From Rhodococcus sp. SGAir0479 (lineage in GTDB: Bacteria; Actinomycetota; Actinomycetes; Mycobacteriales; Mycobacteriaceae): a stretch of DNA of 64,000 nt. The stretch covers positions 1,488,001 to 1,552,000 of the forward strand of contig NZ_CP039432.1 in the NCBI RefSeq assembly GCF_005484805.1, read 5' to 3'. Below the pieces are notes generated by a model, which did no database searches, was not told where the DNA came from, and saw only the letters and a program-made list of their open reading frames with translations. Each line of letters begins with the position of its first letter. The stretch's first letter is position 1. Shown here piece after piece: positions 1 through 64,000 of this stretch. A program made the translations under genes and the position numbers.

Positions 1-258
1 GTCGTGTTGTACGACCCGGAATCCGGTAGGACGCGGGAGTTCTCGACCACGCCCAAGCTCCGCGCGGACTTCGCGCAGGCGGCCCGCGCCCACCGCGCGG
101 ACGTCGAGGCGACGTTGCGGCGGTGCGGGGCGCCCCGGCTGAGTCTGCGCACCGACCGGGACTGGATCACCGACGTCGTGCGCTTCGTCTCGGCGCGCCG
201 GCACAGTTTCGGGGCGCCGCGCGGGGCGACCGGCGCGGGCCGGGTGGCACGCGGATGA
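1..258 (+). CDS. DUF58 domain protein, C-terminal part only
   Basis: The reading frame is open from base 1, so only the last 85 residues are present. The tail ([13 protein letters not shown]) and the position directly before a VWA protein fit the DUF58 partner that sits between MoxR-type AAA+ ATPases and VWA proteins in mycobacteria (Rv1480-like). These proteins are thought to act with MoxR chaperones in envelope or metal-insertion functions; that is family knowledge, not visible here. The stop overlaps the next start as ATGA, so the two are translationally coupled. The family assignment rests mainly on context because the conserved DUF58 core lies outside the window. Confidence 0.7.
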
Positions 259-1235
259 GCCTGTCCGGGTTCGCCTCCCCGTGGTGGCTGCTGTTCCTGG
301 TGGTCGTCGCCGCGCTCGCGGCGGGCTACGTCCTGATCCAACGGCGCCGGCAGAAGCACGTCCTGCGGTTCGCCAACATGGAACTGCTCGAGAAGGTCGC
401 CCCCAATCGGCCCAACATCACCCGGCACCTGCCCACGGCCCTGGTACTCGTCGGCCTGCTCCTGCTCACGGTCGCCCTCGCCGGTCCCACCGCGGACAAG
501 CGGGTGCCGCGCAACCGCGCGACCGTCGTGCTCGTGATCGACGTCTCGCTGTCGATGAAGGCGACCGACGTCGAGCCGAGCCGTCTGGCCGCCGCGCAGG
601 ACGCGGCCAAGTCGTTCGCCGACGGACTGACCCCCGGCATCAACCTCGGCCTGGTCGCGTTCGCGGGCACCGCGTCGGTGCTGGTGTCGCCCACCCCCAA
701 CCGCGACGAGACCAAGGCGGCGATCGACAAGCTCGAACTCAGCGAACGCACCGCCACGGGCGAGGCGATCTTCACGTCGCTGCAGTCGATCGACACGCTG
801 GCAGCCGTGCTGGGTGGCAGCGAGCAGGCGCCGCCGGCGCGGATCGTGCTGCTGTCCGACGGCAAGCAGACCGTCCCGGAGAGCTCCGACGACCCGCGAG
901 GCGGGTTCACTGCGGCCCGGCAGGCCAAGGACAAGGGCGTGCCCATCTCGACGATCTCGTTCGGCACCGGGTACGGCACGGTGGAGATCGAGGGGGACCG
1001 GATCCCCGTCCCGGTGGACGACCCGTCCCTGCGGGAGATCGCGACCCTCTCGGGCGGCAGCTTCTTCACGGCATCGAGTCTCGAAGAGCTGCGCGAGGTG
1101 TACGACACGCTCGAGGAACAGATCGGCTTCGAGAACGCGCGCGGGGACGCCAGCCGGCCCTGGCTGGTGCTCGGCGTCCTGTTCACCGCCGCCGGTCTCG
1201 GTGCCGCACTCGTCCTGCGGCAACGACTGCCGTGA
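255..1235 (+). CDS. VWA domain membrane protein (BatA/Rv1481-like)
   Basis: This 326-residue protein has an N-terminal membrane segment (about residues 9-29), a second at about 57-75, a von Willebrand A domain starting at [13 protein letters not shown] with the MIDAS motif DVSLS, and a C-terminal membrane segment followed by RQRLP. The VWA domain binds divalent metal and ligand proteins outside or at the membrane. The start at 255 overlaps the stop of the upstream DUF58 gene (ATGA), so I prefer it to an earlier in-frame ATG at 123, which would lie inside the neighbour. It is part of the MoxR-DUF58-VWA set just ahead of fabG1-inhA, the same arrangement as in mycobacteria. Confidence 0.88.
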
Positions 1236-1302
1236 GTGTCGCGGGTCGCCGCCCGATCCGCCGATTTCGTCCAGCCGTGCCCGCAACCGCCGACCGAGCA
1301 GA

Positions 1303-2037
<735 letters not shown>

Positions 2038-2104
2038 AGCTCACCCGGCTCGATCCGACTCGGCTCGCACACAACGACTTCCAGCTACAGGAGGAACATC
2101 ACCC

Positions 2105-2902
2105 ATGGGCGGACTGCTCGAGGGCAAGACCATTCTCGTCACCGGCATCATCACCGACGCGTCGATCGCGTTCCACGTCGCGAAGGTGGCGCAGGAGCAG
2201 GGGGCGACCGTGCTCATCACCGGCTTCGACCGGCTGCGGCTGATCGACCGGATCGCGCAGCGGCTGCCGCAACCGGTACCGCCGGCGATCGAGCTGGACG
2301 TCCAGAACCCCGAGCACCTCGAGACCCTCGCCGAGCGCGTACGCGAGCTGGCGCCCGGCGGCCTGGACGGCGTCGTGCACTCGATCGCGTTCTCGCCGCG
2401 GTCGGGACTGGGCAGCCCCTTCCTGGACGCGCCGTGGTCGGACATCTCCAAGGCCATGGAGATCTCCGCGTACTCGTACGCGTCGCTCGCGAAGGCGCTG
2501 CTGCCGGTCCTCAACGACAACGCGTCCATCGTCGGCATGGACTTCGACCCGTCGCGCGCGATGCCGTTCTACAACTGGATGGGCGTGTCCAAGGCCACCC
2601 TCGAGGCGGTCAACCGCTACGTGGCCAAGGAAGTCGGCGCCCGCGGCATCCGCTCCAATCTCGTTGCGGCCGGGCCGGTCAAGACCCTCGCGGCCAAGGC
2701 CATCGCCGGTGACGCGACCGGTCCCGGCGCGGAACTGAACAAGCTCAACACCGCGTGGGACAACGCGGCCCCGATCGGCTGGGACGTCGACGATCCGGCG
2801 CCGGTCGCCAAGAGCGTCTGTACCGTCCTGTCGGACTGGCTGCCGGGGACGACGGCGTCGATCATCTACGTCGACGGCGGATTCCACGCGGTCGTCGGCT
2901 GA
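2105..2902 (+). CDS. inhA: NADH-dependent enoyl-ACP reductase InhA
   Basis: InhA performs the last step of each FAS-II cycle, reducing trans-2-enoyl-ACP with NADH. The 265-residue protein has [10 protein letters not shown] at residues 13-22, LDVQ at 64-67 and the catalytic Phe147, Tyr156 and Lys163 (YNWMGVSK). Ser93 corresponds to the M. tuberculosis residue (Ser94) whose change gives isoniazid resistance, so the drug-adduct pocket looks wild type. A strong AGGAGG at 2089-2094 sets the start at 2105. It follows fabG1 and precedes hemH, as in mycobacteria. Confidence 0.97.
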
Positions 2903-2937
2903 CCCGACCACAGCGAGCCGGTGCGGGACGGGCGACA

Positions 2938-4014
2938 ATGAACGGCATGAGCGGCAACCAGGACACCGAGTACGACGCCCTCCTCGTGCTCTCCTTCGGA
3001 GGACCCGAGAAGCCCGAGGACGTGCGGCCGTTCCTCGAGAACGTCACCCGCGGTCGTGGGGTGCCGCCGGAGCGGCTGGACGCGGTGGTCGAGCACTACA
3101 TGCACTTCGGTGGAGTGTCGCCGATCAACGCCCTCAACCGTGACATCATCGCGCGCGTCCAGGACGAGTTGGCCGCGGCCGGGATCGACCTCCCGGTGTA
3201 CTTCGGCAACCGGAACTGGCATCCGATGGTCGAGGAGACGGTGGCGCGGATGCGCGACGACGGGGTGCGCAACGCACTCGTCTTCCCGACGTCGGCATGG
3301 GGCGGCTACTCGGGCTGTCGGCAGTACCACGAGGACATCGCCCGTGCCCGCGCCGCGGTCGACGGGGCCCCGACACTGGCGAAGCTGCGGCAGTACTTCG
3401 ACCACCCGTTGCTGATCGGTTCGTTCGTCGACGCGATTCGTGCTGCACGCGAGCAGCTTTCGGAAGACGTCCGGGATCGGGCGCGACTGGTGTTCACCGC
3501 GCACTCGGTGCCCACCTCGGCCGACGCCGCCGCCGGCCCGGCCAGCGGGGGCGGGCATCTCTACAGTCGGCAGGTCGCCGAGGCGGCCCGCCTGTGCGCG
3601 GAGGGCGTCGGCGTCGACGACTTCGATCTGGTGTGGCAGTCCCGGTCGGGTCCGCCGCAGGTGCCGTGGCTCGACCCGGACATCTGTGACCACCTCGAGA
3701 CGGTGGCGGCGTCGGGCACGCCGGCGGTGATCGTGTGCCCGGTCGGGTTCGTCTCCGACCACCTCGAGGTGGTGTGGGATCTCGACACCGAGGCCCGCGA
3801 CAAGGCCGCCGAACTGGGCCTCGAATTCGTGCGGGTCGCGACGCCCGGGACGGATCCGCGGTTCGCCCGCATGGTGCGCGAACTCGTCGAGGAACGGCGG
3901 TCGGGCGCGGCGCCGACGCGGCTGGGTCGAGAACCGCTGCTGGGGGCCACCGTCGACGGGCTGCCGTGTGCAGTCGACTGCTGTGTCCCCACTCGACGTC
4001 CGGCGGCGCGCTGA
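2938..4014 (+). CDS. hemH: Ferrochelatase (coproporphyrin ferrochelatase, HemH/CpfC)
   Basis: This enzyme inserts ferrous iron into the porphyrin late in heme synthesis; actinobacteria use the coproporphyrin-dependent route. The protein (358 residues) shows [14 protein letters not shown] near the N-terminus, the TAHSVP histidine motif and [11 protein letters not shown] with the conserved glutamate. A C-terminal CAVDCC cluster together with an internal cysteine (YSGCRQY) resembles the four ligands of the [2Fe-2S] cluster described for the M. tuberculosis enzyme. Two ATG codons (2938 and 2947) are possible starts; the first is given. It is 35 bases after inhA and probably in the same operon. 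Confidence 0.94.
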
Positions 4015-4121
4015 GCACACCGCCGGTGCTCGGCCTCCGGGAACGCCTCGGGGTCCGGGCCGATCCGGGGATCTGCGCGGCGTGACGGGAGCGGTGCGGC
4101 CCGGCCGACTATGTTGAGCGG

Positions 4122-4610
4122 GTGCAGGACAGCCTCTACCACCGGTTCGAGTTCACGTTCATCGTCCCGTTGTTGACGGTCTCGCGGGAGGCGGCACTGG
4201 CGACCGACTTCGACGGCCGCGTGAGTGAGCACGGGGGCCTGCAGTTGCTGACCCTCTTCACCGAGGGCATGCGGTGTGCAACCGCCGGGATGAGTCTGGT
4301 CGACCAGTTGGTCGCGGAGGGGGTGCGTCCCCTGCGCACCCACCCCGACCTCGTGACGCGGCAGGACATCGCGGACCGCGCCGGCGTGACGCGGCAGGCG
4401 GTGGGGCAGTGGGTGCGCGGTGTCCGGCAGCGGGGAACGCCGTTCCCCACCCCGTTCAACACGGTGTCGGGGGGCATCTGGCTGTGGGGCGACGTGTACG
4501 CGTGGCTACGCCGGCGCGACTACGGCCGGGACACCGGGCTGCGGTACCCCACCCTGGACGAGCACGTGCGAATCGACCGGCACATCGTCATGAACCACCG
4601 CGAGGGGTGA
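4122..4610 (+). CDS. Conserved hypothetical protein with helix-turn-helix
   Basis: This 162-residue protein has no function I recognise. Residues about 80-100 (TRQDIADRAGVTRQAVGQWVRG) form a convincing helix-turn-helix, so DNA binding is likely; the N-terminal half (FEFTFIVPLLTVSREAA) resembles short HTH proteins of actinobacteria that begin with a small substrate-binding-like fold. TATGTT at 4110-4115, six bases before the GTG start, suggests a leaderless message. It ends two bases from the stop of the convergent gene at 4613. There is no obvious operon partner, so its target is unknown. Confidence 0.6.
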   Translation: MQDSLYHRFEFTFIVPLLTVSREAALATDFDGRVSEHGGLQLLTLFTEGMRCATAGMSLVDQLVAEGVRPLRTHPDLVTRQDIADRAGVTRQAVGQWVRGVRQRGTPFPTPFNTVSGGIWLWGDVYAWLRRRDYGRDTGLRYPTLDEHVRIDRHIVMNHREG

Positions 4611-4612
4611 CC

Positions 4613-5425
4613 TCACGCCCGGTGCGCGGACCGCACACACGCCGATACCGCCGCCACCCGGGCAGTCCGCACCGCGGTCCACAACGGACGCAGCAGCTGC
4701 TCCCGCGCCGCGGCGCTGGACGCGGACGGTGCCTCGGTCGGCGAGTCGTCCTCGGCGACCGCGAGAATCGCGGCCACCTGATCGGCGGAATCGAGGATGC
4801 GCAGCGCCCGGACCGGCACCGAGTCCGGGTAACGGTGGTGCGCGCGGTCGTCGAGCGCCTCGGCGATGCGGCGGCGCGGGTCCGTCCCCGGGCGCCCGGT
4901 GCGCACCGACGACAGCTGCAGGAGCGCGTCGGCCGCGTCGCGGATCGCCTCCCGCATCGCGTACTCCGCCTCCCCGAGCCCGGTGTGCTCGACGGTCGCG
5001 GGCACGGAGGGGATTCCGAAGACCGTCCACCGCAACACGTCCGGGCCTTCCACCACCGGGACGAGCCCGAGTCCTGATCGGCCGGGCTCGCCCACGATCA
5101 CGCCCTCGCCGGCGGCGAGGGCGGCGCGGGCGAACTCGGTGCCGGCCGGGAGGCCGCGGACGTCGCCGGGGGCGGGGAGCACCAGCCGCAGCTCGGTGCC
5201 GTCGGCCTCCGTCGCATGACGCACCAGCCGCAGCAGAATCGGCGCCGCGCCGTCCTGGACGCCGGGCCAGTCGAGTCCCGTCGACAGGGCCGTCTCGGCG
5301 TCGGCCGCGCCGATGATGTGCATCGGCGCCCACTGGTGCAGGGCGTCGATCACGTCGTCGGGGGCACTGTCGCCGGCGAGCCAGGAACCGGCCCACACGG
5401 TCAGCGTCGCGCTGAGGGAACTCAC
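4613..5425 (-). CDS. Conserved hypothetical protein (Rv1486c-like by position)
   Basis: This 270-residue protein has no motif I can assign to an enzyme. It is alanine- and acid-rich, starts with SSLSATLTVWAGSWLAGD and ends in an arginine-rich tail. In M. tuberculosis an uncharacterised gene occupies the same place between hemH and the NfeD gene, so homology is likely but rests on synteny. I start it at GTG 5425 because TATGCT (5434-5439 on this strand) lies eight bases upstream, the spacing of a leaderless promoter; a longer frame to 5521 would cross the divergent promoter region. Confidence 0.62.
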   Translation of the reverse strand: MSSLSATLTVWAGSWLAGDSAPDDVIDALHQWAPMHIIGAADAETALSTGLDWPGVQDGAAPILLRLVRHATEADGTELRLVLPAPGDVRGLPAGTEFARAALAAGEGVIVGEPGRSGLGLVPVVEGPDVLRWTVFGIPSVPATVEHTGLGEAEYAMREAIRDAADALLQLSSVRTGRPGTDPRRRIAEALDDRAHHRYPDSVPVRALRILDSADQVAAILAVAEDDSPTEAPSASSAAAREQLLRPLWTAVRTARVAAVSACVRSAHRA

Positions 5426-5492
5426 GGTAAACGAGCATAGGACGGCGTGGCGGGATCCGCGCCCGCGCCCGCCTGGCATAGCGTGGGTGGGC
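5426..5492. promoter_or_regulatory. Divergent leaderless promoters
   Basis: This 67-base gap separates two divergent genes. TATGCT reading leftward (5439-5434) lies eight bases before GTG 5425, and TAGCGT reading rightward (5479-5484) lies eight bases before GTG 5493. No Shine-Dalgarno sequence is seen for either gene. Inferred from hexamer and spacing. Confidence 0.45.
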
Positions 5493-6314
5493 GTGAACGC
5501 GAGCAACATGTACGGCGACATCTTCGCCGGTCACCCCCGCACCCGGAAGCCGAAGGCGCCGCAGGTCGCCGCCGAACGGGACCTGGTCGTCGAGGACGCC
5601 GCCACCGGATTCTGCGGCGCCGTCGTCGGAATCGAACGCACCTACGACGGCGACTTCGTCCGGCTGGAGGATGCGGCCCGGCGGACCCGCCTGTTCGCGA
5701 TGCGTGAGGCCGCCTTCCTCGTCGACGGCCGCCCGGTGACGCTGGTGCGGCCCACACCGCAGGCACAGAAGACGCCGCAACGGTCGGCGTCGGGCTCGAC
5801 GAAGGTCGAGGGACTGCGCGCGCGAACCGCACTGCCCAGCCGGATCTGGGTCGAAGGCGTCCACGACGCTGCGCTGGTCGAGCGAGTGTGGGGCCACGAC
5901 CTCCGGGTCGAGGGTGTGGTGGTCGAGCACCTGGAAGGTCTGGACAACCTCGCCGACCGGCTCGCGGAGTTCCGTCCCGGCCCCGGCCGCAAGGTGGGTG
6001 TGCTGGTGGACCACCTGGTCACCGGCTCCAAGGAGGAACGGCTGACGCAGGGCCTGGGCCCGTACGTGATGGTCACCGGGCATCCGTACATCGACGTGTG
6101 GGAGGCGGTGCGACCCCAGGCCGTCGGGATCGAGGCCTGGCCGAAGATCCCGCGCGGGCAGGACTGGAAGACCGGCGTGTGCGACGCGCTCGGCTGGGGG
6201 ACCCCGCAGGACGGGTGGCGTCGCGTCTACGGCGCGGTCAGCAGCTTCCGCGATCTCGAGGCGCCCCTGATCGGCGCCGTGGAACGACTGGTCGACTTCG
6301 TCACGGAGGAGTGA
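5493..6314 (+). CDS. DUF3097 domain protein
   Basis: The 273-residue protein matches the actinobacterial DUF3097 family in its order of segments: an N-terminal NMYGDIFAG, a beta-rich middle part, then IWVEGVHDAALVERVWG, VGVLVDHLVTGSKE, MVTGHPYIDVWEAV and WPKIPRGQDWKTGVC. The VEGxxDAxL and DHL segments recall the acidic motifs of Toprim folds, so a nucleic-acid-related role is possible, but I cannot show it. The GTG start fits a leaderless promoter; GTG 5487 and ATG 5508 are alternatives. Confidence 0.75.
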   Translation: MNASNMYGDIFAGHPRTRKPKAPQVAAERDLVVEDAATGFCGAVVGIERTYDGDFVRLEDAARRTRLFAMREAAFLVDGRPVTLVRPTPQAQKTPQRSASGSTKVEGLRARTALPSRIWVEGVHDAALVERVWGHDLRVEGVVVEHLEGLDNLADRLAEFRPGPGRKVGVLVDHLVTGSKEERLTQGLGPYVMVTGHPYIDVWEAVRPQAVGIEAWPKIPRGQDWKTGVCDALGWGTPQDGWRRVYGAVSSFRDLEAPLIGAVERLVDFVTEE

Positions 6315-6401
6315 CCGCACGGGTTCTCCCCGGCAGCCCGGGCATCCACAGGCCGTTTTCGTACACATCTCGCCGATCGGGTCTTCTGGTTAGATGGTCG
6401 T

Positions 6402-6833
6402 GTGGCAGCTTTGATTTGGCTGGTGGCGGGGGTGTTGCTGGCGGCCGCTGAGGCGTTGGTGGGGGAGTTCTTCCTGCTCATGCTCGCGGGCGGCGCGCTG
6501 GTGACCGCCGGTTTCAGCGCGGTGACGGACGTTCCGGTGTGGGTCGACGCGATCGTGTTCGGTGTCGTGTCGCTCGCACTCGTGCTCGGCGTCCGCCCGG
6601 CGCTGCTGCGGAGGTTCGATCAGCCGCCGCTGAAATTGACGAATGTTGCCGCGTTGACCGGGAAGAAGGCGCTCGTCCTCGAGGAGGTCGCCGAGCATCG
6701 CGGTCAGGTCAAGCTCGACGGTGACGTGTGGACCGCCCGTCCACTCGACGTCACCGAGGTGTATCCGCCGGGGACGACAGTCACGGTGATGGAGATCGAC
6801 GGCGCCACCGCCGTCGTATGGAGGGGACCGTAG
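6402..6833 (+). CDS. NfeD-like membrane protein
   Basis: This 143-residue protein has N-terminal membrane segments (about residues 3-25, 28-50 and 55-72) and a C-terminal OB-fold-like beta domain (about 85-143), the short NfeD architecture. NfeD proteins pair with SPFH/stomatin proteins and organise membrane microdomains; the SPFH gene begins six bases after this stop, which confirms the pairing. TTAGAT at 6390-6395, six bases before GTG 6402, suggests a leaderless transcript that covers both genes. Confidence 0.87.
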   Translation: MAALIWLVAGVLLAAAEALVGEFFLLMLAGGALVTAGFSAVTDVPVWVDAIVFGVVSLALVLGVRPALLRRFDQPPLKLTNVAALTGKKALVLEEVAEHRGQVKLDGDVWTARPLDVTEVYPPGTTVTVMEIDGATAVVWRGP

Positions 6834-6838
6834 AAGAA

Positions 6839-8005
6839 ATGGCAGCACTGATAGTTCTGGCGGTACTGGTCGTACTCGTCGTCGTTCTGGTCGCGAAGTC
6901 GGTGGCCCTGGTGCCACAGGCCGAGGCGGCCGTGATCGAGCGGCTGGGCCGCTACGCGCGCACCGTGTCGGGCCAGTTGACGTTCCTGGTCCCCTTCGTG
7001 GATCGGATCCGCGCCAAGGTGGACCTGCGCGAGCGGGTCGTGTCCTTCGCGCCGCAGCCGGTCATCACGCAGGACAACCTGACGCTGTCGATCGACACGG
7101 TCGTCTACTTCCAGGTGACCAATCCGCAGGCCGCGGTCTACGAGATCAGCAACTACATCGCCGCCGTCGAGCAGCTGACCATCACCACGCTTCGTAACGT
7201 CGTCGGTGGCATGACGCTGGAGGAGACGCTGACCTCGCGCGACTCCATCAACGGCCAGCTCCGCGGCGTCCTCGACGAGGCGACCGGCCGCTGGGGTCTG
7301 CGCGTCGCCCGCGTGGAGCTCAAGAGCATCGATCCGCCGCCGTCGATCCAGGAGTCGATGGAGAAGCAGATGAAGGCGGACCGCGAGAAGCGGGCGATGA
7401 TCCTCACCGCCGAGGGCCACCGGGAATCGGCGATCAAGACCGCCGAGGGCGCCAAGCAGAGCCAGATCCTCGCGGCGGAGGGCGCCAAGCAGGCGTCGAT
7501 CCTCGGCGCCGAGGGCGAGCGACAGTCCCGCATCCTGCGTGCGCAGGGTGAGCGCGCCGCGAAGTACCTGCAGGCCCAGGGACAGGCGAAGGCCATCGAG
7601 AAGGTCTTCGCGGCAATCAAGTCCGGCAAGCCCACCCCCGAACTGCTGGCCTACCAGTATCTTCAGACGCTTCCCCAGATGGCGCAGGGAGACGCGAACA
7701 AGGTGTGGCTGGTGCCCAGCGATTTCGGCGACGCCCTCAAGGGCTTCGCGAAAACCCTGGGCGCGCCCGGCGACGACGGCGTCTTCCGCTACGAGCCGAG
7801 CCACACCGATGCCGAGGACCTGCCCCGTCCCGAGGACGATTCGGCGGAGGTGGCGGACTGGTTCGAGACCAAGACCGATCCGGCGGTGGAGCGCGCCGTC
7901 CGCGCCGCCGAGGCGGTTGCCCGAACTCCTGTCGAGAGCCCGTTCTCCCAGGAACACCTGCTCGGTGGGGAGCAGCACGAGGAACTTCCGCCGAGCAACA
8001 GCTAG
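6839..8005 (+). CDS. SPFH/Band 7 (stomatin-like) membrane protein
   Basis: The 388-residue protein has one N-terminal membrane segment (about 3-22), then a Band 7 domain (VPQAEAAVIERLGRYARTV onward, to about residue 200), then an alanine/glutamate-rich coiled region with repeated AEGAK/AEGER units (about 185-245) that would drive oligomer formation, and a less conserved acidic tail. These proteins scaffold lipid microdomains and modulate membrane proteases. It is co-transcribed with the NfeD gene. I chose ATG 6839, after a GGAGGGG stretch, over ATG 6818, which would overlap the NfeD end. Confidence 0.9.
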   Translation: MAALIVLAVLVVLVVVLVAKSVALVPQAEAAVIERLGRYARTVSGQLTFLVPFVDRIRAKVDLRERVVSFAPQPVITQDNLTLSIDTVVYFQVTNPQAAVYEISNYIAAVEQLTITTLRNVVGGMTLEETLTSRDSINGQLRGVLDEATGRWGLRVARVELKSIDPPPSIQESMEKQMKADREKRAMILTAEGHRESAIKTAEGAKQSQILAAEGAKQASILGAEGERQSRILRAQGERAAKYLQAQGQAKAIEKVFAAIKSGKPTPELLAYQYLQTLPQMAQGDANKVWLVPSDFGDALKGFAKTLGAPGDDGVFRYEPSHTDAEDLPRPEDDSAEVADWFETKTDPAVERAVRAAEAVARTPVESPFSQEHLLGGEQHEELPPSNS

Positions 8006-8052
8006 TCGACTCTGCCGAAACGCCGACGCCAGGCAGGTCGTATCGAAGTGAG

Positions 8053-8101
8053 GAACCCCCGGTGGGGCAGTGGTCGAAGGACCACGTACCACCGGGGGTT
8101 C
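8053..8101. terminator. Two-tier hairpin between convergent genes
   Basis: A perfect 13-base-pair stem (8053-8065 with 8089-8101, arm GAACCCCCGGTGG) encloses an internal loop and a second 6-base-pair hairpin GTGGTC-GAAG-GACCAC (8070-8085). It lies between the convergent SPFH and HNH genes and can serve both strands. No long T run follows it. Confidence 0.75.
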
Positions 8102-8257
8102 TCGCGTCTCCTCGTCGTCCGGTCGCCGGCCGGGTGTCGGCCGGGCGCCGACTTGGCCTGCGGCGGTCCGAACCGTCCGTAGTGCAACCGTCGTAGCCGG
8201 CACCACTTTCGGTGTCGGCTGCAACGGTATTCGAGTCGCCGTGTGCTCCAGCACAGT

Positions 8258-9610
<1,353 letters not shown>

Positions 9611-9616
9611 GACACG

Positions 9617-9645
9617 AGCCTAGTTCGAACTGGTGTTCGAGTCAA
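9617..9645 (-). promoter_or_regulatory. SOS-type promoter with LexA box for the HNH gene
   Basis: Reading leftward there is a -35 TTGACT (9645-9640), a 17-base spacer and a -10 TAGGCT (9622-9617) six bases before the HNH ATG. The spacer contains TCGAAC-N4-GTTCGA (9625-9640), an exact match to the mycobacterial and rhodococcal LexA (SOS) box consensus. LexA bound there would block RNA polymerase. Confidence 0.85.
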
Positions 9646-9683
9646 TGGTTCGAGTCAGTGTTTCGAGTCAAGGGTTCGGGTCG
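9636..9683. repeat. Four TTCGAGTCA-type repeats at 13-base period
   Basis: TTCGAGTCA occurs at 9636, 9649 and 9662 and in a degenerate form (TTCGGGTCG) at 9675, spaced exactly 13 bases apart. The first copy is half of the LexA box. The last copies run into the 3' end of the VOC gene. Confidence 0.85.
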
Positions 9684-10120
9684 GGTCGGAGCTCCTCCAC
9701 CAGACCGACGATGATTCCCGCGGGGCCGCGGACGTAGCAGTATCGATAAATGTCTTCGTACTGGGCAACGGTGCCCACCAGTTCGGCACCGTGCGTGCGC
9801 AGGCGGTCGAAGACGTCGTCGACTCGGTCGACCACGAACGTGAGGCGGGGGATGCCCGGGGTGTTCACAGCTGCGTGCGGCGCGGCGTTGGTGGTCGCCG
9901 GCGAGTGGAACGTCGAGAGCTCGATCCGGCTGTGGCCGTCCGGGGTTCGGACGACGGCGATGTCCGCTCGAACACCGTCCAGTCCGAGGAGGTCGTCGGC
10001 CCATCGGCCCCCGACTGTCGCCTCGCCCTCGAGTTCCAAGCCCAGTTCGACGAAGAACGCGACAGCAGCCGCGAGGTCCTCGACCACAACGCCGACATGA
10101 TCCATCCGCCGTACCGGCAT
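9668..10120 (-). CDS. VOC (glyoxalase/bleomycin resistance) family protein
   Basis: This 150-residue protein carries two beta-alpha-beta-beta-beta modules of the vicinal oxygen chelate fold: MDHVGVVVEDLAAAVAFF at the N-terminus with a metal-type histidine, and PRLTFVVDRVDDVFDRL then YVRGPAGIIVGLVEEL with the closing glutamate. Members include lyases, dioxygenases and antibiotic-binding proteins; the substrate cannot be read from sequence. It lies upstream of the HNH gene on the same strand but is separated from it by that gene's own promoter. ATG 10120 gives the normal family length. Confidence 0.85.
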   Translation of the reverse strand: MPVRRMDHVGVVVEDLAAAVAFFVELGLELEGEATVGGRWADDLLGLDGVRADIAVVRTPDGHSRIELSTFHSPATTNAAPHAAVNTPGIPRLTFVVDRVDDVFDRLRTHGAELVGTVAQYEDIYRYCYVRGPAGIIVGLVEELRPDPNP

Positions 10121-10193
10121 GGTGCCCTCCTCGGGGTCGTAGGTGAGCCGCAGGCTACGGAGGGAGCACTACACGCTGGGGCTCCCGGATCGG

Positions 10194-10787
10194 CTAGCTC
10201 CAGTGCGGCGGCTCGCGTGTCGGGTCGTCGAGCACGGCATCGATGTGGTGGTCGCCGACGAGGAGAGCCGTCGCGGCTTCATCGGCGCCGATGGACGCGA
10301 AGGGCGGGTCGACGTCGTTGGTGATGCACCATGCGCGGTCTGCGGGCCAGATGAACGCGGGATCGGGGCAGTCACCGAACGGCCACAGCGCCGGGTCGTC
10401 GCTGTTCCAGTCTGCGTAGTCGGCCAGTGTGCCGCGCAGCAGCCAGTAGTCGCGTGCGGGAATCACGACGTTGGGTGGGGAGGGTATCGCGATGGAGCTC
10501 CACCCGTTCCAGATGCAGAAGTAGCACTCGTCCGGCGTGGTCGTGTACTGCGACAGGATGTCCAGTGCGACGCCGACCTGCTCCTTCTCCGACAGCCCCG
10601 GCGGTCCGAAATCGACGTCCTTCGCCTTCTGTCCGGGAAAGCTCGGGTCGGGGATGAACCGCAAGCGCGCATAGCTCGGATAGCCCGCCGGGCCACGCGC
10701 CGCCAGGCGGTACCAGGGAAGTCGCTGCTCGACGAGCCATGTGGCGGCCGACGCATCTCGGCACAGTCCGAAACTCACGGTGGCCAT
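10194..10787 (-). CDS. Conserved hypothetical protein, tryptophan-rich
   Basis: I do not recognise a domain in this 197-residue protein. It begins MATVSFGLCRDAS, is rich in Trp and Pro with several segments such as CYFCIWNGW and RDYWLLRGTL, and ends in a His/Asp-containing stretch followed by PPHWS. It has no signal peptide or membrane segment, so it is probably cytosolic and globular. Actinobacterial proteins of this type are common as lone genes. The ATG start is 16 bases from the stop of the gene upstream on the same strand, so they could be co-transcribed with the SatD pair. Confidence 0.6.
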   Translation of the reverse strand: MATVSFGLCRDASAATWLVEQRLPWYRLAARGPAGYPSYARLRFIPDPSFPGQKAKDVDFGPPGLSEKEQVGVALDILSQYTTTPDECYFCIWNGWSSIAIPSPPNVVIPARDYWLLRGTLADYADWNSDDPALWPFGDCPDPAFIWPADRAWCITNDVDPPFASIGADEAATALLVGDHHIDAVLDDPTREPPHWS

Positions 10788-10803
10788 TGTGGCCGTTCGC
10801 TTC

Positions 10804-11325
10804 CTACGTCACCAGTGCCCGTCCGACCCCCGCCGCGGCGATCGCCCACAGGACACTGGTGAAGGTGCCGATGATGAACTGTTCCGACGCGTGCGGCTCG
10901 CGCAGCTCGGGGTAGCGGGCGAGGCCTTTGACGGCGAGGACGATCGCGATGCCCTCGGGCCAGCCGGCGAGGATCGACACCGCGACAGCGGTCCGTTCCA
11001 GGAGTCCGATCACCCGCCCGCCGCGGAGCGGGCCGTCGTCCGGGTCCGGCCCGGCGTCGGGTTGCCGACGCGCGAAGCGGAAGGCCGCGAGCACCATCGG
11101 TGCCCCGCCGGTCGCCGCGGCGGCAACCACCAGCACGTAGGTCGCGGCCAGTGCGAAGCCCCGCACGGGGGAGGCCGCGGTGGCGGCCAGTGCCGATCCG
11201 GCCAGCGCGGCGGCGGCCAGCACCGGTGCGAGGGTGGCGGCGAGGGTCGTCCGGTCGCTCAACCGGCCCGCGATCGTGCCCACGACCGTCGCGACGGCGA
11301 GCAGTGTCAGGCTCAGTACGGTCAC
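10804..11325 (-). CDS. Membrane protein partner of SatD-like regulator
   Basis: The 173-residue protein has about four to five hydrophobic segments (roughly 3-20, 28-50, 57-82, 108-130 and 150-170) joined by a basic, acid-containing loop (RFARRQPDAGPDPDDG). I know no function for it. Its start overlaps the stop of the SatD-like gene by four bases (ATGA), so the two are translationally coupled and probably work together. SatD-family genes in other bacteria are also often followed by a small membrane protein gene, which supports a functional pair. Confidence 0.65.
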   Translation of the reverse strand: MTVLSLTLLAVATVVGTIAGRLSDRTTLAATLAPVLAAAALAGSALAATAASPVRGFALAATYVLVVAAAATGGAPMVLAAFRFARRQPDAGPDPDDGPLRGGRVIGLLERTAVAVSILAGWPEGIAIVLAVKGLARYPELREPHASEQFIIGTFTSVLWAIAAAGVGRALVT

Positions 11326-11903
11326 CGATCCGCCCTTTCCAGTAGGCGGGCTGCCAGTTGTCTGCCCGCGAGTTCGGCATGCCAGCCGGCCGCGATCAGG
11401 CGCTGCGACACGGCCTGCTTGCTGATGCCGAGCTCGGCGGCGGATTCGGCCTGCGTGAGTCCGCGCTGGGCCAGGGCGACCGCGGCATGGCCCTGGGTCG
11501 AACGCCGGGAGACCAGCAGCGCGAGGAGAGTCAGTGCGGCGTCGGCATCGGCCGCTGCCAGTGGGTCCGCGGCCTCGACGGCGATCGCGGCGGGTGCCTT
11601 CTTGGCGCGCTCGACGGCGTCGCGGGCGGCTTCGAATGCGGGGCCGCGGCCGGCGCGGGTCTGGGCCGGGAGGGGTTCTTCGACCGTGCCGATCCCCACG
11701 CCGATGCTCCAGTGGGCCCGTCGCACGAGGTCGAGTGCCAGATCCACGACGGTGTCGGGGTCGGCGGTGACGGCTTGGACCTCGTCTCCGGCGGTGCGCT
11801 CGAACGGACGCAGCAGCGGCGCGGATGCAAGATCCTTCAGCAGCGGCGCGACGCGGTCGATGTCGCGCCGGCTGCCGCGTTGGTCCACGGTCAGGACGTA
11901 CAT
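11322..11903 (-). CDS. SatD-family protein with C-terminal helix-turn-helix
   Basis: The N-terminal region (MYVLTVDQRGSRRDIDRV, then RTAGDEVQAV, and WSIGVGIGTVEEPLP) matches the SatD family, in which the segments resemble a nucleotide-cyclase-like fold without a known reaction. Residues about 148-170 (LTQAESAAELGISKQAVSQRL) form a helix-turn-helix. The 193-residue protein is therefore probably a regulator. An inverted repeat covers its own promoter (11919-11940), which suggests autoregulation. TAGCCT (11915-11910) lies six bases before the ATG, so the message looks leaderless. Confidence 0.75.
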   Translation of the reverse strand: MYVLTVDQRGSRRDIDRVAPLLKDLASAPLLRPFERTAGDEVQAVTADPDTVVDLALDLVRRAHWSIGVGIGTVEEPLPAQTRAGRGPAFEAARDAVERAKKAPAAIAVEAADPLAAADADAALTLLALLVSRRSTQGHAAVALAQRGLTQAESAAELGISKQAVSQRLIAAGWHAELAGRQLAARLLERADR

Positions 11904-11909
11904 GAGGAA

Positions 11910-11940
11910 AGGCTATTGGCTTGATTCAGCAAAATCAAGC
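11910..11940 (-). promoter_or_regulatory. satD promoter with overlapping operator palindrome
   Basis: Reading leftward, -35 TTGATT (11938-11933), a 17-base spacer and -10 TAGCCT (11915-11910) precede the SatD gene. A perfect 8-base inverted repeat GCTTGATT-N6-AATCAAGC (11919-11940) covers the -35 and most of the spacer, the place expected for a repressor site. Confidence 0.7.
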
Positions 11941-11949
11941 ATCCAGGCT

Positions 11950-12636
11950 TTACTGTCGCGAATCAGTCCCCTGCCCTTGACGGACGGTGGAGGACGCGGA
12001 CACCGGGGTGCGCGCGTCGAGGACGAGCCCCAGCACGCCGAGGGCGATGCAGGCCCCCGACACCGCCAACAGTGCGGGATCGGTCCGTCCCGTGAGCGCG
12101 TCGCCGAGGAGTACGACACCCACGGTGCCGGGCAGGATCCCGACGACCGTCGCGGCGGTGTACGGCAGTGTGCGGACCGAGGAGACGCCGCAGCAGTAGT
12201 TGACGACGGAGAACGGCACGGCCGCGATCAGTCGCAGCGATCCCACGGCCAGCCATCCGCGGCGCGCCAGCCGGGTGTCCACCGCCTGGACGGCCGGATG
12301 GGTCAGGTGCGCCGCGACGGCGTCGCGGCCGATCGCCCGGACGAGCAGCAGTGCGAGCACGGCACTGACGGTCGTCGCCACCACCGCGATCGCGATCCCG
12401 GTGGCCGCGCCGAACAGCACTCCGGCGCTGATGGTGAAGAGCGTGCGGGGGACCGGCGCGATCGTCACCACGATGTGGACGAGGAGGAACACGAGCGGGA
12501 AGACCGGGCCGGTCGACTCGGACCACCCGCGGATCTGTTCGATCGACGGGTGCGGCACCAGCGCCGCCGCGACGAACAGGACGAGCAGTCCGGCGAGGGC
12601 GCCGAGAAGTCGGGGATCCCTCAGTCGCGCAATCAC
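11950..12636 (-). CDS. TVP38/TMEM64 (VTT/SNARE-associated) membrane protein
   Basis: This 228-residue integral membrane protein has about five to six segments and the VTT-domain features: FTISAGVLFGAATGIAIAV, a basic loop, then SLRLIAAVPFSVVNYCCG and TLPYTAATVVGILPGTVGVV, with the conserved glycines and the F-N-Y pattern. Family members include YdjX-like proteins and DedA relatives, some acting as phospholipid scramblases. I start it at GTG 12636, eight bases after TATCCT (12650-12645). It is followed by the SatD gene, which has its own promoter. Confidence 0.8.
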   Translation of the reverse strand: MIARLRDPRLLGALAGLLVLFVAAALVPHPSIEQIRGWSESTGPVFPLVFLLVHIVVTIAPVPRTLFTISAGVLFGAATGIAIAVVATTVSAVLALLLVRAIGRDAVAAHLTHPAVQAVDTRLARRGWLAVGSLRLIAAVPFSVVNYCCGVSSVRTLPYTAATVVGILPGTVGVVLLGDALTGRTDPALLAVSGACIALGVLGLVLDARTPVSASSTVRQGQGTDSRQ

Positions 12637-12668
12637 AATCGACCAGGATACGCCGGGTCGCGCGGGGC

Positions 12669-13511
12669 CTAGCGGACCGAGTCGGCACGGGCGGCGCTGG
12701 GGCGTCGGCACGTCACCGTCGCCACCGCGCATGCGCGACCGTCGACACCGGTGCTGGTCACCCGCGCCACCGCCACCGACCGCCCGGCGCGCACGACCTC
12801 GGCGGTGAACACGACCTCGGTGTCGATCGGGGCGGTCCGGAAGTAGTTGATGCGCAGCGACGCCGTGTGCATGGGTGCCTCCGCGGAGCTCAGCGCCGCG
12901 TGGCCGACCAGATCGATCGCGCAGGCCTGGATCCCGCCGTGCATCACCCCGAGCTTGTTCGCGAGCGCCGGGTTCGGGGGCACGATCAAACGGGTTCCGT
13001 CCGCACTGTGCTCCAGTCGCCCGCCGAGCCGGGTGAGCGGTGCCACCGCGGCGGCGGGGATCGTTCCCGGCGCGGCCAGCGGCCGCACGACGGAGGTGCT
13101 GCGGTCGGCGCCGCCGTCGACGAAGTTGCCCCACGCCGTGGCGGCCGCGATCAGCGTGCCGGCACTGTCACGGATCTCGGTGGCCGCGAGTCCGCCGTCC
13201 TCGGTGAGGCTCAGGATCCGCCCGTCCGCCTGCACCTCGGGACCCGTCCATCCGGTCGGTGTGACGAAGTCCACGGACAACTCGGCCGTGACGACCCCGG
13301 CGCGCGCGGCGCGCCGGTCCCACAGCGTGAACCCGAGGACGTCGTCGACGAGCATTCCCAGTACAGCGGTCGTGGAGCCGCCCTGCGGGTCCGTTCCGTC
13401 GATGTCCATGGTGAGCCGGTTGACCGAGTCGACGCGCTGCGGCGGACCCATCCGGAACAGTCGTTGCGGCGTGATCGCCACACCCTCTTCCAGCATGTTC
13501 GCAACGCTCAT
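12669..13511 (-). CDS. Double-hotdog thioesterase (PaaI-like)
   Basis: The 280-residue protein contains two hotdog folds. The C-terminal one (about 150-270) has the typical LANKLGVMHGGIQACAIDLVGHAAL segment of PaaI-type acyl-CoA thioesterases; the N-terminal one (about 10-140) is more diverged, with AVLGMLVDDVLGF. Such proteins hydrolyse acyl-CoA or aryl-CoA thioesters; the substrate is unknown. The start at ATG 13511 lies seven bases after TAGCCT (13524-13519), a leaderless arrangement; a longer frame to 13577 would enter the shared promoter region with mutA. Confidence 0.8.
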   Translation of the reverse strand: MSVANMLEEGVAITPQRLFRMGPPQRVDSVNRLTMDIDGTDPQGGSTTAVLGMLVDDVLGFTLWDRRAARAGVVTAELSVDFVTPTGWTGPEVQADGRILSLTEDGGLAATEIRDSAGTLIAAATAWGNFVDGGADRSTSVVRPLAAPGTIPAAAVAPLTRLGGRLEHSADGTRLIVPPNPALANKLGVMHGGIQACAIDLVGHAALSSAEAPMHTASLRINYFRTAPIDTEVVFTAEVVRAGRSVAVARVTSTGVDGRACAVATVTCRRPSAARADSVR

Positions 13512-13560
13512 GAAATCGAGGCTAGCGAACGGCGGGTGGGCTGGCGTCGCCGATCCGGGG

Positions 13561-13602
13561 GATGCGGTTAGCATCACAGATCAGAGGGACGGGAATCGTC
13601 CC
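13561..13602. promoter_or_regulatory. Inverted repeats upstream of mutA
   Basis: Two short inverted repeats, GATGC-N5-GCATC (13561-13575) and GGGACG-N5-CGTCCC (13586-13602), lie between the divergent thioesterase and mutA genes. They could be operators of the methylmalonyl-CoA mutase operon. No cobalamin riboswitch features were seen. Confidence 0.35.
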
Positions 13603-13672
13603 ATTTGTTTGCCCGATTGAGGAGACCGCTCGTCACGAGCGATCGCGCACGAGAGTGAGAGGGAGCCGCCCC

Positions 13673-15568
13673 GTGTCACCAGCTTCACAAGCCGAGGACG
13701 CCGCGCGCGCCTACTCGGAATGGCAGCAGGCCGTCGCCGGCGTGCTCGCCAAGTCGCGTCGAGTCGACGCCGCCGAGCTGGGCCCGGAGCCGCAGACGCT
13801 ACTCGACACCACGACGTACGACGGTGTGACCGTCTCGCCGCTGTACACCGGGCGCGACGAGCTTCCCGAGGCGCCGTTGCCGGGCGAGTTCCCGTTCGTC
13901 CGTGGCGCCGACGCCAACCGTGACGTCAACTCCGGTTGGCTGGTCAACGCGCGCTTCGGCCAGGACGCGCAGGACGCCGCCGCGGTCAACCGGACCGTCC
14001 TCGACGGGCTCGAGAACGGCGTCAGCGCGGTGTCGCTGTCGGTCGGCGGCGCGAATCTTCCGGTCGCCGGGATCGATGCCGCCCTCGAGGGCGTGCTGCT
14101 CGATCTCGCACCGCTGACGCTGGATGCCGGCGCGGACGTCGCCGCGGCCGCGCAGCAGCTCTTCCAGGTCCTGGATGCGCGCGTCGCCGCCGGTGACGGC
14201 GTCGCCGACCGTGCTCAGGTGCGCGTGGGCCTGGGCGCCTCGCCGCTGACCGATGCGTTCTCCGGTGCCGCCGGTGTGGAGCTGGACGAGGCGGTCACGC
14301 TCGCCGAGGCCGCCGCCGCGCGCGCCGAATCGGTCCGCGCGATCACCGTGGACGGCACCGCCTTCCACGACGCCGGAGCCTCGGACGCCGAGGAACTCGG
14401 CGCGGCCGTCGCGGCCGGCGTGGAGTACCTGCGGGCGCTCGCCGACCGGGGCCTGCCGATCGCGGCAGCGCTGGGGCAGCTCGAGTTCCGCTTCGCCGCG
14501 ACCGACGACCAGTTCCAGACCATCGCGAAGTTCCGTGCGGGACGCCAGGTGTGGGCGCGTGTGGCGCAGGTGTGCGGTGCCCCCGAGTTCGGCGGCGCGG
14601 TCCAGCACGCGGTGACGTCGGCCGCGATGATGTCGCAGCGTGATCCGTGGGTGAACATGCTCCGCACGACCCTGGCCGCCTTCGGTGCGGGTGTCGGCGG
14701 CGCCGACTCCGTGCGGGTCCTGCCGTTCGACGCCGCGCTGCCCGCGGGCGCCGCCGGTGTGTCGAAGACGTTCTCCGAGCGCATCGCCCGCAATACCCAG
14801 CTGCTGCTGCTCGAGGAATCGCACCTCGGCCGCGTCCTCGACCCGGGTGCCGGCTCCTGGTACGTCGAGCAGTTGACGCAGCAGGTCGCCGAGAAGGCGT
14901 GGGAGTTCTTCCAGCAGATCGAGGCGGCCGGTGGCTACCGCGCCGCGCTCGCCGCCGGTGTCGTCGCCGACCGGATCGCGGCCACCAAGGCTGCCCGCGA
15001 GGCCGACATCGCCCACCGCCGGACCGCGGTCACCGGCGTCAACGAGTTCCCCAATCTCGCGGAGGCCCCGCTGCCCGCCGGCGCCGCAGAAGCCGGTGCC
15101 ACGGTCGCCCGCTACGCCGCCCCGTTCGAGGCTCTGCGTGATCGGTCGGACGCCTACCTCGCCGCGAACGGCGCCCGCCCCCGGGTGCTGCTGGCCCCGC
15201 TCGGCCCCGTCGCCGAGCACAACGTCCGGTCCACCTTCGCGGCCAACCTCCTCGCCTCCGGCGGCATCGAGGCCGTCAACCCCGGCCCGCTGGATCCCGG
15301 CGGCGACAGCATCGCCGCGGCCGTCGCGGAAGCGGGTGCGAAGATCGCGGTGCTGTGCGGCACCGACAAGCGTTACGGCGAGCAGGGCGCGGCGGCCGTC
15401 ACGGCCCTGCGCGACGCCGGCATCGAGCAGGTGCTGCTGGCCGGGCCGGAGAAGGTCTTCGCAGAGGTCGACGGCGCCGGACGCCCCGACGGATTCCTCA
15501 CCGCCCGCATCGACGCAGTCGCGGCCCTGACCGAACTGCTCGGTGCCATCGACGGCGACAACAAGTGA
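13673..15568 (+). CDS. mutA: Methylmalonyl-CoA mutase small (beta) subunit
   Basis: MutA is the non-catalytic partner of MutB in the adenosylcobalamin enzyme that interconverts methylmalonyl-CoA and succinyl-CoA, linking propionate, odd-chain and sterol breakdown to the TCA cycle. The 631-residue protein has the TIM-barrel substrate domain (about 40-470), with [21 protein letters not shown] and [19 protein letters not shown], and a C-terminal Rossmann-like domain without the cobalamin-binding DxHxxG motif, as expected for this subunit. The GTG start at 13673 follows a purine-rich GAGAGGGAG stretch. It is directly followed by mutB and meaB. Confidence 0.95.
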
Positions 15569-15582
15569 CTGGGAGCATCGAA

Positions 15583-17844
15583 GTGACAACGAACGAGGTC
15601 GAGCACCTCATCGGCAGCTTTGCCGACGTCGCATTGACGGACCCGGAGTTCCCGCAGCCGGCTGCGCCCACGGGCCAGCAGACCGACGCGCTGGTCGAGA
15701 ACCTCGCGACCGCGAACAACTACAGCACCGACCAGGTGGTGTGGTCGACGCCCGAGGGCATCGACGTGCGCCCGGTGTACACCAAGGCCGACCGCGACGC
15801 GGCCGAAGCCGACGGGTACCCGCTGGGCAGCTTCCCGGGCATCGAGCCGTTCGTGCGCGGCCCGTACCCGACGATGTACGTCAATCAGCCGTGGACCATC
15901 CGCCAGTACGCGGGCTTCTCCACCGCGGCCGAGTCCAACGCTTTCTACCGTCGCAACCTCGCGGCGGGGCAGAAGGGCCTGTCGGTCGCGTTCGACCTGG
16001 CGACGCACCGCGGCTACGACTCCGACCATCCGCGCGTCCAGGGTGACGTCGGCATGGCCGGTGTCGCGATCGACTCGATTCTCGACATGCGGCAGCTGTT
16101 CGACGGCATCGATCTGTCGCAGGTGTCGGTGTCGATGACGATGAACGGCGCGGTGCTGCCGATCCTCGCGCTGTACGTCGTGGCCGCCGAGGAGCAGGGG
16201 GTCACCCCCGAGCAGCTGGCCGGAACCATTCAGAACGACATTCTGAAGGAGTTCATGGTCCGCAACACCTACATCTACCCGCCCAAGCCGTCGATGCGGA
16301 TCATCTCCGACATCTTCGGGTACACCAGCGCGAAGATGCCGCGGTTCAACTCGATCTCCATCTCCGGCTACCACATTCAGGAAGCCGGTGCGACGGCCGA
16401 CCTCGAGCTGGCCTACACGCTGGCCGACGGCATCGAGTACATCCGCGCGGGCCTCGACGCCGGCATGGACATCGACAAGTTCGCGCCGCGCCTGTCGTTC
16501 TTCTGGGCCATCGGCATGAACTTCTACATGGAGATCGCCAAGATGCGCGCCGGCCGCCTGCTGTGGGCCGAGCTCGTCGAGAAGTTCTCCCCGAAGTCGG
16601 CCAAGTCCAAGTCGCTGCGCACCCACTCGCAGACGTCGGGCTGGTCGCTCACCGCGCAGGACGTGTTCAACAACGTCGCGCGCACCTGCATCGAGGCGAT
16701 GGCCGCGACGCAGGGCCACACCCAGTCGCTGCACACCAACGCGCTCGACGAGGCGCTCGCGCTGCCCACCGACTTCTCGGCGCGCATCGCCCGCAACACG
16801 CAGCTGCTGATCCAGCAGGAGTCCAACACGGTCCGCCCGATCGACCCGTGGGGCGGCTCGTACTACGTCGAGTGGCTCACCCACGAACTCGCGAACCGTG
16901 CCCGCGCGCACATCGCGGAGGTCGAGGAGGCCGGCGGCATGGCGCAGGCCATCGGCGAGGGCATCCCCAAGCTGCGCATCGAGGAAGCCGCGGCCCGTAC
17001 GCAGGCGCGCATCGACTCCGGCCGTCAGCCGGTGATCGGCGTCAACAAGTACCAGGTCGAAGAGGACCACGAGATCGAGGTTCTCAAGGTCGAGAACTCC
17101 AAGGTGCGGGCCGAGCAGATCGCCAAGCTCGAGCAGCTCCGCGCCGAGCGCGACGAGGCGGCCACGCAGGCTGCACTCGCCGAGCTCACCCGCGCCGCCG
17201 CGTCGACCGAAGGCGGCATGGAGAACAACCTGCTGGCTCTCGCCATCGACGCCGCCCGCGCCAAGGCGACCGTCGGCGAGATCTCCGACGCGCTCGAGAA
17301 GGTGTACGGGCGCCACCAGGCCGAGATCCGGACCATCAGCGGTGTGTACCGGGACGAGGCCGGAAAGGTGAGCAACATCTCCAACGCAACCGCACTCGTC
17401 GAGAAGTTCGCCGAGGAGGAGGGCCGTCGTCCCCGCATCCTCGTCGCCAAGATGGGCCAGGACGGGCACGACCGCGGACAGAAGGTGATCTCCACCGGCT
17501 TCGCGGATCTCGGCTTCGACGTCGACGTGGGACCGCTGTTCCAGACCCCCGAGGAGGTCGCCCAGCAGGCGGCCGACGCCGACGTCCACATCGTCGGTGT
17601 GTCCTCCCTCGCCGCCGGTCACCTCACGCTGGTGCCGGCCTTGCGGGAGGCCCTCGCGGCGGTCGGTCGCCCCGACATCATGGTCGTGGTCGGCGGCGTC
17701 ATCCCGCCGGGCGACTTCGACGAGCTGTACCGGGCCGGTGCGGCCGCGATCTTCCCGCCCGGCACGGTGCTCGCCGACGCGGCGATCGGGCTGCTGCAGA
17801 AGCTGTCGGAACAGTTGGGACACGATCCGATTGCCGCCGACTAA
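15583..17844 (+). CDS. mutB: Methylmalonyl-CoA mutase large (alpha) subunit
   Basis: This is the catalytic, B12-binding subunit. The 753-residue protein has the TIM-barrel domain with [39 protein letters not shown] and [15 protein letters not shown], and a C-terminal cobalamin domain with the lower-ligand motif DGHDRG at about residue 625 followed by [10 protein letters not shown] and [13 protein letters not shown] 15583 is preferred because GGGAG (15571-15575) precedes it at the proper distance; GTG 15565, overlapping the mutA stop, is an alternative. Confidence 0.97.
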
Positions 17845-18832
17845 GCGTCCTCGTCTGGATCTGGTCGCGCTCGGTGACGCGATCCTGGCGGGCCGGCGGG
17901 CGGAGATCTCCAAGGCGATCACCCTCGTCGAGTCCACCCGGACCGATCACCGGGAGCAGGCGCAGCAGTTGCTGCTGCGCCTGCTCCCACACGCGGGCAA
18001 CGCGATTCGGGTCGGGATCACCGGTGTTCCCGGCGTGGGCAAGTCCACGACGATCGAAGCCCTGGGGATGCACCTGATCTCGTTGGGGCACAAGGTTGCC
18101 GTGCTGGCGGTCGACCCGTCCTCGACCCGTACCGGTGGTTCCATCCTCGGTGACAAGACCCGGATGCAGAACCTGTCGGTGGAGCCCGACGCGTTCATCC
18201 GTCCGTCGCCGACGTCCGGCACCCTCGGCGGTGTCGCGAAGGCCACGCGCGAGACGATGGTGCTGCTCGAGGCCGCCGGCTACGACGTGATCCTCGTCGA
18301 GACCGTCGGCGTGGGGCAGTCGGAGGTGACGGTCGCGAACATGGTCGACACCTTCACGTTCCTCACCCTCGCCCGCACCGGTGACCAGCTGCAGGGCATC
18401 AAGAAGGGTGTGCTCGAACTCGCCGACATCGTCACCGTCAACAAGGCGGACGGCAAGCACGAGGCGGAGGCGCGGGTCGCGGCCCGGGAACTCGCCGGGG
18501 CGTTGCGGTTGATCTACCCGCACGACGCGCTGTGGAAGCCGCCGGTACTCACGATGAGTGCGCTCGAGAACATCGGCGTCGACAAGTTCTGGGACGAGGT
18601 GCTCCGGCACCGCAAGGTTCTGGGCGAGGCCGGTGCCCTCGAACAGAAGCGCCAACAGCAGCAGGTGGACTGGACCTGGTCGATGGTGCACGACCAGCTG
18701 CTGCGTCGGCTCGAGTCGAACGAGCGGGTCAAGAAGATCCGCCGCGAGGTCGAGGACCAGCTGCGGAGCGGAACACTCACCGCGGCGCTCGCGGCCAACC
18801 GCATCCTCGACGCCTTCGACGACGCGGACTAG
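17831..18832 (+). CDS. meaB: Methylmalonyl-CoA mutase-associated GTPase MeaB (ArgK/MMAA)
   Basis: MeaB is a G3E-family P-loop GTPase that gates cofactor loading and protects the mutase from inactivation. The 333-residue protein has Walker [10 protein letters not shown], the Mg-binding [18 protein letters not shown] switch, the ETVGVGQSE switch and the base-specificity motif NKAD. TTG 17831 is taken as the start; it overlaps the mutB end and gives the length of the mycobacterial protein (about 334). No ATG or GTG start fits in this frame after mutB. Confidence 0.93.
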
Positions 18833-18838
18833 CGCCGG

Positions 18839-18880
18839 CCGACGTCCCGTGCCCGGGGAAGTTCGGGTACGGGACGTCGG
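18839..18880. terminator. 17-base-pair hairpin after the mut operon
   Basis: Arms 18839-18855 and 18864-18880 pair over 17 positions with a single G-T wobble and an eight-base loop. It separates meaB from the convergent TetR gene and could stop transcription from both sides. Confidence 0.85.
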
Positions 18881-18883
18881 ATC

Positions 18884-19552
18884 TCAGCTGCCGGATTCGG
18901 CTGTGGGCGTGGAGGACTCGGGGGGAGTCCAACGGGACGCGCGGATGTCCGCGAGCTCCGCCGCGTCGCGTGTCGTCGCGATGCTCGGCAGCAGGTACGT
19001 CCACATCTCGTCGATGCGCTGCTCCAGGTCCTCCCGGCGCGCCAGCACCTGCGAGACGAGCTGGACGCCCGTGAACGCGCCGACGATGTAGCGGGCCAGC
19101 GTGTCGGAGTCCACCGACGCGGAGATCTCCCCGTGTTCGACGCCCGTGTCGACCAGCTTGCGGCAGCTGTCGATCCAGTCCAGGTACGGCTGATCCGGTC
19201 CGACGGTGCCACTGAATTCGAGGGTCAACCGGAGTCCCGCGCGTACGACGGGATCGTGGACGATCTGCCGTCCCATCTCGTGACAGAGCATCACGAGTTG
19301 TCGCAGGGCGCCGGCCCCGGTCTTCGCGATCTCGTGCACGGTGCTGATGGACGTCTGGTGCTGCTCGTCGATGACGACCTTCGCCAGCTCGTCCTTCGAC
19401 CGGAAGTGAAAGTAGAGTGCACCCTTCGTGGTGCCGGCGCCGTCGACGATGTCGCCCAGACTGGCTCCTTCGAATCCGGATTGCTCGAACATACGAGCCG
19501 CCCCGGTGATGATCTGCTGCCGTGTGGCCACGGCGCGCGCTTGTTTTGCCAC
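18884..19552 (-). CDS. TetR-family regulator of the gamma-butyrolactone receptor type (ScbR/ArpA-like)
   Basis: The 222-residue protein opens with AKQARAVATRQQIITGAARMF, the hallmark start of A-factor/ScbR-type receptors, and has the TetR helix-turn-helix TTKGALYFHFRSKDELA (about 40-56). The C-terminal ligand domain has a tryptophan in PYLDWIDS that may match the conserved ligand-contact Trp of these receptors. Members bind signalling butyrolactones and release promoters of specialised metabolism genes. No AfsA-type synthase lies in the window. The GTG start 19552 is supported by the conserved N-terminus. Confidence 0.82.
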   Translation of the reverse strand: MAKQARAVATRQQIITGAARMFEQSGFEGASLGDIVDGAGTTKGALYFHFRSKDELAKVVIDEQHQTSISTVHEIAKTGAGALRQLVMLCHEMGRQIVHDPVVRAGLRLTLEFSGTVGPDQPYLDWIDSCRKLVDTGVEHGEISASVDSDTLARYIVGAFTGVQLVSQVLARREDLEQRIDEMWTYLLPSIATTRDAAELADIRASRWTPPESSTPTAESGS

Positions 19553-19650
19553 TTGTACCGCCTTTTCCCGACTTGACGACCTGGGGAGAGCGCGCCGAAC
19601 GGAACCGACCGGACGCTCTTCCAGGGCGACGAAACGGTACCAGTGCCGGG

Positions 19651-20733
19651 CTACCGGTCGGTCCGCTCCCGATCCGCGCCGACGAGCCGGGCCAACCCGG
19701 CGACACGCCGGATCAGGTCGTCGAGGAACTCGTCCGGATCGGTGTCGGTGGCGATCCAGGCGTTCGGCGGTCGGCCCCACAGACCGTTCCAGTCGGCGAC
19801 GGTCTGCCCGCGGGTGATCCTGCCCTCGGTCTCGACGTCCACCGTGGCCCGTCGGTAGCGGGCGATGCCGGGATCGAGCGCGACCGCCGCCGCGAACGGG
19901 TCGTGCAGGTGGGCGATGAACCCCTGCCCGTGGTCGCGGTGGAACTCGAAGTAGAAGCGCAGAGCGTCGGACACGTGACGCACCACCGGATTCGACGTCG
20001 TCGATCGGGTCGACGGGTCGTCGTCGGGGCCGACGGTCTCGACGGGTGTGCTGCCGGTCAACGCCCCCAGGCGGTGCAGGTGCTCGGGCCGCAGGATGAT
20101 TCGCTCGGTCACGTCCAGGCCGCACACGATCGGGGCGCGGTCCTGCGGCACCGAGGAGAAGGCCGCGAACACCTCGGCGGCGGCCTCGGGGTCGACGGAG
20201 ACGTTCCATTCCGCGACGGGGGTGGTGTTGCCGGGGTACTCGAAGGCGCCGCCCATCACCACCAGTCGGCGCAGCCGCCCCGGGAGCTCGGGGTCGGCGC
20301 GCACTGCGCGTGCCAGGTTGGTGAGCGGGCCCGTCACCAGCCCGACCAACTCGCCGGGACGCTCGCGGGTGAGGTCGATCCAGGCCTGCGCAGCCGATCG
20401 GTCCGACACGCGGTGGGTCGGATGCGGGAGCACGGCGTAGCCGATGCCCTGTGGGCCGTGCGTGTCCTCGGTGGTACGCAGCGGACTGCTGAGCGGGCCG
20501 TCGGCGCCGACGGCGACCTCGATGTCGGTGCGCCCGCACAGTTCGAGCCAGGCCAGGTTGTTGACCGCCACCTGAGCCGTCGGGACGTTGCCGGCCGTCG
20601 AGAGGATCGCCACGACGTCGGCGTCGTCGCGGGCGAGCAGATAGAGCAGCGCGACCGAGTCGTCGATGCCGGTGTCGACGTCGACGATGAGTGAGGTGGT
20701 TTCCAGGGGCGAGTTCGCGGGCACGGGTTCCAT
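19651..20733 (-). CDS. Inosine/uridine-preferring nucleoside hydrolase
   Basis: This 360-residue protein cleaves the N-glycosidic bond of nucleosides to ribose and base. The calcium-binding motif VDVDTGIDDSVAL is at about residues 17-29, and later segments VVMGGAFEYPGNTTPVAEWNV and HDPFAAAV carry further metal and ribose contacts of the IunH family. The reaction class is secure; the preferred base is not visible. It is divergent from the SEDS gene (start 20812) and lies upstream of the TetR gene on the same strand with about 100 bases between. ATG 20733 gives the family length. Confidence 0.88.
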   Translation of the reverse strand: MEPVPANSPLETTSLIVDVDTGIDDSVALLYLLARDDADVVAILSTAGNVPTAQVAVNNLAWLELCGRTDIEVAVGADGPLSSPLRTTEDTHGPQGIGYAVLPHPTHRVSDRSAAQAWIDLTRERPGELVGLVTGPLTNLARAVRADPELPGRLRRLVVMGGAFEYPGNTTPVAEWNVSVDPEAAAEVFAAFSSVPQDRAPIVCGLDVTERIILRPEHLHRLGALTGSTPVETVGPDDDPSTRSTTSNPVVRHVSDALRFYFEFHRDHGQGFIAHLHDPFAAAVALDPGIARYRRATVDVETEGRITRGQTVADWNGLWGRPPNAWIATDTDPDEFLDDLIRRVAGLARLVGADRERTDR

Positions 20734-20811
20734 GATGACGGATGCGGGGCGCGGACCCGCCGCACGTGCAGCCGTCCCCGCCGGAGCCGCCGAACATGGG
20801 AGCATCGAGAC

Positions 20812-22389
20812 GTGAGAGCGCAGCCGGACACCAATCCGGCGGGGGACCGGGCTCGAACCCGTCCGCAGGACGTCCCGGAGTCTTCCCGCCGTGAGCACGA
20901 GGAGCGGACCCCGGGCCCCGACACGGCGGGGACACCCGCGAGAACGCGCCTGGGCGTGTGGCTTTCGCGGCCGCTGTTCGATTTCCACGTGATCGTCGGT
21001 GTGACCGCGCTGCTGGTGACCGTCGGACTGACGATGGTGTTGTCGTCGTCGAGCGTCGAGTCGTACGTGACCTCCGGGTCGCCGTACGCGCGGTTCCTGC
21101 CGCAGGCGATGTACGCGGTCATCGGAACCGTCGCCTTCGTCGCGATCGTGCGGACCAGCACTCGCACGATGCGCGCCGTCGCGCCGTGGCTCCTCGGTGT
21201 CTCGGGTGTGCTCCTGGTGCTCGTGCTCGTCCCCGGCATCGGTGTCGAGCAGATGGGCGCACGGAGCTGGTTCGTCGTGGGCGGGATCTCGTTCCAGCCG
21301 TCGGAGCTCGCTAAGGTCGCCCTCGCGGTCTGGTGCGCCCACCTTCTCGCGACCTACCTCGCGTCCGGGTCCGACGTGAACGCGGCACTTCGGCCCCTGG
21401 CCGTGGTGAGCGTGATCGTGATGGCTCTCGTCGTGCTCCAGCGTGACCTCGGCACCATGATCACGATCGGGATCATCCTGATGTCGATGTTGTGGTTCGG
21501 AGCGTTCCGCGCCCGCTACGTCGCCGCGATCTCGGTCACCGGCGTCGTGGCATCGGTCGTCCTCGGTATGACGGCCGGGTACCGGTCCGACCGCATTCGG
21601 GCGTTCATGAACCCGGAGCTGGACCCGCAGGGGTTGAACTACCAGACCATCCAGGCGAAGTATGCCCTCGCGAACGGTGGTCTGTTCGGCAAGGGGCTCG
21701 GGCAGTCGGACGCGAAGTGGAGCTACTTGCCGCAGTCGCACAACGACTTCATCTTCGCGGTCATCGGCGAGGAGTTGGGCTTCGTCGGTGCGGCGCTGCT
21801 GATCGGGCTCTTCGTGATCGTGCTGCTGGCGGGCATGCGCATCGCCCAGCGGTCCACCGACCCGTTCCTGCGGATCCTCACGGCCGCGGCGACCACGTGG
21901 ATCGTGCTGCAGGCGTTCATCAACATCGCCTACGTGGTCGGCCTCGTCCCCGTCACCGGACTCCAGCTGCCGCTGATCTCCGCCGGCGGTACCTCGATGA
22001 TCACCACGATGATGATGTTCGGTTTCATCGCCCACGCCGCGCTGCGGGAACCGGAGGCGCTGGTCTCGCTCCACGACGGTGGCGGACGCTGGATGCGAGC
22101 GGTGTTCGGGCGACCGGCCCGCCCCGTCACTTCGAGGACCGCACGCCGGCCCCGCGCCGAACGGCCCCGCGCCGAACGGGCCCGCGCCGACGCCGGACGG
22201 CCCACGCGGCTCCCCACCCAAGCGCAGCAACCGCGTGCCCGCGAGCGGGCGACACAGCAGCAGACCCGTCAGCGCCCCACCGATCACTCCCACTTCCGGC
22301 AGCGGACCGCCGAGGCGCGACCGTATCGTCGGCGCACGGCCGAACCCGGGAGATCCCGCACTCGGGGTGGGCCGACCGTTCCGCGGTAG
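20812..22389 (+). CDS. SEDS family peptidoglycan polymerase (FtsW/RodA-like)
   Basis: The 525-residue membrane protein has a 50-residue charged cytoplasmic N-terminus, about ten membrane segments, and the SEDS signatures GARSWFVVGGISFQPSELAK, QRDLGTMI, QSHNDFIFAVIGEELGFVG and GLQLPLISAGGTSM, typical of peptidoglycan glycosyltransferases. A long, Arg/Pro/Gln-rich cytoplasmic tail (about 425-525) follows. The sequence is more FtsW-like than RodA-like, but this locus lacks division genes, so it may be a paralogue. GTG 20812 is the given start; no SD sequence is evident. Confidence 0.85.
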   Translation: MRAQPDTNPAGDRARTRPQDVPESSRREHEERTPGPDTAGTPARTRLGVWLSRPLFDFHVIVGVTALLVTVGLTMVLSSSSVESYVTSGSPYARFLPQAMYAVIGTVAFVAIVRTSTRTMRAVAPWLLGVSGVLLVLVLVPGIGVEQMGARSWFVVGGISFQPSELAKVALAVWCAHLLATYLASGSDVNAALRPLAVVSVIVMALVVLQRDLGTMITIGIILMSMLWFGAFRARYVAAISVTGVVASVVLGMTAGYRSDRIRAFMNPELDPQGLNYQTIQAKYALANGGLFGKGLGQSDAKWSYLPQSHNDFIFAVIGEELGFVGAALLIGLFVIVLLAGMRIAQRSTDPFLRILTAAATTWIVLQAFINIAYVVGLVPVTGLQLPLISAGGTSMITTMMMFGFIAHAALREPEALVSLHDGGGRWMRAVFGRPARPVTSRTARRPRAERPRAERARADAGRPTRLPTQAQQPRARERATQQQTRQRPTDHSHFRQRTAEARPYRRRTAEPGRSRTRGGPTVPR

Positions 22390-22511
22390 ACGATCGTCCA
22401 CGCCCGCGTGGATTCCCGCGTACCGTCTCGTGGCAGGTCCAGCCCTCGTCGGCTGCCTGCGCAGGCGGCGGGATCGGGGGTCGGTCGGGTCGGTCGAAAA
22501 CGGGGGTACCG

Positions 22512-24587
22512 GTGAAGTCTGCAGCGCGCACGTGGGTGTCGGGCATCGCAGTCGGTGTCGTGGCGGCGGCCGGGCTCGCCGGGTGTGCAACCGAGGCCGC
22601 CCCCCAGGCCCCACAGGCCACCACGGCCGCGTTCGACACCAGTGAACTCGACTCGGCGACCGACGTGTGCGCGGATCTGTACGGCTTCGTCAACGGCAAA
22701 TGGCTCGCCCAGGCGCAGATCCCGCCGGACGAATCGAGCTTCGGGATGTTCGACGTCCTGCGGGACCGCAGTCTTGAAGCACAGCGCGACATCGCTGAAC
22801 GCGCCGCCGGTGACGTCCCGGGCGAGGACCCGTCGTCGGACCGGTACAAGCTCGGCGTCCTGTACCGGGATGCGCTGGACGAGAACGCGATCGACGCCGC
22901 CGGTGCGCGGCCGCTGGAACGCCTGCTGGCGAGTGTCGACGCCGTCACCTCCCGGGACGACGTCGTCCGGTTCCTGATCGACGACGCGGTCCGCGGTGGC
23001 GGCGTGCTGTTCCGGTCCTTCAGCGAGCGTGATCACGCCGACGCCTCCCGGCTGATCGCCTATGTGTCGCCCACCGGACTGGGCCTGCCGGCCGAGAACT
23101 ACTACACGGATCCGTCGTACGCCCCGATCGTCGACGCCTACCGTGAGTACACCGCCACCGCACTGGAATTGGTGGGGGTGGAGCCCGGAGCGGCCGCCGA
23201 GCAGGCGCGCCGAGCTCTCGCGCTGGAGGAAGAGCTCGCGGAAGTGTCGCTGTCGCCGGAGGAGCAACGTGATCAGTCGGCGGACTACCGGCTGGTGACG
23301 GTCGAGGAGGCGAACCGCACGACGCCGTCGTTCGACTGGCGCGCGTACTTCGAGGCGCAGTCGGTTCGTGCCGAGACCTTTTCGCTGCCGCAGCCGGCGT
23401 ATTTCGAGAAGGTGGAGAGCCTGCTCGCGTCGGCCCCGGTCGAGCAGTGGCGGGCGTACCTGCGTGCCGGCCTCGTCCGACAGTACGACAACAGGCTGTC
23501 GAAGTCTTTCCGGGACAATGCTTTCCGGTACGACCAGCTCATCTCCGGTGCGACCGAACAGCAGCCCCGGTGGAAGGACGCGGTCGCGGACGTCAACTCC
23601 GCGATGGAGGACGCCATGGGCCGGTTGTACGTGGAGCAGGAGTTCGACGAATCGGCGAAGGCGCAGGCCGAGCAGCTGGTGCAGAGCGTGCTCGCCGCGG
23701 TGCGGACGCGTATCGAGAACGTCGACTGGATGAGCGACGAGACGAAGCAGAAGGCCCTCCACAAGTGGTCGTCGATCCTGCCACGGATCGGCTACCCGGA
23801 TCGGTGGCGTGACCTGTCGGGTCTCGACGTGACGGCAGGGGACTACTTCGGCAGCCTCCTGGCCGCCGACACCTTCAACCACGAGTTCGACATGTCCCGC
23901 GTGGGAACGCAGGCGGACCGCTCCGAGTGGATCACGAGTCCGCAGACCGTTAACGCCTTCTACAACCCGCTCGACAACTCCGTCAACTTCCCGGCCGCGA
24001 TCCTGCAGGCGCCGTTCTTCGACGCCACGGTGGACGACGCCTTGAACTACGGCGGGATCGGCGTCGTCATCGGGCACGAGGTGACCCACGGATTCGACGA
24101 CGAGGGGAGCCGCTTCGACGGCGCGGGGAATCAGGTGGATTGGTGGACCCCGACCGATCGGGCCGAGTTCGACTCCCGGACCGCCAGGCTGGTGGACCAG
24201 TTCGACGCCTACACCCCGATCGCCACCCGGCCCGACCTGCACGTCAACGGGCGGCTGACACTCGGCGAGAACATCGCCGACCTCGGTGGAGTCAACGCCG
24301 CCTACGACGCCCTCCAGACGGTGCTCGCCACCGAGCCCGGATCCGGCGAGGTCGTCCTCGAGGGTTACACCCCGAGTCAGCGGTTCTTCCTCAACTTCGC
24401 ACGGATCTGGCGGACGGCCGTACGCGAGGAGGCGTTGGTGACACAGCTCGAGACCGATCCGCATTCCCCGGCCCGGGAGCGCACCAACGGCACCGTGCCG
24501 AACACACCGGGCTTCGCGCAGTCCTTCGGCTGTGGTCCCGGAGACCCCATGGTGCACAGCGGCGACGATCTCGTCGTCGTGTGGTGA
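22512..24587 (+). CDS. M13 family zinc metallopeptidase, lipoprotein (neprilysin/PepO-like)
   Basis: The 691-residue protein starts with a lipoprotein signal peptide ending in the lipobox LAGC (cysteine about residue 27), so it is anchored outside the membrane. The N-terminal M13 segment (DLYGFVNGKWLAQAQIPPDE) and the C-terminal catalytic part with HEVTH in VIGHEVTHGFDDEGSRFD and ENIADLGG give the zinc ligands and glutamate. M13 enzymes cut short peptides; the mycobacterial relative Zmp1 is a virulence factor. GTG 22512 is the start that precedes the signal peptide. Confidence 0.93.
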   Translation: MKSAARTWVSGIAVGVVAAAGLAGCATEAAPQAPQATTAAFDTSELDSATDVCADLYGFVNGKWLAQAQIPPDESSFGMFDVLRDRSLEAQRDIAERAAGDVPGEDPSSDRYKLGVLYRDALDENAIDAAGARPLERLLASVDAVTSRDDVVRFLIDDAVRGGGVLFRSFSERDHADASRLIAYVSPTGLGLPAENYYTDPSYAPIVDAYREYTATALELVGVEPGAAAEQARRALALEEELAEVSLSPEEQRDQSADYRLVTVEEANRTTPSFDWRAYFEAQSVRAETFSLPQPAYFEKVESLLASAPVEQWRAYLRAGLVRQYDNRLSKSFRDNAFRYDQLISGATEQQPRWKDAVADVNSAMEDAMGRLYVEQEFDESAKAQAEQLVQSVLAAVRTRIENVDWMSDETKQKALHKWSSILPRIGYPDRWRDLSGLDVTAGDYFGSLLAADTFNHEFDMSRVGTQADRSEWITSPQTVNAFYNPLDNSVNFPAAILQAPFFDATVDDALNYGGIGVVIGHEVTHGFDDEGSRFDGAGNQVDWWTPTDRAEFDSRTARLVDQFDAYTPIATRPDLHVNGRLTLGENIADLGGVNAAYDALQTVLATEPGSGEVVLEGYTPSQRFFLNFARIWRTAVREEALVTQLETDPHSPARERTNGTVPNTPGFAQSFGCGPGDPMVHSGDDLVVVW

Positions 24588-24597
24588 GCAGGCCCTT

Positions 24598-24628
24598 CGC
24601 CGAGGCCGACGAACGGTCGGCCTCGGCG
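24598..24628. terminator. GC-rich hairpin between convergent genes
   Basis: A 13-base-pair perfect stem (24598-24610 with 24616-24628) with a five-base loop follows the M13 peptidase gene and faces the convergent secreted-protein gene ending at 24666. Confidence 0.8.
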
Positions 24629-24665
24629 GCATTGCGGTAACCGGGAAGCACAGGGTGGGGCGCAA

Positions 24666-25469
24666 CTACTCGCCGGCGGAGCCCGTGCTGCCCGGCGCCG
24701 CCGACCCGGTGAGAGCCTCCGGCGTACCCGCCGAGCTCGAGGCCAGGCTGCCCGTGTCGTCGACGGGGGCGGGGGCCGCACCGCCCTCGTATCCCACCCA
24801 TGCGTAGTGCTGACCGGTGTCGGCGCCGACGCGGCAGACGAAGATCGCGCCGAGTTGATCCTTCCCACGCTCACCGATGGCCGCCGGACTCAGCGTCGTG
24901 CTCCACGGGCGGGTGACACCGTTGTTGACCGTGAAGGTGGCGAGCTCACCCACCAGCCCTCGCATCTTGGCGTCTTGGTGAGCGTTGGCGATCTCGGCCG
25001 ATTCGGCGGTGCCGTCGCTGAGCGAGCCGGCAAGGCTGCCGGAGGGGAGGAGTTGCAGCAGCGGCCAGAAGGGGATGTCCACGCCGGCCCGTCCGACGAG
25101 GAAGATGTTGCTGCCGGCATTGATGGCTCCGGCCTGGTCGCTCTGGAACCGGGTGTAGTGGTCCAGCGAGTCCCGAATCACGGTCGCGGCGCTGACGGTG
25201 CCGCCGCGCTGCAGACCGGGGTTCGGGTTCGGTGAGGTGCAGTTGAGGTTCATCCCGGACTGGTTGACGAGGGTGCCGGTGACCGCACCGGTGGCACGGT
25301 CGACCGTGTCGATGGTCACGGTGACGCCGGGCTGGCTGGTGATGATGGTGCGGCCGGGATCGGTGTCGCCGGGGATGACGTTCGCGGCCCCGGCGACACC
25401 GGCGCCGGCGAGCGCGAGTCCGGCGACCGCGGTGGTCGCGGCTGCGGCCCGACGGAAGGTGGTGGCCAT
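24666..25469 (-). CDS. Secreted two-cysteine protein of unknown function, copy A
   Basis: The 267-residue protein has a signal peptide (to about 28, ending GVAGAA) followed by VIPGDTD. It shares with the next two genes the order: signal peptide, IPG at the mature start, G-T/S-L/I ... L-x-C, V-x-R-[SD]-x-D-[FH]-[YH], GSLAGSL, and a final C ... [WF]-x-GYE. Two conserved cysteines could form a disulfide. This copy has an added Ser/Gly/Ala-rich tail (about 235-267). AGGAG before ATG 25469 fixes the start. No domain is recognised, so I give no function. Confidence 0.75.
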   Translation of the reverse strand: MATTFRRAAAATTAVAGLALAGAGVAGAANVIPGDTDPGRTIITSQPGVTVTIDTVDRATGAVTGTLVNQSGMNLNCTSPNPNPGLQRGGTVSAATVIRDSLDHYTRFQSDQAGAINAGSNIFLVGRAGVDIPFWPLLQLLPSGSLAGSLSDGTAESAEIANAHQDAKMRGLVGELATFTVNNGVTRPWSTTLSPAAIGERGKDQLGAIFVCRVGADTGQHYAWVGYEGGAAPAPVDDTGSLASSSAGTPEALTGSAAPGSTGSAGE

Positions 25470-25540
25470 GGGACTCCTAGCGGATTCGGGGGATCGTGGA
25501 CGACGGACGGTGCAGGGCGTTCCGGAAAGCGGGTGGCGCA

Positions 25541-26251
25541 TTACGGCTCCTCAGGCGGGGTGGTCGGCTCGTAACCGGCGAAGACGAAGTTCTCGACCGG
25601 GGCCGTGGTGTGGCGGCAGAAGAACATGGCGGCCGCCCGCCAGTCACCGCGGTCACCGGTCGCGGGCGCGGCCAGGTTCGCGGTCCAGTTCGAGGTCTGG
25701 CCGGCATTGAGAGTGAACGCGGCGGCAGTGCCGACGACCGGGTCGCCGGTGTGGCCCGCGACCCGCGCGTTCTTCTGCATGTCGCGAATCTGCACCATCT
25801 CGGCACCGGAGTCGCCGAGCAGCGAGCCGGTCAGGCTGCCGGTGGTCGGCAGCACGTTGTACAGACTTCCGGCCATCACCACGCCGCCGCCCATGGGAAC
25901 CACGAAGCCGCCGGGCTCGAAGACGTGGGTGCGATAGAAGTCCATCGAGCGGGTGACGACTTCGGCTTCGGTGACCTGACCCGGGCCGTCCGCGGCTGCC
26001 GAATCCGCGCTGGGGACACCGCATCGCAGCGGGCGGTCACCGGTGTTCGTGATCGACCCGGTGACCTGAACAGCGTTCGGTGCCTTGGGATTCACGGCGA
26101 CCTGAACGAGGTCGCTGTCGGTGATGACGACGACGCCGTCGTTGTCGGCACCGGGAATGTAGGCGGAGGCCACGCCGCCGGTCAGGACGGTGGTGGCGGC
26201 GAAGGTGACTGCGGCACCGGCCAGCGCCGCGGTTCTGGTGGACACTCTCAT
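25541..26251 (-). CDS. Secreted two-cysteine protein of unknown function, copy B
   Basis: The 236-residue protein is a paralogue of its neighbours: signal peptide (to about 30, ending GVASA), YIPGADND, VTGSITNTGDRPLRC, VVTRSMDFYRTH, TGSLTGSLLGDSG and a C-terminal FFCRHTT ... FAGYEP. It contains a glycine-rich hydrophobic stretch (GGGVVMAGSLY) in the middle. Spacing of the cysteines is conserved. AGGAGAG before ATG 26251 sets the start. It lies 71 bases from copy A and 89 from copy C on the same strand, consistent with one operon. Confidence 0.75.
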   Translation of the reverse strand: MRVSTRTAALAGAAVTFAATTVLTGGVASAYIPGADNDGVVVITDSDLVQVAVNPKAPNAVQVTGSITNTGDRPLRCGVPSADSAAADGPGQVTEAEVVTRSMDFYRTHVFEPGGFVVPMGGGVVMAGSLYNVLPTTGSLTGSLLGDSGAEMVQIRDMQKNARVAGHTGDPVVGTAAAFTLNAGQTSNWTANLAAPATGDRGDWRAAAMFFCRHTTAPVENFVFAGYEPTTPPEEP

Positions 26252-26340
26252 GAATTTCTCTCCTAGTGATCCGAGTTGCTCACAGCCGGATGGGGCGGGT
26301 GCTCGGCGCCCCGGGGCCGCCGAGGGGGGATGCGGCGAAG

Positions 26341-27057
26341 TCAGCTGCCGAGGAAGCGGGTGTTGCCGTCGGCCTCCGGGAGGTCGGCGGGCCGGCCGTT
26401 CTCGTAGCCGTGGAAGACGTAGCGCTGCCCATCCAGGACGCACGTCAGAAACACGCCGGTGCCGAAGTCCGTCCGGGTGCCGGCGCTGGGACGATCGAGG
26501 TTCACGGTGAACGGCTGACTGGTCCGGGCCGGGACGGTCACGGAGGTGGCCATCTTGCCGACCTGGCCGGCGAGCCGCGCCTGGTCGTACTCGGCTGTAA
26601 TCGGTTCCAGCGCAGCGAGATCGGGCCACAGCATGCCCGCCAGGCTTCCCGCGGCGCCGGCCAGGCTGCCCAAGCCGAATTCCGAGTCGGACACACCCGG
26701 GCCCTGGGCGCCGATGCGCAAGGGTGCCAGGGGCGAGTAGGGGAATCGGGCGTGGAAGTCCACCGACCTGGCGACGATGGTGTCGCGCGTGACCGTGCCT
26801 GCCGGCCCGCCGTCCAGCCCGGTGCAGGTCAGGTTGCTGTCGGTGTTGTTCTGAATGGAACCGCTGACCGTGCCGGTGCTGAGATTCGGTCCGTCGACGG
26901 CCAGCTGAATCCGGTGGTCGTCGACAGGGAACACCGTGGTGACCCGAGTCTCGCCGGGGATCTGCGCGGAAGCCACTCCCGCGCCGGCGGCGACGGCCGC
27001 AGCGGCGGCCAGGGCTGTGACGGCGATCCGGCAGGCCGGTTTCGGATTTGCTGTCAT
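26341..27057 (-). CDS. Secreted two-cysteine protein of unknown function, copy C
   Basis: This 238-residue protein is the first gene of the minus-strand trio. It has a signal peptide (to about 31, ending GVASA), QIPGETRVTTVFP, VSGSIQNNTDSNLTC, IVARSVDFHARF, GSLAGAAGSLAGML and FLTCVLDGQRYVFHGYENG. GAGGAG precedes ATG 27057 at normal distance. The family is exported, probably to the cell envelope or medium, and I do not recognise it from named families. The gene is divergent from the Ig-like protein gene at 27268, with a relatively AT-rich promoter region between them. Confidence 0.75.
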   Translation of the reverse strand: MTANPKPACRIAVTALAAAAAVAAGAGVASAQIPGETRVTTVFPVDDHRIQLAVDGPNLSTGTVSGSIQNNTDSNLTCTGLDGGPAGTVTRDTIVARSVDFHARFPYSPLAPLRIGAQGPGVSDSEFGLGSLAGAAGSLAGMLWPDLAALEPITAEYDQARLAGQVGKMATSVTVPARTSQPFTVNLDRPSAGTRTDFGTGVFLTCVLDGQRYVFHGYENGRPADLPEADGNTRFLGS

Positions 27058-27267
27058 GAGTTCTTGCTCCTCGCATTCGGGGTGAGCATTCCCGGGTCCG
27101 CGTAAAAGCCGTAATCGGGTATAGGCCGCGGCACCCGAGCTTGCTGCACCTTAACCAACATTCAACCAGTTTGTGTGTTTTTCATCACGCGTTCTCGTTA
27201 TTGTGCTGAAATACATCCATGACCAGAGATCGAAACCGATCTGTCCCGTAGGCGAAGGCGAGTCCTC
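27058..27267. promoter_or_regulatory. Divergent promoter region of two secreted-protein units
   Basis: This 210-base gap between the minus-strand trio and the plus-strand Ig-like gene is clearly richer in A and T than its surroundings, particularly at 27150-27225. It must hold both promoters. I cannot place -35 and -10 elements with confidence. Confidence 0.5.
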
Positions 27268-28758
27268 ATGTTGATGAAGAAGGCTGTACCGGTGATAGCC
27301 GGAGCCGCACTGGCCATTGCAGCGGCCGCGGCCGCGGCGCCGTCCGCGGGTGCGGAAACCACTCCGATCACCGCCGGGAAGGAGGTCACCTTCACCTGCA
27401 CGGGCGTGGACGCCGGAAACTCGGCAGTCTCGCCGAACACCTTCACCGTGACCTATCCCGAGGAAGTCGCCCCCGGCGAGATCTTCACGGTCTCCCTGCA
27501 ACCGGGCCAGATGCGCAACAACACGCGTGTGATCAACCGACTGACGCTCGACTACGCGCTGCCGACGAATGCCACGGTCCTGAACCTCGGCCTCGCGGGC
27601 GGGGAGTCTGGTCTGGGCGGCGCCGCACGCTCTGTGGTGCGGGTCAACTCGCAGACCAAGCTGACCGATCCCGCCGGAACGGTGGCCCGGATCTGGGGTG
27701 GCGCCTCGGGACGATTCGGGACCAGCTCCTCCATCAACTCCACGGGCGGCACGACCGTCGCCGCGAACACCAATTTCCGGCTCCCCAAGCTCAACGTCAC
27801 TCTCCGCGCCCCGGCCCAGCCGGGTGCGACCGTGAGCATCGGGCTTCCCGGCGCCGACGAGACGCACACCGGAGACGGCACCGCCGCTTCGACGGATCTC
27901 CAGTGGGTCCGCAGCAGCAGCCCGTGGGGACCGGCGCAGTGCAGCTCGGATGCCCTGGCGGCCGCGCTGACCACGACCGTCGTCGGGGACCTCGCTCCGG
28001 TGCTGCTGCCGTCCACCACCACGCTGGCCAGTAGCCTCACCAAGCTGGGCCCGGGTCAGCCGACCACCTTCACCGCGCAGGTCACCACCCAGTACGGTGC
28101 CCTACCGCAGCTGCCGCAGGGCCAGGTGACGTTCCGTGACGCGGACACCGACGAGGTCCTCGGCACGGTGACGCCGAACGCTGCCGGAGTGGCCACCTTG
28201 AACCACACCTTCGATCCGATCGCCCCGGGGCAACCGGACCAGGATCGGCACGTGGTCGCCGAGTATGCGGGCGTTGCCGGCGACGTCGCCACCAGCGCCT
28301 CGTCGACGGTTACCGTGACCAACACCGCCGAGGCGACCGTCTTCAACGAGATCAAGTTCGACGCGTTCCGCGCGAACCTCGGTGTGGAAACGTCCGACGA
28401 AGTTCCGGTCTCCGTCGTCGCCACGATCAACAAGCCTGCCGGCCCCGTCTCCGATCGCGCGAAGGTGCAACTCTACCGGGACGGCGTGCCTCTGGGCGAG
28501 CCCGTGTCCCTGCCGGTGGGCAACGAGCTCGTGTGGAACGACGTCGTCGCACGGGCGCCGCGGACCACGACGCACCGGTACCACGCCGAGTTCGCCGCCT
28601 TCACCGACGGTTACCAGCGCTGGGCCGCGGCCTCGTCTCCCGACGTGGTGGTGACCGTCACCGGTAGCGACCCGTCCCTCGACCCGCCGATCACCGGCGG
28701 TGCAGCGACCGGCTCCCTCGCCTCGCGAGGCGAACCGAGCCCCGGCTTCGGCAGCTGA
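27268..28758 (+). CDS. Secreted protein with bacterial Ig-like domain
   Basis: The 496-residue protein has a signal peptide (to about 30, ending SAGAE), a beta-rich N-terminal region with one cysteine near each end (FTCTG and AQCSSD, about residues 46 and 231), an Ig-like domain of the Big_3/Big_5 type (about 250-352: STTTLASSLTKLGPGQPTTFTAQV to SSTVTVTNT, containing PQGQVTFRD), and a second possible beta-sandwich (about 355-470) before a Gly/Ser tail. It has no anchoring motif. Function is unknown; such domains usually mediate adhesion or spacing at the surface. ATG 27274 is an alternative start. Confidence 0.8.
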   Translation: MLMKKAVPVIAGAALAIAAAAAAAPSAGAETTPITAGKEVTFTCTGVDAGNSAVSPNTFTVTYPEEVAPGEIFTVSLQPGQMRNNTRVINRLTLDYALPTNATVLNLGLAGGESGLGGAARSVVRVNSQTKLTDPAGTVARIWGGASGRFGTSSSINSTGGTTVAANTNFRLPKLNVTLRAPAQPGATVSIGLPGADETHTGDGTAASTDLQWVRSSSPWGPAQCSSDALAAALTTTVVGDLAPVLLPSTTTLASSLTKLGPGQPTTFTAQVTTQYGALPQLPQGQVTFRDADTDEVLGTVTPNAAGVATLNHTFDPIAPGQPDQDRHVVAEYAGVAGDVATSASSTVTVTNTAEATVFNEIKFDAFRANLGVETSDEVPVSVVATINKPAGPVSDRAKVQLYRDGVPLGEPVSLPVGNELVWNDVVARAPRTTTHRYHAEFAAFTDGYQRWAAASSPDVVVTVTGSDPSLDPPITGGAATGSLASRGEPSPGFGS

Positions 28759-28787
28759 TCGCGGCGACCCTCCTCCGCCCGAGGCTC

Positions 28788-28816
28788 GCCCGACGCACCC
28801 CACAGGTGCGGCGGGC
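28788..28816 (+). terminator. Hairpin downstream of the Ig-like protein gene
   Basis: Arms 28788-28799 and 28805-28816 pair with one A-G mismatch around a five-base loop, 30 bases after the stop. No T run follows. Confidence 0.6.
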
Positions 28817-29313
28817 GCGGCCGACGCCGGCGAGACGAGATGGCAACCGCCCCGCGCACCCGCGGGTGGCGCCCTTTCTTGTTTCGGTTGATGGTCGGAA
28901 ATCCGAATTCGGCAACGCCTGTTTTTTCGATGAAAGCAATCTCTCGAGGATTGCTGGGGTGTTTTCCGGCGCATTTGTCGTCGCAGAGAAAAAGAAAAAC
29001 GACCGGGCGGCCGGTTCCACATACCCGGGCGTTCGTTTTTCCGCGAATCTGCCGCGGCGGGCGACGGTATCCGGCGAAATCGAATCGCACCCGCCCCGCC
29101 GTGACGGTGGTTTTCGGACGGTGGGCCGTGGCGTTCCCCGGTGGGGTGCTACTGATGGTCCATGGGAAAGTTTGTCGCGGCAGCCGGGGAGTTCCCGCTC
29201 GCGGGTGGGTGGGTGACGGGCCGGAGACGCGGCCATGGTTGCGTGCCGCGGGGGACGCTGTGGCTCGGAGATGCGGAAACCGCGATCGTGCAACGTATTT
29301 CGCCGGGCCGACC
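28817..29313. other. Non-coding stretch before the SMR genes
   Basis: No gene can be supported in these 497 bases. The part at about 28870-29060 is much richer in A and T than the rest of the window, with homopolymer runs (TTTTTT, AAAAAGAAAAA). The part nearest to the SMR gene is GC-rich again. I looked for guanidine-riboswitch signatures because SMR genes follow and saw none. Confidence 0.55.
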
Positions 29314-29685
29314 GTGCTGAAGTGGACGCTGCTCGCCGGCGCGATCGTCGCGGAGGTGAGCGCGTCGCTGTCGCTGAAGGCCGCACTCGACGTCCCGGCG
29401 TGGTACGTGGTCGTGGTCGTCGGTTACGCCGCGGGGTTCGTGCTGCTCACGTTCGTCCTGCGGCAGGGCATGGCGCTCGGGGTGGCGTACGGGATCTGGG
29501 GCGCCACCGGCGTCGCGGCCACCGCGCTGCTGTCGGCGGTGCTCTTCGGTGAACCGCTGACGGCACTGATGGTCGCCGGCCTGGTGCTCGTCATCGTCGG
29601 CGTTCTGATCGTCGAACTCGGTGCCCAGGCGGCCCGCGCTCGTCCGCGGGAGCCCGAACCGCGACGACACGAGTACACGCGATGA
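29314..29685 (+). CDS. SMR family transporter, first of a pair
   Basis: This 123-residue protein has four membrane helices and the SMR proton/drug-coupling glutamate in GAIVAEVSASLSLK (about residue 13), plus GVAYGIWGATG in helix 3 and a basic cytoplasmic tail (ARARPREPEPRR). It is closer to the EmrE/Mmr type than to SugE/Gdx. The next gene encodes a second SMR subunit and overlaps by four bases (ATGA), so they are likely to form a heterodimer such as EbrAB. GTG 29314 is chosen because it begins at the first helix; the upstream frame is not typical. Confidence 0.85.
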   Translation: MLKWTLLAGAIVAEVSASLSLKAALDVPAWYVVVVVGYAAGFVLLTFVLRQGMALGVAYGIWGATGVAATALLSAVLFGEPLTALMVAGLVLVIVGVLIVELGAQAARARPREPEPRRHEYTR

Positions 29686-30011
29686 CGGCCTGGATGTTCC
29701 TGTTCGGGGCCATCGCGTCGGAGATCGGCGCGACGATGTCGCTGAGGGTCGCCGCACTGGGCCGGCCACGGTGGTACGCCGTGGTCGGTCTCGGCTACGT
29801 CGCCGCCTTCGCGCTCCTGTCCGCCGCCCTGGCCCACGGCCTCGGCATCGGTGTCGCGTACGGCGTCTGGTCCGCCGTCGGCATCGCCGCGACCGCCGTC
29901 CTGAGCCGAATCGTATTCCGGGAACCGTTCACTGCCCTCATGGGCGTCGGCGTGGCCGTCATCGTCGGGGGAGTGCTGCTCGTCGAACTCGGTGCTCAAT
30001 CAGGACCGTAG
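29682..30011 (+). CDS. SMR family transporter, second of a pair
   Basis: The 109-residue protein has four helices, the conserved glutamate in FLFGAIASEIGATMSLR (about residue 14) and GVAYGVWSAVG. It overlaps its partner's stop as ATGA. The partner carries a long positive C-terminal tail and this one does not, as expected when two subunits insert in opposite orientations. Cationic drugs or quaternary ammonium compounds are the usual substrates of this group, but substrates cannot be predicted here. Confidence 0.86.
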   Translation: MTAWMFLFGAIASEIGATMSLRVAALGRPRWYAVVGLGYVAAFALLSAALAHGLGIGVAYGVWSAVGIAATAVLSRIVFREPFTALMGVGVAVIVGGVLLVELGAQSGP

Positions 30012-30069
30012 TTGTCCGCAATCGTTCGTAACGTCGTTGTCGTAGATCACCCGACGGAAGGACGATTCG

Positions 30070-30618
30070 ATGACCCAGCACCAGCACACCGCCACCGCCA
30101 GCACCGGCGAACGCGCCGACATCCTGGCGCTGCTCGCAGACCAACGGCACAACTTCCTCATCACGATGCGGGGGCTGGACGAGGAACAGGCGCGGGCGCG
30201 CACCACCGTCAGTGAACTCACGCTCGGCGGGCTCCTCACTCATCTCGCGCACACCGAACGGCACTGGGTACGAACCCTCCGTGAGCGCGACGAGACCGCC
30301 ACGTTCGACATGGAGGCGGCGATGGAGCAGTACCGAATGGCGGACGACACGACCGTCGCGCAACTGCTCGCGGAGTACACGGAGGCCGCCGCCGCCACGG
30401 ACGCCGCGGTGGTCGAACTCGACGACCTCGACCTGCCGATTCCCCTGCCCACCGCGCCCTGGGCGCCGGAACGCCAGTGGTGGTCGGCGCGCCGGGTGCT
30501 GCTGCACCTGTTGCGTGAGACCGCCCAGCATTCGGGTCACGCGGACATCATTCGCGAATCCCTGGACGGTGCGAACACCACCCGGCAGATGGGCGCCGAC
30601 GCCGGCATGGAGTTCTGA
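30070..30618 (+). CDS. DinB-like (DUF664) protein
   Basis: The 182-residue protein has the four-helix DinB/DUF664 fold with metal-binding histidines in THLAHTERHW (about residue 61) and TAQHSGHADIIRE (about residue 160). In actinobacteria this superfamily includes mycothiol-dependent transferases, and the organism has mycothiol synthesis (mshC in this window), so a thiol-transferase role is possible but not shown. The ATG at 30070 follows GGAAGGA; the gene stands between the SMR pair and a class II amidotransferase gene on the same strand. Confidence 0.82.
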   Translation: MTQHQHTATASTGERADILALLADQRHNFLITMRGLDEEQARARTTVSELTLGGLLTHLAHTERHWVRTLRERDETATFDMEAAMEQYRMADDTTVAQLLAEYTEAAAATDAAVVELDDLDLPIPLPTAPWAPERQWWSARRVLLHLLRETAQHSGHADIIRESLDGANTTRQMGADAGMEF

Positions 30619-30697
30619 CGCCGCGAACCGCCACGGCGGCGCCGCGCGGGCGGTCATACTGGTCCGAGTACCGCCTCTCGACGCGAGGAGGACGCCG

Positions 30698-31573
30698 ATG
30701 TGTCGGTTGTTCGGAATGTCCGCGGCGCCGCACCGCGTGCACGCCACGTTCTGGCTGCTCGAGGCCGAGGACAGTCTCGCGGAGCAGAGTCGCCGCATGC
30801 CCGACGGCACGGGACTGGGGACCTTCAACCCGGAGGGGGCACCGCGGGTCGAGAAGCAGCCGCTGGCCGCGTACGAGGACCCGCAGTTCGCCCGCGAGGC
30901 CAAGGACCGGGAATCGCGCACGTTCGTGGCGCACGTCCGCTACGCGACGACCGGGGAATCCGTGGCGGTCAACACCCACCCGTTCGAGCAGAAGGGGCGG
31001 CTCTTCGCCCACAACGGGGTGGTGGAGGACCTGCCCGCCCTCGAGGACGAACTCGGCTCGTACCGCGATCTGGTCCGCGGCGACACCGACTCCGAGCGCT
31101 TCTTCGCGTTGATCACCCGCCGGATCGACGAGCACGACGGCGACGTGGCGGCGGGCATCGCGTCCGCGGTCGGGTGGATCGCCGACAACCTGCGCATGCT
31201 GGCCATCAACTTCGTCATGGTCAGCGACGACGAGATGTGGGCGTTCCGCTACCCCGACACGCACGACCTGCTGGTGTTGCTCCGCCACCCCGGCGGGACC
31301 GGCGGGCGCCGGCATCTGGACCACGCGAGCGCCGCGGGCACGGTGCGGGCCCGATCCGGTGCGCTCGCGACACTGCCTGCCGTCGTGGTCGCCACCGAAC
31401 AGATGGACGAGGACCCGGCCTGGGAGTCGCTGTGCCCCGGTGAACTGCTGCACGTCGGGCCGAAGCTCGAGGTGTCGCGCACCGTGATCCTGGACCGGGC
31501 GCCGGCGCACCGACTCACGCTCGACGACCTGACCGGCCACGCGGCCGCCGCCCAGGCGCCGAGCCCCCGCTAG
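30698..31573 (+). CDS. Class II glutamine amidotransferase (YafJ-like)
   Basis: The 291-residue protein starts MCRLFGMSA, so Cys2 would be the N-terminal nucleophile after removal of Met1, as in Ntn-type glutaminases. Other motifs include FVAHVRYATTG, NTHPF, FAHNGVV and GDTDSERFFAL, all typical of the glutaminase domain. There is no second synthetase domain, so it hydrolyses glutamine or a gamma-glutamyl compound alone or for a partner; EgtC is a related member, but no egt genes are near. GAGGAGG (30685-30691) sets the start. Confidence 0.9.
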   Translation: MCRLFGMSAAPHRVHATFWLLEAEDSLAEQSRRMPDGTGLGTFNPEGAPRVEKQPLAAYEDPQFAREAKDRESRTFVAHVRYATTGESVAVNTHPFEQKGRLFAHNGVVEDLPALEDELGSYRDLVRGDTDSERFFALITRRIDEHDGDVAAGIASAVGWIADNLRMLAINFVMVSDDEMWAFRYPDTHDLLVLLRHPGGTGGRRHLDHASAAGTVRARSGALATLPAVVVATEQMDEDPAWESLCPGELLHVGPKLEVSRTVILDRAPAHRLTLDDLTGHAAAAQAPSPR

Positions 31574-31580
31574 CGGCGCC

Positions 31581-32828
31581 TCACGCCCGTCGTGCCCGGA
31601 TCTCGAATCCGGCGTCGCGGAGCCGGCCGACCAGCACGTCGCCCAGCGCGGTCGCCGGGGTGAGGACGCCGCCGGGCGTCTCGGGCAGAGCGTCGCGGTC
31701 GAGCGCGAGGGCGAGCGCGGACTCGCCGAACATCACTGCCGTCGCAGCGTATCCGGGATCCCCCTTCGCGGCGAACCGGACCGTGTACCGGGCGCCCGTC
31801 GTCGTCCGGCCGTAGATGTCGATCGTGAAGTGGCCCTTGGTGCGGGACTGCTCACCCGGGCCCTGGCCGGGCTTGGGCAGCACCCGGTCCAGCACCCAGC
31901 GCGTCGGTGGGAACGCCAGCCCGGCCACGAGCGCGCCCATCCCGACCGCGACCCCGCCGGCGAGCACCGGCGACACCGGCGACGACCCCACGTTCATGAC
32001 CTCGCGGTACCGGAACTGCTTGCCGTAGGAGTGTCCGGTGAGCGCGTTGCTGCGACGGACCACGCGGGTGTTGTACGGCCCCATGAAGAACGGCGCCTTC
32101 CAACCGGAGAGTTCGGGTGCGATGTCCCGGCCGCGCGCGAGCGCCAGATCCGCCTGCCGACCCAGGTCGGGTTCGGCCGCGCGATCAGGACTGAGCGAGT
32201 ACGGCGAGGCAGTCAGGCGGCGCAGCGCCGCATCACGCTTGGTGACGTCGATCTGGGTGCGCAGCGAGTCGACGGTGCCGCCGCTGACGCCGCCGCGCAT
32301 CGAGGTCACGACGAGCGTCGTGTCGGTGAGCTCACCCGCGCCGTCCTGCTGGACCTGACGGTGCAGGGCGTGAACGCCGAGGTCGGACGGGATCGAGTCG
32401 AACCCACAGGAGTGCACGATGCGCGCACCACTGGCGGTGGCGGTCTCGTGGAACCGATCGATGCTCTCGCGCGCGAACGGGGTCTCGCCCGTCAGATCGA
32501 CGTAGTCGGTGCCGGCCTCGGCGCACGCACGCACGAGCGGCAGGCCGTACTTCGCGTACGGCCCGACCGTCGTGGCGACGACGTGGGTGGTGGCGGCGAG
32601 CTCGGCCAGCGACGCCTCGTCGGTGGCATCGACCCGCAGCAGCGGCCACTCCGCGGCCGCGGGCCCGAGGGCCCGCCGTGTCTTCTCGAGGCGGTCGACC
32701 GACCGCCCGGCGAGGCCGATGCGCGTATCGGCCGGCGCGTTGCGCGCGAGGTATTCGGCGACGAGCTTGCCGACGAAGCCCGTCGCGCCGTAGACGACGA
32801 CGTCGAGGTCCCGGGTGCGTGTGGTCAT
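31581..32828 (-). CDS. Saccharopine dehydrogenase-like / trans-acting enoyl reductase family protein
   Basis: The 415-residue protein has an N-terminal Rossmann fold (DVVVYGATGFVGKLVAEYL, about 9-27), the YVDLTGE segment at about 109-115, and HSCGFDSIPSDLG at about 138-150, the pattern of mycobacterial Rv2449c/Rv2953-type proteins. Rv2953 reduces double bonds in phthiocerol-type lipids in trans; Rv2449c-like proteins are of unknown function. No polyketide synthase is near, so the second is more likely. Possible small hydrophobic segments occur around 285-310. It is convergent with the amidotransferase gene, seven bases apart. Confidence 0.8.
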   Translation of the reverse strand: MTTRTRDLDVVVYGATGFVGKLVAEYLARNAPADTRIGLAGRSVDRLEKTRRALGPAAAEWPLLRVDATDEASLAELAATTHVVATTVGPYAKYGLPLVRACAEAGTDYVDLTGETPFARESIDRFHETATASGARIVHSCGFDSIPSDLGVHALHRQVQQDGAGELTDTTLVVTSMRGGVSGGTVDSLRTQIDVTKRDAALRRLTASPYSLSPDRAAEPDLGRQADLALARGRDIAPELSGWKAPFFMGPYNTRVVRRSNALTGHSYGKQFRYREVMNVGSSPVSPVLAGGVAVGMGALVAGLAFPPTRWVLDRVLPKPGQGPGEQSRTKGHFTIDIYGRTTTGARYTVRFAAKGDPGYAATAVMFGESALALALDRDALPETPGGVLTPATALGDVLVGRLRDAGFEIRARRA

Positions 32829-32870
32829 GGATCCGACCCTACTTGCGGGTAAGGAAAAGTGCGACAGGTG

Positions 32871-33248
32871 TCACACGACGAGGCGGCGCCGGTCGCGGCG
32901 GCGGAGCAGTGCGTATCCGACCCAGGACGCCACCACCACCGCGGCCACGACGGCGCGCACCAGATCGACGGCGTGCTCGGGATACACCACACCCGTGAGG
33001 TAGTGCGCGATGAACCCGCTCGACGGCAACTGCGGCTCACCGCCGCGCTCGCGCGCCCAGTTCTCGAGGTGCGTGAGCGGACAGTCGATCCCGATCAGGA
33101 CCGTGCCGAAACCCCACGCGACGGCGGCGGCGTGCAACCAGATCGTGCGCCGCCTACGCCACGCCAGGAATCCGCCGGCCACGACGTAACCGAGGAACAG
33201 CAGATGGACGACCACGGTGGCATCCGCAAGGACCCGATACGGCACCAC
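32871..33248 (-). CDS. DUF2784 family membrane protein
   Basis: This 125-residue protein has about four membrane segments (9-29, 39-57, 75-85 weak, 98-117) with conserved residues typical of DUF2784: DATVVVHLLFLGYVVAGGFLAWR, GIDCPLTHLENW and YLTGVVYP. The family is widespread in actinobacteria and Gram-negative bacteria and of unknown function. An Arg-rich cytoplasmic end (RRRDRRR) follows the last helix. It sits alone, 42 bases downstream of the reductase gene start on the same strand. Confidence 0.82.
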   Translation of the reverse strand: MVPYRVLADATVVVHLLFLGYVVAGGFLAWRRRRTIWLHAAAVAWGFGTVLIGIDCPLTHLENWARERGGEPQLPSSGFIAHYLTGVVYPEHAVDLVRAVVAAVVVASWVGYALLRRRDRRRLVV

Positions 33249-33289
33249 GAGACCTCCCGCCGCAGGGACGTGAGCACTTCGCCTTCAGG

Positions 33290-33685
33290 CTACTGCGGTT
33301 CCTTGACCACCAGGACCGGTACGTCCACCTCGATCAGCAGCCGTTGGAGCGATCGGTCGAGCAGGAACTTCCCGATGGGCTTCATCCGCCGGCTGCCGAC
33401 CACCACCAACCCCGCGCCGCACTCCGCGATCAGCTCGACCAGAGCACCGACGCGATCCCCGCTGTGCTCGGCGACCCGCAACTCCCACGGCGACTCGCCG
33501 ACCTTGCCGGCGTCGAGAGCCGCCTGCACCACGCCGCGGAGCGCGTCGATCTCGGCCGTCGACGACGCGTCGTCGACGATCTGGAGAACGAGGAGTTGCT
33601 CGCGCCGTCGCATCGCCTCCTGCGCGGCGTGCGCCACCGCGAACCGCCCTTCCGGACTGTCGCTGAATGCCACGGCGATGGCCAT
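33290..33685 (-). CDS. Universal stress protein (Usp), single domain, degenerate ATP site
   Basis: The 131-residue protein has the Usp fold: IAVAFSDSPEGRFAVAHAAQEA at the N-terminus and ECGAGLVVVGSRRMKPIGKFLLDRSLQRLL at the C-terminus ending VPVLVV. The normal nucleotide motif G-x2-G-x9-G-[ST] is broken here (GSRRM..., LDRS in place of LGS), so ATP binding is doubtful and it may be of the non-binding UspA type. GGGAGG before ATG 33685 sets the start; a longer frame to 33760 has no ribosome site of its own. Confidence 0.82.
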   Translation of the reverse strand: MAIAVAFSDSPEGRFAVAHAAQEAMRRREQLLVLQIVDDASSTAEIDALRGVVQAALDAGKVGESPWELRVAEHSGDRVGALVELIAECGAGLVVVGSRRMKPIGKFLLDRSLQRLLIEVDVPVLVVKEPQ

Positions 33686-33778
33686 GAAGCCTCCCGGTAG
33701 ATCGACGTCGGATGCGTGGGTCCAGTATCCCCGGTCCGCACACGAAACCGGGTGTGGCACACGTCGCTCCTCCGTCGG

Positions 33779-35233
33779 CTACCAGGGCGACGGCACGAAG
33801 TCCTTGAGGAAACAGCCGTGGAGGTCGACGCCCTGCTCGCCCTGCACGATCGGGTCGTACACCCGGGCCGCCCCGTCCACCAGGTCGAGCGGGGCGTGGA
33901 AACCCTCCTCCGCCAACCGCAGCTTCGTGTAGTGCGGCCGCTCGTCGGTGATCCAGCCGGTGTCCACCGCGGTCATGAGGATCCCGTCGTCGAGCATCTC
34001 CGCGGCGCTGGTCCGGGTGAGCATGTTCAACGCGGCCTTCGCCATGTTGGTGTGCGGGTGTCCCGCCCCCTTGTAGGCCCGGCCGAACTGGCCCTCCATC
34101 GCCGAGACGTTCACCACGTACTTGCGTCGCGCCGGCGCCGCGGCCATGGCCGGACGCAGCCGGGAGACGAGGATGAACGGCGCGACGGAGTTGCACAACT
34201 GGACCTCGAGCAGCTCGATCGGGTCCACCTCGTCGACGGTCTGCACCCAGCTGTTGGTATGTGCCAGGTCGGGAAGCAGTCCACCCGCGTCGATCGCGAC
34301 GCCCTGCTCGATCCGCGCCGGGGTGGCCGATCCGGCGACCAGCGCGAGCGAGCTGACCTCGTCGGCCGAGAGGTTGGCCGACGCCGCGAGCGTCGCCGTC
34401 GACAGCGAGCCCGCGAGGGCCGCGGGGTGCGCCTCGCTGGTCTTGCCGAACGTCACCACGTCGGGCAGCTCGCCGGCAGGCAGCGGACCGGACTCGGCCT
34501 CGGCCAGCGCGCTGTACGCGCCGGGGGAGCGACGGACCGTCTGCGCGGCGTTGTTGATGAGGATGTCCAACGGGCCTTGCGCGGCAACGGAATCGGCAAG
34601 GGCAACCACCTGTGCGGGATCGCGCAGGTCGATGCCCACCACCCGCAGGCGATGGATCCAGTCGGCGCTGTCGTCCATCGCTGTGAAGCGGCGGATCGCA
34701 TCGTTCGGGAACCGCGTGGTGATCGTCAGGTGGGCGCCGTCGCGCAGCAGCCGCAGCGCGATGTACATCCCGATCTTGGCGCGGCCACCGGTCAGCAGTG
34801 CGCGCCGGCCGGTGAGGTCGGTGCGCTGATCCCGCTTGGCGTGGCTGCTCGCCGCGCACGTGGGGCACAGCTGGTGGTAGAACGCGTCCACCTGGGTGTA
34901 CCGCTGCTTGCAGATGTAGCAGGGCCGCGGCCGGATGAGCGTGCCCGCGGTGGCGCCGGCGGCGTTCGAGGTGAGAGGAATGCCGGCGGTCTCGTCGTCG
35001 ATGCGATCCGGGGACCCGGTCGCGGTGGCGGCGACGACCGTGCGGTCGGCGGCCGAGATCGCGTCCCGCGCCTGCCTGCGGCGCAACCGCTTGAGCTTCT
35101 TGAACATGCTGCCGACGGCCCGTTGCACCGCAACGGAATCCGGGTGGTCGGCGTCGAGCAAGGATGCCTCCGACAGCACCCGCAGGCAGACGTCCAGGTC
35201 GGCGGGGTCGATGCCCGTCATCGGTTGTGCCAT
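33779..35233 (-). CDS. Atypical short-chain dehydrogenase with N-terminal zinc knuckle
   Basis: The 484-residue protein combines an N-terminal region (1-130) with a CYICK ... CPTC knuckle (Cys105, 108, 123, 126) and a C-terminal SDR domain (about 140-480). The cofactor loop TGGRAKIG (148-155) and INNAA are normal, but where SDR enzymes have YxxxK this protein has TNMAK, and no tyrosine lies at either usual spacing. It also has a long insertion before the active-site region. It may be a non-enzymatic or unusual reductase. The substrate is unknown. Confidence 0.78.
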   Translation of the reverse strand: MAQPMTGIDPADLDVCLRVLSEASLLDADHPDSVAVQRAVGSMFKKLKRLRRRQARDAISAADRTVVAATATGSPDRIDDETAGIPLTSNAAGATAGTLIRPRPCYICKQRYTQVDAFYHQLCPTCAASSHAKRDQRTDLTGRRALLTGGRAKIGMYIALRLLRDGAHLTITTRFPNDAIRRFTAMDDSADWIHRLRVVGIDLRDPAQVVALADSVAAQGPLDILINNAAQTVRRSPGAYSALAEAESGPLPAGELPDVVTFGKTSEAHPAALAGSLSTATLAASANLSADEVSSLALVAGSATPARIEQGVAIDAGGLLPDLAHTNSWVQTVDEVDPIELLEVQLCNSVAPFILVSRLRPAMAAAPARRKYVVNVSAMEGQFGRAYKGAGHPHTNMAKAALNMLTRTSAAEMLDDGILMTAVDTGWITDERPHYTKLRLAEEGFHAPLDLVDGAARVYDPIVQGEQGVDLHGCFLKDFVPSPW

Positions 35234-35440
35234 CGGTGGGTAACTCAGTCCTGATCTCGTGCGGAATGCGACCCGGCGGTGGCGGGCCGACGCACGAGTC
35301 TACCGGGGGTCCCGGGCCGCACTTACCGGCGGCGCCCTGGTGACACGAAGCTGTCACCGGAGGAGCATTTGAACTACCAGGGGGAGCGCCCCCGGGGCCG
35401 TTCCCCGCTCGAGACTCGACACTCGAGGAGGGTGAGAACG

Positions 35441-36661
35441 ATGAACCAGTCGAAGGGGTTCTCCGGGCATCCCGGGTCCGACGGCGCGGGTGTGTACGGA
35501 GCGAGCACTGTCGGCACCTTCGAGACGTTGCACGCGGAATCGGTGGTACCGGTGGAGCCCCCGTTGCAGAAGGAGGGCCCGTTCCTGCCGGAGCTGACCG
35601 AGGTCGACCTGTTGGTCCGGGCGCCGCAGGCGCGCCGGGACTTCAACGTGTCGGGGTCGGGAGTGACCGTCGCGGTCCTCGACACCGGGCTGCGGACCAC
35701 ACACGTGGATTTCGCCGGCCGGGTGCTGCCCGGCCGGAACTTCACCGCCGACTACGGAGGTGACCCCGCGGAGGTCGCCGACGGCCACGGGCACGGCACC
35801 AGCGTGGCGGGCATCGCCGCCGCCGGCCGGATCCACACCGGCGTCGCCCCGAACACGCGGGTCGTGCCGCTGAAGGTGCTCGCGAACGACGGGACGGGAC
35901 GGTTCGAGGACATCCGTGACGCGCTCGACTGGGTGCTCGACCGGCGGGCGGCGCTGGGCGTCTCGGCGCTGTGCCTGGCCACCGGCGCCGCGGACAACCG
36001 GAGCACGGACACGGACATGCCCGGTGACGTGATCGGTGCCCTCCTGCAGGAGCTCACCGACGAGGGGGTGTGCTGCTGCGTCGCGGCCGGCAACGACTAC
36101 TACGCCCACGGCGGTGTGCAGGGGATGTGCTATCCGGCTATCTTCCGTCAGACGATCAGCGTCGGCGCCGTGTACGACGCCGACGAGGGGAGCTTCCGGT
36201 ACCGGGACGGCGCGAAGGCGTTCGCCTCGGACTCGGACCGGCTCACGCCGTTCACCCAGCGGCTGCACCGTACCGTCGGTGGCCCGTGCGCGACGGACGC
36301 GTTCGCACCGGGCGCGCCCATCACCTCGTCCGGGATCCTCAACGACACCGGCGAGTCGATCCAGTACGGGGCGAGCCAGGCCACGCCGGTGGTGCTCGGT
36401 GTGGTGGCGCTGCTGCAGTCGTTCCATCTGCGGACGGTGGGCCGGCTGCCCACGGTGACGGACGTCAAGCGGTGGCTCACGCGCGGGTCGACCGTCGTCT
36501 TCGACGGCGCCGACGACCACGACAACGTCAATCACACCGAACTGACGTTTCCGCGAGTGAGTGCGCTGGGATCGCTGCTCGTGTGCGCGAAGGATCTCGC
36601 GGTGCGGGAACTGGCGCGGGCCGATCGCGCGGGCCTACGGACGGAGGCGATGCGGCACTGA
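35441..36661 (+). CDS. S8 family serine peptidase (subtilase) without signal peptide
   Basis: The 406-residue protein has the complete subtilisin triad: Asp81 (VAVLDTGLR), His118 (GHGHGTSVAG) and Ser312 (YGASQATPVV), with the oxyanion Asn218 (VAAGND). The serine motif GASQATP differs from the classic GTSMAxP. There is no signal peptide, and the protein has several cysteines including a CCC run, so it probably acts in the cytoplasm or is exported by another route. GAGGAGGG before ATG 35441 sets the start. Related stand-alone subtilases occur near modified-peptide clusters, but none is visible here. Confidence 0.85.
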   Translation: MNQSKGFSGHPGSDGAGVYGASTVGTFETLHAESVVPVEPPLQKEGPFLPELTEVDLLVRAPQARRDFNVSGSGVTVAVLDTGLRTTHVDFAGRVLPGRNFTADYGGDPAEVADGHGHGTSVAGIAAAGRIHTGVAPNTRVVPLKVLANDGTGRFEDIRDALDWVLDRRAALGVSALCLATGAADNRSTDTDMPGDVIGALLQELTDEGVCCCVAAGNDYYAHGGVQGMCYPAIFRQTISVGAVYDADEGSFRYRDGAKAFASDSDRLTPFTQRLHRTVGGPCATDAFAPGAPITSSGILNDTGESIQYGASQATPVVLGVVALLQSFHLRTVGRLPTVTDVKRWLTRGSTVVFDGADDHDNVNHTELTFPRVSALGSLLVCAKDLAVRELARADRAGLRTEAMRH

Positions 36662-36692
36662 GGGCGGACAGTGAGGGCGGACAGTACGGAAA

Positions 36693-36732
36693 CGAGAAGA
36701 TCCCCGGCTCGAAGGAACCGGGGATCTTCTCG
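36693..36732. terminator. Strong 15-base-pair hairpin
   Basis: A perfect stem (36693-36707 with 36718-36732) with a ten-base loop lies between the subtilase gene and the convergent tRNA-Leu gene, and can serve both. Confidence 0.88.
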
Positions 36733-36749
36733 TCTGTCTCAACTCAGAG

Positions 36750-36835
36750 TGTCCGAGGGGGGACTTGAACCCCCACGTCCGTTAATAGGACACTAGCACC
36801 TCAAGCTAGCGCGTCTGCCATTCCGCCACTCGGAC
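36750..36835 (-). tRNA. tRNA-Leu (anticodon GAG)
   Basis: Read on the minus strand, the 7-base-pair acceptor stem GTCCGAG/CTCGGAC, the anticodon stem CTAGC/GCTAG with loop TTGAGGT, the long variable arm typical of leucine tRNAs, and the T arm GGGGGTTCAAGTCCCCC are all present. The anticodon is GAG. The CCA end is not encoded. Length without CCA is 86 bases. Confidence 0.95.
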
Positions 36836-37022
36836 TCGTTGTTTTCTCGCCTGTTCGCGAGGCCTTCAGTTGTTTTTCGTCTGCCCCCGCTCTCCGGGTG
36901 CCAGGAAAGATTATCCGATATTGCGCCAGGTCCAAAATCGGCTGGTCAAGCCAGGTTTTGGAGCCGAAACCGGACGCCTGTCGCAGCGCGTGCCGGGCGC
37001 GCTGCGGTGGTAGGAAAGTGGG

Positions 37023-38387
37023 GTGGCATCACATGACGAAGCAGTGTCCGCACCGCGGCCCGCCGGACGCGCCGAGATCGAGGTCGTCGACCTCGTCAGC
37101 GCGCTGATCCGGTTCGACACGTCCAACACCGGCGAACTCGAGACCACCAAGGGGGAGCGGGACTGCGCCCTGTGGGTGCAGGAGAAGCTCGAGGAGGTCG
37201 GCTACCGGACCGAGTACGTCGAATCGGGAGCGCCGGGCCGGGGCAACGTCTTCGCTCGGCTGCGGGGCGCGGACCCGAACCGCGGAACGCTTCTGATGCA
37301 CGGCCACCTCGACGTCGTGCCGGCCGAACCGGCGGACTGGAGTGTGCACCCGTTCTCGGGAGCGGTCGAGGACGGCTACGTGTGGGGGCGCGGCGCCGTC
37401 GACATGAAGGACATGTGCGGCATGATGCTGGCGCTCGCCCGCCAGTTCAAGGCCGAGGGTACGGTGCCGCCGCGCGACATCCTGTTCGCGTTCGTGGCCG
37501 ACGAGGAAGCCGGCGGCAAGTACGGCTGCCAGTGGCTCGTCGACCACCGCCCCGAACTCTTCGACGGCGTCACCGAGGCCGTCGGCGAGGTGGGCGGTTT
37601 CTCGTTGACCATCCCGCGCGCGGACGGCACCGACAAGCGCCTGTATCTCGTGGAGACGGCCGAGAAGGGCCTGGGCTGGATGCGGTTGACCGCCAAGGCC
37701 ACCGCGGGGCACGGATCGTTCCTGCACGAGGACAATGCGGTCACGATCCTCGCGGACGCCGTGTCCCGCCTGGGCAACCACACCTTCCCGCTGGTGATGT
37801 CGGACTCGGTGGCCGAGTTCCTCACGGTGCTCGCCGAGGAGACCGGGATCGAGTTCGATCCGGCCTCCCCGGACATCGACGGCACGCTCGCCAAGCTGGG
37901 CTCGATCGCACGGATCATCGGGGCGACGTTGCGCGACACCGCGAATCCCACGATGCTCAAGGCCGGTTACAAGGCGAACGTGATTCCGCAGACCGCCGAG
38001 GCCGTCTTCGACTGCCGCGTACTCCCGGGGCGGCAGGCCGCGTTCGAGCGCGAGGTCGACGCGCTGATTGGACCGCACGTGACCCGCGAGTGGATCACCA
38101 AACTCGATTCGTACGAGACCACGTTCGACGGCGATCTCGTCGACGCGATGAACGACGCGATCCTGGCGCACGACCCGAACGGCCGCACCGTGCCGTACAT
38201 GCTGTCCGCCGGCACCGACGCAAAAGCGTTCGCGCGGCTGGGAATTCGGTGCTTCGGCTTCGCGCCGCTGCGGTTGCCGCCGGAGTTGGACTTCGCCGCC
38301 CTCTTCCACGGCGTCGACGAGCGGGTACCCGTGGACGCGTTGCACTTCGGTACCCGAGTGATGGAACACTTCCTGCTACACAGCTGA
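37023..38387 (+). CDS. M20/M25/M40 family metallopeptidase (DapE2/Rv2141c-like)
   Basis: The 454-residue cytosolic protein has the M20 zinc motifs: LLMHGHLDVVPA (metal His, catalytic Asp), WGRGAVDMKD (bridging Asp), ADEEAGG (catalytic and metal Glu), and a C-terminal metal histidine in ALFHGVDERV, with the dimerisation domain in between (KATAGHGSFLHEDNA). Its closest mycobacterial counterpart by synteny is Rv2141c, a putative peptidase or succinyl-diaminopimelate desuccinylase-like protein; the substrate is unknown. It is followed by the PEBP gene, as in M. tuberculosis. GTG 37023 is the given start. Confidence 0.9.
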   Translation: MASHDEAVSAPRPAGRAEIEVVDLVSALIRFDTSNTGELETTKGERDCALWVQEKLEEVGYRTEYVESGAPGRGNVFARLRGADPNRGTLLMHGHLDVVPAEPADWSVHPFSGAVEDGYVWGRGAVDMKDMCGMMLALARQFKAEGTVPPRDILFAFVADEEAGGKYGCQWLVDHRPELFDGVTEAVGEVGGFSLTIPRADGTDKRLYLVETAEKGLGWMRLTAKATAGHGSFLHEDNAVTILADAVSRLGNHTFPLVMSDSVAEFLTVLAEETGIEFDPASPDIDGTLAKLGSIARIIGATLRDTANPTMLKAGYKANVIPQTAEAVFDCRVLPGRQAAFEREVDALIGPHVTREWITKLDSYETTFDGDLVDAMNDAILAHDPNGRTVPYMLSAGTDAKAFARLGIRCFGFAPLRLPPELDFAALFHGVDERVPVDALHFGTRVMEHFLLHS

Positions 38388-38405
38388 TCGCGAGAGAGGA
38401 CCTCC

Positions 38406-38936
38406 ATGGCGCACAATCCGTACGACGAGCTGCCCGAGCTGCCCACCTTCAACCTCACCTCCGAGGACGTGTCGGACGGGGCTCCGCTGAAGAAGGAACA
38501 GGTCAGCGGGATCTTCGGGGCCGGCGGCCACGACATCTCGCCCCAACTGTCGTGGTCCGGCTTCCCGCCCGAGACCAAGAGCTTCGCCGTGACCATGTAC
38601 GACCCCGACGCGCCGACCGCCGCCGGCTTCTGGCACTGGGCCGTCGCGAACATTCCCGCCTCGACGACGTCCCTCGTCGCAGGGGCCGGTGACGACACGG
38701 GCTCGGGCCTGCCGACCGGTGCCGTCACGCTGAAGAACGACGGTGGGCTCGCACGCTTCCTCGGCGCGGCGCCGCCCAAGGACCACGGTCCGCACCGCTA
38801 CATGATCGCCGTGCACGCCGTCGACGTCGACCACCTCGACGTGACGCCGGACTCGACGCCGGCGTTCCTGGGCTTCAACCTCTTCTCGCACGCGATCGCC
38901 CGCGCCGTGATCACCGGCACCTACGAGCAGAAGTAG
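38406..38936 (+). CDS. YbhB/YbcL family Raf-kinase-inhibitor-like protein (PEBP)
   Basis: The 176-residue protein has the phosphatidylethanolamine-binding fold with [21 protein letters not shown] and [13 protein letters not shown], the anion-pocket motifs DPDAP and GPHRY. M. tuberculosis Rv2140c (TB18.6) is the positional counterpart. The bacterial role is unclear, possibly binding of phospholipid head groups or protease inhibition. It lies 18 bases after the M20 gene, with an AGAGAGGA ribosome site before ATG 38406, so the two are co-transcribed. Confidence 0.92.
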
Positions 38937-38963
38937 GCGGCCGGAAGGTCGGGATCCGACGCT

Positions 38964-39014
38964 GCGGGCTGTTACTGCGCCATCGCCCGAGTGGCGGCCG
39001 CAGCAACAGCCCGC
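38964..39014. other. Long imperfect hairpin
   Basis: GCGGGCTGTT-A-CTGCG (38964-38979) pairs with CGCAG-C-AACAGCCCGC (38999-39014) over 15 pairs with one mismatch. It stands before a classical terminator in the same gap, so it may be an extra terminator or an RNA-stabilising element. Confidence 0.6.
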
Positions 39015-39070
39015 GGTGGCGGGTCGACAACGCTGATCGGGGAGGCGAGAAGCCGGGCGCAGACACGTCG

Positions 39071-39104
39071 ACGGCCCGCCACGAGTGTCGTGGCGGGCCG
39101 TTTT
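39071..39104 (+). terminator. Classical intrinsic terminator
   Basis: A perfect 14-base-pair stem (39071-39084 with 39088-39101) with loop GTG runs directly into TTTT. It ends the M20-PEBP operon and faces the convergent pyrD. Confidence 0.93.
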
Positions 39105-39117
39105 CGTCGGAGACGGG

Positions 39118-40188
39118 CTACGCGCGAGCTCCCGCGCCGATGGCGTCGGTGATCGACCGGAAGCCCGCCTCGCGGACCTTGCGGGCCAGTCCTTTGTGTA
39201 GCGAGCGGGCGTAGAACGGTCCACCGTAGATGAAGCCCGTGTAGCCCTGCACCAGCGTCGCGCCGGCGAGGATGCGCTCCCACGCCTGGTCGACGGTCTC
39301 GATGCCGCCCACCGAGATCAGCGTGAGCTTGTCGCCCACGCGTGCGTGCAGCCGCCGGAGCACCTCGAGCGAGCGCGCCGCGACCGGGGCACCGGACAGT
39401 CCACCCGCACCGATCTCGTCGATCCGTGACCGGGGGGTCCGCAATCCGCTGCGCGCGATCGTGGTGTTGGTGGCGACGATGCCGGCCAGGCCCAGTTCCA
39501 CCGCGAGGTCCGCGACGGCGTCGACGTCCTCGTCCGACAGGTCCGGGGCGATCTTCACCAGAACCGGGATGTGGACCGTGTCGAGCACGGCCTGCAGCAG
39601 CGGGCGCAGCGACTCGACGGCCTGCAGGTCGCGCAGGCCCGGGGTGTTGGGGGAGCTGACGTTCACGACCAGGAAGTCCGCCAGCGGCCCGAGCAGGCGT
39701 GCGCTCGCGGTGTAGTCGTCCGCCGCTTCCTCGGCCGGGACGACCTTGGTCTTGCCGATGTTCGCGCCGATCGGCACGTCACCGCGCCGGTGTCGGAGGT
39801 GGTTCGCGGCGTTGCCGGCACCGTGGTTGTTGAATCCCATGCGGTTCACCAGCGCGCGGTCGTCCGGGAGCCGGAACAGGCGCGGGGCGGGGTTGCCCGG
39901 CTGCGCCTGCGCGGTGACGGTGCCGACCTCGGCGAACCCGAAGCCCATGGGGCCCCACGTGTCCACGCCCGTGGCGTCCTTGTCGAACCCGGCGGCGAGG
40001 CCGACCGGTGCGGGGAAGTCCACCCCGAACGCCCGGGTGCGCAGTGCCGGGTCGTCGACGACGAGCACCTTGGCCACCAGTGCACGCAGCGGCGCGAAGC
40101 GGGTGACGAGCCGCATCGCGGCGAAGGCCAGGTGGTGGGCGCGTTCCGGCGGGAGGCGGAACATCAGACGCAGAAGCAGGTAGTACAC
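39118..40188 (-). CDS. pyrD: Dihydroorotate dehydrogenase (quinone), class 2
   Basis: PyrD oxidises dihydroorotate to orotate in pyrimidine synthesis and passes electrons to membrane quinones via FMN. The 356-residue protein has the N-terminal membrane-associating helices ([21 protein letters not shown]), and later [38 protein letters not shown] (catalytic serine, class 2), KIAPDL and [15 protein letters not shown] 40188 follows GGGAGA; this matches the length of the mycobacterial enzyme. It is preceded by the DUF5703-like gene and lppL-like gene on the same strand, eight bases from the first. Confidence 0.96.
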
Positions 40189-40196
40189 GAATCTCC

Positions 40197-40436
40197 CTAG
40201 ATTCCAGGTGCCGGAACGTGGTGGGTGGTCTTGCGGCGGCGCAGCAGGATCCGTCGGCTGCCGTCGGTGTAGAGGCGCACACGGGACAACTCCCAGCCGC
40301 CGAACTCGGCCTGCAGGGCCAGACGCATCGACGCGCTCACGCGGGTGACGTCGCGCGGCAGGCGCAGCGGGATGTACTCGAACTCGTCCGAGTCGGTCTC
40401 CCATTCGCGGGGCATCCCCCGAAAGCGTGAAGACAT
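40197..40436 (-). CDS. Small DUF5703-like protein
   Basis: This 79-residue protein has the conserved core [18 protein letters not shown] and [19 protein letters not shown] with a basic C-terminus ([11 protein letters not shown]), typical of DUF5703 proteins of actinobacteria. No function is known. It lies between the lipoprotein gene and pyrD with gaps of only seven and eight bases, so the three genes make one transcript. The ATG is preceded by GGTGAT. Confidence 0.78.
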
Positions 40437-40443
40437 CGCGAGA

Positions 40444-41445
40444 TCACCCGGCCGCCAACGGGATCCGCTGCAGACCGTCGCCGCTCGCCGAGCCGACCAG
40501 CAGCGTTCCGGAGGCGGTGTCCACCGTCACCGAGTTGGGCTGGCGGACCGTGCCGAAGCGGGACTTCTCGACGGGGATTCCGGTGGAGATGTCGTAGCCG
40601 ACGACGGTGTTGGTGCCGCTCACCGTGACCCACACCAGGTCGGTGCGATCGTCGTACGCGACGCCGTACGGCGCGTCCGGCACGGGGAACCGCTGCCGCA
40701 TCAGCAGCGGGTCGGTGGTGAAGACCAGCAGTTCGTCGCCGCCGGTGTCGGTGACGAGGATCCGGCCGTGCGGGTCGGTCACCAGTTGGGTGGCACCCTC
40801 GCCCGCGCGCAGCGCCATGCCGAGAGAGTCGTCGTCGACCTCCACTTCGGTGAGCGAGGTCTGACGGCGGTCGAGGGCACTGAGATCGCCCTTCGTCAGT
40901 GCCAGCGCGTCGACGGACGCGAGCCCGGAGATCGTCTCGGACACCGCACCCGACGCGTCGACCACCAGGATGCGGCCGTTCGCGAGGCCCACCGCGAGGT
41001 TGCCGTCGGCCAGGAACAGCGCGGACCGGGCCTCACCGTCGACGGTGATCGACGACTTCTCACCGGTGGCGGTGTCGACGATCTGGACGCGCCCGTCCAT
41101 CGGGAGGAGCACCCGGCCCTCGGGGGCGAGCGCAACCTGCGCCGCCTTCCCGTCGAGCGCGACGTCGCGAGGTTCGGCGCCGCCCTCCCGTTGCAGCAAC
41201 AGCCGCGTGCCGCCGTCCGCGAGGATCGCCGTGGTCCCGGTGGCGGGGTCGAAGGCGAGGGCGTCGATCGAGCGTCCGAGATTCTGGACGGTCCCGGCCG
41301 GTGTCGCGGTGGCGGGGGAGACGGCCGCGGTCGCGGGCTCGATCGTCTGGAGGTCGTCGCCGTCCTTTTCGGAGGAGCACCCTGCCAGCAGCAGCATTGC
41401 CGCCCCGATCGCGGTGGCGGTGATGCGCGGTGCGGGTACTCGCAT
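40444..41445 (-). CDS. Lipoprotein with beta-propeller-like repeats (LppL-like)
   Basis: The 333-residue protein has a lipoprotein signal peptide with lipobox LLAGC (cysteine about residue 22). The mature part is a chain of short beta repeats: DALAFDPATGTTAILADGG, AQVALAPEGRVLLPMDG, SALFLADGNLAVGLANG, TQLVTDPHGRILVTDTGGD, YGVAYDDRTDLVWVTVSGTNTV and NSVTVDTASGTLLVG. These suggest a six- or seven-bladed propeller (YncE/SMP-30-like), probably a binding or scaffold protein outside the membrane. The position next to pyrD corresponds to lppL in M. tuberculosis. GAGGAG before ATG 41445 sets the start. Confidence 0.82.
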   Translation of the reverse strand: MRVPAPRITATAIGAAMLLLAGCSSEKDGDDLQTIEPATAAVSPATATPAGTVQNLGRSIDALAFDPATGTTAILADGGTRLLLQREGGAEPRDVALDGKAAQVALAPEGRVLLPMDGRVQIVDTATGEKSSITVDGEARSALFLADGNLAVGLANGRILVVDASGAVSETISGLASVDALALTKGDLSALDRRQTSLTEVEVDDDSLGMALRAGEGATQLVTDPHGRILVTDTGGDELLVFTTDPLLMRQRFPVPDAPYGVAYDDRTDLVWVTVSGTNTVVGYDISTGIPVEKSRFGTVRQPNSVTVDTASGTLLVGSASGDGLQRIPLAAG

Positions 41446-41547
41446 GGGTGTGCTCCTCGAAGGTGGTGCAGTCGACTGCCCTCTAGCATCCATGATCGAC
41501 CGCGGCGAGCTGAATTCGACTCACCCCGCTCGTGAGCAGCGCGACAC

Positions 41548-42414
41548 TCAGCGCGGCGCCGGCGCGGGGCCGTCGCGGCGGGGCAGGACCAGGGTGGCCC
41601 CGGACCGCGGGTGCGCGAACACCTCGACGGGATGGCCGTACACGCGGGTGAGCAGCTCCTCGGTGAGCACGTCGGTGGGGGCGCCCTCCGCGACGGCGCG
41701 ACCGCTCTCGAGGATGCAGATGCGATCGGCGTACGCGGCCGCCAACCCCAGATCGTGAAGCACAACGACGACCGCGGCCCCGGCACGCGCCCGATCGCGG
41801 GCGACCTGCATGACGTCCTCCTGGTGTCCGAGGTCCAGCGCCGCGGTCGGTTCGTCCAGCAGGATGGTCTCGGTCGACTGCGCCAGCACCCGAGCGAGCG
41901 CCACGCGGGCACGCTCACCACCCGAGAGCACGCTGAACGGCCGATCGGCCAGGTGCCGGACGTCGCAGATGTCCAGGCATTCGTCGATTCGCTGCTCGTC
42001 CTCGGACGCGAGTGCGGTCCGCTGCCACGGCGCCCGGCCCATCCGCACCACCTCGCGGGTCGTGAAGGAGAACCCGACAGTGTGCTGCTGCGGCAGCACC
42101 GCGCGGCGGCGCGACATCTGCGCGGGCGTCCACTGGGCGAGCGGTCGCCCGTCGAGTTCGACCGTGCCGGACGAGACCGGCTGGTCACCGGCCAGCGCGG
42201 CCAACAGCGTGGACTTGCCCGCGCCGTTGGGGCCGACGAGCGCCAGCACCTCGCCGGCGCGGACGTCGACGTCGACACCCGCGAGGACGGTGCGGCCACC
42301 ACGCGCGACGTCGATCCCGGTGGCGCGCAGCGTCACCGCGCCGCGCTCGGTCGGTTCCGGGACGTCGTCGGTACGCCCGAGCAGATTGCGGGAGTAGTCG
42401 AGGAGCGAGGCCAT
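41548..42414 (-). CDS. hmuV: Heme ABC transporter ATP-binding protein HmuV
   Basis: The 288-residue ATPase has Walker A GPNGAGKST, Q-loop LPQQHTVGFSF, signature LSGGERAR, Walker B ILLDEPTAALDLG and switch His (VLHDLGLAAAYADR), as in HmuV/FecE-type importers. It supplies energy to HmuU. Its ATG overlaps the hmuU stop by one base. It is the last gene of hmuO-hmuT-hmuU-hmuV. A GTG three bases earlier is possible. Confidence 0.92.
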   Translation of the reverse strand: MASLLDYSRNLLGRTDDVPEPTERGAVTLRATGIDVARGGRTVLAGVDVDVRAGEVLALVGPNGAGKSTLLAALAGDQPVSSGTVELDGRPLAQWTPAQMSRRRAVLPQQHTVGFSFTTREVVRMGRAPWQRTALASEDEQRIDECLDICDVRHLADRPFSVLSGGERARVALARVLAQSTETILLDEPTAALDLGHQEDVMQVARDRARAGAAVVVVLHDLGLAAAYADRICILESGRAVAEGAPTDVLTEELLTRVYGHPVEVFAHPRSGATLVLPRRDGPAPAPR

Positions 42415-43472
42415 CACGCCCACCCGCCCTGTCGGGATCGAGTGCGGCGCAGCAGCCAGAAGAAGAACGGACCACCGACGAGGGAGGTGAGCATGCCCAG
42501 CGGCAGATCGGCGTTCGGCACCAGCGTGCGCGCGCCGAGGTCCGCGGCGACGAGGACGATGGCGCCGCCGAGCGCGCTGGCCGGCAGCAGGAGGCGGTGT
42601 CCGGGCCCCACGAGCATCCGCATCACGTGCGGCACCACCAGACCCACGAACAGGATGATGCCGGTGAACGCGACGCTGGACGACACCAGGACGGCGACGA
42701 CGACGATCACGACCAGCCGCAGTTTCTCGACGTCCACGCCGAGGTGCCGGGCCGCGCTCTCGCCGAGCGCGAGCAGGTCCAACTTGGCGGCGAGGACCAT
42801 GGAGACCGCGATGCCGGCGACCGCCATCGGCGCCACGATCGCCACCGCGTTCCAAGTCGCGCCGTTGAGGCTGCCCAGTTGCCAGAAGACGATCTGGTCG
42901 CGGGCCGCGGGGCTGGCCACGAACGTGAAGAAGGCGATGAGGCCGCCGGCGAACGCGTTGATCGCCACTCCGGTCAGCACGAGTGTCACCACCTCGGTGC
43001 GCCCCTCGGCACGGGCGAGCAGGTACACGAGCGTGGTGGTGATCAGGCCCGCCACGAACGCTGCCGCGGCGACCACCGGGCCGGCGCTGAACGCGCCACC
43101 GACGACGATCGCGGCACTGGCGCCCACCGCGGCGCCCGCGGACACGCCGATGACGCCCGGCTCGGCGAGGGGGTTGGAGAACACGCCCTGCAGCAACGCG
43201 CCCGCGCAGCCGAGCGCGGCACCGACGAGCAGGGCCAGCAGCACCCGCGGGAACCGCACCTGCCACAGCGTGACCTCGCCGCTGGGATGCGACGGCAGCG
43301 GTCCGATGTCGAGCCCCGTGCGGTGCAGGATGCTGCCCAGTACTTCCATCGGGCTGGTGGGGACCTGACCGATGCACGCCGACGTCAGCGCGAGGACGGC
43401 CACGAGGATCAGCAGCCCCGTGAGGACCGTCCCGGCACGCAGCCGTGGGCGGGCGGTGACGACTGCGCTCAT
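42414..43472 (-). CDS. hmuU: Heme ABC transporter permease HmuU
   Basis: The 352-residue protein has about ten membrane helices of the FecCD/BtuC fold: QVRFPRVLLALLVGAALGCAGALLQGVFSNPLAEPGVIGVSAGAAVGA, then HLGVDVEKLR and AFTGIILFVGLVVPHVMRMLVGPGHR, which includes the coupling helix region. Two copies of the permease would pair with two HmuV subunits. Its start overlaps the hmuT stop as ATGA, so translation is coupled. Confidence 0.93.
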   Translation of the reverse strand: MSAVVTARPRLRAGTVLTGLLILVAVLALTSACIGQVPTSPMEVLGSILHRTGLDIGPLPSHPSGEVTLWQVRFPRVLLALLVGAALGCAGALLQGVFSNPLAEPGVIGVSAGAAVGASAAIVVGGAFSAGPVVAAAAFVAGLITTTLVYLLARAEGRTEVVTLVLTGVAINAFAGGLIAFFTFVASPAARDQIVFWQLGSLNGATWNAVAIVAPMAVAGIAVSMVLAAKLDLLALGESAARHLGVDVEKLRLVVIVVVAVLVSSSVAFTGIILFVGLVVPHVMRMLVGPGHRLLLPASALGGAIVLVAADLGARTLVPNADLPLGMLTSLVGGPFFFWLLRRTRSRQGGWA

Positions 43473-44485
43473 TCGCCGGCGGGACGGTAGATCGCGTCGG
43501 ACAGCGCGGCGAGAACCTCGCCGGTGTTCGGTCCGAAACTCAGCAGGACGGTATCGGACATGTCGACCACTCGTTCGTTCTTCCCGGCGGGCGTCTGCGC
43601 GATGCCCGGCACCTTCTCGAGCCCGGCGACGCCCCCGATCGATTCGAGACCGCCGCTCATCATCAGGATCACGTCCGGCGCGGCTGCGATCATCGCCTCG
43701 CTCGTGATGGGCACGAACTCGCGTGTCAGGCCCGACGCGGTACCGGCGTCGGTTGCACCGAGGGTCTCGATCAGGGAATCGGCGCCGGATCCGGGGCCCG
43801 CCAACATCGTGAGCGCGGGGCCGCGCATGTAGAGGAAGGCGATCTTCAACGGCTCGGCGTCGGCCGGCACGGAGGCTTCGGCGTCGGCGATCTCCTGCTC
43901 GGTGCGGGCCGCCAGGGCATCCCCCTGCGCGGGCACGCCCAGCGCCTGCGCCACCGAGCGGATCTGCTCGCTCACGCCGTCGAGGGTGCGCGCCGGATCG
44001 AAGAAGACGACCGGGACGCCGGCCGCGCGCAACTGGTCCTGGACCGCCTTGGGGCCGATGCTGGTGTCCGTCAGCACGACGGTCGGGGCGAGGTCGAGGA
44101 TCGCCTCGGCGTTGAGCGACTGCCCGCCCGGAGTGATGTTCGGGACGTCCTTCGCCGCCGGGAACGCGGATGCCGTGTCGCGCCCGACGACGTTGCCGCC
44201 GAGCCCGAGCGCGAAGACGGTCTGGGTGAGCGTGCCGTACCGGTCGGCGGTGACGATGCGACTCGCGTCGGTCACCGTGACGTCGGCGCCGTCGAAGCTG
44301 CGCACCGTCGTGGGCAGTTGCGGCACCGGGTCGCTCGCCACCGGCCGGGGGTCCGGGTTCGCGACCACCGCCGTGGTCCGGCCGCGCTGGTCGGTGTCGC
44401 CGGTGGTGACCGACGCGCACCCGGCCACCACCACGACGGACGCGATGGCGGCGAGTACGACGACGAGTCGGGAGAACGGTCTCAT
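43469..44485 (-). CDS. hmuT: Heme-binding lipoprotein HmuT
   Basis: This 338-residue substrate-binding lipoprotein has a signal peptide with lipobox VVAGC (cysteine about residue 23) and the two lobes of class III binding proteins: SRIVTADRYGTLTQTVFALGLGGNVVGRD and LAPTVVLTDTSIG in the first, KIAFLYMRGPALTMLAG and MIAAAPDVILMMSGG in the second. A tyrosine in DRYG or YMRG may be the heme ligand. It shares a four-base overlap with hmuO upstream and with hmuU downstream. Confidence 0.9.
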   Translation of the reverse strand: MRPFSRLVVVLAAIASVVVVAGCASVTTGDTDQRGRTTAVVANPDPRPVASDPVPQLPTTVRSFDGADVTVTDASRIVTADRYGTLTQTVFALGLGGNVVGRDTASAFPAAKDVPNITPGGQSLNAEAILDLAPTVVLTDTSIGPKAVQDQLRAAGVPVVFFDPARTLDGVSEQIRSVAQALGVPAQGDALAARTEQEIADAEASVPADAEPLKIAFLYMRGPALTMLAGPGSGADSLIETLGATDAGTASGLTREFVPITSEAMIAAAPDVILMMSGGLESIGGVAGLEKVPGIAQTPAGKNERVVDMSDTVLLSFGPNTGEVLAALSDAIYRPAGE

Positions 44486-45165
44486 TTCACGAGGTAGCGA
44501 TCGATGTCGGCTTCGAGGTCGGCGAAGAGGGCACCATTGAGACCGTAGGCGAGGTTGACCTCGTCGATGAAGCGGGCCTGCTCGTCGGCGGTGAGGGGGG
44601 CCGCGTCGAGCTTGGCGCGGTACTCGTCCTTGAAGACCTTGGGTTTGGCGATCTCGTCGAAGATGTAGAACCGCAGGCCGTCGACGTCGTAGCCGTACGC
44701 GCGTTCGAGCATCCGGCGGATGATCTGGCCGCCGGACAGGTCACCGAGGTAGCGCAGGTAGTGGTGGGCGACGAAGGCGGCCGGTGACGTGAAGGCGACC
44801 TCCTCGAGGCGCGCGACGTAACGCGCGGTCGCCGGGGTGGCGGACAGCTGCGCCCGCCACTGCTCGCCGAGCAGGAACTGGAGGTCCGCGGCCAGCGAGG
44901 GCAGCCGGATCAGCTCGGGAGCGATGAACGGTGCCGCCAGGGGGTCGTTGGCGTGCACCTCGGCGGCACGTTCGAGCGTCTCGTAGACGAAGTAGGTCTG
45001 CGCCAGCAGGGCGGCGTACCCCGCCGAGGTGAGCTTGCCGGCCAGGAGGTCGCCGACGAAGCGGGACTGCTCGGTGGCGCGATGCGCCGCGTCGGTCTCG
45101 GCCTTGATGCGCTCGGCGAAGCCGGCGGCCTCGCCCACCTCGGCTCCCTGGTCGAGCACGTCCAT
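44482..45165 (-). CDS. hmuO: Heme oxygenase (HmuO-type)
   Basis: The 227-residue enzyme opens heme to biliverdin, CO and iron. It has the proximal histidine region ETDAAHRATEQSRFVGDLLAGKLT (about His28), and the distal helix YLRYLGDLSGGQIIRRML with the glycine-rich GDLSGGQ motif. It leads the heme uptake operon, so imported heme would be broken down for iron. GGAGGAG before ATG 45165 sets the start. An IdeR/DtxR-like box (45207-45225) lies 42 bases upstream, so the operon should be repressed by iron. Confidence 0.95.
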   Translation of the reverse strand: MDVLDQGAEVGEAAGFAERIKAETDAAHRATEQSRFVGDLLAGKLTSAGYAALLAQTYFVYETLERAAEVHANDPLAAPFIAPELIRLPSLAADLQFLLGEQWRAQLSATPATARYVARLEEVAFTSPAAFVAHHYLRYLGDLSGGQIIRRMLERAYGYDVDGLRFYIFDEIAKPKVFKDEYRAKLDAAPLTADEQARFIDEVNLAYGLNGALFADLEADIDRYLVK

Positions 45166-45206
45166 GTGATCTCCTCCACGTCGACCTGTGTCAAACACGA
45201 TGGATG

Positions 45207-45225
45207 GGAGGTTAGCCTACCCTCC
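45207..45225 (-). promoter_or_regulatory. IdeR/DtxR-like iron box of the hmu operon
   Basis: On the minus strand the 19 bases match the consensus TTAGGTTAGSCTAACCTAA at 14 positions, with an intact TAGGCTAACC core. It lies 42 bases before hmuO. A further GCTAACC half-site on the plus strand at 45240-45246 is inverted to the GGTTAGC at 45210. Confidence 0.75.
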
Positions 45226-45293
45226 GTATCGTTGTCATCGCTAACCATCGCGAATCAATCGAAAGTTGGATACGCGGTCGAGTCGGGCCGTGG

Positions 45294-46229
45294 TCAGGCG
45301 CTGACGTCGTCGAGCGCGGCCGCGATCGCGGGCGGAAGTTCGAGGTCCTCGGCCGACAGCACACCGGTCAACTGTGCGATGTCACGCGCGCCCACGACCG
45401 CGCTCGCCACCCCGGGGCGGTCCCGCGCCCACGCGAGCGCGACGGCCAGGGGCGACGTGCCCAGACCGTCGGCCGCGGTGAGAACCGCCTCGACGACGCG
45501 GGCCGACGTCTCGGTGAGATAGCTCCGCACCTCCGCGGCGTGCGTCTCGTCCGCCCCGCGGGAGTCGGCCGGGATGCCGTTGCGGTACTTGCCGGTGAGC
45601 ACACCCCCGGCCAGCGGCACCGCCGCGAACACGCCGATGCCGTGGTGGGCGGCGGCGGGAAGCAGTTCCTCTTCCACCCCGCGGGCGAGCAGCGAGTACT
45701 CGGCCTGGGTCGCGATCAGCCGACCGGGGCCCCGGTGTCCGGCTGCCGTCGCGAGCTGCCACCCGAGGTAGCCGCGCGCGCCGGTGTAGCGGACCCGTCC
45801 ACTGCTGACGGCGTAGTCGAGGGTGGAGGCGATCTCGTCCACCGGTGTCAGCGCGTCCCACGTGGCCACCTGCCACATGTCGAGGTGGTCGGTGCCGAGT
45901 TCGCGCAGCGTCGCGTCGAGCTGGGTGAGCAGCCCCCGACGGGAGCAGTCGACGCGGTTGCCGCCGGGCGCGGCCGGGTTGATGCCGGCACTGCCGCCGA
46001 GGATCAGGTACTCGCGGGGGACGACGTCGTCGAGCAACTCGGCCAGGATCCGCTGCGCCTTCCCGTCGCCGTACGCGGGGGAGGTGTCGACGAGCGTGCC
46101 GCCCGCGTCGACGAACGCGGACAGCTGGGCCGCGGCCTCGTCACCGTCGGTGTCCCGTCCCCAGTGCAGGGTGCCCAGACCGAGCCTCGACACCCGCAGC
46201 CCGCTCGTTCCCACTGCTCTGTATTCCAT
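45294..46229 (-). CDS. Aldo/keto reductase
   Basis: The 311-residue NADPH-dependent oxidoreductase has a (beta/alpha)8 fold with LGLGTLHWGRDTDGDEA, the catalytic region VDTSPAYGDG (Asp, Tyr), LTQLDATLRELGTDHLDMWQVATWD, and the cofactor-end VVGARDIAQL. The catalytic lysine of typical AKRs (YLILGG region) is not evident here, and the histidine site is changed to WQVATWD, so the enzyme may be unusual. The natural substrate is not known. ATG 46229 is chosen; the longer frame to 46430 would include a 16-base perfect inverted repeat. Confidence 0.84.
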   Translation of the reverse strand: MEYRAVGTSGLRVSRLGLGTLHWGRDTDGDEAAAQLSAFVDAGGTLVDTSPAYGDGKAQRILAELLDDVVPREYLILGGSAGINPAAPGGNRVDCSRRGLLTQLDATLRELGTDHLDMWQVATWDALTPVDEIASTLDYAVSSGRVRYTGARGYLGWQLATAAGHRGPGRLIATQAEYSLLARGVEEELLPAAAHHGIGVFAAVPLAGGVLTGKYRNGIPADSRGADETHAAEVRSYLTETSARVVEAVLTAADGLGTSPLAVALAWARDRPGVASAVVGARDIAQLTGVLSAEDLELPPAIAAALDDVSA

Positions 46230-46254
46230 AACCGCCCACGCCTCGACACCGGAT

Positions 46255-46289
46255 GTTCTTCTCGGTGGAGTGTCTCCACCGAGAAGAAC
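46255..46289. repeat. Perfect 16-base inverted repeat
   Basis: GTTCTTCTCGGTGGAG (46255-46270) and its exact reverse complement (46274-46289) are separated by TGT. It lies in the divergent region between the AKR and uppP genes, 26 bases upstream of the AKR start, and so could be an operator or a 5' leader hairpin. Confidence 0.9.
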
Positions 46290-46432
46290 CCTAGTGGTGC
46301 GCACGGCGCGCCGATGACAGCCACGCCGGGTACCGTCTGTCCGGTGAAATACGGACCACACGTGTGTAATCCGGATGCCTCCGCCCGCATCCACCGTTCC
46401 GAGTCCACGCCCGGCATCGAGGAGTTCCACGC

Positions 46433-47281
46433 GTGATCGGTGAAGCCATGACCTGGCTCCAGGCCGTCGTGCTGGGAGCGGTCCAGGGGCTGACGGAGTT
46501 CCTGCCCATCTCGTCGTCCGGGCATCTTCGGATCGTGTCGGAGATCTTCTTCGGCACCGACGCCGGCGCGTCGTTCACCGCCGTCACCCAACTCGGTACG
46601 GAGGCAGCGGTTCTGCTGTACTTCGCACGTGACATCGGCCGCATCGTCGCGGCGTGGTTCCGCGGCCTCCTCCACGCCGAGCACCGCAAGGACCTGGACT
46701 ACCGGATGGGTTGGTACGTCATCATCGGCACCATCCCCGTCGGCGTGCTCGGCTTCCTCTTCAAGGACCAGATCCGCACGGGCGCAAGGAACCTCTGGCT
46801 CATCGCCACCATGCTCATCGTGTTCGCCCTCGTCATCGCCGCCGCCGAGTACTACGGGCGCAAGGCGCGTCCCATCGAGGACCTGCGGGCCCGCGACGGC
46901 ATCGTGATGGGTTCGGCTCAGGCGCTCGCACTGATCCCCGGGGTCTCGCGGTCCGGCGGCACCATCAGTGCCGGCCTGTTCCTCGGGCTCACCCGTGAGG
47001 CCGCGGCACGGTACTCGTTCCTGCTGGCGATTCCGGCGGTCGTCGCGTCCGGGCTGTTCAGCCTCCCGGACGCTTTCGAGCCCGCGGGCGAGGGTTTGAA
47101 CGCCTCGGGTCCGCAGCTGCTCGTCGCGACGCTCATCGCGTTCGCCATCGGGTACGCCTCCATCGCCTGGCTGCTGCGGTTCGTGGTCGACCACTCGATG
47201 TACTGGTTCGTCGGGTACCGGATCGCCCTCGGTGTCGTCGTGCTGTCCCTGCTCGCCACCGGGGTGGTCTCGGCGACGTGA
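46433..47281 (+). CDS. uppP: Undecaprenyl-diphosphatase UppP (BacA)
   Basis: UppP dephosphorylates undecaprenyl pyrophosphate to recycle the lipid carrier for peptidoglycan and other surface polymers; high levels give bacitracin resistance. The 282-residue membrane protein has the two active-site motifs [15 protein letters not shown] (about 19-33) and [15 protein letters not shown] (about 165-179), with about eight helices. GAGGAG (46419-46424) eight bases before GTG 46433 supports this start over ATG 46448. It opens the conserved run uppP, phosphoglycerate mutase, DUF3090, SCO1664 family. Confidence 0.95.
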
Positions 47282-47318
47282 TCGGTCTCCCGCCGGACCC
47301 ACAACTAGGCTGGGGCGC

Positions 47319-48008
47319 ATGACGGTCATCTTGTTGCGTCACGGCCGCTCGACGGCCAACACGTCCCGCACCCTCGCGGGCCGGTCACCCGGCGTCGCGC
47401 TCGACGAGGTCGGGGTCGAGCAGGCCAAGGGTCTGATCGATCGTCTCGCGGGAGTCGCGGTCGCCGAGATCGTGCATTCGCCGCTGCTCCGGTGTGAACA
47501 GACGGTCGCGCCGCTCGCGGTGGACCGGGAGCTGACTCCCGTCGCGGACGAGCGACTGCTCGAGGTCGACTACGGCCAGTGGACCGGACGTGCATTGAAG
47601 GACCTGGTCGAGGAGCCGCTGTGGAAGGTGGTGCAGCAGCACGCCTCGGCCGCGGTCTTTCCCGACGGTGAGGGCCTCGCCCAGGTGCAGGCGCGGGCCG
47701 TCGCGGCGATCCGGGAGCACGATCGCCGGCTCGCGGCCACGCACGGCAAGGACGTCGTGTGGGTCGCGTGCAGTCACGGTGACGTCATCAAGGCCGTGCT
47801 CGCCGATGCGGTGGGAACCCACCTCGACGGGTTCCAGCGCATCGTCACCGAGCCGGCGTCGATGAGTGTCGTCCGGTACACCGACGTCCGTCCGTTCGTC
47901 CTCCGGATGAACGACACCGGCGGCGATCTCTCCGGGCTGGACGGCGGTCACGGCGCCTCGGACGCCCAGGCGCCGGTTCCCGGCGGCGAGGTCGGGCATG
48001 GTCGGTAG
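47319..48008 (+). CDS. Histidine phosphatase family protein (phosphoglycerate mutase-like, MSMEG_4193 type)
   Basis: The 229-residue protein has the RHG catalytic motif LLRHGRSTANT (phospho-accepting His), SPLLRCEQTV, the glutamate in LLEVDYGQWTG, and the second catalytic His in VACSHGDVIKAV. It is most likely a phosphatase rather than a glycolytic mutase. The positional M. tuberculosis counterpart is Rv2135c. TAGGCT (47306-47311) seven bases before ATG suggests a leaderless start. Genes for DUF3090 and SCO1664-family proteins follow. Confidence 0.9.
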   Translation: MTVILLRHGRSTANTSRTLAGRSPGVALDEVGVEQAKGLIDRLAGVAVAEIVHSPLLRCEQTVAPLAVDRELTPVADERLLEVDYGQWTGRALKDLVEEPLWKVVQQHASAAVFPDGEGLAQVQARAVAAIREHDRRLAATHGKDVVWVACSHGDVIKAVLADAVGTHLDGFQRIVTEPASMSVVRYTDVRPFVLRMNDTGGDLSGLDGGHGASDAQAPVPGGEVGHGR

Positions 48009-48047
48009 GCGGATAATGAAGCGGTACGCATAGTTCGAGGAGGTGCA

Positions 48048-48641
48048 ATGCCACGCGCGATACATGTTTTTCGCACCCCTGATCGATTCATTGCGGGGAC
48101 GGTCGGCGAGCCCGGCGACCGGTCGTTCTATCTCCAGGCTGTGCACGACGCGCGGGTGGTGAGCGTGCTGCTCGAGAAGCAGCAGGTACAGGTGCTCGCC
48201 GACCGCATGGGGTTGTTGCTGGACGAGGTGCACCGGCGGTTCGGGACGGCAGTGCCGCCCGAGCCCGGCGAGCCCGGTGACCTGAGCCCGTTGGTCACCC
48301 CGCTCGACGTCGAATTCCGGGTGGGCACGATGGGGCTGGGTTGGGACGCGGAGGCCGAGGCCGTCGTCGTCGAGTTGCTGGCGGTCAGCGAGACCGAGTT
48401 CGACGAGTCGGTGGTCCTCGACGACGCCGAGGAGGGCCCGGACGCCGTGCGGGTGTTCCTCACGCCGATTCAGGCACGCGAGTTCGCGCTGCGTTCGGAA
48501 CGGGTGGTGGCGGCCGGCCGCGCGCCGTGTCCGCTGTGCGGCGAACCGCTCGCGGCCGACGGGCACCTGTGCATCCGGACCAATGGATATCGGCGCACGG
48601 CCGGTTTCGATTCGTCCGTCGACTTCGGGGAAGAACTCTGA
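48048..48641 (+). CDS. DUF3090 family protein
   Basis: The 197-residue protein belongs to the actinobacterial DUF3090 family: AIHVFRTPDRFIAGTVGEPGDRSFYLQAV at the N-terminus, DEVHRRF, and a C-terminal zinc-like knuckle CPLCGEPLAADGHLC (about residues 161-175) followed by a conserved NGYRR. No function has been assigned. It always accompanies the SCO1664-family gene, with which it overlaps here. AGGAGG is found before ATG 48048. It lies 39 bases after the phosphatase gene. Confidence 0.9.
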   Translation: MPRAIHVFRTPDRFIAGTVGEPGDRSFYLQAVHDARVVSVLLEKQQVQVLADRMGLLLDEVHRRFGTAVPPEPGEPGDLSPLVTPLDVEFRVGTMGLGWDAEAEAVVVELLAVSETEFDESVVLDDAEEGPDAVRVFLTPIQAREFALRSERVVAAGRAPCPLCGEPLAADGHLCIRTNGYRRTAGFDSSVDFGEEL

Positions 48642-49456
48642 CCGCGGCCGCGACCGACGACCCCGGGCACGTCCTCGCCCGGGGCGAGTTGACGCTGGTC
48701 GGGCGCGTCGTGCACGCGAGCAACGCGACGCTGGTCTGCGACGCGGCCGTCGACGGGATGTCGGTGCGATGCGTCTACAAGCCGATCCGCGGCGAACGTC
48801 CCCTGTGGGATTTCCCCGACGGCACGCTCGCGGGGCGCGAGGTGGCGTCGTACCTGATCTCCGAGGCTCTCGGGTGGGGTGTGATTCCGCGAACGGTGCT
48901 GCGGGACGGCCCGTTCGGGCCCGGGATGGTCCAGCAGTGGGTCGAGACGTCCGAACACCGTCCCGAGGCCGGTGGCCGGCCGGACCTGGTCGACATCTGC
49001 CCGCCGGACGCGGTGCCGCCCGGGTGGCTCGAGGTGCTGCGCGCCGTCGACGTCGACGGCGGCGAGGTGGCGCTGATCCACGCCGACGATCCGCGGCTGC
49101 AGCGGATGGCCGTGCTCGACGTGCTGCTCAACAACGCCGACCGCAAGGGTGGCCACGCACTCGAGGGCCTCGACGGGTCGGTGTACGGGGTCGACCACGG
49201 CATCTGTCTCCACGAGGAACACAAGCTGCGCACCGTGCTGTGGGGCTGGGCCGGCAAGCCGGTCGCGGACGATCTCATGACGGATGTGGCGGAGTTCGCC
49301 GAACGCCTCTCCGGCGACGAGTTGCCGGCAGTGCTCGCCGAGCACATCACCGGCCGCGAGATCGTCGCCCTGCGTCGGCGGGCCCGTGCGCTGCTGCGCA
49401 CCCCGGTCATGCCGCAGCCCGAGGGGCCGCGGCCGATCCCGTGGCCGGCGTTCTAG
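48638..49456 (+). CDS. SCO1664 family (PI3K/PI4K-fold) protein
   Basis: The 272-residue protein has a kinase-like pattern: LVCDAAVDGMSVRCVYKPIRGERPLWDFPDGTLA with a likely ATP-contact lysine (YKP), then LLNNADRKGGHAL (catalytic-type NADRKG) and YGVDHGICLH (DHG metal motif), as in phosphatidylinositol 3/4-kinase-like folds. Its substrate is unknown. The frame has no ATG or GTG near the DUF3090 end; the best start is CTG 48638, overlapping the upstream stop as CTGA, with GGGGAAGAA before it. A TTG at about 48687 is the alternative. Confidence 0.82.
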   Translation: MTAAATDDPGHVLARGELTLVGRVVHASNATLVCDAAVDGMSVRCVYKPIRGERPLWDFPDGTLAGREVASYLISEALGWGVIPRTVLRDGPFGPGMVQQWVETSEHRPEAGGRPDLVDICPPDAVPPGWLEVLRAVDVDGGEVALIHADDPRLQRMAVLDVLLNNADRKGGHALEGLDGSVYGVDHGICLHEEHKLRTVLWGWAGKPVADDLMTDVAEFAERLSGDELPAVLAEHITGREIVALRRRARALLRTPVMPQPEGPRPIPWPAF

Positions 49457-49905
49457 GGCCCCGGCGCGCGCCGCGCCCGGATCAGCTCCACGAGCATCCG
49501 GCGCAGACCCGCGGGGTCCGAGACCACGGCCGTCAGCGCCGCGTCGTCCTGCTCCCGTGCCAGCAGCTGCGCGTAGGTGTCCCGGCCGGCGTCGGTGATG
49601 GTGACCCGCACGCGGCGCTCGTCCGCGGGATCGGTCTCCCGTTGCACGAACCCGCCCCGGGCGAGGCGCTCGACGGTGCGGCTCATCGTCTGGTCGGTCA
49701 CCTGGCACGCGCGGGCGAGGTCGCGCTGCGAACGCGCGCCGGAGGTGAGCGTGTGCAATGCGATCAGACCCGCGTGCGTGACGTCGTGCTCGCGCAGCAC
49801 CTCCTCCCACGCGTGTTCGACCAGTCGGGCCGCGGTCGACAGCAGTCGGCCGGTGGGCCACGACTCGAAGCCGTCGGCGGTGGAGGGGGGTTCGGGGTGG
49901 GTCAC
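49453..49905 (-). CDS. MarR family transcriptional regulator
   Basis: The 150-residue regulator has the winged helix-turn-helix of MarR: LREHDVTHAGLIALHTL, QRDLARACQVTDQTMSRTVERLARGGFVQRETDPADERRVRVTITDAG with the usual DxR wing. It is divergent from an MMPL-type exporter, the classical arrangement for a local repressor of an efflux gene. GTG 49905 follows GGAG at a good distance. A TTG 27 bases upstream is an alternative start. Overlapping palindromes at 49922-49937 are possible operators. Its 3' end overlaps the SCO1664 gene by three to four bases. Confidence 0.9.
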   Translation of the reverse strand: MTHPEPPSTADGFESWPTGRLLSTAARLVEHAWEEVLREHDVTHAGLIALHTLTSGARSQRDLARACQVTDQTMSRTVERLARGGFVQRETDPADERRVRVTITDAGRDTYAQLLAREQDDAALTAVVSDPAGLRRMLVELIRARRAPGP

Positions 49906-49921
49906 TCGCGTCTCCGTGCAA

Positions 49922-49937
49922 TTGCTCAGCAAGCTGA
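49922..49937. promoter_or_regulatory. Overlapping palindromes between marR and MMPL genes
   Basis: TTGCT-C-AGCAA (49922-49932) and TCAGC-AA-GCTGA (49926-49937) overlap in the divergent promoter. Direct repeats TGATCCGA follow at 49947 and 49958. One or both could be MarR operators. Confidence 0.55.
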
Positions 49938-49991
49938 ATAAACTCTGATCCGAAGTGATCCGACACTAGTCCGCCTGCCTTCGGAGGTTCC

Positions 49992-52136
49992 GTGAGCACG
50001 TCCGTCCACGACCGTCCGACCACGCGCCCTTCCCGGGCGCGCTGGCTGCTCCCGGCGCTGCTCGTCCTGGTGTGGCTGGCCGTGGGCGGGTTCGGCGGCC
50101 CCTTCGCCGGCAAGCTCGGCGACGTCCAGCAGAACGACAACACCGCGTTCCTGCCGGCGTCGGCCGAGGCGACCGAGGCGGGCGAGATCTACGCGGACTT
50201 CACCGACACCCGCTTCGTGCCGGCCATCGTGGTCGCCGAACGCGAGTCCGGGATCACCCCGGCCGACACCGAGTTCCTGGCCGGGGTGGGGCAGCAGGTC
50301 GCGGGCGAACCCGGCTTCGCGTCGCAGACGTCCCCGCCGATCCCGTCGGAGGACGGGCGGGCCCTGCAGATGGTCGTGCCCGTCGACTCCACCGCCGAGG
50401 TGGGCGACACGGTCGCGGACCTGCGCACCGACCTCGAGAATCCACCGGCCGGGCTCACCGTGCTCGTCACGGGTCCGGCCGGGCAGGTCGCGGACCTCTC
50501 GACGGCGTTCAAGGGCATCGACGGACTGTTGCTGCTGGTGGCGGCCGGGGTGGTGCTGCTGATCCTCGTGGTGGTCTACCGCAGCCCGCTGCTGCCGCTG
50601 CTGGTGCTGTCGTCGGCGGTCTTCGCGCTCGGTCTCGCGAGTCTGCTGGTGTACCTGCTGGCCGATGCCGGCGCGATCGCACTCAACGGGCAGAGCCAGG
50701 GCATCCTGTTCATCCTGGTGTTCGGCGCTGCCACCGACTACGCGCTGCTGCTGGTGGCCCGGTACCGCGAGGAACTGCGCAACGCGCCCGACCGCTTCGA
50801 CGCGATGAAGCGGGCATGGCGGGCGACGCTCGAACCGGTCGCGGCGTCGGCGGGCACGGTGATCGCGGGCGTCCTGTGCCTGCTGCTGTCGGACCTGAAC
50901 TCCAACCGCGGGCTGGGGCCGGTGGCCGCGGTCGGCATCGCGGCGTCGTTCGTCGCGTCCATGACGTACCTGCCGGCGGTCCTGGTGCTGTTCGGCCGGG
51001 TGGCGTTCTGGCCGAAACGTCCCGCCTACGACCCGGCGCACGCTGGCCGGGACGAGACCGAGGATCACCGCTTCTGGGGCGCCCTGGCCACGAAGGTGGG
51101 CGCGCATCCCCGACGCTTCTGGGTCGCGTCGACGCTCGTGCTCGCTGCCTTCGCCCTGTTGCTGCCGATGTTCAAGGCCGGCGGTGTCGCGCAGTCCGAC
51201 GTCTTCCTGCTGAACGTCGACTCGGCGTCCGGGCAGGAGATCCTGAGCGCGCACTTCGACGCCGGAGCGGGATCGCCCGCGGTCGTCGTCGCCGCCGCCG
51301 ACCGGCTGGACGCCGTGGAGGCCGCCGCCCGCGTCGACGGCGTGACCGAGGTCCGGCCCGTGACCGCGCCGGGAGCGGAGGCCGCGCGGATCGTCGACGG
51401 CCGGGTCGCGCTCCAGGCGACGCTGGCCGATCCGGCCGACTCCCTGGCCGCCGAGGCGACGATCGAGCGGCTGCGGGACGCGGTCCACGCCGTGCCCGGC
51501 GCCGACGCACTGGTCGGAGGCCCGACGGCGACCGACCTCGACACCAAGGACACCTCCATCCGGGACCGGACACTGATCATCCCGATCGTCATCGTGGTGG
51601 TGTTCGCGATCCTGGCGCTGCTGCTGCGAGCCCTGCTGGCGCCGTTGCTGCTGATGGGCACGGTGGTGCTCTCGTTCGCCGCCACGCTCGGGGTGTCGTC
51701 GCTGGTGTTCGACCACCTGCTGGGGTTCCCGGGCGCCGACCCGGTGGTGCCGCTGTTCGCGTTCGTGTTCCTGGTGGCGTTGGGCATCGACTACAACATC
51801 TTCCTGATGACCCGGGTGCGGGAGGAGTCGCTGCGCGTCGGCACGCGCCGCGGCGCGTTGCGCGCGCTGACGGTGACCGGCGGCGTGATCACCTCGGCCG
51901 GTGTCGTACTGGCGGCCACGTTCTCCGCGCTGGCGGTGATCCCGCTGCTGTTCCTGGCGCAGCTGGCGTTCATCGTGGCGTTCGGCGTGCTGCTCGACGC
52001 CCTGCTGGTGCGCTCGCTGCTCGTGCCGGCACTCACCGTCGACCTGGGACGACGGATCTGGTGGCCCGGCCGGCTGGCCTCGGCGCCCGAACCGTCGTCG
52101 ACTCCGCCCGAGAGTGGCCGATCGGCTCTCCATTAG
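49992..52136 (+). CDS. MMPL family RND transporter
   Basis: The 714-residue protein has the two-repeat RND layout: one N-terminal helix, an extracytoplasmic domain, five helices (about 175-335) with [18 protein letters not shown] (proton-relay DY pair), a shorter second outer domain (about 380-510) and five more helices with [20 protein letters not shown] (second DY pair). It belongs to the smaller MMPL proteins (TrpM/YdfJ type), which export lipids or drugs. GGAGG precedes GTG 49992. The divergent MarR gene is the likely regulator. Confidence 0.92.
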
Positions 52137-52146
52137 GCTCGTTCCC

Positions 52147-53388
52147 ATGCAGTCTTGGTCCGACACCGCTGTCCCCTCCGTGCCCGGTCAGGGTCCGGCC
52201 CTCCGGCTCTACGACACCGCGGATCGTCAGGTCCGCCCGGTGACTCCCGGACCCACCGCGAAGATGTACGTGTGCGGAATCACGCCGTACGACGCGACGC
52301 ATCTCGGTCACGCCGCGACCTATCTGACGTTCGATCTGGTCAACCGGGTGTTGCGCGATGCCGGGCACGAGGTCCACTACGTGCAGAACGTCACCGACGT
52401 CGACGACCCGCTGTTCGAGCGCGCCGAGCGCGACGGAGAGGACTGGGTGGTGCTCGGCATGCGGGAGACCGCGCTCTTCCGTGAGGACATGGAGGCGCTG
52501 CGGGTGCTGCCGCCGCGTGACTACATCGGGGCCGTCGAGTCGGTGGGCGAGGTCGTCGAGCTGGTCGAGAAGTTCGTCGCCTCGGGTGCGGCGTACATCG
52601 TCGACGATCCCGAGTTCCCCGACGTCTACTTCCGCGCCGACGCGACCAGCCAGTTCGGGTACGAATCCGGCTACGACCGCGCCACGATGGACCACTTCTT
52701 CGCCGAACGCGGCGGGGATCCGGATCGTCCGGGTAAGAAGGATCCGCTCGACGCGCTGGTGTGGCGGGCGCAGCGGCCGGGCGAGCCGTCGTGGCCCTCG
52801 CCGTTCGGTCCCGGCCGTCCGGGGTGGCACATCGAGTGCGCGGCGATCGCACTCAACCGGATCGGGTCCGGCTTCGACATCCAGGGTGGCGGCAGTGACC
52901 TGATCTTCCCGCACCACGAGTTCTCCGCTGCCCATGCCGAATCGGCGACCGGCAGTGAGCGTTTCGCGCGCCATTACGTGCACACCGGCATGATCGGCCT
53001 GGACGGCGAGAAGATGTCGAAGAGCCGGGGGAACCTGGTCTTCGTGTCGAAGCTGCGCGGTGAGGGCGTCGATCCCGCTGCGATCCGGCTCGGGCTGCTG
53101 TCCGGCCACTACCGTGTCGACCGGCCGTGGACCGACGCCGTTCTGACGCAGGCGCAGGAGCGGCTGGCGCTGTGGCGCCGGGCCGCGGCGCTGGGTGCCG
53201 GTCCGTCGGCGGACGACACGATCGCGCGACTGCGCCAGCACCTGGCCGACGATCTCGACACCCCGAAGGCGCTCGACGCGATCGACGGCTGGGCGCGGCG
53301 GGCCGTCGATCACGGCGGGCCGGACGCAACGGCGCCGGGCGCGGTGGCGGACGCGGTGGACGCGCTGCTGGGTGTGAACCTGCGCTGA
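52147..53388 (+). CDS. mshC: Cysteine--GlcN-Ins ligase MshC (mycothiol synthesis)
   Basis: MshC joins cysteine to 1-D-myo-inosityl-2-amino-deoxyglucopyranoside using ATP, the penultimate step of mycothiol synthesis. The 413-residue protein is a cysteinyl-tRNA synthetase relative without the anticodon domain: [16 protein letters not shown] (zinc Cys, HIGH-like motif), [11 protein letters not shown] and [13 protein letters not shown] (zinc Cys and His), and EKMSKSRGN. Length and motifs match M. tuberculosis MshC (414). TAGGCT (52134-52139) seven bases before ATG suggests a leaderless start and overlaps the MMPL stop. Confidence 0.95.
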
Positions 53389-53391
53389 GGG

Positions 53392-54669
53392 CTACAGGCG
53401 GGTGAACTTCTCCCGGTCCTCCTCGAACTCGGTCAGTAGGTCGGTCGTCAGTGTCGGCCGGGTGTCGGCGATCGCCGACAGGTAGTCCGCGGTGGTGGCG
53501 GGCCGCCCGGTGCGCTCGGTGACCTCGCGCTCGAATGCGGCCTGTGATCCCTTGCGGGATGCGAACTCGATGTCCGCAGGGGTGAAGAGCTCGCTGGCCT
53601 CGACCAGACGATCGAGATCGACGTGGTCCGCGGACGCACCGAGGTACCGGCGCCACACCGCACGGCGGGCGGGCGCGTCCGGGGGACCGACGGGTATGAC
53701 GTAGTCGAAACGTCCCGGCCGCAGGAACGCCGAGTCGAGGGAGTGCACCGCGTTGGTGGCGCACACCAGCAGCCGGCGCTCGCCCTCGCGGAACGCCGGG
53801 ATGAGTTTGAGCAGCTCGTTGGTCACGCCGTGTGCGGGACTGGTGGCGACTCCCGTTCGCGCACCGGCGATCTCCTCGACCTCGTCGATGAACAACACCA
53901 CCTCGTCGAGTTCGGAGAGATCGGCGAAGACGTCGCGCAACGACGCCGCCAGACCGCCCTCGGACGCCGCGGCCAGCCGCGAGGGGAACAGTTCGACGAA
54001 CGGCCAGTCCAGCCGCGAGGCAATCGCCTTGGCGAAGCTCGTCTTGCCGGTGCCGGGTGGTCCGAAGAGGATGACCGCCTTGGGCGGCTGCACACCGTAG
54101 CGATCGGCCAGGTCGGGGTTCTCGAGCGGCGAGACGATGCGGCGCTCGATGACGTCCTTGACGCTCTCCATGCCCGACATGGTCTGCCACAGTCCGCCCG
54201 CCATGAGCCGGCCGCCGAGTTCGCTCAGCAGCGTCTTGTCCGGTCCCGGGGGTTCGAGTAGTTCGTAGTACACCAAGCGGTCGCGGCGCAGATATCCCGA
54301 GTGCTCGAACGCCGCCGACCCGGTCGCCGCCTCGGGGAGTACGGCGGATATGCGATGGGCGCCCGCCGCGCGCAGACGGCGTTCCAGGTGGGCCAGCATG
54401 GCGCTGCCGATTCCTCGGTTACGCCATCGGGAGGCCAAGGCGACCAACAGGATCCACGCGCGTTCTCCGTGCACCTGCGCCACCGACATGCCCACCAGTT
54501 CGTCACCGGCCACCGCGACCACCGCGGGTTGCCCCGCGCGGGCGGCCGCCATCACCTCGGCGAGCGTGAACACCGGTTCGGGGGAGCCGGGTGTCCGGCT
54601 CTGGTCCCACACCCCGATCGCCTGATCGAGGTCGTCGTTCTGGAAGTCGCGCAACCGCCATACCGGCAT
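53392..54669 (-). CDS. GNAT acetyltransferase-AAA+ ATPase fusion
   Basis: The 425-residue protein has two domains. Residues 1-140 are a GNAT fold with the acetyl-CoA motif RWRNRGIGSAM (81-91) and a C-terminal tail EHSGYLRRDRLVYYEL. Residues about 165-425 are a classical AAA domain with Walker A GPPGTGKT (203-210), Walker B VVLFIDE (257-263) and the second region of homology ATNAVHSLDSAFLRPGRFD (304-322) with arginine finger. It may modify and remodel the same target. The gene is convergent with mshC, three bases apart. No partner gene points to the substrate. Confidence 0.88.
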   Translation of the reverse strand: MPVWRLRDFQNDDLDQAIGVWDQSRTPGSPEPVFTLAEVMAAARAGQPAVVAVAGDELVGMSVAQVHGERAWILLVALASRWRNRGIGSAMLAHLERRLRAAGAHRISAVLPEAATGSAAFEHSGYLRRDRLVYYELLEPPGPDKTLLSELGGRLMAGGLWQTMSGMESVKDVIERRIVSPLENPDLADRYGVQPPKAVILFGPPGTGKTSFAKAIASRLDWPFVELFPSRLAAASEGGLAASLRDVFADLSELDEVVLFIDEVEEIAGARTGVATSPAHGVTNELLKLIPAFREGERRLLVCATNAVHSLDSAFLRPGRFDYVIPVGPPDAPARRAVWRRYLGASADHVDLDRLVEASELFTPADIEFASRKGSQAAFEREVTERTGRPATTADYLSAIADTRPTLTTDLLTEFEEDREKFTRL

Positions 54670-54874
54670 CTGCCGTCACCTCGCTTCGGGCCGGGTTCTC
54701 CAGTAGACACCGCGCGGCGTGTGCTGTCAGGCCCGACGCCGGCGCCCGGCCACCTGCCTTTCGGGGTGAAAGCGCCGGTCACGACGTGGGTGTGGCCGAA
54801 GCCGTGTGGTCGGAGTCACCCGCCGGATAGATTGGTGGGCGGGGCCGCCGACGAGGTGCGGAGGTGAGCGAGCC

Positions 54875-55441
54875 GTGACACCCGACGAACTCATGAACGA
54901 GGCCTGCCGGTTGGCGATCGAGGCGGTCGCCAACGCGTGGGGCGGACCGTTCGGGGCGGTGATCGCCCGGGACGGCGAGATCGTCGCCCGCGGACAGAAC
55001 CGGGTGCTGCTCACCGGCGATGTGACGGCACACGGCGAGATCGAGGCCATCCGCAAGGCTGTGCAGGTGCTCAACCCCCGGGCGCCGAGCATCGGGTCCG
55101 AGCATGTGGACCGGTCCACTCTGACGCTGGTGCCGCGGCCGGACGGCTCACCCGATCGGGTGCCCCGGCGGGCCCGGATGCTGATGGGCATGGAGATCTA
55201 CACGTGCGGTGCGCCGTGCCCGATGTGTATGAGCGCGATCTACTGGGCGCGGCTCGACGCCGTCTACTTCGCGAGCGATGTCGCTGCGACGAGCAGGATC
55301 GGGTTCGACGACGCGTTCCAGTACGAGGACTTCGCGCGACCGCTGGCCGATCGGTCCGTCAAGGTCGAGCAGCTCCGCCCCGATCTGGGTGCGGCAGCCT
55401 ACGAGACGTGGGCCGAGAAGCCCGACCGGCACCCCTACTGA
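54875..55441 (+). CDS. Nucleoside deaminase (guanine deaminase/tRNA adenosine deaminase-like)
   Basis: The 188-residue zinc enzyme has the cytidine-deaminase-fold motifs: THGEIEAI (metal His and catalytic Glu, about 48-55) and GAPCPMCMSAIYWARLDAVYFAS (metal Cys pair, about 113-135). The family includes guanine deaminases and TadA. The absence of tRNA-binding C-terminal helices and a long insertion between the motifs (RPDGSPDRVPRRARM) favour a free nucleobase or nucleoside substrate. GGAGGTGA (54860-54867) gives a strong ribosome site for GTG 54875. It is followed by the ABM gene 19 bases later. Confidence 0.88.
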   Translation: MTPDELMNEACRLAIEAVANAWGGPFGAVIARDGEIVARGQNRVLLTGDVTAHGEIEAIRKAVQVLNPRAPSIGSEHVDRSTLTLVPRPDGSPDRVPRRARMLMGMEIYTCGAPCPMCMSAIYWARLDAVYFASDVAATSRIGFDDAFQYEDFARPLADRSVKVEQLRPDLGAAAYETWAEKPDRHPY

Positions 55442-55460
55442 TCTCGCCGGGGTGACTGGC

Positions 55461-56423
55461 ATGACCGGTTCGGAGCCGTCGGTGCACCGTAGGCCGGCGA
55501 CGGTGGTGGTCACGCACGTGCTGCGTCCGGGCGCGGAGCACCGCTTCCGGCGGTGGCAGCGCGAAGTCGACTCCGCCGCTGCGGCATTCGCCGGGTACGG
55601 CGGCACCGAGGTGTCACCGCCCCGCGGCGGTGGCCGCGAGTGGTCCGTCGTCTACCGGTTCGACAGCCTCGACCATCTGCGCGCGTGGTTGGACAGCGCT
55701 CCCCGACGCGCACTCGTCGAGCGTGCCGCGCCGCTGTTCTCGGACCCGCCGTCCCAGAGCGTGCTGGTGGAGAACGGTGACGATCCGGTGACGTTGGTGG
55801 TGACCCATCGTCCCCCCGCGCCGGGCCGCGAATTCGAGTTCCTCGCCTGGCAGCGTCGAATCACGGACGCCGAGAAGCGTTTTCCCGGTTTCCGGAGTTC
55901 GCAGTGGCATCCGCCGATTCCGGGCGTGCAGGACGACTGGACGATTCTGGTGACCTTCGCGTCCCGCGCGCACCTGGACCGATGGCTCGACTCTTCCGAA
56001 CGTGCGGCGCTGTTGGCCGAGGGTGCGGGGTTCGAGGACTTCACCGTCCGGCCGATCTCGAACCCGTACGGCTCCTGGTTCGCCGCGCCTGCAGCCGGCG
56101 ACCGTCCGGTTCCGTCGTGGAAGACCGCGCTGGCGGTGCTCGTCGGGCTCTACCCGCTGGTGGTGGTGCTCACGATCACGATCGACGAGTTGTGGCCGGG
56201 CGGACCGTTGTGGGCGAGCCTGCTGGTGGGCAACGTCGCGTCGGTGTGTCTGCTCACGTGGGGCGTGATGCCGGTCGTCACGCGGGCCCTGCGGTTCTGG
56301 CTGCAGCCCGGCACGGACAGTCGGCGGATCGACACCGTGGGGCTGGCGGTCTCCGTGGCCGTCCTCACGGTGGCCGCGGTCGGCTTCTGGCTCGCGACCA
56401 CCGTGGTCTGGGACCTGCCGTGA
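55461..56423 (+). CDS. Tandem ABM-domain membrane protein
   Basis: The 320-residue protein has two antibiotic-biosynthesis-monooxygenase (ABM)-type domains: the first from VVVTHVLRPGAEHRFRRWQREV to about residue 105, the second from LVVTHRPPAPGREFEFLAWQRRI to about 200. About three membrane helices follow (about 222-243, 253-275, 293-316). Single ABM domains are heme-degrading or quinol oxygenases; here two are fused and membrane-anchored, so the role may be sensing or ligand handling. ATG 55461 follows GGGGTG; GTG 55452 is an alternative. The deaminase gene is directly upstream. Confidence 0.82.
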   Translation: MTGSEPSVHRRPATVVVTHVLRPGAEHRFRRWQREVDSAAAAFAGYGGTEVSPPRGGGREWSVVYRFDSLDHLRAWLDSAPRRALVERAAPLFSDPPSQSVLVENGDDPVTLVVTHRPPAPGREFEFLAWQRRITDAEKRFPGFRSSQWHPPIPGVQDDWTILVTFASRAHLDRWLDSSERAALLAEGAGFEDFTVRPISNPYGSWFAAPAAGDRPVPSWKTALAVLVGLYPLVVVLTITIDELWPGGPLWASLLVGNVASVCLLTWGVMPVVTRALRFWLQPGTDSRRIDTVGLAVSVAVLTVAAVGFWLATTVVWDLP

Positions 56424-56431
56424 CCCCGCGT

Positions 56432-57685
56432 TCACTCCGCGCCGGTGACCGTCAACCACAGGAGGGCGACGTTGAGCGCCGTGATGAGCCCGGCGCAGAC
56501 CCAGGCCGCGGCGGTCGTGAGCGGCGCGTTGCGCTCGGGTCCCATGAGCGTCCGGTCGGACGTCATCCGTACCAGCGGTACCAGCGCGAACGGAATGCAC
56601 AGACTCAGGACCACCTGGCTGACGATCAGCGCGAGCGTCGGATCGATTCCGACGGCCAGCACGACCAGGGCCGGGATCAGCGTGACGACGCGGCGGACCA
56701 GGACGGGGATCCGCACGTTGAGCAGGCCGTGCATGATCTCCGACCCGGCAGCGCACCCCACCGACGTCGATGCCAGACCGGAGGCGAGCAGGCCCACCGC
56801 GAAGACGACCGCGACACCGGGGCCCAGGGAGTCCTGGATGGCGGCGTGGGCGCCCTCGATGCTGTCGGTGTCCGGCACCCCGCGCAACGCCGCCGCGGCG
56901 AGCAGCAGCATGCCGATGTTGACCGCCCCGGCCACCACCAGCGCCCCCCCGACGTCCCACCGGGTGATGCGGAGCAGCCGACGCAACCGCGGCCCGTGCC
57001 CGGCGAATCCGTGGCGGTCCCGCGCGAGCGCGGAATGGAGATAGATCGCGTGCGGCATCACCGTCGCACCCAGCATGCTCGCGGCCAGCAGGACGGTGTC
57101 GGCGCCCTCGAATCGCGGCACCAGCCCCGCGACGGTGTCGCGGCCCGAGACGTCGGTGAACGCGAGACCGGTGAGGAACCCGAGCGTGATGACGGCGAGC
57201 AGCCCGATCACGACGAACTCGAACGTTCGTTGGCCGCGTCGGGACTGGATCGACAGGATGGCCGTGGACACGATGCCGGTGATCAGACCGCCCACGAACA
57301 GCGGCAGCCCGAACAGCAGGTGCAGCGCGACGGCTCCGCCGATCACCTCGGCGAGATCGGTGGCCGCGGCCATCGCCTCCGCCTGCAGCCAGAACGCGCG
57401 GCGAGTGCCCTTCCGCAGCCGGAGTCCGAGCATCTCGGGCAGCGACCGGCCCGTGACCAGGCCGAGCTTGGCCGACAGGTACTGGATCAGGACGGCCATC
57501 GCGTTCGCGAGGACCAGGACCCACACGAGCAGGTAGCCGTACTTGGCGCCGGCGGTGAGATTCGCCGCGACGTTCCCGGGGTCGACGTACGCGATCGCCG
57601 CGACGAACGCGGGCCCCAGGAGCGCAACGGAACGCAACCCGCCCCGCGGACGGCGCGGGGCGGGTGCGGCGGTCTCGGTGCTCAC
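56432..57685 (-). CDS. mntH: Nramp-type divalent metal transporter (MntH)
   Basis: The 417-residue proton-coupled importer of Mn2+ and related metals has about eleven helices with the metal motif DPGN in AYVDPGNVAAN (helix 1) and MPHAIYLHSALA (helix 6), plus AEVIGGAVAL. Both metal-binding helices are intact. GTG 57685 follows TGGAG and starts at VSTETAAPAP. A palindrome and -10 hexamer upstream (57741-57763) suggest metal-dependent control. It is convergent with the ABM gene, eight bases apart. Confidence 0.93.
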   Translation of the reverse strand: MSTETAAPAPRRPRGGLRSVALLGPAFVAAIAYVDPGNVAANLTAGAKYGYLLVWVLVLANAMAVLIQYLSAKLGLVTGRSLPEMLGLRLRKGTRRAFWLQAEAMAAATDLAEVIGGAVALHLLFGLPLFVGGLITGIVSTAILSIQSRRGQRTFEFVVIGLLAVITLGFLTGLAFTDVSGRDTVAGLVPRFEGADTVLLAASMLGATVMPHAIYLHSALARDRHGFAGHGPRLRRLLRITRWDVGGALVVAGAVNIGMLLLAAAALRGVPDTDSIEGAHAAIQDSLGPGVAVVFAVGLLASGLASTSVGCAAGSEIMHGLLNVRIPVLVRRVVTLIPALVVLAVGIDPTLALIVSQVVLSLCIPFALVPLVRMTSDRTLMGPERNAPLTTAAAWVCAGLITALNVALLWLTVTGAE

Positions 57686-57740
57686 GGAACTCCAGAGGGC
57701 GTCGGTCGAACAGCCGCCGGTCGGCCATTCGCATGTTCGC

Positions 57741-57763
57741 ACTATAGAGTTCGGCTACCCGAA
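57741..57763 (-). promoter_or_regulatory. mntH promoter with candidate operator
   Basis: On the minus strand, TTCGG-GTAG-CCGAA (57763-57750) is followed after three bases by the -10 TATAGT (57746-57741). The palindrome overlaps the -35/-10 spacer, so a metal-dependent repressor such as MntR could bind there. The regulator is inferred. Confidence 0.5.
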
Positions 57764-57792
57764 ACCTCAACCGTGGTCGGTGGTGGAACGGC

Positions 57793-58698
57793 CTAGTGCA
57801 GCACGGCCAGGCCGCGTTGGAAGCTGTCGATGCGCTGCAGCAGGCCGTGCGTTCCGCCGTTGACGATGCGCGAGACGCTCTCGATGTTGCCGCTGTCGGA
57901 CACGGCGTTGAGGTTGCGCGACTGCCAGTACCAGGCGGCGGTCTCGAACGCGTTCTCCGGCGTCGCCATGAGCTCGGGGTGGGCGACGAAGTCGATGCCC
58001 AGGTAGGCGCTCACGCTCTCGTAGTTGTGCCGGCCCGTGACCTGGATCGCGCCGCGACCCTTGTAACGCTCGCCGTCGCCCGGAGCGACGTTGCCGAGGT
58101 CGGCGCGGCCCTCGTAGGCACGGCCCGAGGCGTACTCCTCGAACGTGCGGAACGAGTCGGACTCGACGACGAGCTGCGCGATGAACGCGGCCTTGCGCAG
58201 CGGGGTGTCGATCCCGGCCTTCGCGAGCGCTTCGTTCAGCGGCGCGACGTAGCCGGCCAGTCGATCGGGCGCCACCTGCGGCACGATGCGGGCCAGCTCG
58301 TCCAGCGTCACCGATGCCGGTGCCGGCGGCGGCGGGGGTGCGATGGCCGCGATCGCCGCGGGGACGGCGGCGGCCTGCGGCGCGGGCGCCGTCGCGGTAA
58401 CGTCCGTGACGGCGTTGGTCGTCGAGGTCGCGGGTGTGGTGGTGCCCGGCAGGTTGAGGGCCTTCAGCAGGCCGGTGGAATCGAGGAACTGCGCCGGGGT
58501 GGTCAGCGGCGCGGCCGTGGCTGCGGGAGCGTCCGGCAGGGTTGCGGCCTGGCTCGGTGTCGCCGAGCCCAGGGTGGCGTTACCCACCCAGAGGCCGGCT
58601 GCGGCGAGGGTCGCCAGTCCCGCTACGCGGGCGCGTGACATGAAGCCACAGCGGGAGGTCGACGTCTGGTCGAAGGTGTACGTACGCGAATCGGTCAA
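57793..58698 (-). CDS. Secreted GH19 (chitinase/endolysin-like) protein
   Basis: The protein has a signal segment (about MSRARVAGLATLAAAGLWVG), a Pro/Ala/Thr-rich linker (about 75-150), then a GH19 lysozyme-like domain with KAAFIAQLVVESDSFRTFEEY (catalytic Glu in place of HET), YKGRGAIQVTGRHNY and ETAAWYWQSRNLN. It probably cuts peptidoglycan or a chitin-like polymer outside the cell. TTG 58698 (302 residues with stop) follows GGAG at eight bases; ATG 58641 would give a more usual signal peptide but has no ribosome site, so the start is uncertain. Confidence 0.83.
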   Translation of the reverse strand: MTDSRTYTFDQTSTSRCGFMSRARVAGLATLAAAGLWVGNATLGSATPSQAATLPDAPAATAAPLTTPAQFLDSTGLLKALNLPGTTTPATSTTNAVTDVTATAPAPQAAAVPAAIAAIAPPPPPAPASVTLDELARIVPQVAPDRLAGYVAPLNEALAKAGIDTPLRKAAFIAQLVVESDSFRTFEEYASGRAYEGRADLGNVAPGDGERYKGRGAIQVTGRHNYESVSAYLGIDFVAHPELMATPENAFETAAWYWQSRNLNAVSDSGNIESVSRIVNGGTHGLLQRIDSFQRGLAVLH

Positions 58699-58953
58699 GG
58701 TTCGTGCTCCAGCTTCGGGCTGCAGACGGGGCAGCCTCCGGACGTGAGCACCGGTAGAGTCGGGGAGTGGTTCCGACCGTTGAATTACTCGGCGGTCACG
58801 GCAAGGTCACAACTAGATAACAGGTCGATACGCAAAGATCGCAAGGACGCATCGACAGCGTCACAATCCAGTAACGGTGTGACATGGCCCACAGCGGTGG
58901 GCGAGCGGTGTGACGAAGCCTGCACGCGGTGTTTGTGCTGGTACAGACGGCAA
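58699..58953. other. Leader region upstream of the GH19 gene
   Basis: These 255 bases hold no supported gene. They should include the GH19 promoter and a leader of up to 200 bases. I compared the leader with the c-di-AMP (ydaO) riboswitch, which often precedes actinobacterial cell-wall hydrolases, and did not see the needed motifs. Confidence 0.5.
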
Positions 58954-58983
58954 TACGCCGCCCCGCGGGTGCGGGACGGCGTA
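58954..58983 (-). terminator. Hairpin downstream of the JetC-like gene
   Basis: A stem of about 13 base pairs with one G-U pair on the minus strand (58954-58966 with 58971-58983) and a four-base loop lies about 25 bases past the JetC stop. It would close the JetB-JetC transcript. Confidence 0.7.
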
Positions 58984-59007
58984 GCTACCGTTCGGGCCGG
59001 CCGCCGG

Positions 59008-62000
59008 TCAGGCGTCGACGAATTCCAGGCCGCCTTCAGCCGCGGCCGGGAGCCGGCGGCGCATCGGTGAGCCCAGCGCGCGCGCCAGGTTGCTGCCGTC
59101 GTGCTCGGCCAGCAGTTCCCCGCCGGACCACACCAGCAGGGCCGCGCTCACCGTCTGCTCGGCTGTCGAGTGCGCGAGATCGTAGTGCGCGCAGCCCGGC
59201 ACGCCGGCATACGTGATCCACAGGTCGTAACCGGTCATGAACAGATCGAGGTCGAACTGCACGCTCAACCCCAGCAACTCGCTGCGCCCGTTGTCGTCGA
59301 CGCCGGCGAACGCCTCGTCCAGCCCCAACAGGCGCGGTGAGTGCGGATCGGCCGAGGACAGCATGACGTGTGCGGCCGCGAACAGCGGCAGGTGCAGCGA
59401 CACCGACTGCTCGCCGCCGGACAGGGCGCTGTGCCGGGCGACCGTGAGCCGGTCCTCGCTTCCGTCGCCACCGATGAGCGTGAACGAGAACACGCGCCAG
59501 CGTCGGTAGTCCAGCGCCCCCGCGAGGATCTCCGGGTACGACCGCTCCGGGTGCGCGGCTCGTGCGGACCGCACCTGGGACGCGAAATGCGCACGGATGG
59601 TAGCCAATTCGTCGGCGCTCAGTGCCGAAGGCGCGCGGTCGAGAAGCTTCGAGACGGCCCGCGAGCTGTCGTCGAGATTGTCGGCGAGCACCCAGTGGAC
59701 GCCGATCGTGCTGCCCGACGACATGCGCCGCTCGCGCATCTCGGCACCCATCTGCGCGATGAGGTCGCGGGCGTCGGCGGTGCGCTCGTGGATCTGCTGC
59801 GCGAGGCCCGTGAGCAGTGCGTCCTCGAGGATTCGCCGCTCGGAGTCGGTCAGCAGCACCTCCTGCTCCTGCCGCGCCGCGCGGATCCGGGTCGAGAACT
59901 CACCGATCGACGAGTACCCCTGGTCGTCCTGGACGCGCACCACGGTGAGACCGTCCGGCGCGTCCCACTGCAGACGGTAGTCCTGGCCCGCGGCGGCCAA
60001 CTGGGCGTCGAAGTCCTGCAGCGCGGCCGTCAGCGCCGATCGAGTCGACTTCTTGGCGTTCTCACTCGTCCTCACGGACCCGGTCGCGGTGTCCACCGCG
60101 CGGTACAGCGCCGCCACCTCGGGTGGGAGGATGGGTGCGTCCGGATCGCCCTCGGTCGCGATCCGATAGACGAGCTGGTCGGGCGTCATCCAGGCGGCCG
60201 AACTCTGCGGCCACGAGTGGGCGGTCTCCACACCGAGCAGGTCGAGCAGGTCCCGGCGCGCGTAGGGCGCGAGACGATCTGCGTCCGTTCGGGTTTCGGT
60301 CAGGGCGTTGCGCAGCGTCTCGATCGCCGCGGTGTGCGCGCCCTCGGCCTTGCCGATCTGCTCGACAGCGACGTCGTAGGCTTTGCGGGCCGCGCGCTGC
60401 TCGGTCTTGCACATCTCGATGCGGGCCCGGGCCTGTTCGAGGTCGGCGTCGATCTGCTCGGCGCTCGCGCCCAGCGCCTCCCGCAGCGTCTCGAGGCGCG
60501 ACACCTGCTGCGCGTAGTTCTCCTCCGCGACCGCCGCTTCCTCGACGAATTCCTCGGTGTTGCCGCGCGCCTCCTCGAGGCGGTCCTCCGCCTCGCGGTG
60601 CAGTTCGAGTTCCTTCTCGTGCTCGCGTCGGCACCGCAGCAGCTGCTCGCCCTGGCTCTCGAAGTGACGGATGGCGGCCGCGAGCGCGTCGACGTCGCGG
60701 GCGTGGGGCGGCATCCGGTGCGCGGCGGCGACGGCGCGCAGTTGCTTCTCCTTGGCGGTGTGATCGGCGATCGCCTGGTCGAGTTCGTCGCCGGCGCTCG
60801 CGGTGGATTCGGTGCGGGTCCGCAGCGCGCCCGCGGCCTCGGTGAGCTTCTTGATCGCGACCAGCACCCCCGACGTGCGCGGCAGCGCCTTGGCGGCCCC
60901 GGCCAACCGATCGAGAACGTCGGTGGTCTCCGCCTCCGCGTCCCGGGCCGCGGCGAGCGCCTCCTCGGCGGCCGCGATCTCGTGGTCGATCTCCGCGAGC
61001 CGCTGGGCGCGGCGCCGCTCGCGCGCCGTGGTGCCGATGTACTCGGCGTGGGCCTTGACGTGACGACCGTGCTGGATCCCCTGCCGGAAGTGCCCGTCGA
61101 TCCCGACGGCGACACCGAAGTCGCCGACGGAACCGTCACGGTGCAGTGCGATCGATTCGAGGATCGCCTGCACGGCCGCCTCCGGCACACCCGCGTCGGG
61201 CTCGACCTCGAGCACGTCCGCCAGCGTCGGCCCCGCCGGCCGCCGGTCGGCCGGCAACGCCGTGAGGAACTGCTCGGACTCGACGTCGGGCAGCGGATCC
61301 TCGCCGCCGTACACCCAGCCGTCCAGCAGATTGGCCGCGGCGAGCGCGGACTCGACACCGGCGGCGACCGCGGCGTCCGTCCCGTCCGCGAAGCGCACGA
61401 GACGCCACAGCGGTGCGCCCGGCAGACCGCTGCGATCATCCGTCCGGAACGCGAAGGCCGCCGGGGCGTCGTCGTGCTCGGCCGCGACCCGCCCGCGGTC
61501 GGCCCGCAACGCGGCGATCCGTTCCTTCGTCGCCGTCTGCGCGGCCACCGCGTCGCGGCGCTGGGCACGCTGTTCGTCGAGGGCGGACTGCGCATGCTCG
61601 TGCAGCACGGTCGGCAGGCCGGGGGAGTCGTCCTCACCGGCCTGCGCCAGAGCGCCGTCGAGCGCGGCGAACAGGTCCGCGGTCACCCCGATCGACGCGT
61701 ATTCGGTGGAGTGCTCGGTCCACCACCCGCGCAGCGATGCCGCGCAGTCCGCGCGCGCGAGCTCGACGGCCGCCTCGGCCTCGGCCACCGCGGCCTGCGC
61801 GGCGTCGAGGAGCTCGCGGCCCTTGCCGGCTGCACGGTCGGCGCGCTCCCGCTCCGTGCCGGCCTTCTCCACCGTGGCGAGCGCGGCGCGGACCGCGCGG
61901 ACGTCGCCGTCGCGTTCCTCCGCGTGTCCGCGCACGGCGGTCGTGATCTTGTCCGAGCGCACGTTCTCGGGCAGCGGCGTCCAGGCGATGCCCGCCTGCT

Positions 62001-63180
62001 CGGCCGCGTCGGCCAGCTCCTCCTCCGCGCGCACCAGCGCGGCACCCGCCCGGCGGACCGAGTCGGTTGCGCGGGCCGCATCGGCCGTGCGCTGCTCGAG
62101 TGTCGCCTGCGCCTTGCGCGCCTTGTCCGCCTGCTGGGCGGTCGACACCTTGAGCTGCTCGACGGCGGCGGCGAGGTCGTCGAGCTGCTGCTTGCCCTCG
62201 TAGGCGCCCGACCGCTGCAAGGTGTCGAGATCCGCGCGGGCCTGCTCGAGCGCGCGCTCGGCGGCGGTGAAGCGGTCCTCCGCGCGCAGCCGTTCCTCCT
62301 GGCGCGTCGTCTGCAACGCCAACGCCTCGTCGAGGACCGCCTTCGCGCGGTCCACCGACTCGAGTCGGCGGGCGACCTGCTCGACGTCGGTGCGGGCCTG
62401 CTGAGCCAGATACCGCGAGTACACCGTCACGAAGCTCTGCGCGGCCTGGTCGGCGGCGGCGAGGCCCTCGAGGGCCCGGCCCACCTCCTCCATGTCGCTG
62501 AACGACCGCGCCGCCTCGAGCACCAGTTGTTCGTCGAGCGGGCGCAGTCCGTCGGTCAGGGCCTGCGAGAGCCCCTTGGGGTCGAGGTTCTTCGCGAGCT
62601 GAGGACGCCGCAGCGTCAGGATCAGGTTGATCAACTGGTCGTACCGCTCGGAGCCGAGCCCGAACAGGCGCGCGTCGATGGCAGCACGGTAGTCGACGGG
62701 GCGGTCGGTGATGGCGTCGCTGCCCAGCTGGTCGGCGAGCTGCTTCTTGGTCAGCGGCCGGTCGTCGCTGCCGAGCAGCGAGAAATCGACCCCCACGCGT
62801 CCCTCGGCGACGAAGTACCAGCGGGTGACCTTGTCGTTCTGGCGGGTCGCGCGCATCCCGATGCCGACCGTGACGGCTTCCGGGTCGTCCTGCGCTCCGC
62901 GGCAGAACTCCATCCACACGTACGAGTGCGCCGAATCCTGTCCGCGGTAGAGCAGATTCGACTTCATGGTCCGTTCCTCGCCCGCGAACGGGTTGAGCCG
63001 ACGCGGCTCGATCCGGCCGTCGAACACGAAGGGGAACAGCACCTCGAGCGCCTTGGTCTTACCGGAGCCGTTGGGGCCCCGCAGCACGAGGCGGCCGTCG
63101 GCGAAGGAGAACTCCTGGTCGCGGTAGTCCCAGAGGTTGATGATCCCGGCGCGGGTCGGCTTGAAACGCGCGTGTGCCAT
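59008..63180 (-). CDS. SMC-like ATPase of the TIGR02680 family (JetC of type II Wadjet)
   Basis: The 1390-residue protein has a P-loop at residues 35-42 (GPNGSGKT), long coiled-coil stretches on either side of a middle domain (about 215-520 and 690-1030; middle about 520-690, containing GAPLWRLVRFADGTD), and a C-terminal head with signature LSGGEQ (1253-1258) and Walker B LLGLDEAF (Asp1288, Glu1289). This is the SbcC/SMC architecture of TIGR02680, the motor of type II Wadjet (JetABCD) systems, which extrude DNA loops and clear circular plasmids. The JetB-type gene ends 13 bases upstream. No JetD gene follows. Confidence 0.92.
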   Translation of the reverse strand: MAHARFKPTRAGIINLWDYRDQEFSFADGRLVLRGPNGSGKTKALEVLFPFVFDGRIEPRRLNPFAGEERTMKSNLLYRGQDSAHSYVWMEFCRGAQDDPEAVTVGIGMRATRQNDKVTRWYFVAEGRVGVDFSLLGSDDRPLTKKQLADQLGSDAITDRPVDYRAAIDARLFGLGSERYDQLINLILTLRRPQLAKNLDPKGLSQALTDGLRPLDEQLVLEAARSFSDMEEVGRALEGLAAADQAAQSFVTVYSRYLAQQARTDVEQVARRLESVDRAKAVLDEALALQTTRQEERLRAEDRFTAAERALEQARADLDTLQRSGAYEGKQQLDDLAAAVEQLKVSTAQQADKARKAQATLEQRTADAARATDSVRRAGAALVRAEEELADAAEQAGIAWTPLPENVRSDKITTAVRGHAEERDGDVRAVRAALATVEKAGTERERADRAAGKGRELLDAAQAAVAEAEAAVELARADCAASLRGWWTEHSTEYASIGVTADLFAALDGALAQAGEDDSPGLPTVLHEHAQSALDEQRAQRRDAVAAQTATKERIAALRADRGRVAAEHDDAPAAFAFRTDDRSGLPGAPLWRLVRFADGTDAAVAAGVESALAAANLLDGWVYGGEDPLPDVESEQFLTALPADRRPAGPTLADVLEVEPDAGVPEAAVQAILESIALHRDGSVGDFGVAVGIDGHFRQGIQHGRHVKAHAEYIGTTARERRRAQRLAEIDHEIAAAEEALAAARDAEAETTDVLDRLAGAAKALPRTSGVLVAIKKLTEAAGALRTRTESTASAGDELDQAIADHTAKEKQLRAVAAAHRMPPHARDVDALAAAIRHFESQGEQLLRCRREHEKELELHREAEDRLEEARGNTEEFVEEAAVAEENYAQQVSRLETLREALGASAEQIDADLEQARARIEMCKTEQRAARKAYDVAVEQIGKAEGAHTAAIETLRNALTETRTDADRLAPYARRDLLDLLGVETAHSWPQSSAAWMTPDQLVYRIATEGDPDAPILPPEVAALYRAVDTATGSVRTSENAKKSTRSALTAALQDFDAQLAAAGQDYRLQWDAPDGLTVVRVQDDQGYSSIGEFSTRIRAARQEQEVLLTDSERRILEDALLTGLAQQIHERTADARDLIAQMGAEMRERRMSSGSTIGVHWVLADNLDDSSRAVSKLLDRAPSALSADELATIRAHFASQVRSARAAHPERSYPEILAGALDYRRWRVFSFTLIGGDGSEDRLTVARHSALSGGEQSVSLHLPLFAAAHVMLSSADPHSPRLLGLDEAFAGVDDNGRSELLGLSVQFDLDLFMTGYDLWITYAGVPGCAHYDLAHSTAEQTVSAALLVWSGGELLAEHDGSNLARALGSPMRRRLPAAAEGGLEFVDA

Positions 63181-63193
63181 GCGAAAGGTGCCT

Positions 63194-64000
63194 CTACTTC
63201 TCTGCGGAGGGGTGCTCGGCGGTGGTGGGTGGGCCGCCGGGGACCGGGTCGTGGAACAGGTCGGACTGCGCCGTGCGTTCCCGGATGTTGACGACGACGC
63301 CGCGGAAGCGGGCGATCGCCGGCAGGACCAGGACGCCGTCGTCCACCGTCCGGATCAGGTCCAGCCGGTCGAGCAGCGCGACGGCGCTGCGGCGCAGCCC
63401 GGTGTGGTCGGCCTGCCACTGGGCGGCGAAGGTGCGTCCGAACTGATGGACGAGTTCGTCGACCGCGCCGGTCAGCCACGCGTCGTCGAGCAGTGCGTAG
63501 CGGACCGGGTCGGGGGAGTCGTCGGCCGGCGCGAAGAATTCTGCCGGCGGGACGGTATCGGCCGGCTCGTCCGCCAACTGCTCGAAGACACCGTGACGGG
63601 GGATGGCGGCGTCCAACTGGGCGATCAGGGCGTCGGTGCCGGAATCCGGCAGCGGCCGCGTCGGTAGCGCGGGCGCGTCCGGATCGAGCACCCGGTCGGC
63701 CATCTCGCCCGCCAACAGCAGCGCCACCTGTGAGACCGTGCCCGTGCTGGGAAAGCGGACGTCCGACATCCGGCCCGACGGGTCGATCATCGCGATGCCT
63801 TCGGCGCGGCGTTCGGCGACGAGTCCGGTGAGCTCTTCGACATCGGCGGCGGTGCGTGGCAGCGCGAGTTGCAGGCGTTCGTCGTCGGTGAGTTCGTCCG
63901 CGTAGACGACCGGTCGTTCGACCAGCGCGCGTCGTATCCGCCGGGCGACCTCACGCTGGTCGGCGGGGCGGTACGCGATCACCTCGTCCTCGGCTCCGGG
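63194..64000 (-). CDS. TIGR02678/DUF2398 protein (JetB of type II Wadjet), N-terminus cut by window end
   Basis: The frame is open to base 64000, so the start lies outside. The visible 268 residues include VERPVVYADELTDDERLQLALPRT, then LTGLVAERRAEGIAMIDPSGRMSDVRFPSTGTVSQVALLLAGEMAD, which is the signature region of TIGR02678 (DUF2398), and winged-helix-like segments near the C-terminus. JetB is the kleisin-associated subunit of type II Wadjet complexes. It ends 13 bases before JetC on the same strand. JetA (TIGR02677) would be expected upstream, beyond the window. Confidence 0.85.
   Translation of the reverse strand, partial: PGAEDEVIAYRPADQREVARRIRRALVERPVVYADELTDDERLQLALPRTAADVEELTGLVAERRAEGIAMIDPSGRMSDVRFPSTGTVSQVALLLAGEMADRVLDPDAPALPTRPLPDSGTDALIAQLDAAIPRHGVFEQLADEPADTVPPAEFFAPADDSPDPVRYALLDDAWLTGAVDELVHQFGRTFAAQWQADHTGLRRSAVALLDRLDLIRTVDDGVLVLPAIARFRGVVVNIRERTAQSDLFHDPVPGGPPTTAEHPSAEK

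Follow-up and report, generated by a model that had tools for sequence, protein, structure and literature searches.

A type II Wadjet locus without its JetD nuclease in Rhodococcus sp. SGAir0479, probably left by repeated loss of jetD, and a candidate role on the chromosome

The window, a stretch of 64,000 nucleotides from Rhodococcus sp. SGAir0479 (contig NZ_CP039432.1, positions 1,488,001 to 1,552,000), ends within the jetABC genes of a type II Wadjet operon. The favored reading, held with some confidence, is that jetD was lost in an ancestor and that the remaining motor, which has no nuclease, acts mainly on the chromosome.

The jetC gene (59008..63180, minus strand) encodes 1390 amino acids that score 748 bits against TIGR02680 (cut-off 463) and 1448 bits against the PADLOC JetC2 model PDLC00553. 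A motif scan found the Walker A motif GPNGSGKT, the signature LSGGEQ, and the Walker B-like LLGLDEAF, and the predicted product is the type II Wadjet SMC-like ATPase. The 3' part of jetB (63194..64000, minus strand) lies 13 bases away (gap 63181-63193), as the sequence-only reading had noted. The full gene (L002:7194-8624, minus strand) encodes 476 amino acids from a GTG start at L002:8624, 624 bases past the window edge, and overlaps jetA by 4 bases; its product scores 144 bits against TIGR02678 (cut-off 125), 241 bits against DUF2398, and 705 bits against PADLOC JetB2. JetB is taken to be a KITE-type subunit. The sequence-only reading had named a TIGR02679 gene directly upstream of jetB as the mark of a complete but reordered locus; that position is occupied by jetA (G000:C1:1552621-1554141, outside the window), with 240 bits against TIGR02677 (cut-off 166) and 483 bits against DUF2397. 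All three are intact and closely spaced on one strand, and each product exceeds its curated cut-off. Of the parts of a type II Wadjet system, the genome contains JetA, JetB, and JetC with its ATPase motifs, and the JetD nuclease was not found in it. A, B, and C without D also make up the nuclease-free SMC, kleisin, and KITE set that defines an MksBEF-like condensin, with the subunit roles taken from the Jet literature and not from a structure made here. The canonical SMC is encoded elsewhere in the same genome (C1:2474023-2477595, 1009 bits).

JetD was not detected anywhere in the genome with TIGR02679, PF09983, PF09664, PF11796, or a clade-specific profile, A1 (E<=1; 23 of 67 first-look candidates scored). 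These models perform on known targets. PF09983 matched C. glutamicum in a control search, and the four clade JetDs that were scanned gave 122-142 bits with PF09664 and 84-97 bits with PF11796. Across 80 genomes, profile A1 gave 20 strong matches, among them those in G140, G292, and G042 and 14 more; the JetDs of the three named genomes were already known from an earlier JetD search and are not part of the profile. The search beyond the window edge that the sequence-only reading called for yielded JetA upstream and no TIGR02679 match genome-wide. Searches of the whole genome at profile sensitivity do not bear out the suggestion in that reading that JetD might lie elsewhere.

The region 3' of jetC is arranged as first described. 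A GC-rich hairpin region of 111 nucleotides starts at the jetC stop (58900..59010, minus strand; MFE -55.6, z -3.07), and only 2 of 200 shuffles fold as well. A terminator scan of this region found no T-run after a stem, and it is possibly a transcript end of the kind that lacks one. The gene for a secreted-looking GH19 protein of 301 amino acids (57793..58698, minus strand; Pfam Glyco_hydro_19 PF00182, 36.6 bits) follows 309 bases past jetC on the same strand, with no JetD ORF between them. GH19 is a neighbor outside the Jet system. Among the 108 loci compared, it occurs in 15 of the 86 without JetD and in none of the 22 with JetD, and its restriction to L154 and the 14 loci of Prescottella rules it out as a new effector. 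No adjacent ORF family absent from JetD-plus loci covers more than 6 of the 19 JetD-minus tree blocks, which were assigned by hand from the JetC tree; the clustering used all ORFs in any frame, and several clusters are not genes. Of the proposed nuclease-less variant with a different effector, the first half stands and the second does not, as no replacement was found alongside. An HTH gene upstream of jetA (L002:10185-11279; HTH_IclR 20.4 bits, under the cut-off of 22) is not supported as an operon partner. In Prescottella and the R. erythropolis group it is the immediate neighbor of jetA, but 1.4-3.9 kb separate the two in R. koreensis, R. tibetensis, and R. ruber, and the fetched Rhodococcoides and Nocardia loci, as named in their records, did not yield it. 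In 28 Nocardia-type loci, a gene of the NsdA family (89.8 bits) stands upstream of jetA; it is likely a regulator and not an effector.

The absence of JetD is a lineage trait and not peculiar to this strain. The genus (Prescottella / Rhodococcus equi group) is represented by 14 genomes; all have JetC and none has JetD. The wider comparison used 108 distinct loci, a non-random sample in which 80 were kept as the closest to this JetC out of 369 relatives and the rest were hand-picked from the listed matches. JetD stands next to JetC in 22 of them, and three others end too soon to tell. It is absent beside JetC in 83 of the 105 informative fetched loci of this JetABC clade, making the JetD-minus state the commoner one among them. 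Close relatives occur in opposite states; the Rhodococcoides kyotonense record JCM 23211 has JetD and the record KB10 does not. R. erythropolis NBRC 15567 belongs to the JetD-minus loci and R. tibetensis to the JetD-plus relatives. At the family level, 129 genomes with a long JetC match were listed and JetD was sought in 99 of these (80 plus 19 more); 131 genomes had no JetC match, of which 20 were listed. An origin of the close clade from phages or plasmids was rejected: JetC matches no phage record, and its identity to each of the 19 matching plasmid records is below 60%.

Two alternatives to ancestral loss concern JetD itself. JetD could be present and too diverged to detect, or another Jet locus could provide it in trans. 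JetD does evolve faster than JetC (39-50% versus 62-70% identity between four JetD-plus lineages), and some genomes with complete JetABCD (G144, G121, G294) carry a second JetC that resembles this clade, a comparison made by score only. These points are outweighed by the five models that found nothing in this genome (A1 with 23 of 67 candidates scored), by gene spacing, and by tblastn. With 22 JetDs as queries and up to 3 kb past the end of JetC as the target in each of the 86 JetD-less loci, tblastn had a single match (E 0.064). The spacing is seen at a chromosomal site, metH ... jetABC[D]-mshC, that JetD-plus and JetD-minus loci often share. The distance from the JetC stop to mshC is 1228-1289 bp in 20 of 22 JetD-plus loci and 11-120 bp in 12 JetD-minus loci, so there is no room for jetD in these 12. 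The short gap is not general because mshC is 1042-1666 bp away in six JetD-minus loci, and in 53 of 86 the fetched piece contains no mshC downstream. A hidden or distant JetD is thus very improbable. Alternatively, the ancestor lacked JetD, which was gained beside JetC about four times. Fitch parsimony on the ingroup alone favors such gains (5 changes, root without JetD); with the sister clade included it counts 6 changes. When the sister clade is left off the tree, a reversible model fits slightly better with a JetD-minus root (lnL -21.3) than with a JetD-plus root (-22.7). Irreversible loss (-26.4) and gain only (-30.2) were fitted to the same tree; the reversible model beats irreversible loss, so regain of JetD is possible, and state mapping alone is no proof of loss. 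However, the JetC sister clade, drawn from 20 chosen loci and two plasmid records, is JetD-plus in all 7 loci seen, with gene order A-B-C-D. In the JetD tree, the 22 clade JetDs group together (97/98) and are sister (95/90) to the same 7 loci, in agreement with the JetC tree for this part. The JetC tree holds 104 of the 108 loci, leaving out three at contig ends (L151, L152, L074) and one that is frameshifted (L182). The position of jetD and the gene downstream are also the same. The JetD-minus Rhodococcus sp. HNM0563 (L139) and its sister SMB37 (L141) agree at 16 of the first 18 bases past the jetC stop, which in SMB37 lead into jetD; this is a weak hint of deletion. Repeated gain is therefore improbable. 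The JetD-plus sister clade, the matching trees, and the common site indicate that JetD was probably ancestral to the clade and was then lost repeatedly. If regain is disallowed, the uncollapsed tree requires 18 losses; collapsing nodes below 0.7-0.95 lowers the number to 13, and a threshold of 0.99 lowers it to 11.

The remaining genes are under purifying selection, with the ATPase motifs kept. In nine JetD-minus pairs, dN/dS is 0.014-0.20 for JetA, 0.048-0.21 for JetC, and 0.015-0.28 for JetB; three JetD-plus pairs gave 0.064-0.074 for JetA and 0.051-0.062 for JetC. The JetA and JetC values are above the JetD-plus values in most JetD-minus pairs, which could be mild relaxation. This shift, the absence of JetD, and the broken A, B, and C frames of Prescottella defluvii (L182/L057) are what would be expected if JetABC were a decaying remnant of a broken defense system. 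That reading is disfavored to the point of being extremely improbable. JetA, JetB, and JetC are complete in 102 of 108 loci, and the six incomplete ones are four contig cuts (L149, L152, L153, L172), one locus that carries JetD but has its JetA split (L123), and L182, whose breaks extend to the neighboring metH, MFS, and mntH and so suggest assembly errors. All dN/dS values are well under 1, and the three ATPase motifs are present in JetC of every locus except L152, which is cut, and L182. JetD-minus loci keep the columns that are conserved throughout the JetD-plus lineages (means 95-96%), and a search among these columns for docking residues lost together with JetD found none. This retention fits a retained function, but also some other partner. 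It is also compatible with JetABC still acting against plasmids without its own cutter, by entrapping and compacting small circles or by passing them to a nuclease encoded elsewhere. A review (PMC10586767) states that Smc5/6 may compact circular DNA, as proposed for viral circles, and that Wadjet components are polar in C. glutamicum. On the other side, no widely conserved extra gene lies beside JetD-minus loci. R. erythropolis NI86/21, for which PMC12915292 tabulates a three-protein 'Wadjet_II', has a circular plasmid of 5.9 kb besides two plasmids of 106-107 kb, and this strain at least thus tolerates small circles. We regard an anti-plasmid role as unlikely, though the least so of these alternatives.

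Comparison with known systems frames the preferred reading, a nuclease-free motor on the chromosome. Wadjet type II (JetABCD; TIGR02677-TIGR02680) has the same A, B, C order, and its solved chains 9qe0/9qe1 include relatives of this JetC (E 1e-67) and JetA (E 1e-12). No solved chain matched JetB or the JetD profile at E up to 0.1, and a single clade JetD met just six unrelated chains (E 0.6-0.7). Unlike Wadjet type II, this genome has no detectable JetD, and the locus sits among core genes at a site common to many relatives. Some of the closest relatives on plasmids come from the Streptomyces linear plasmids NZ_CP108391 and NZ_CP109482, where JetC shows about 50% identity over 82-84%; these plasmids encode complete JetABCD in the order A-B-C-D, with JetD (DUF2399 / TIGR02679) overlapping the jetC end. 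In C. glutamicum, also an actinobacterium, MksBEFG (Wadjet type I) is likewise an SMC complex that exists in addition to Smc-ScpAB, but it has the MksG nuclease; it acts on plasmids and showed no effect on chromosome organization (PMC10123090). Pseudomonas aeruginosa MksBEF is likewise a three-subunit MukBEF/Jet-like condensin without a nuclease beside the canonical SMC, whereas the locus described here encodes DUF2397 and DUF2398, which are type II subunits. Reports describe a chromosome role for MksBEF (PMC7485682 and the review PMC10586767); for the Rhodococcus locus such a role is a prediction. The best reading, by analogy, is that JetABC would be the type II counterpart of what the review proposes for Pseudomonas MksBEF. 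An ancestor would have carried jetABCD, lost jetD, and kept jetABC. The complex would still load on DNA and extrude loops but would be unable to cut. It would supplement the canonical SMC as an additional condensin of the MksBEF kind, with its main role on the chromosome and not in plasmid destruction. The motor probably acts on the chromosome and perhaps shapes it.

According to PMC10482375, 73% of 97 Rhodococcus genomes combine Wadjet and an RM system with either Eleos or PD-T4-3. 'Wadjet' counts in Actinobacteria may include nuclease-less loci. The JetD deletion has seemingly been made repeatedly by nature, and because close relatives exist in either state, the role of the motor without its nuclease is directly testable. 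These data suggest that Rhodococcus- and Nocardia-type bacteria often keep the Wadjet motor after apparent repeated nuclease loss, and that the motor has another job. We tentatively propose, at slightly below an even chance, that the type II Jet motor of these bacteria is a housekeeping chromosome-organizing SMC complex whose dispensable nuclease has been shed at least 10 times independently. If so, many Rhodococcus and Nocardia 'Wadjet' calls would not be plasmid defense, and defense and chromosome maintenance would be interconvertible states of one machine.

Sequence read past the window edge completed the locus of Rhodococcus sp. SGAir0479, whose 4.97 Mb genome is in two contigs. Beyond position 64000 lies a TIGR02677 gene, jetA, and the type II Wadjet motor genes jetA, jetB, and jetC are co-oriented on the minus strand in the usual order, A-B-C. 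The jetA product, encoded outside the window, has 506 residues and passes the curated TIGR02677 cut-off (PADLOC JetA2, 618 bits). The jetB gene overlaps jetA by 4 bases and encodes 476 residues that pass the TIGR02678 cut-off (JetB2, 705 bits), and jetC starts 13 bases after jetB and encodes 1390 residues that pass the TIGR02680 cut-off (JetC2, 1448 bits). The JetB/JetC pair without a downstream JetD described in the sequence-only reading is confirmed as part of a jetABC set in standard order. The second contig (~104.5 kb) is possibly a plasmid.

The sequence-only reading offered two explanations, a JetD nuclease encoded elsewhere or a nuclease-less variant with a different effector. The former was not borne out. 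Profile searches of the whole genome with TIGR02679, PF09983, PF09664, and PF11796 gave 0 matches, and profile A1, built from 12 JetDs, found nothing at E ≤ 1 in this genome (23 of 67 first-look candidates scored) or in 13 other members of its genus (the Prescottella/Rhodococcus equi group). The PF09983 control matched in C. glutamicum. The other three models matched none of 14 control genomes and were therefore tested otherwise: TIGR02679 detects JetD in 17/80 related genomes, PF09664 matched in 54/63 genomes of other families, and PF09664 and PF11796 scored 122–142 and 84–97 bits, respectively, on four scanned JetDs of the JetC clade to which this locus belongs. Across 80 genomes A1 returned 20 strong matches plus 6 weaker ones (E 0.013–0.37), and it recovered 6/6 genomes already positive by TIGR02679, three of which (G110, G145, G146) had contributed to it. 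At the sensitivity of these profiles SGAir0479 encodes no JetD nuclease, and it has kept the motor.

The absence of JetD is a lineage trait. JetC was matched in 14/14 genomes of the genus, 13 of them over the cut-off (the exception is G183, whose assembly is frameshifted), and JetD in 0/14 by TIGR02679 and A1. Named records with a JetC identical to those of several genus genomes are labelled as Prescottella and the Rhodococcus equi/hoagii group, and the SGAir0479 JetC is 83–89% identical to the JetC of named group members. Across the family, the two JetD searches found any JetD in 31/99 genomes with long JetC matches (17/80 in the first search and 14/19 further genomes with A1), compared with DUF2399 in 54/63 JetC-bearing genomes from other families of the order, a rough comparison in which the model differs and adjacency to JetC was checked for part only. 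The comparison covered 108 distinct loci of the JetC clade: JetD adjoins JetC in 22, 83 are without it, and 3 end within 1500 nt of JetC. More distant JetABC sets without a recognizable JetD alongside occur in genus g13 (L195–L197), as second copies in genus g27 (L199, L200, L082, L090, L093, and L076, where jetA itself was not recognized), in g69 (L212, L213), and at L214, L215, and L216. An ORF of ~560 residues directly follows jetC on the same strand in L199 and L200, and DUF2399 had no match genome-wide in the JetC-bearing genomes of L212–L216, which belong to another family of the order.

By the trees, JetD was probably ancestral in this clade and then lost repeatedly, with some regain possible. 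In the JetC tree with outgroups, the clade's sister group is made up of two Streptomyces plasmids plus five loci that come from two further families of the order; 7/7 are JetD-plus and have the gene order A-B-C-D. The 22 clade JetDs form one group (97/98) that is sister to the JetDs of the same 7 loci (95/90), matching the JetC topology. Distances between JetDs track those between the corresponding JetCs (correlation 0.98, Mantel 0/2000), although most of these pairs fall within Rhodococcoides and the JetD-plus lineages number only four. If JetD is ancestral and never regained, the raw tree requires 18 losses; collapsing nodes under 0.7–0.95 support lowers the number to 13, and a threshold of 0.99 lowers it to 11. 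A history of pure loss is disfavored by the Fitch counts (5 changes within the ingroup, 6 once the sister clade is added) and by the better fit of a reversible two-state model over irreversible loss. Another type II lineage (L189–L192) carries jetD first, D-A-B-C.

JetD-plus and JetD-minus loci often occupy the same chromosomal site. A metH or PAC2 gene lies upstream in 15/22 JetD-plus loci and 54/86 others. The mshC gene, on the opposite strand, lies 1228–1289 bp past the JetC stop in 20/22 JetD-plus loci; it is downstream within the fetched piece in 33 of the 86 others, at 11–120 bp in 12, at 1042–1666 bp in 6, and at other distances in the remainder. In the JetD-minus R. sp. HNM0563, 16/18 of the first bases past the jetC stop match the jetD leader of its sister SMB37, a hint of a former jetD and not proof, as the two JetCs are ~90% identical. 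The Prescottella downstream side holds GH19 and usually also mntH.

JetABC appears functional without JetD, judged by intact motifs, complete genes, dN/dS, and column conservation. The three ATPase motifs are present in all loci except one cut by a contig end and one frameshifted assembly, and A, B, and C are complete in 102/108. Nine JetD-minus pairs gave dN/dS of 0.014–0.20 (JetA), 0.015–0.28 (JetB), and 0.048–0.21 (JetC), compared to 0.064–0.074, 0.079–0.20, and 0.051–0.062 in three JetD-plus pairs; constraint is strong in both, with JetA and JetC mostly less constrained in JetD-minus pairs. Columns conserved across the four JetD-plus lineages average 95–96% conservation in JetD-minus loci. 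A JetD-plus Rhodococcus locus (L123) has a split jetA frame and is possibly a broken complete system. Prescottella defluvii SampleD3_15 (L057/L182) has broken frames in metH, MFS, jetA, jetB, jetC, and mntH, and the region looks like error-prone assembly.

The second explanation held for the missing nuclease but not for the effector. Clustering of every ORF from 9 kb upstream to 6 kb downstream showed no substitute effector. Forty-three clusters occur in at least 3 of the 19 JetD-minus tree blocks, and 11 of the 43 have no member in a JetD-plus locus: the widest (6 blocks, 16 loci) runs antisense to metH, the second (5 blocks, 8 loci) overlaps jetA, to judge from its position, and the remaining nine have 3 to 6 loci each. 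Genus-restricted neighbors are GH19 in Prescottella and, in Nocardia-type loci only, an NsdA-family TPR regulator that precedes jetA in the same orientation (L095:12844-14178 and 27 other loci) and may control JetABC there.

SGAir0479 also encodes a canonical SMC, and JetABC is therefore its second SMC complex. JetABC without JetD would still extrude DNA loops and, by analogy, could act as an MksBEF-like condensin. The precedent is a published suggestion for the nuclease-free Pseudomonas MksBEF (PMC10586767, a review that brings up loss of JetD in connection with MksBEF), for which a chromosome role is reported (PMC7485682). The condensin reading is weakened by C. glutamicum, where MksG is present and MksB affects plasmids and not chromosome organization (PMC10123090). 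In the text seen of the open-licence literature searched, no description of type II loci lacking JetD turned up for Rhodococcus or Nocardia. R. erythropolis NI86/21 is listed with a three-protein Wadjet_II and carries a circular plasmid of 5.9 kb (PMC12915292); a second strain, R. erythropolis NBRC 15567 (L183), is JetD-minus. The small plasmid, in one strain, and the JetD-minus NBRC 15567 locus would fit a loss of plasmid restriction.
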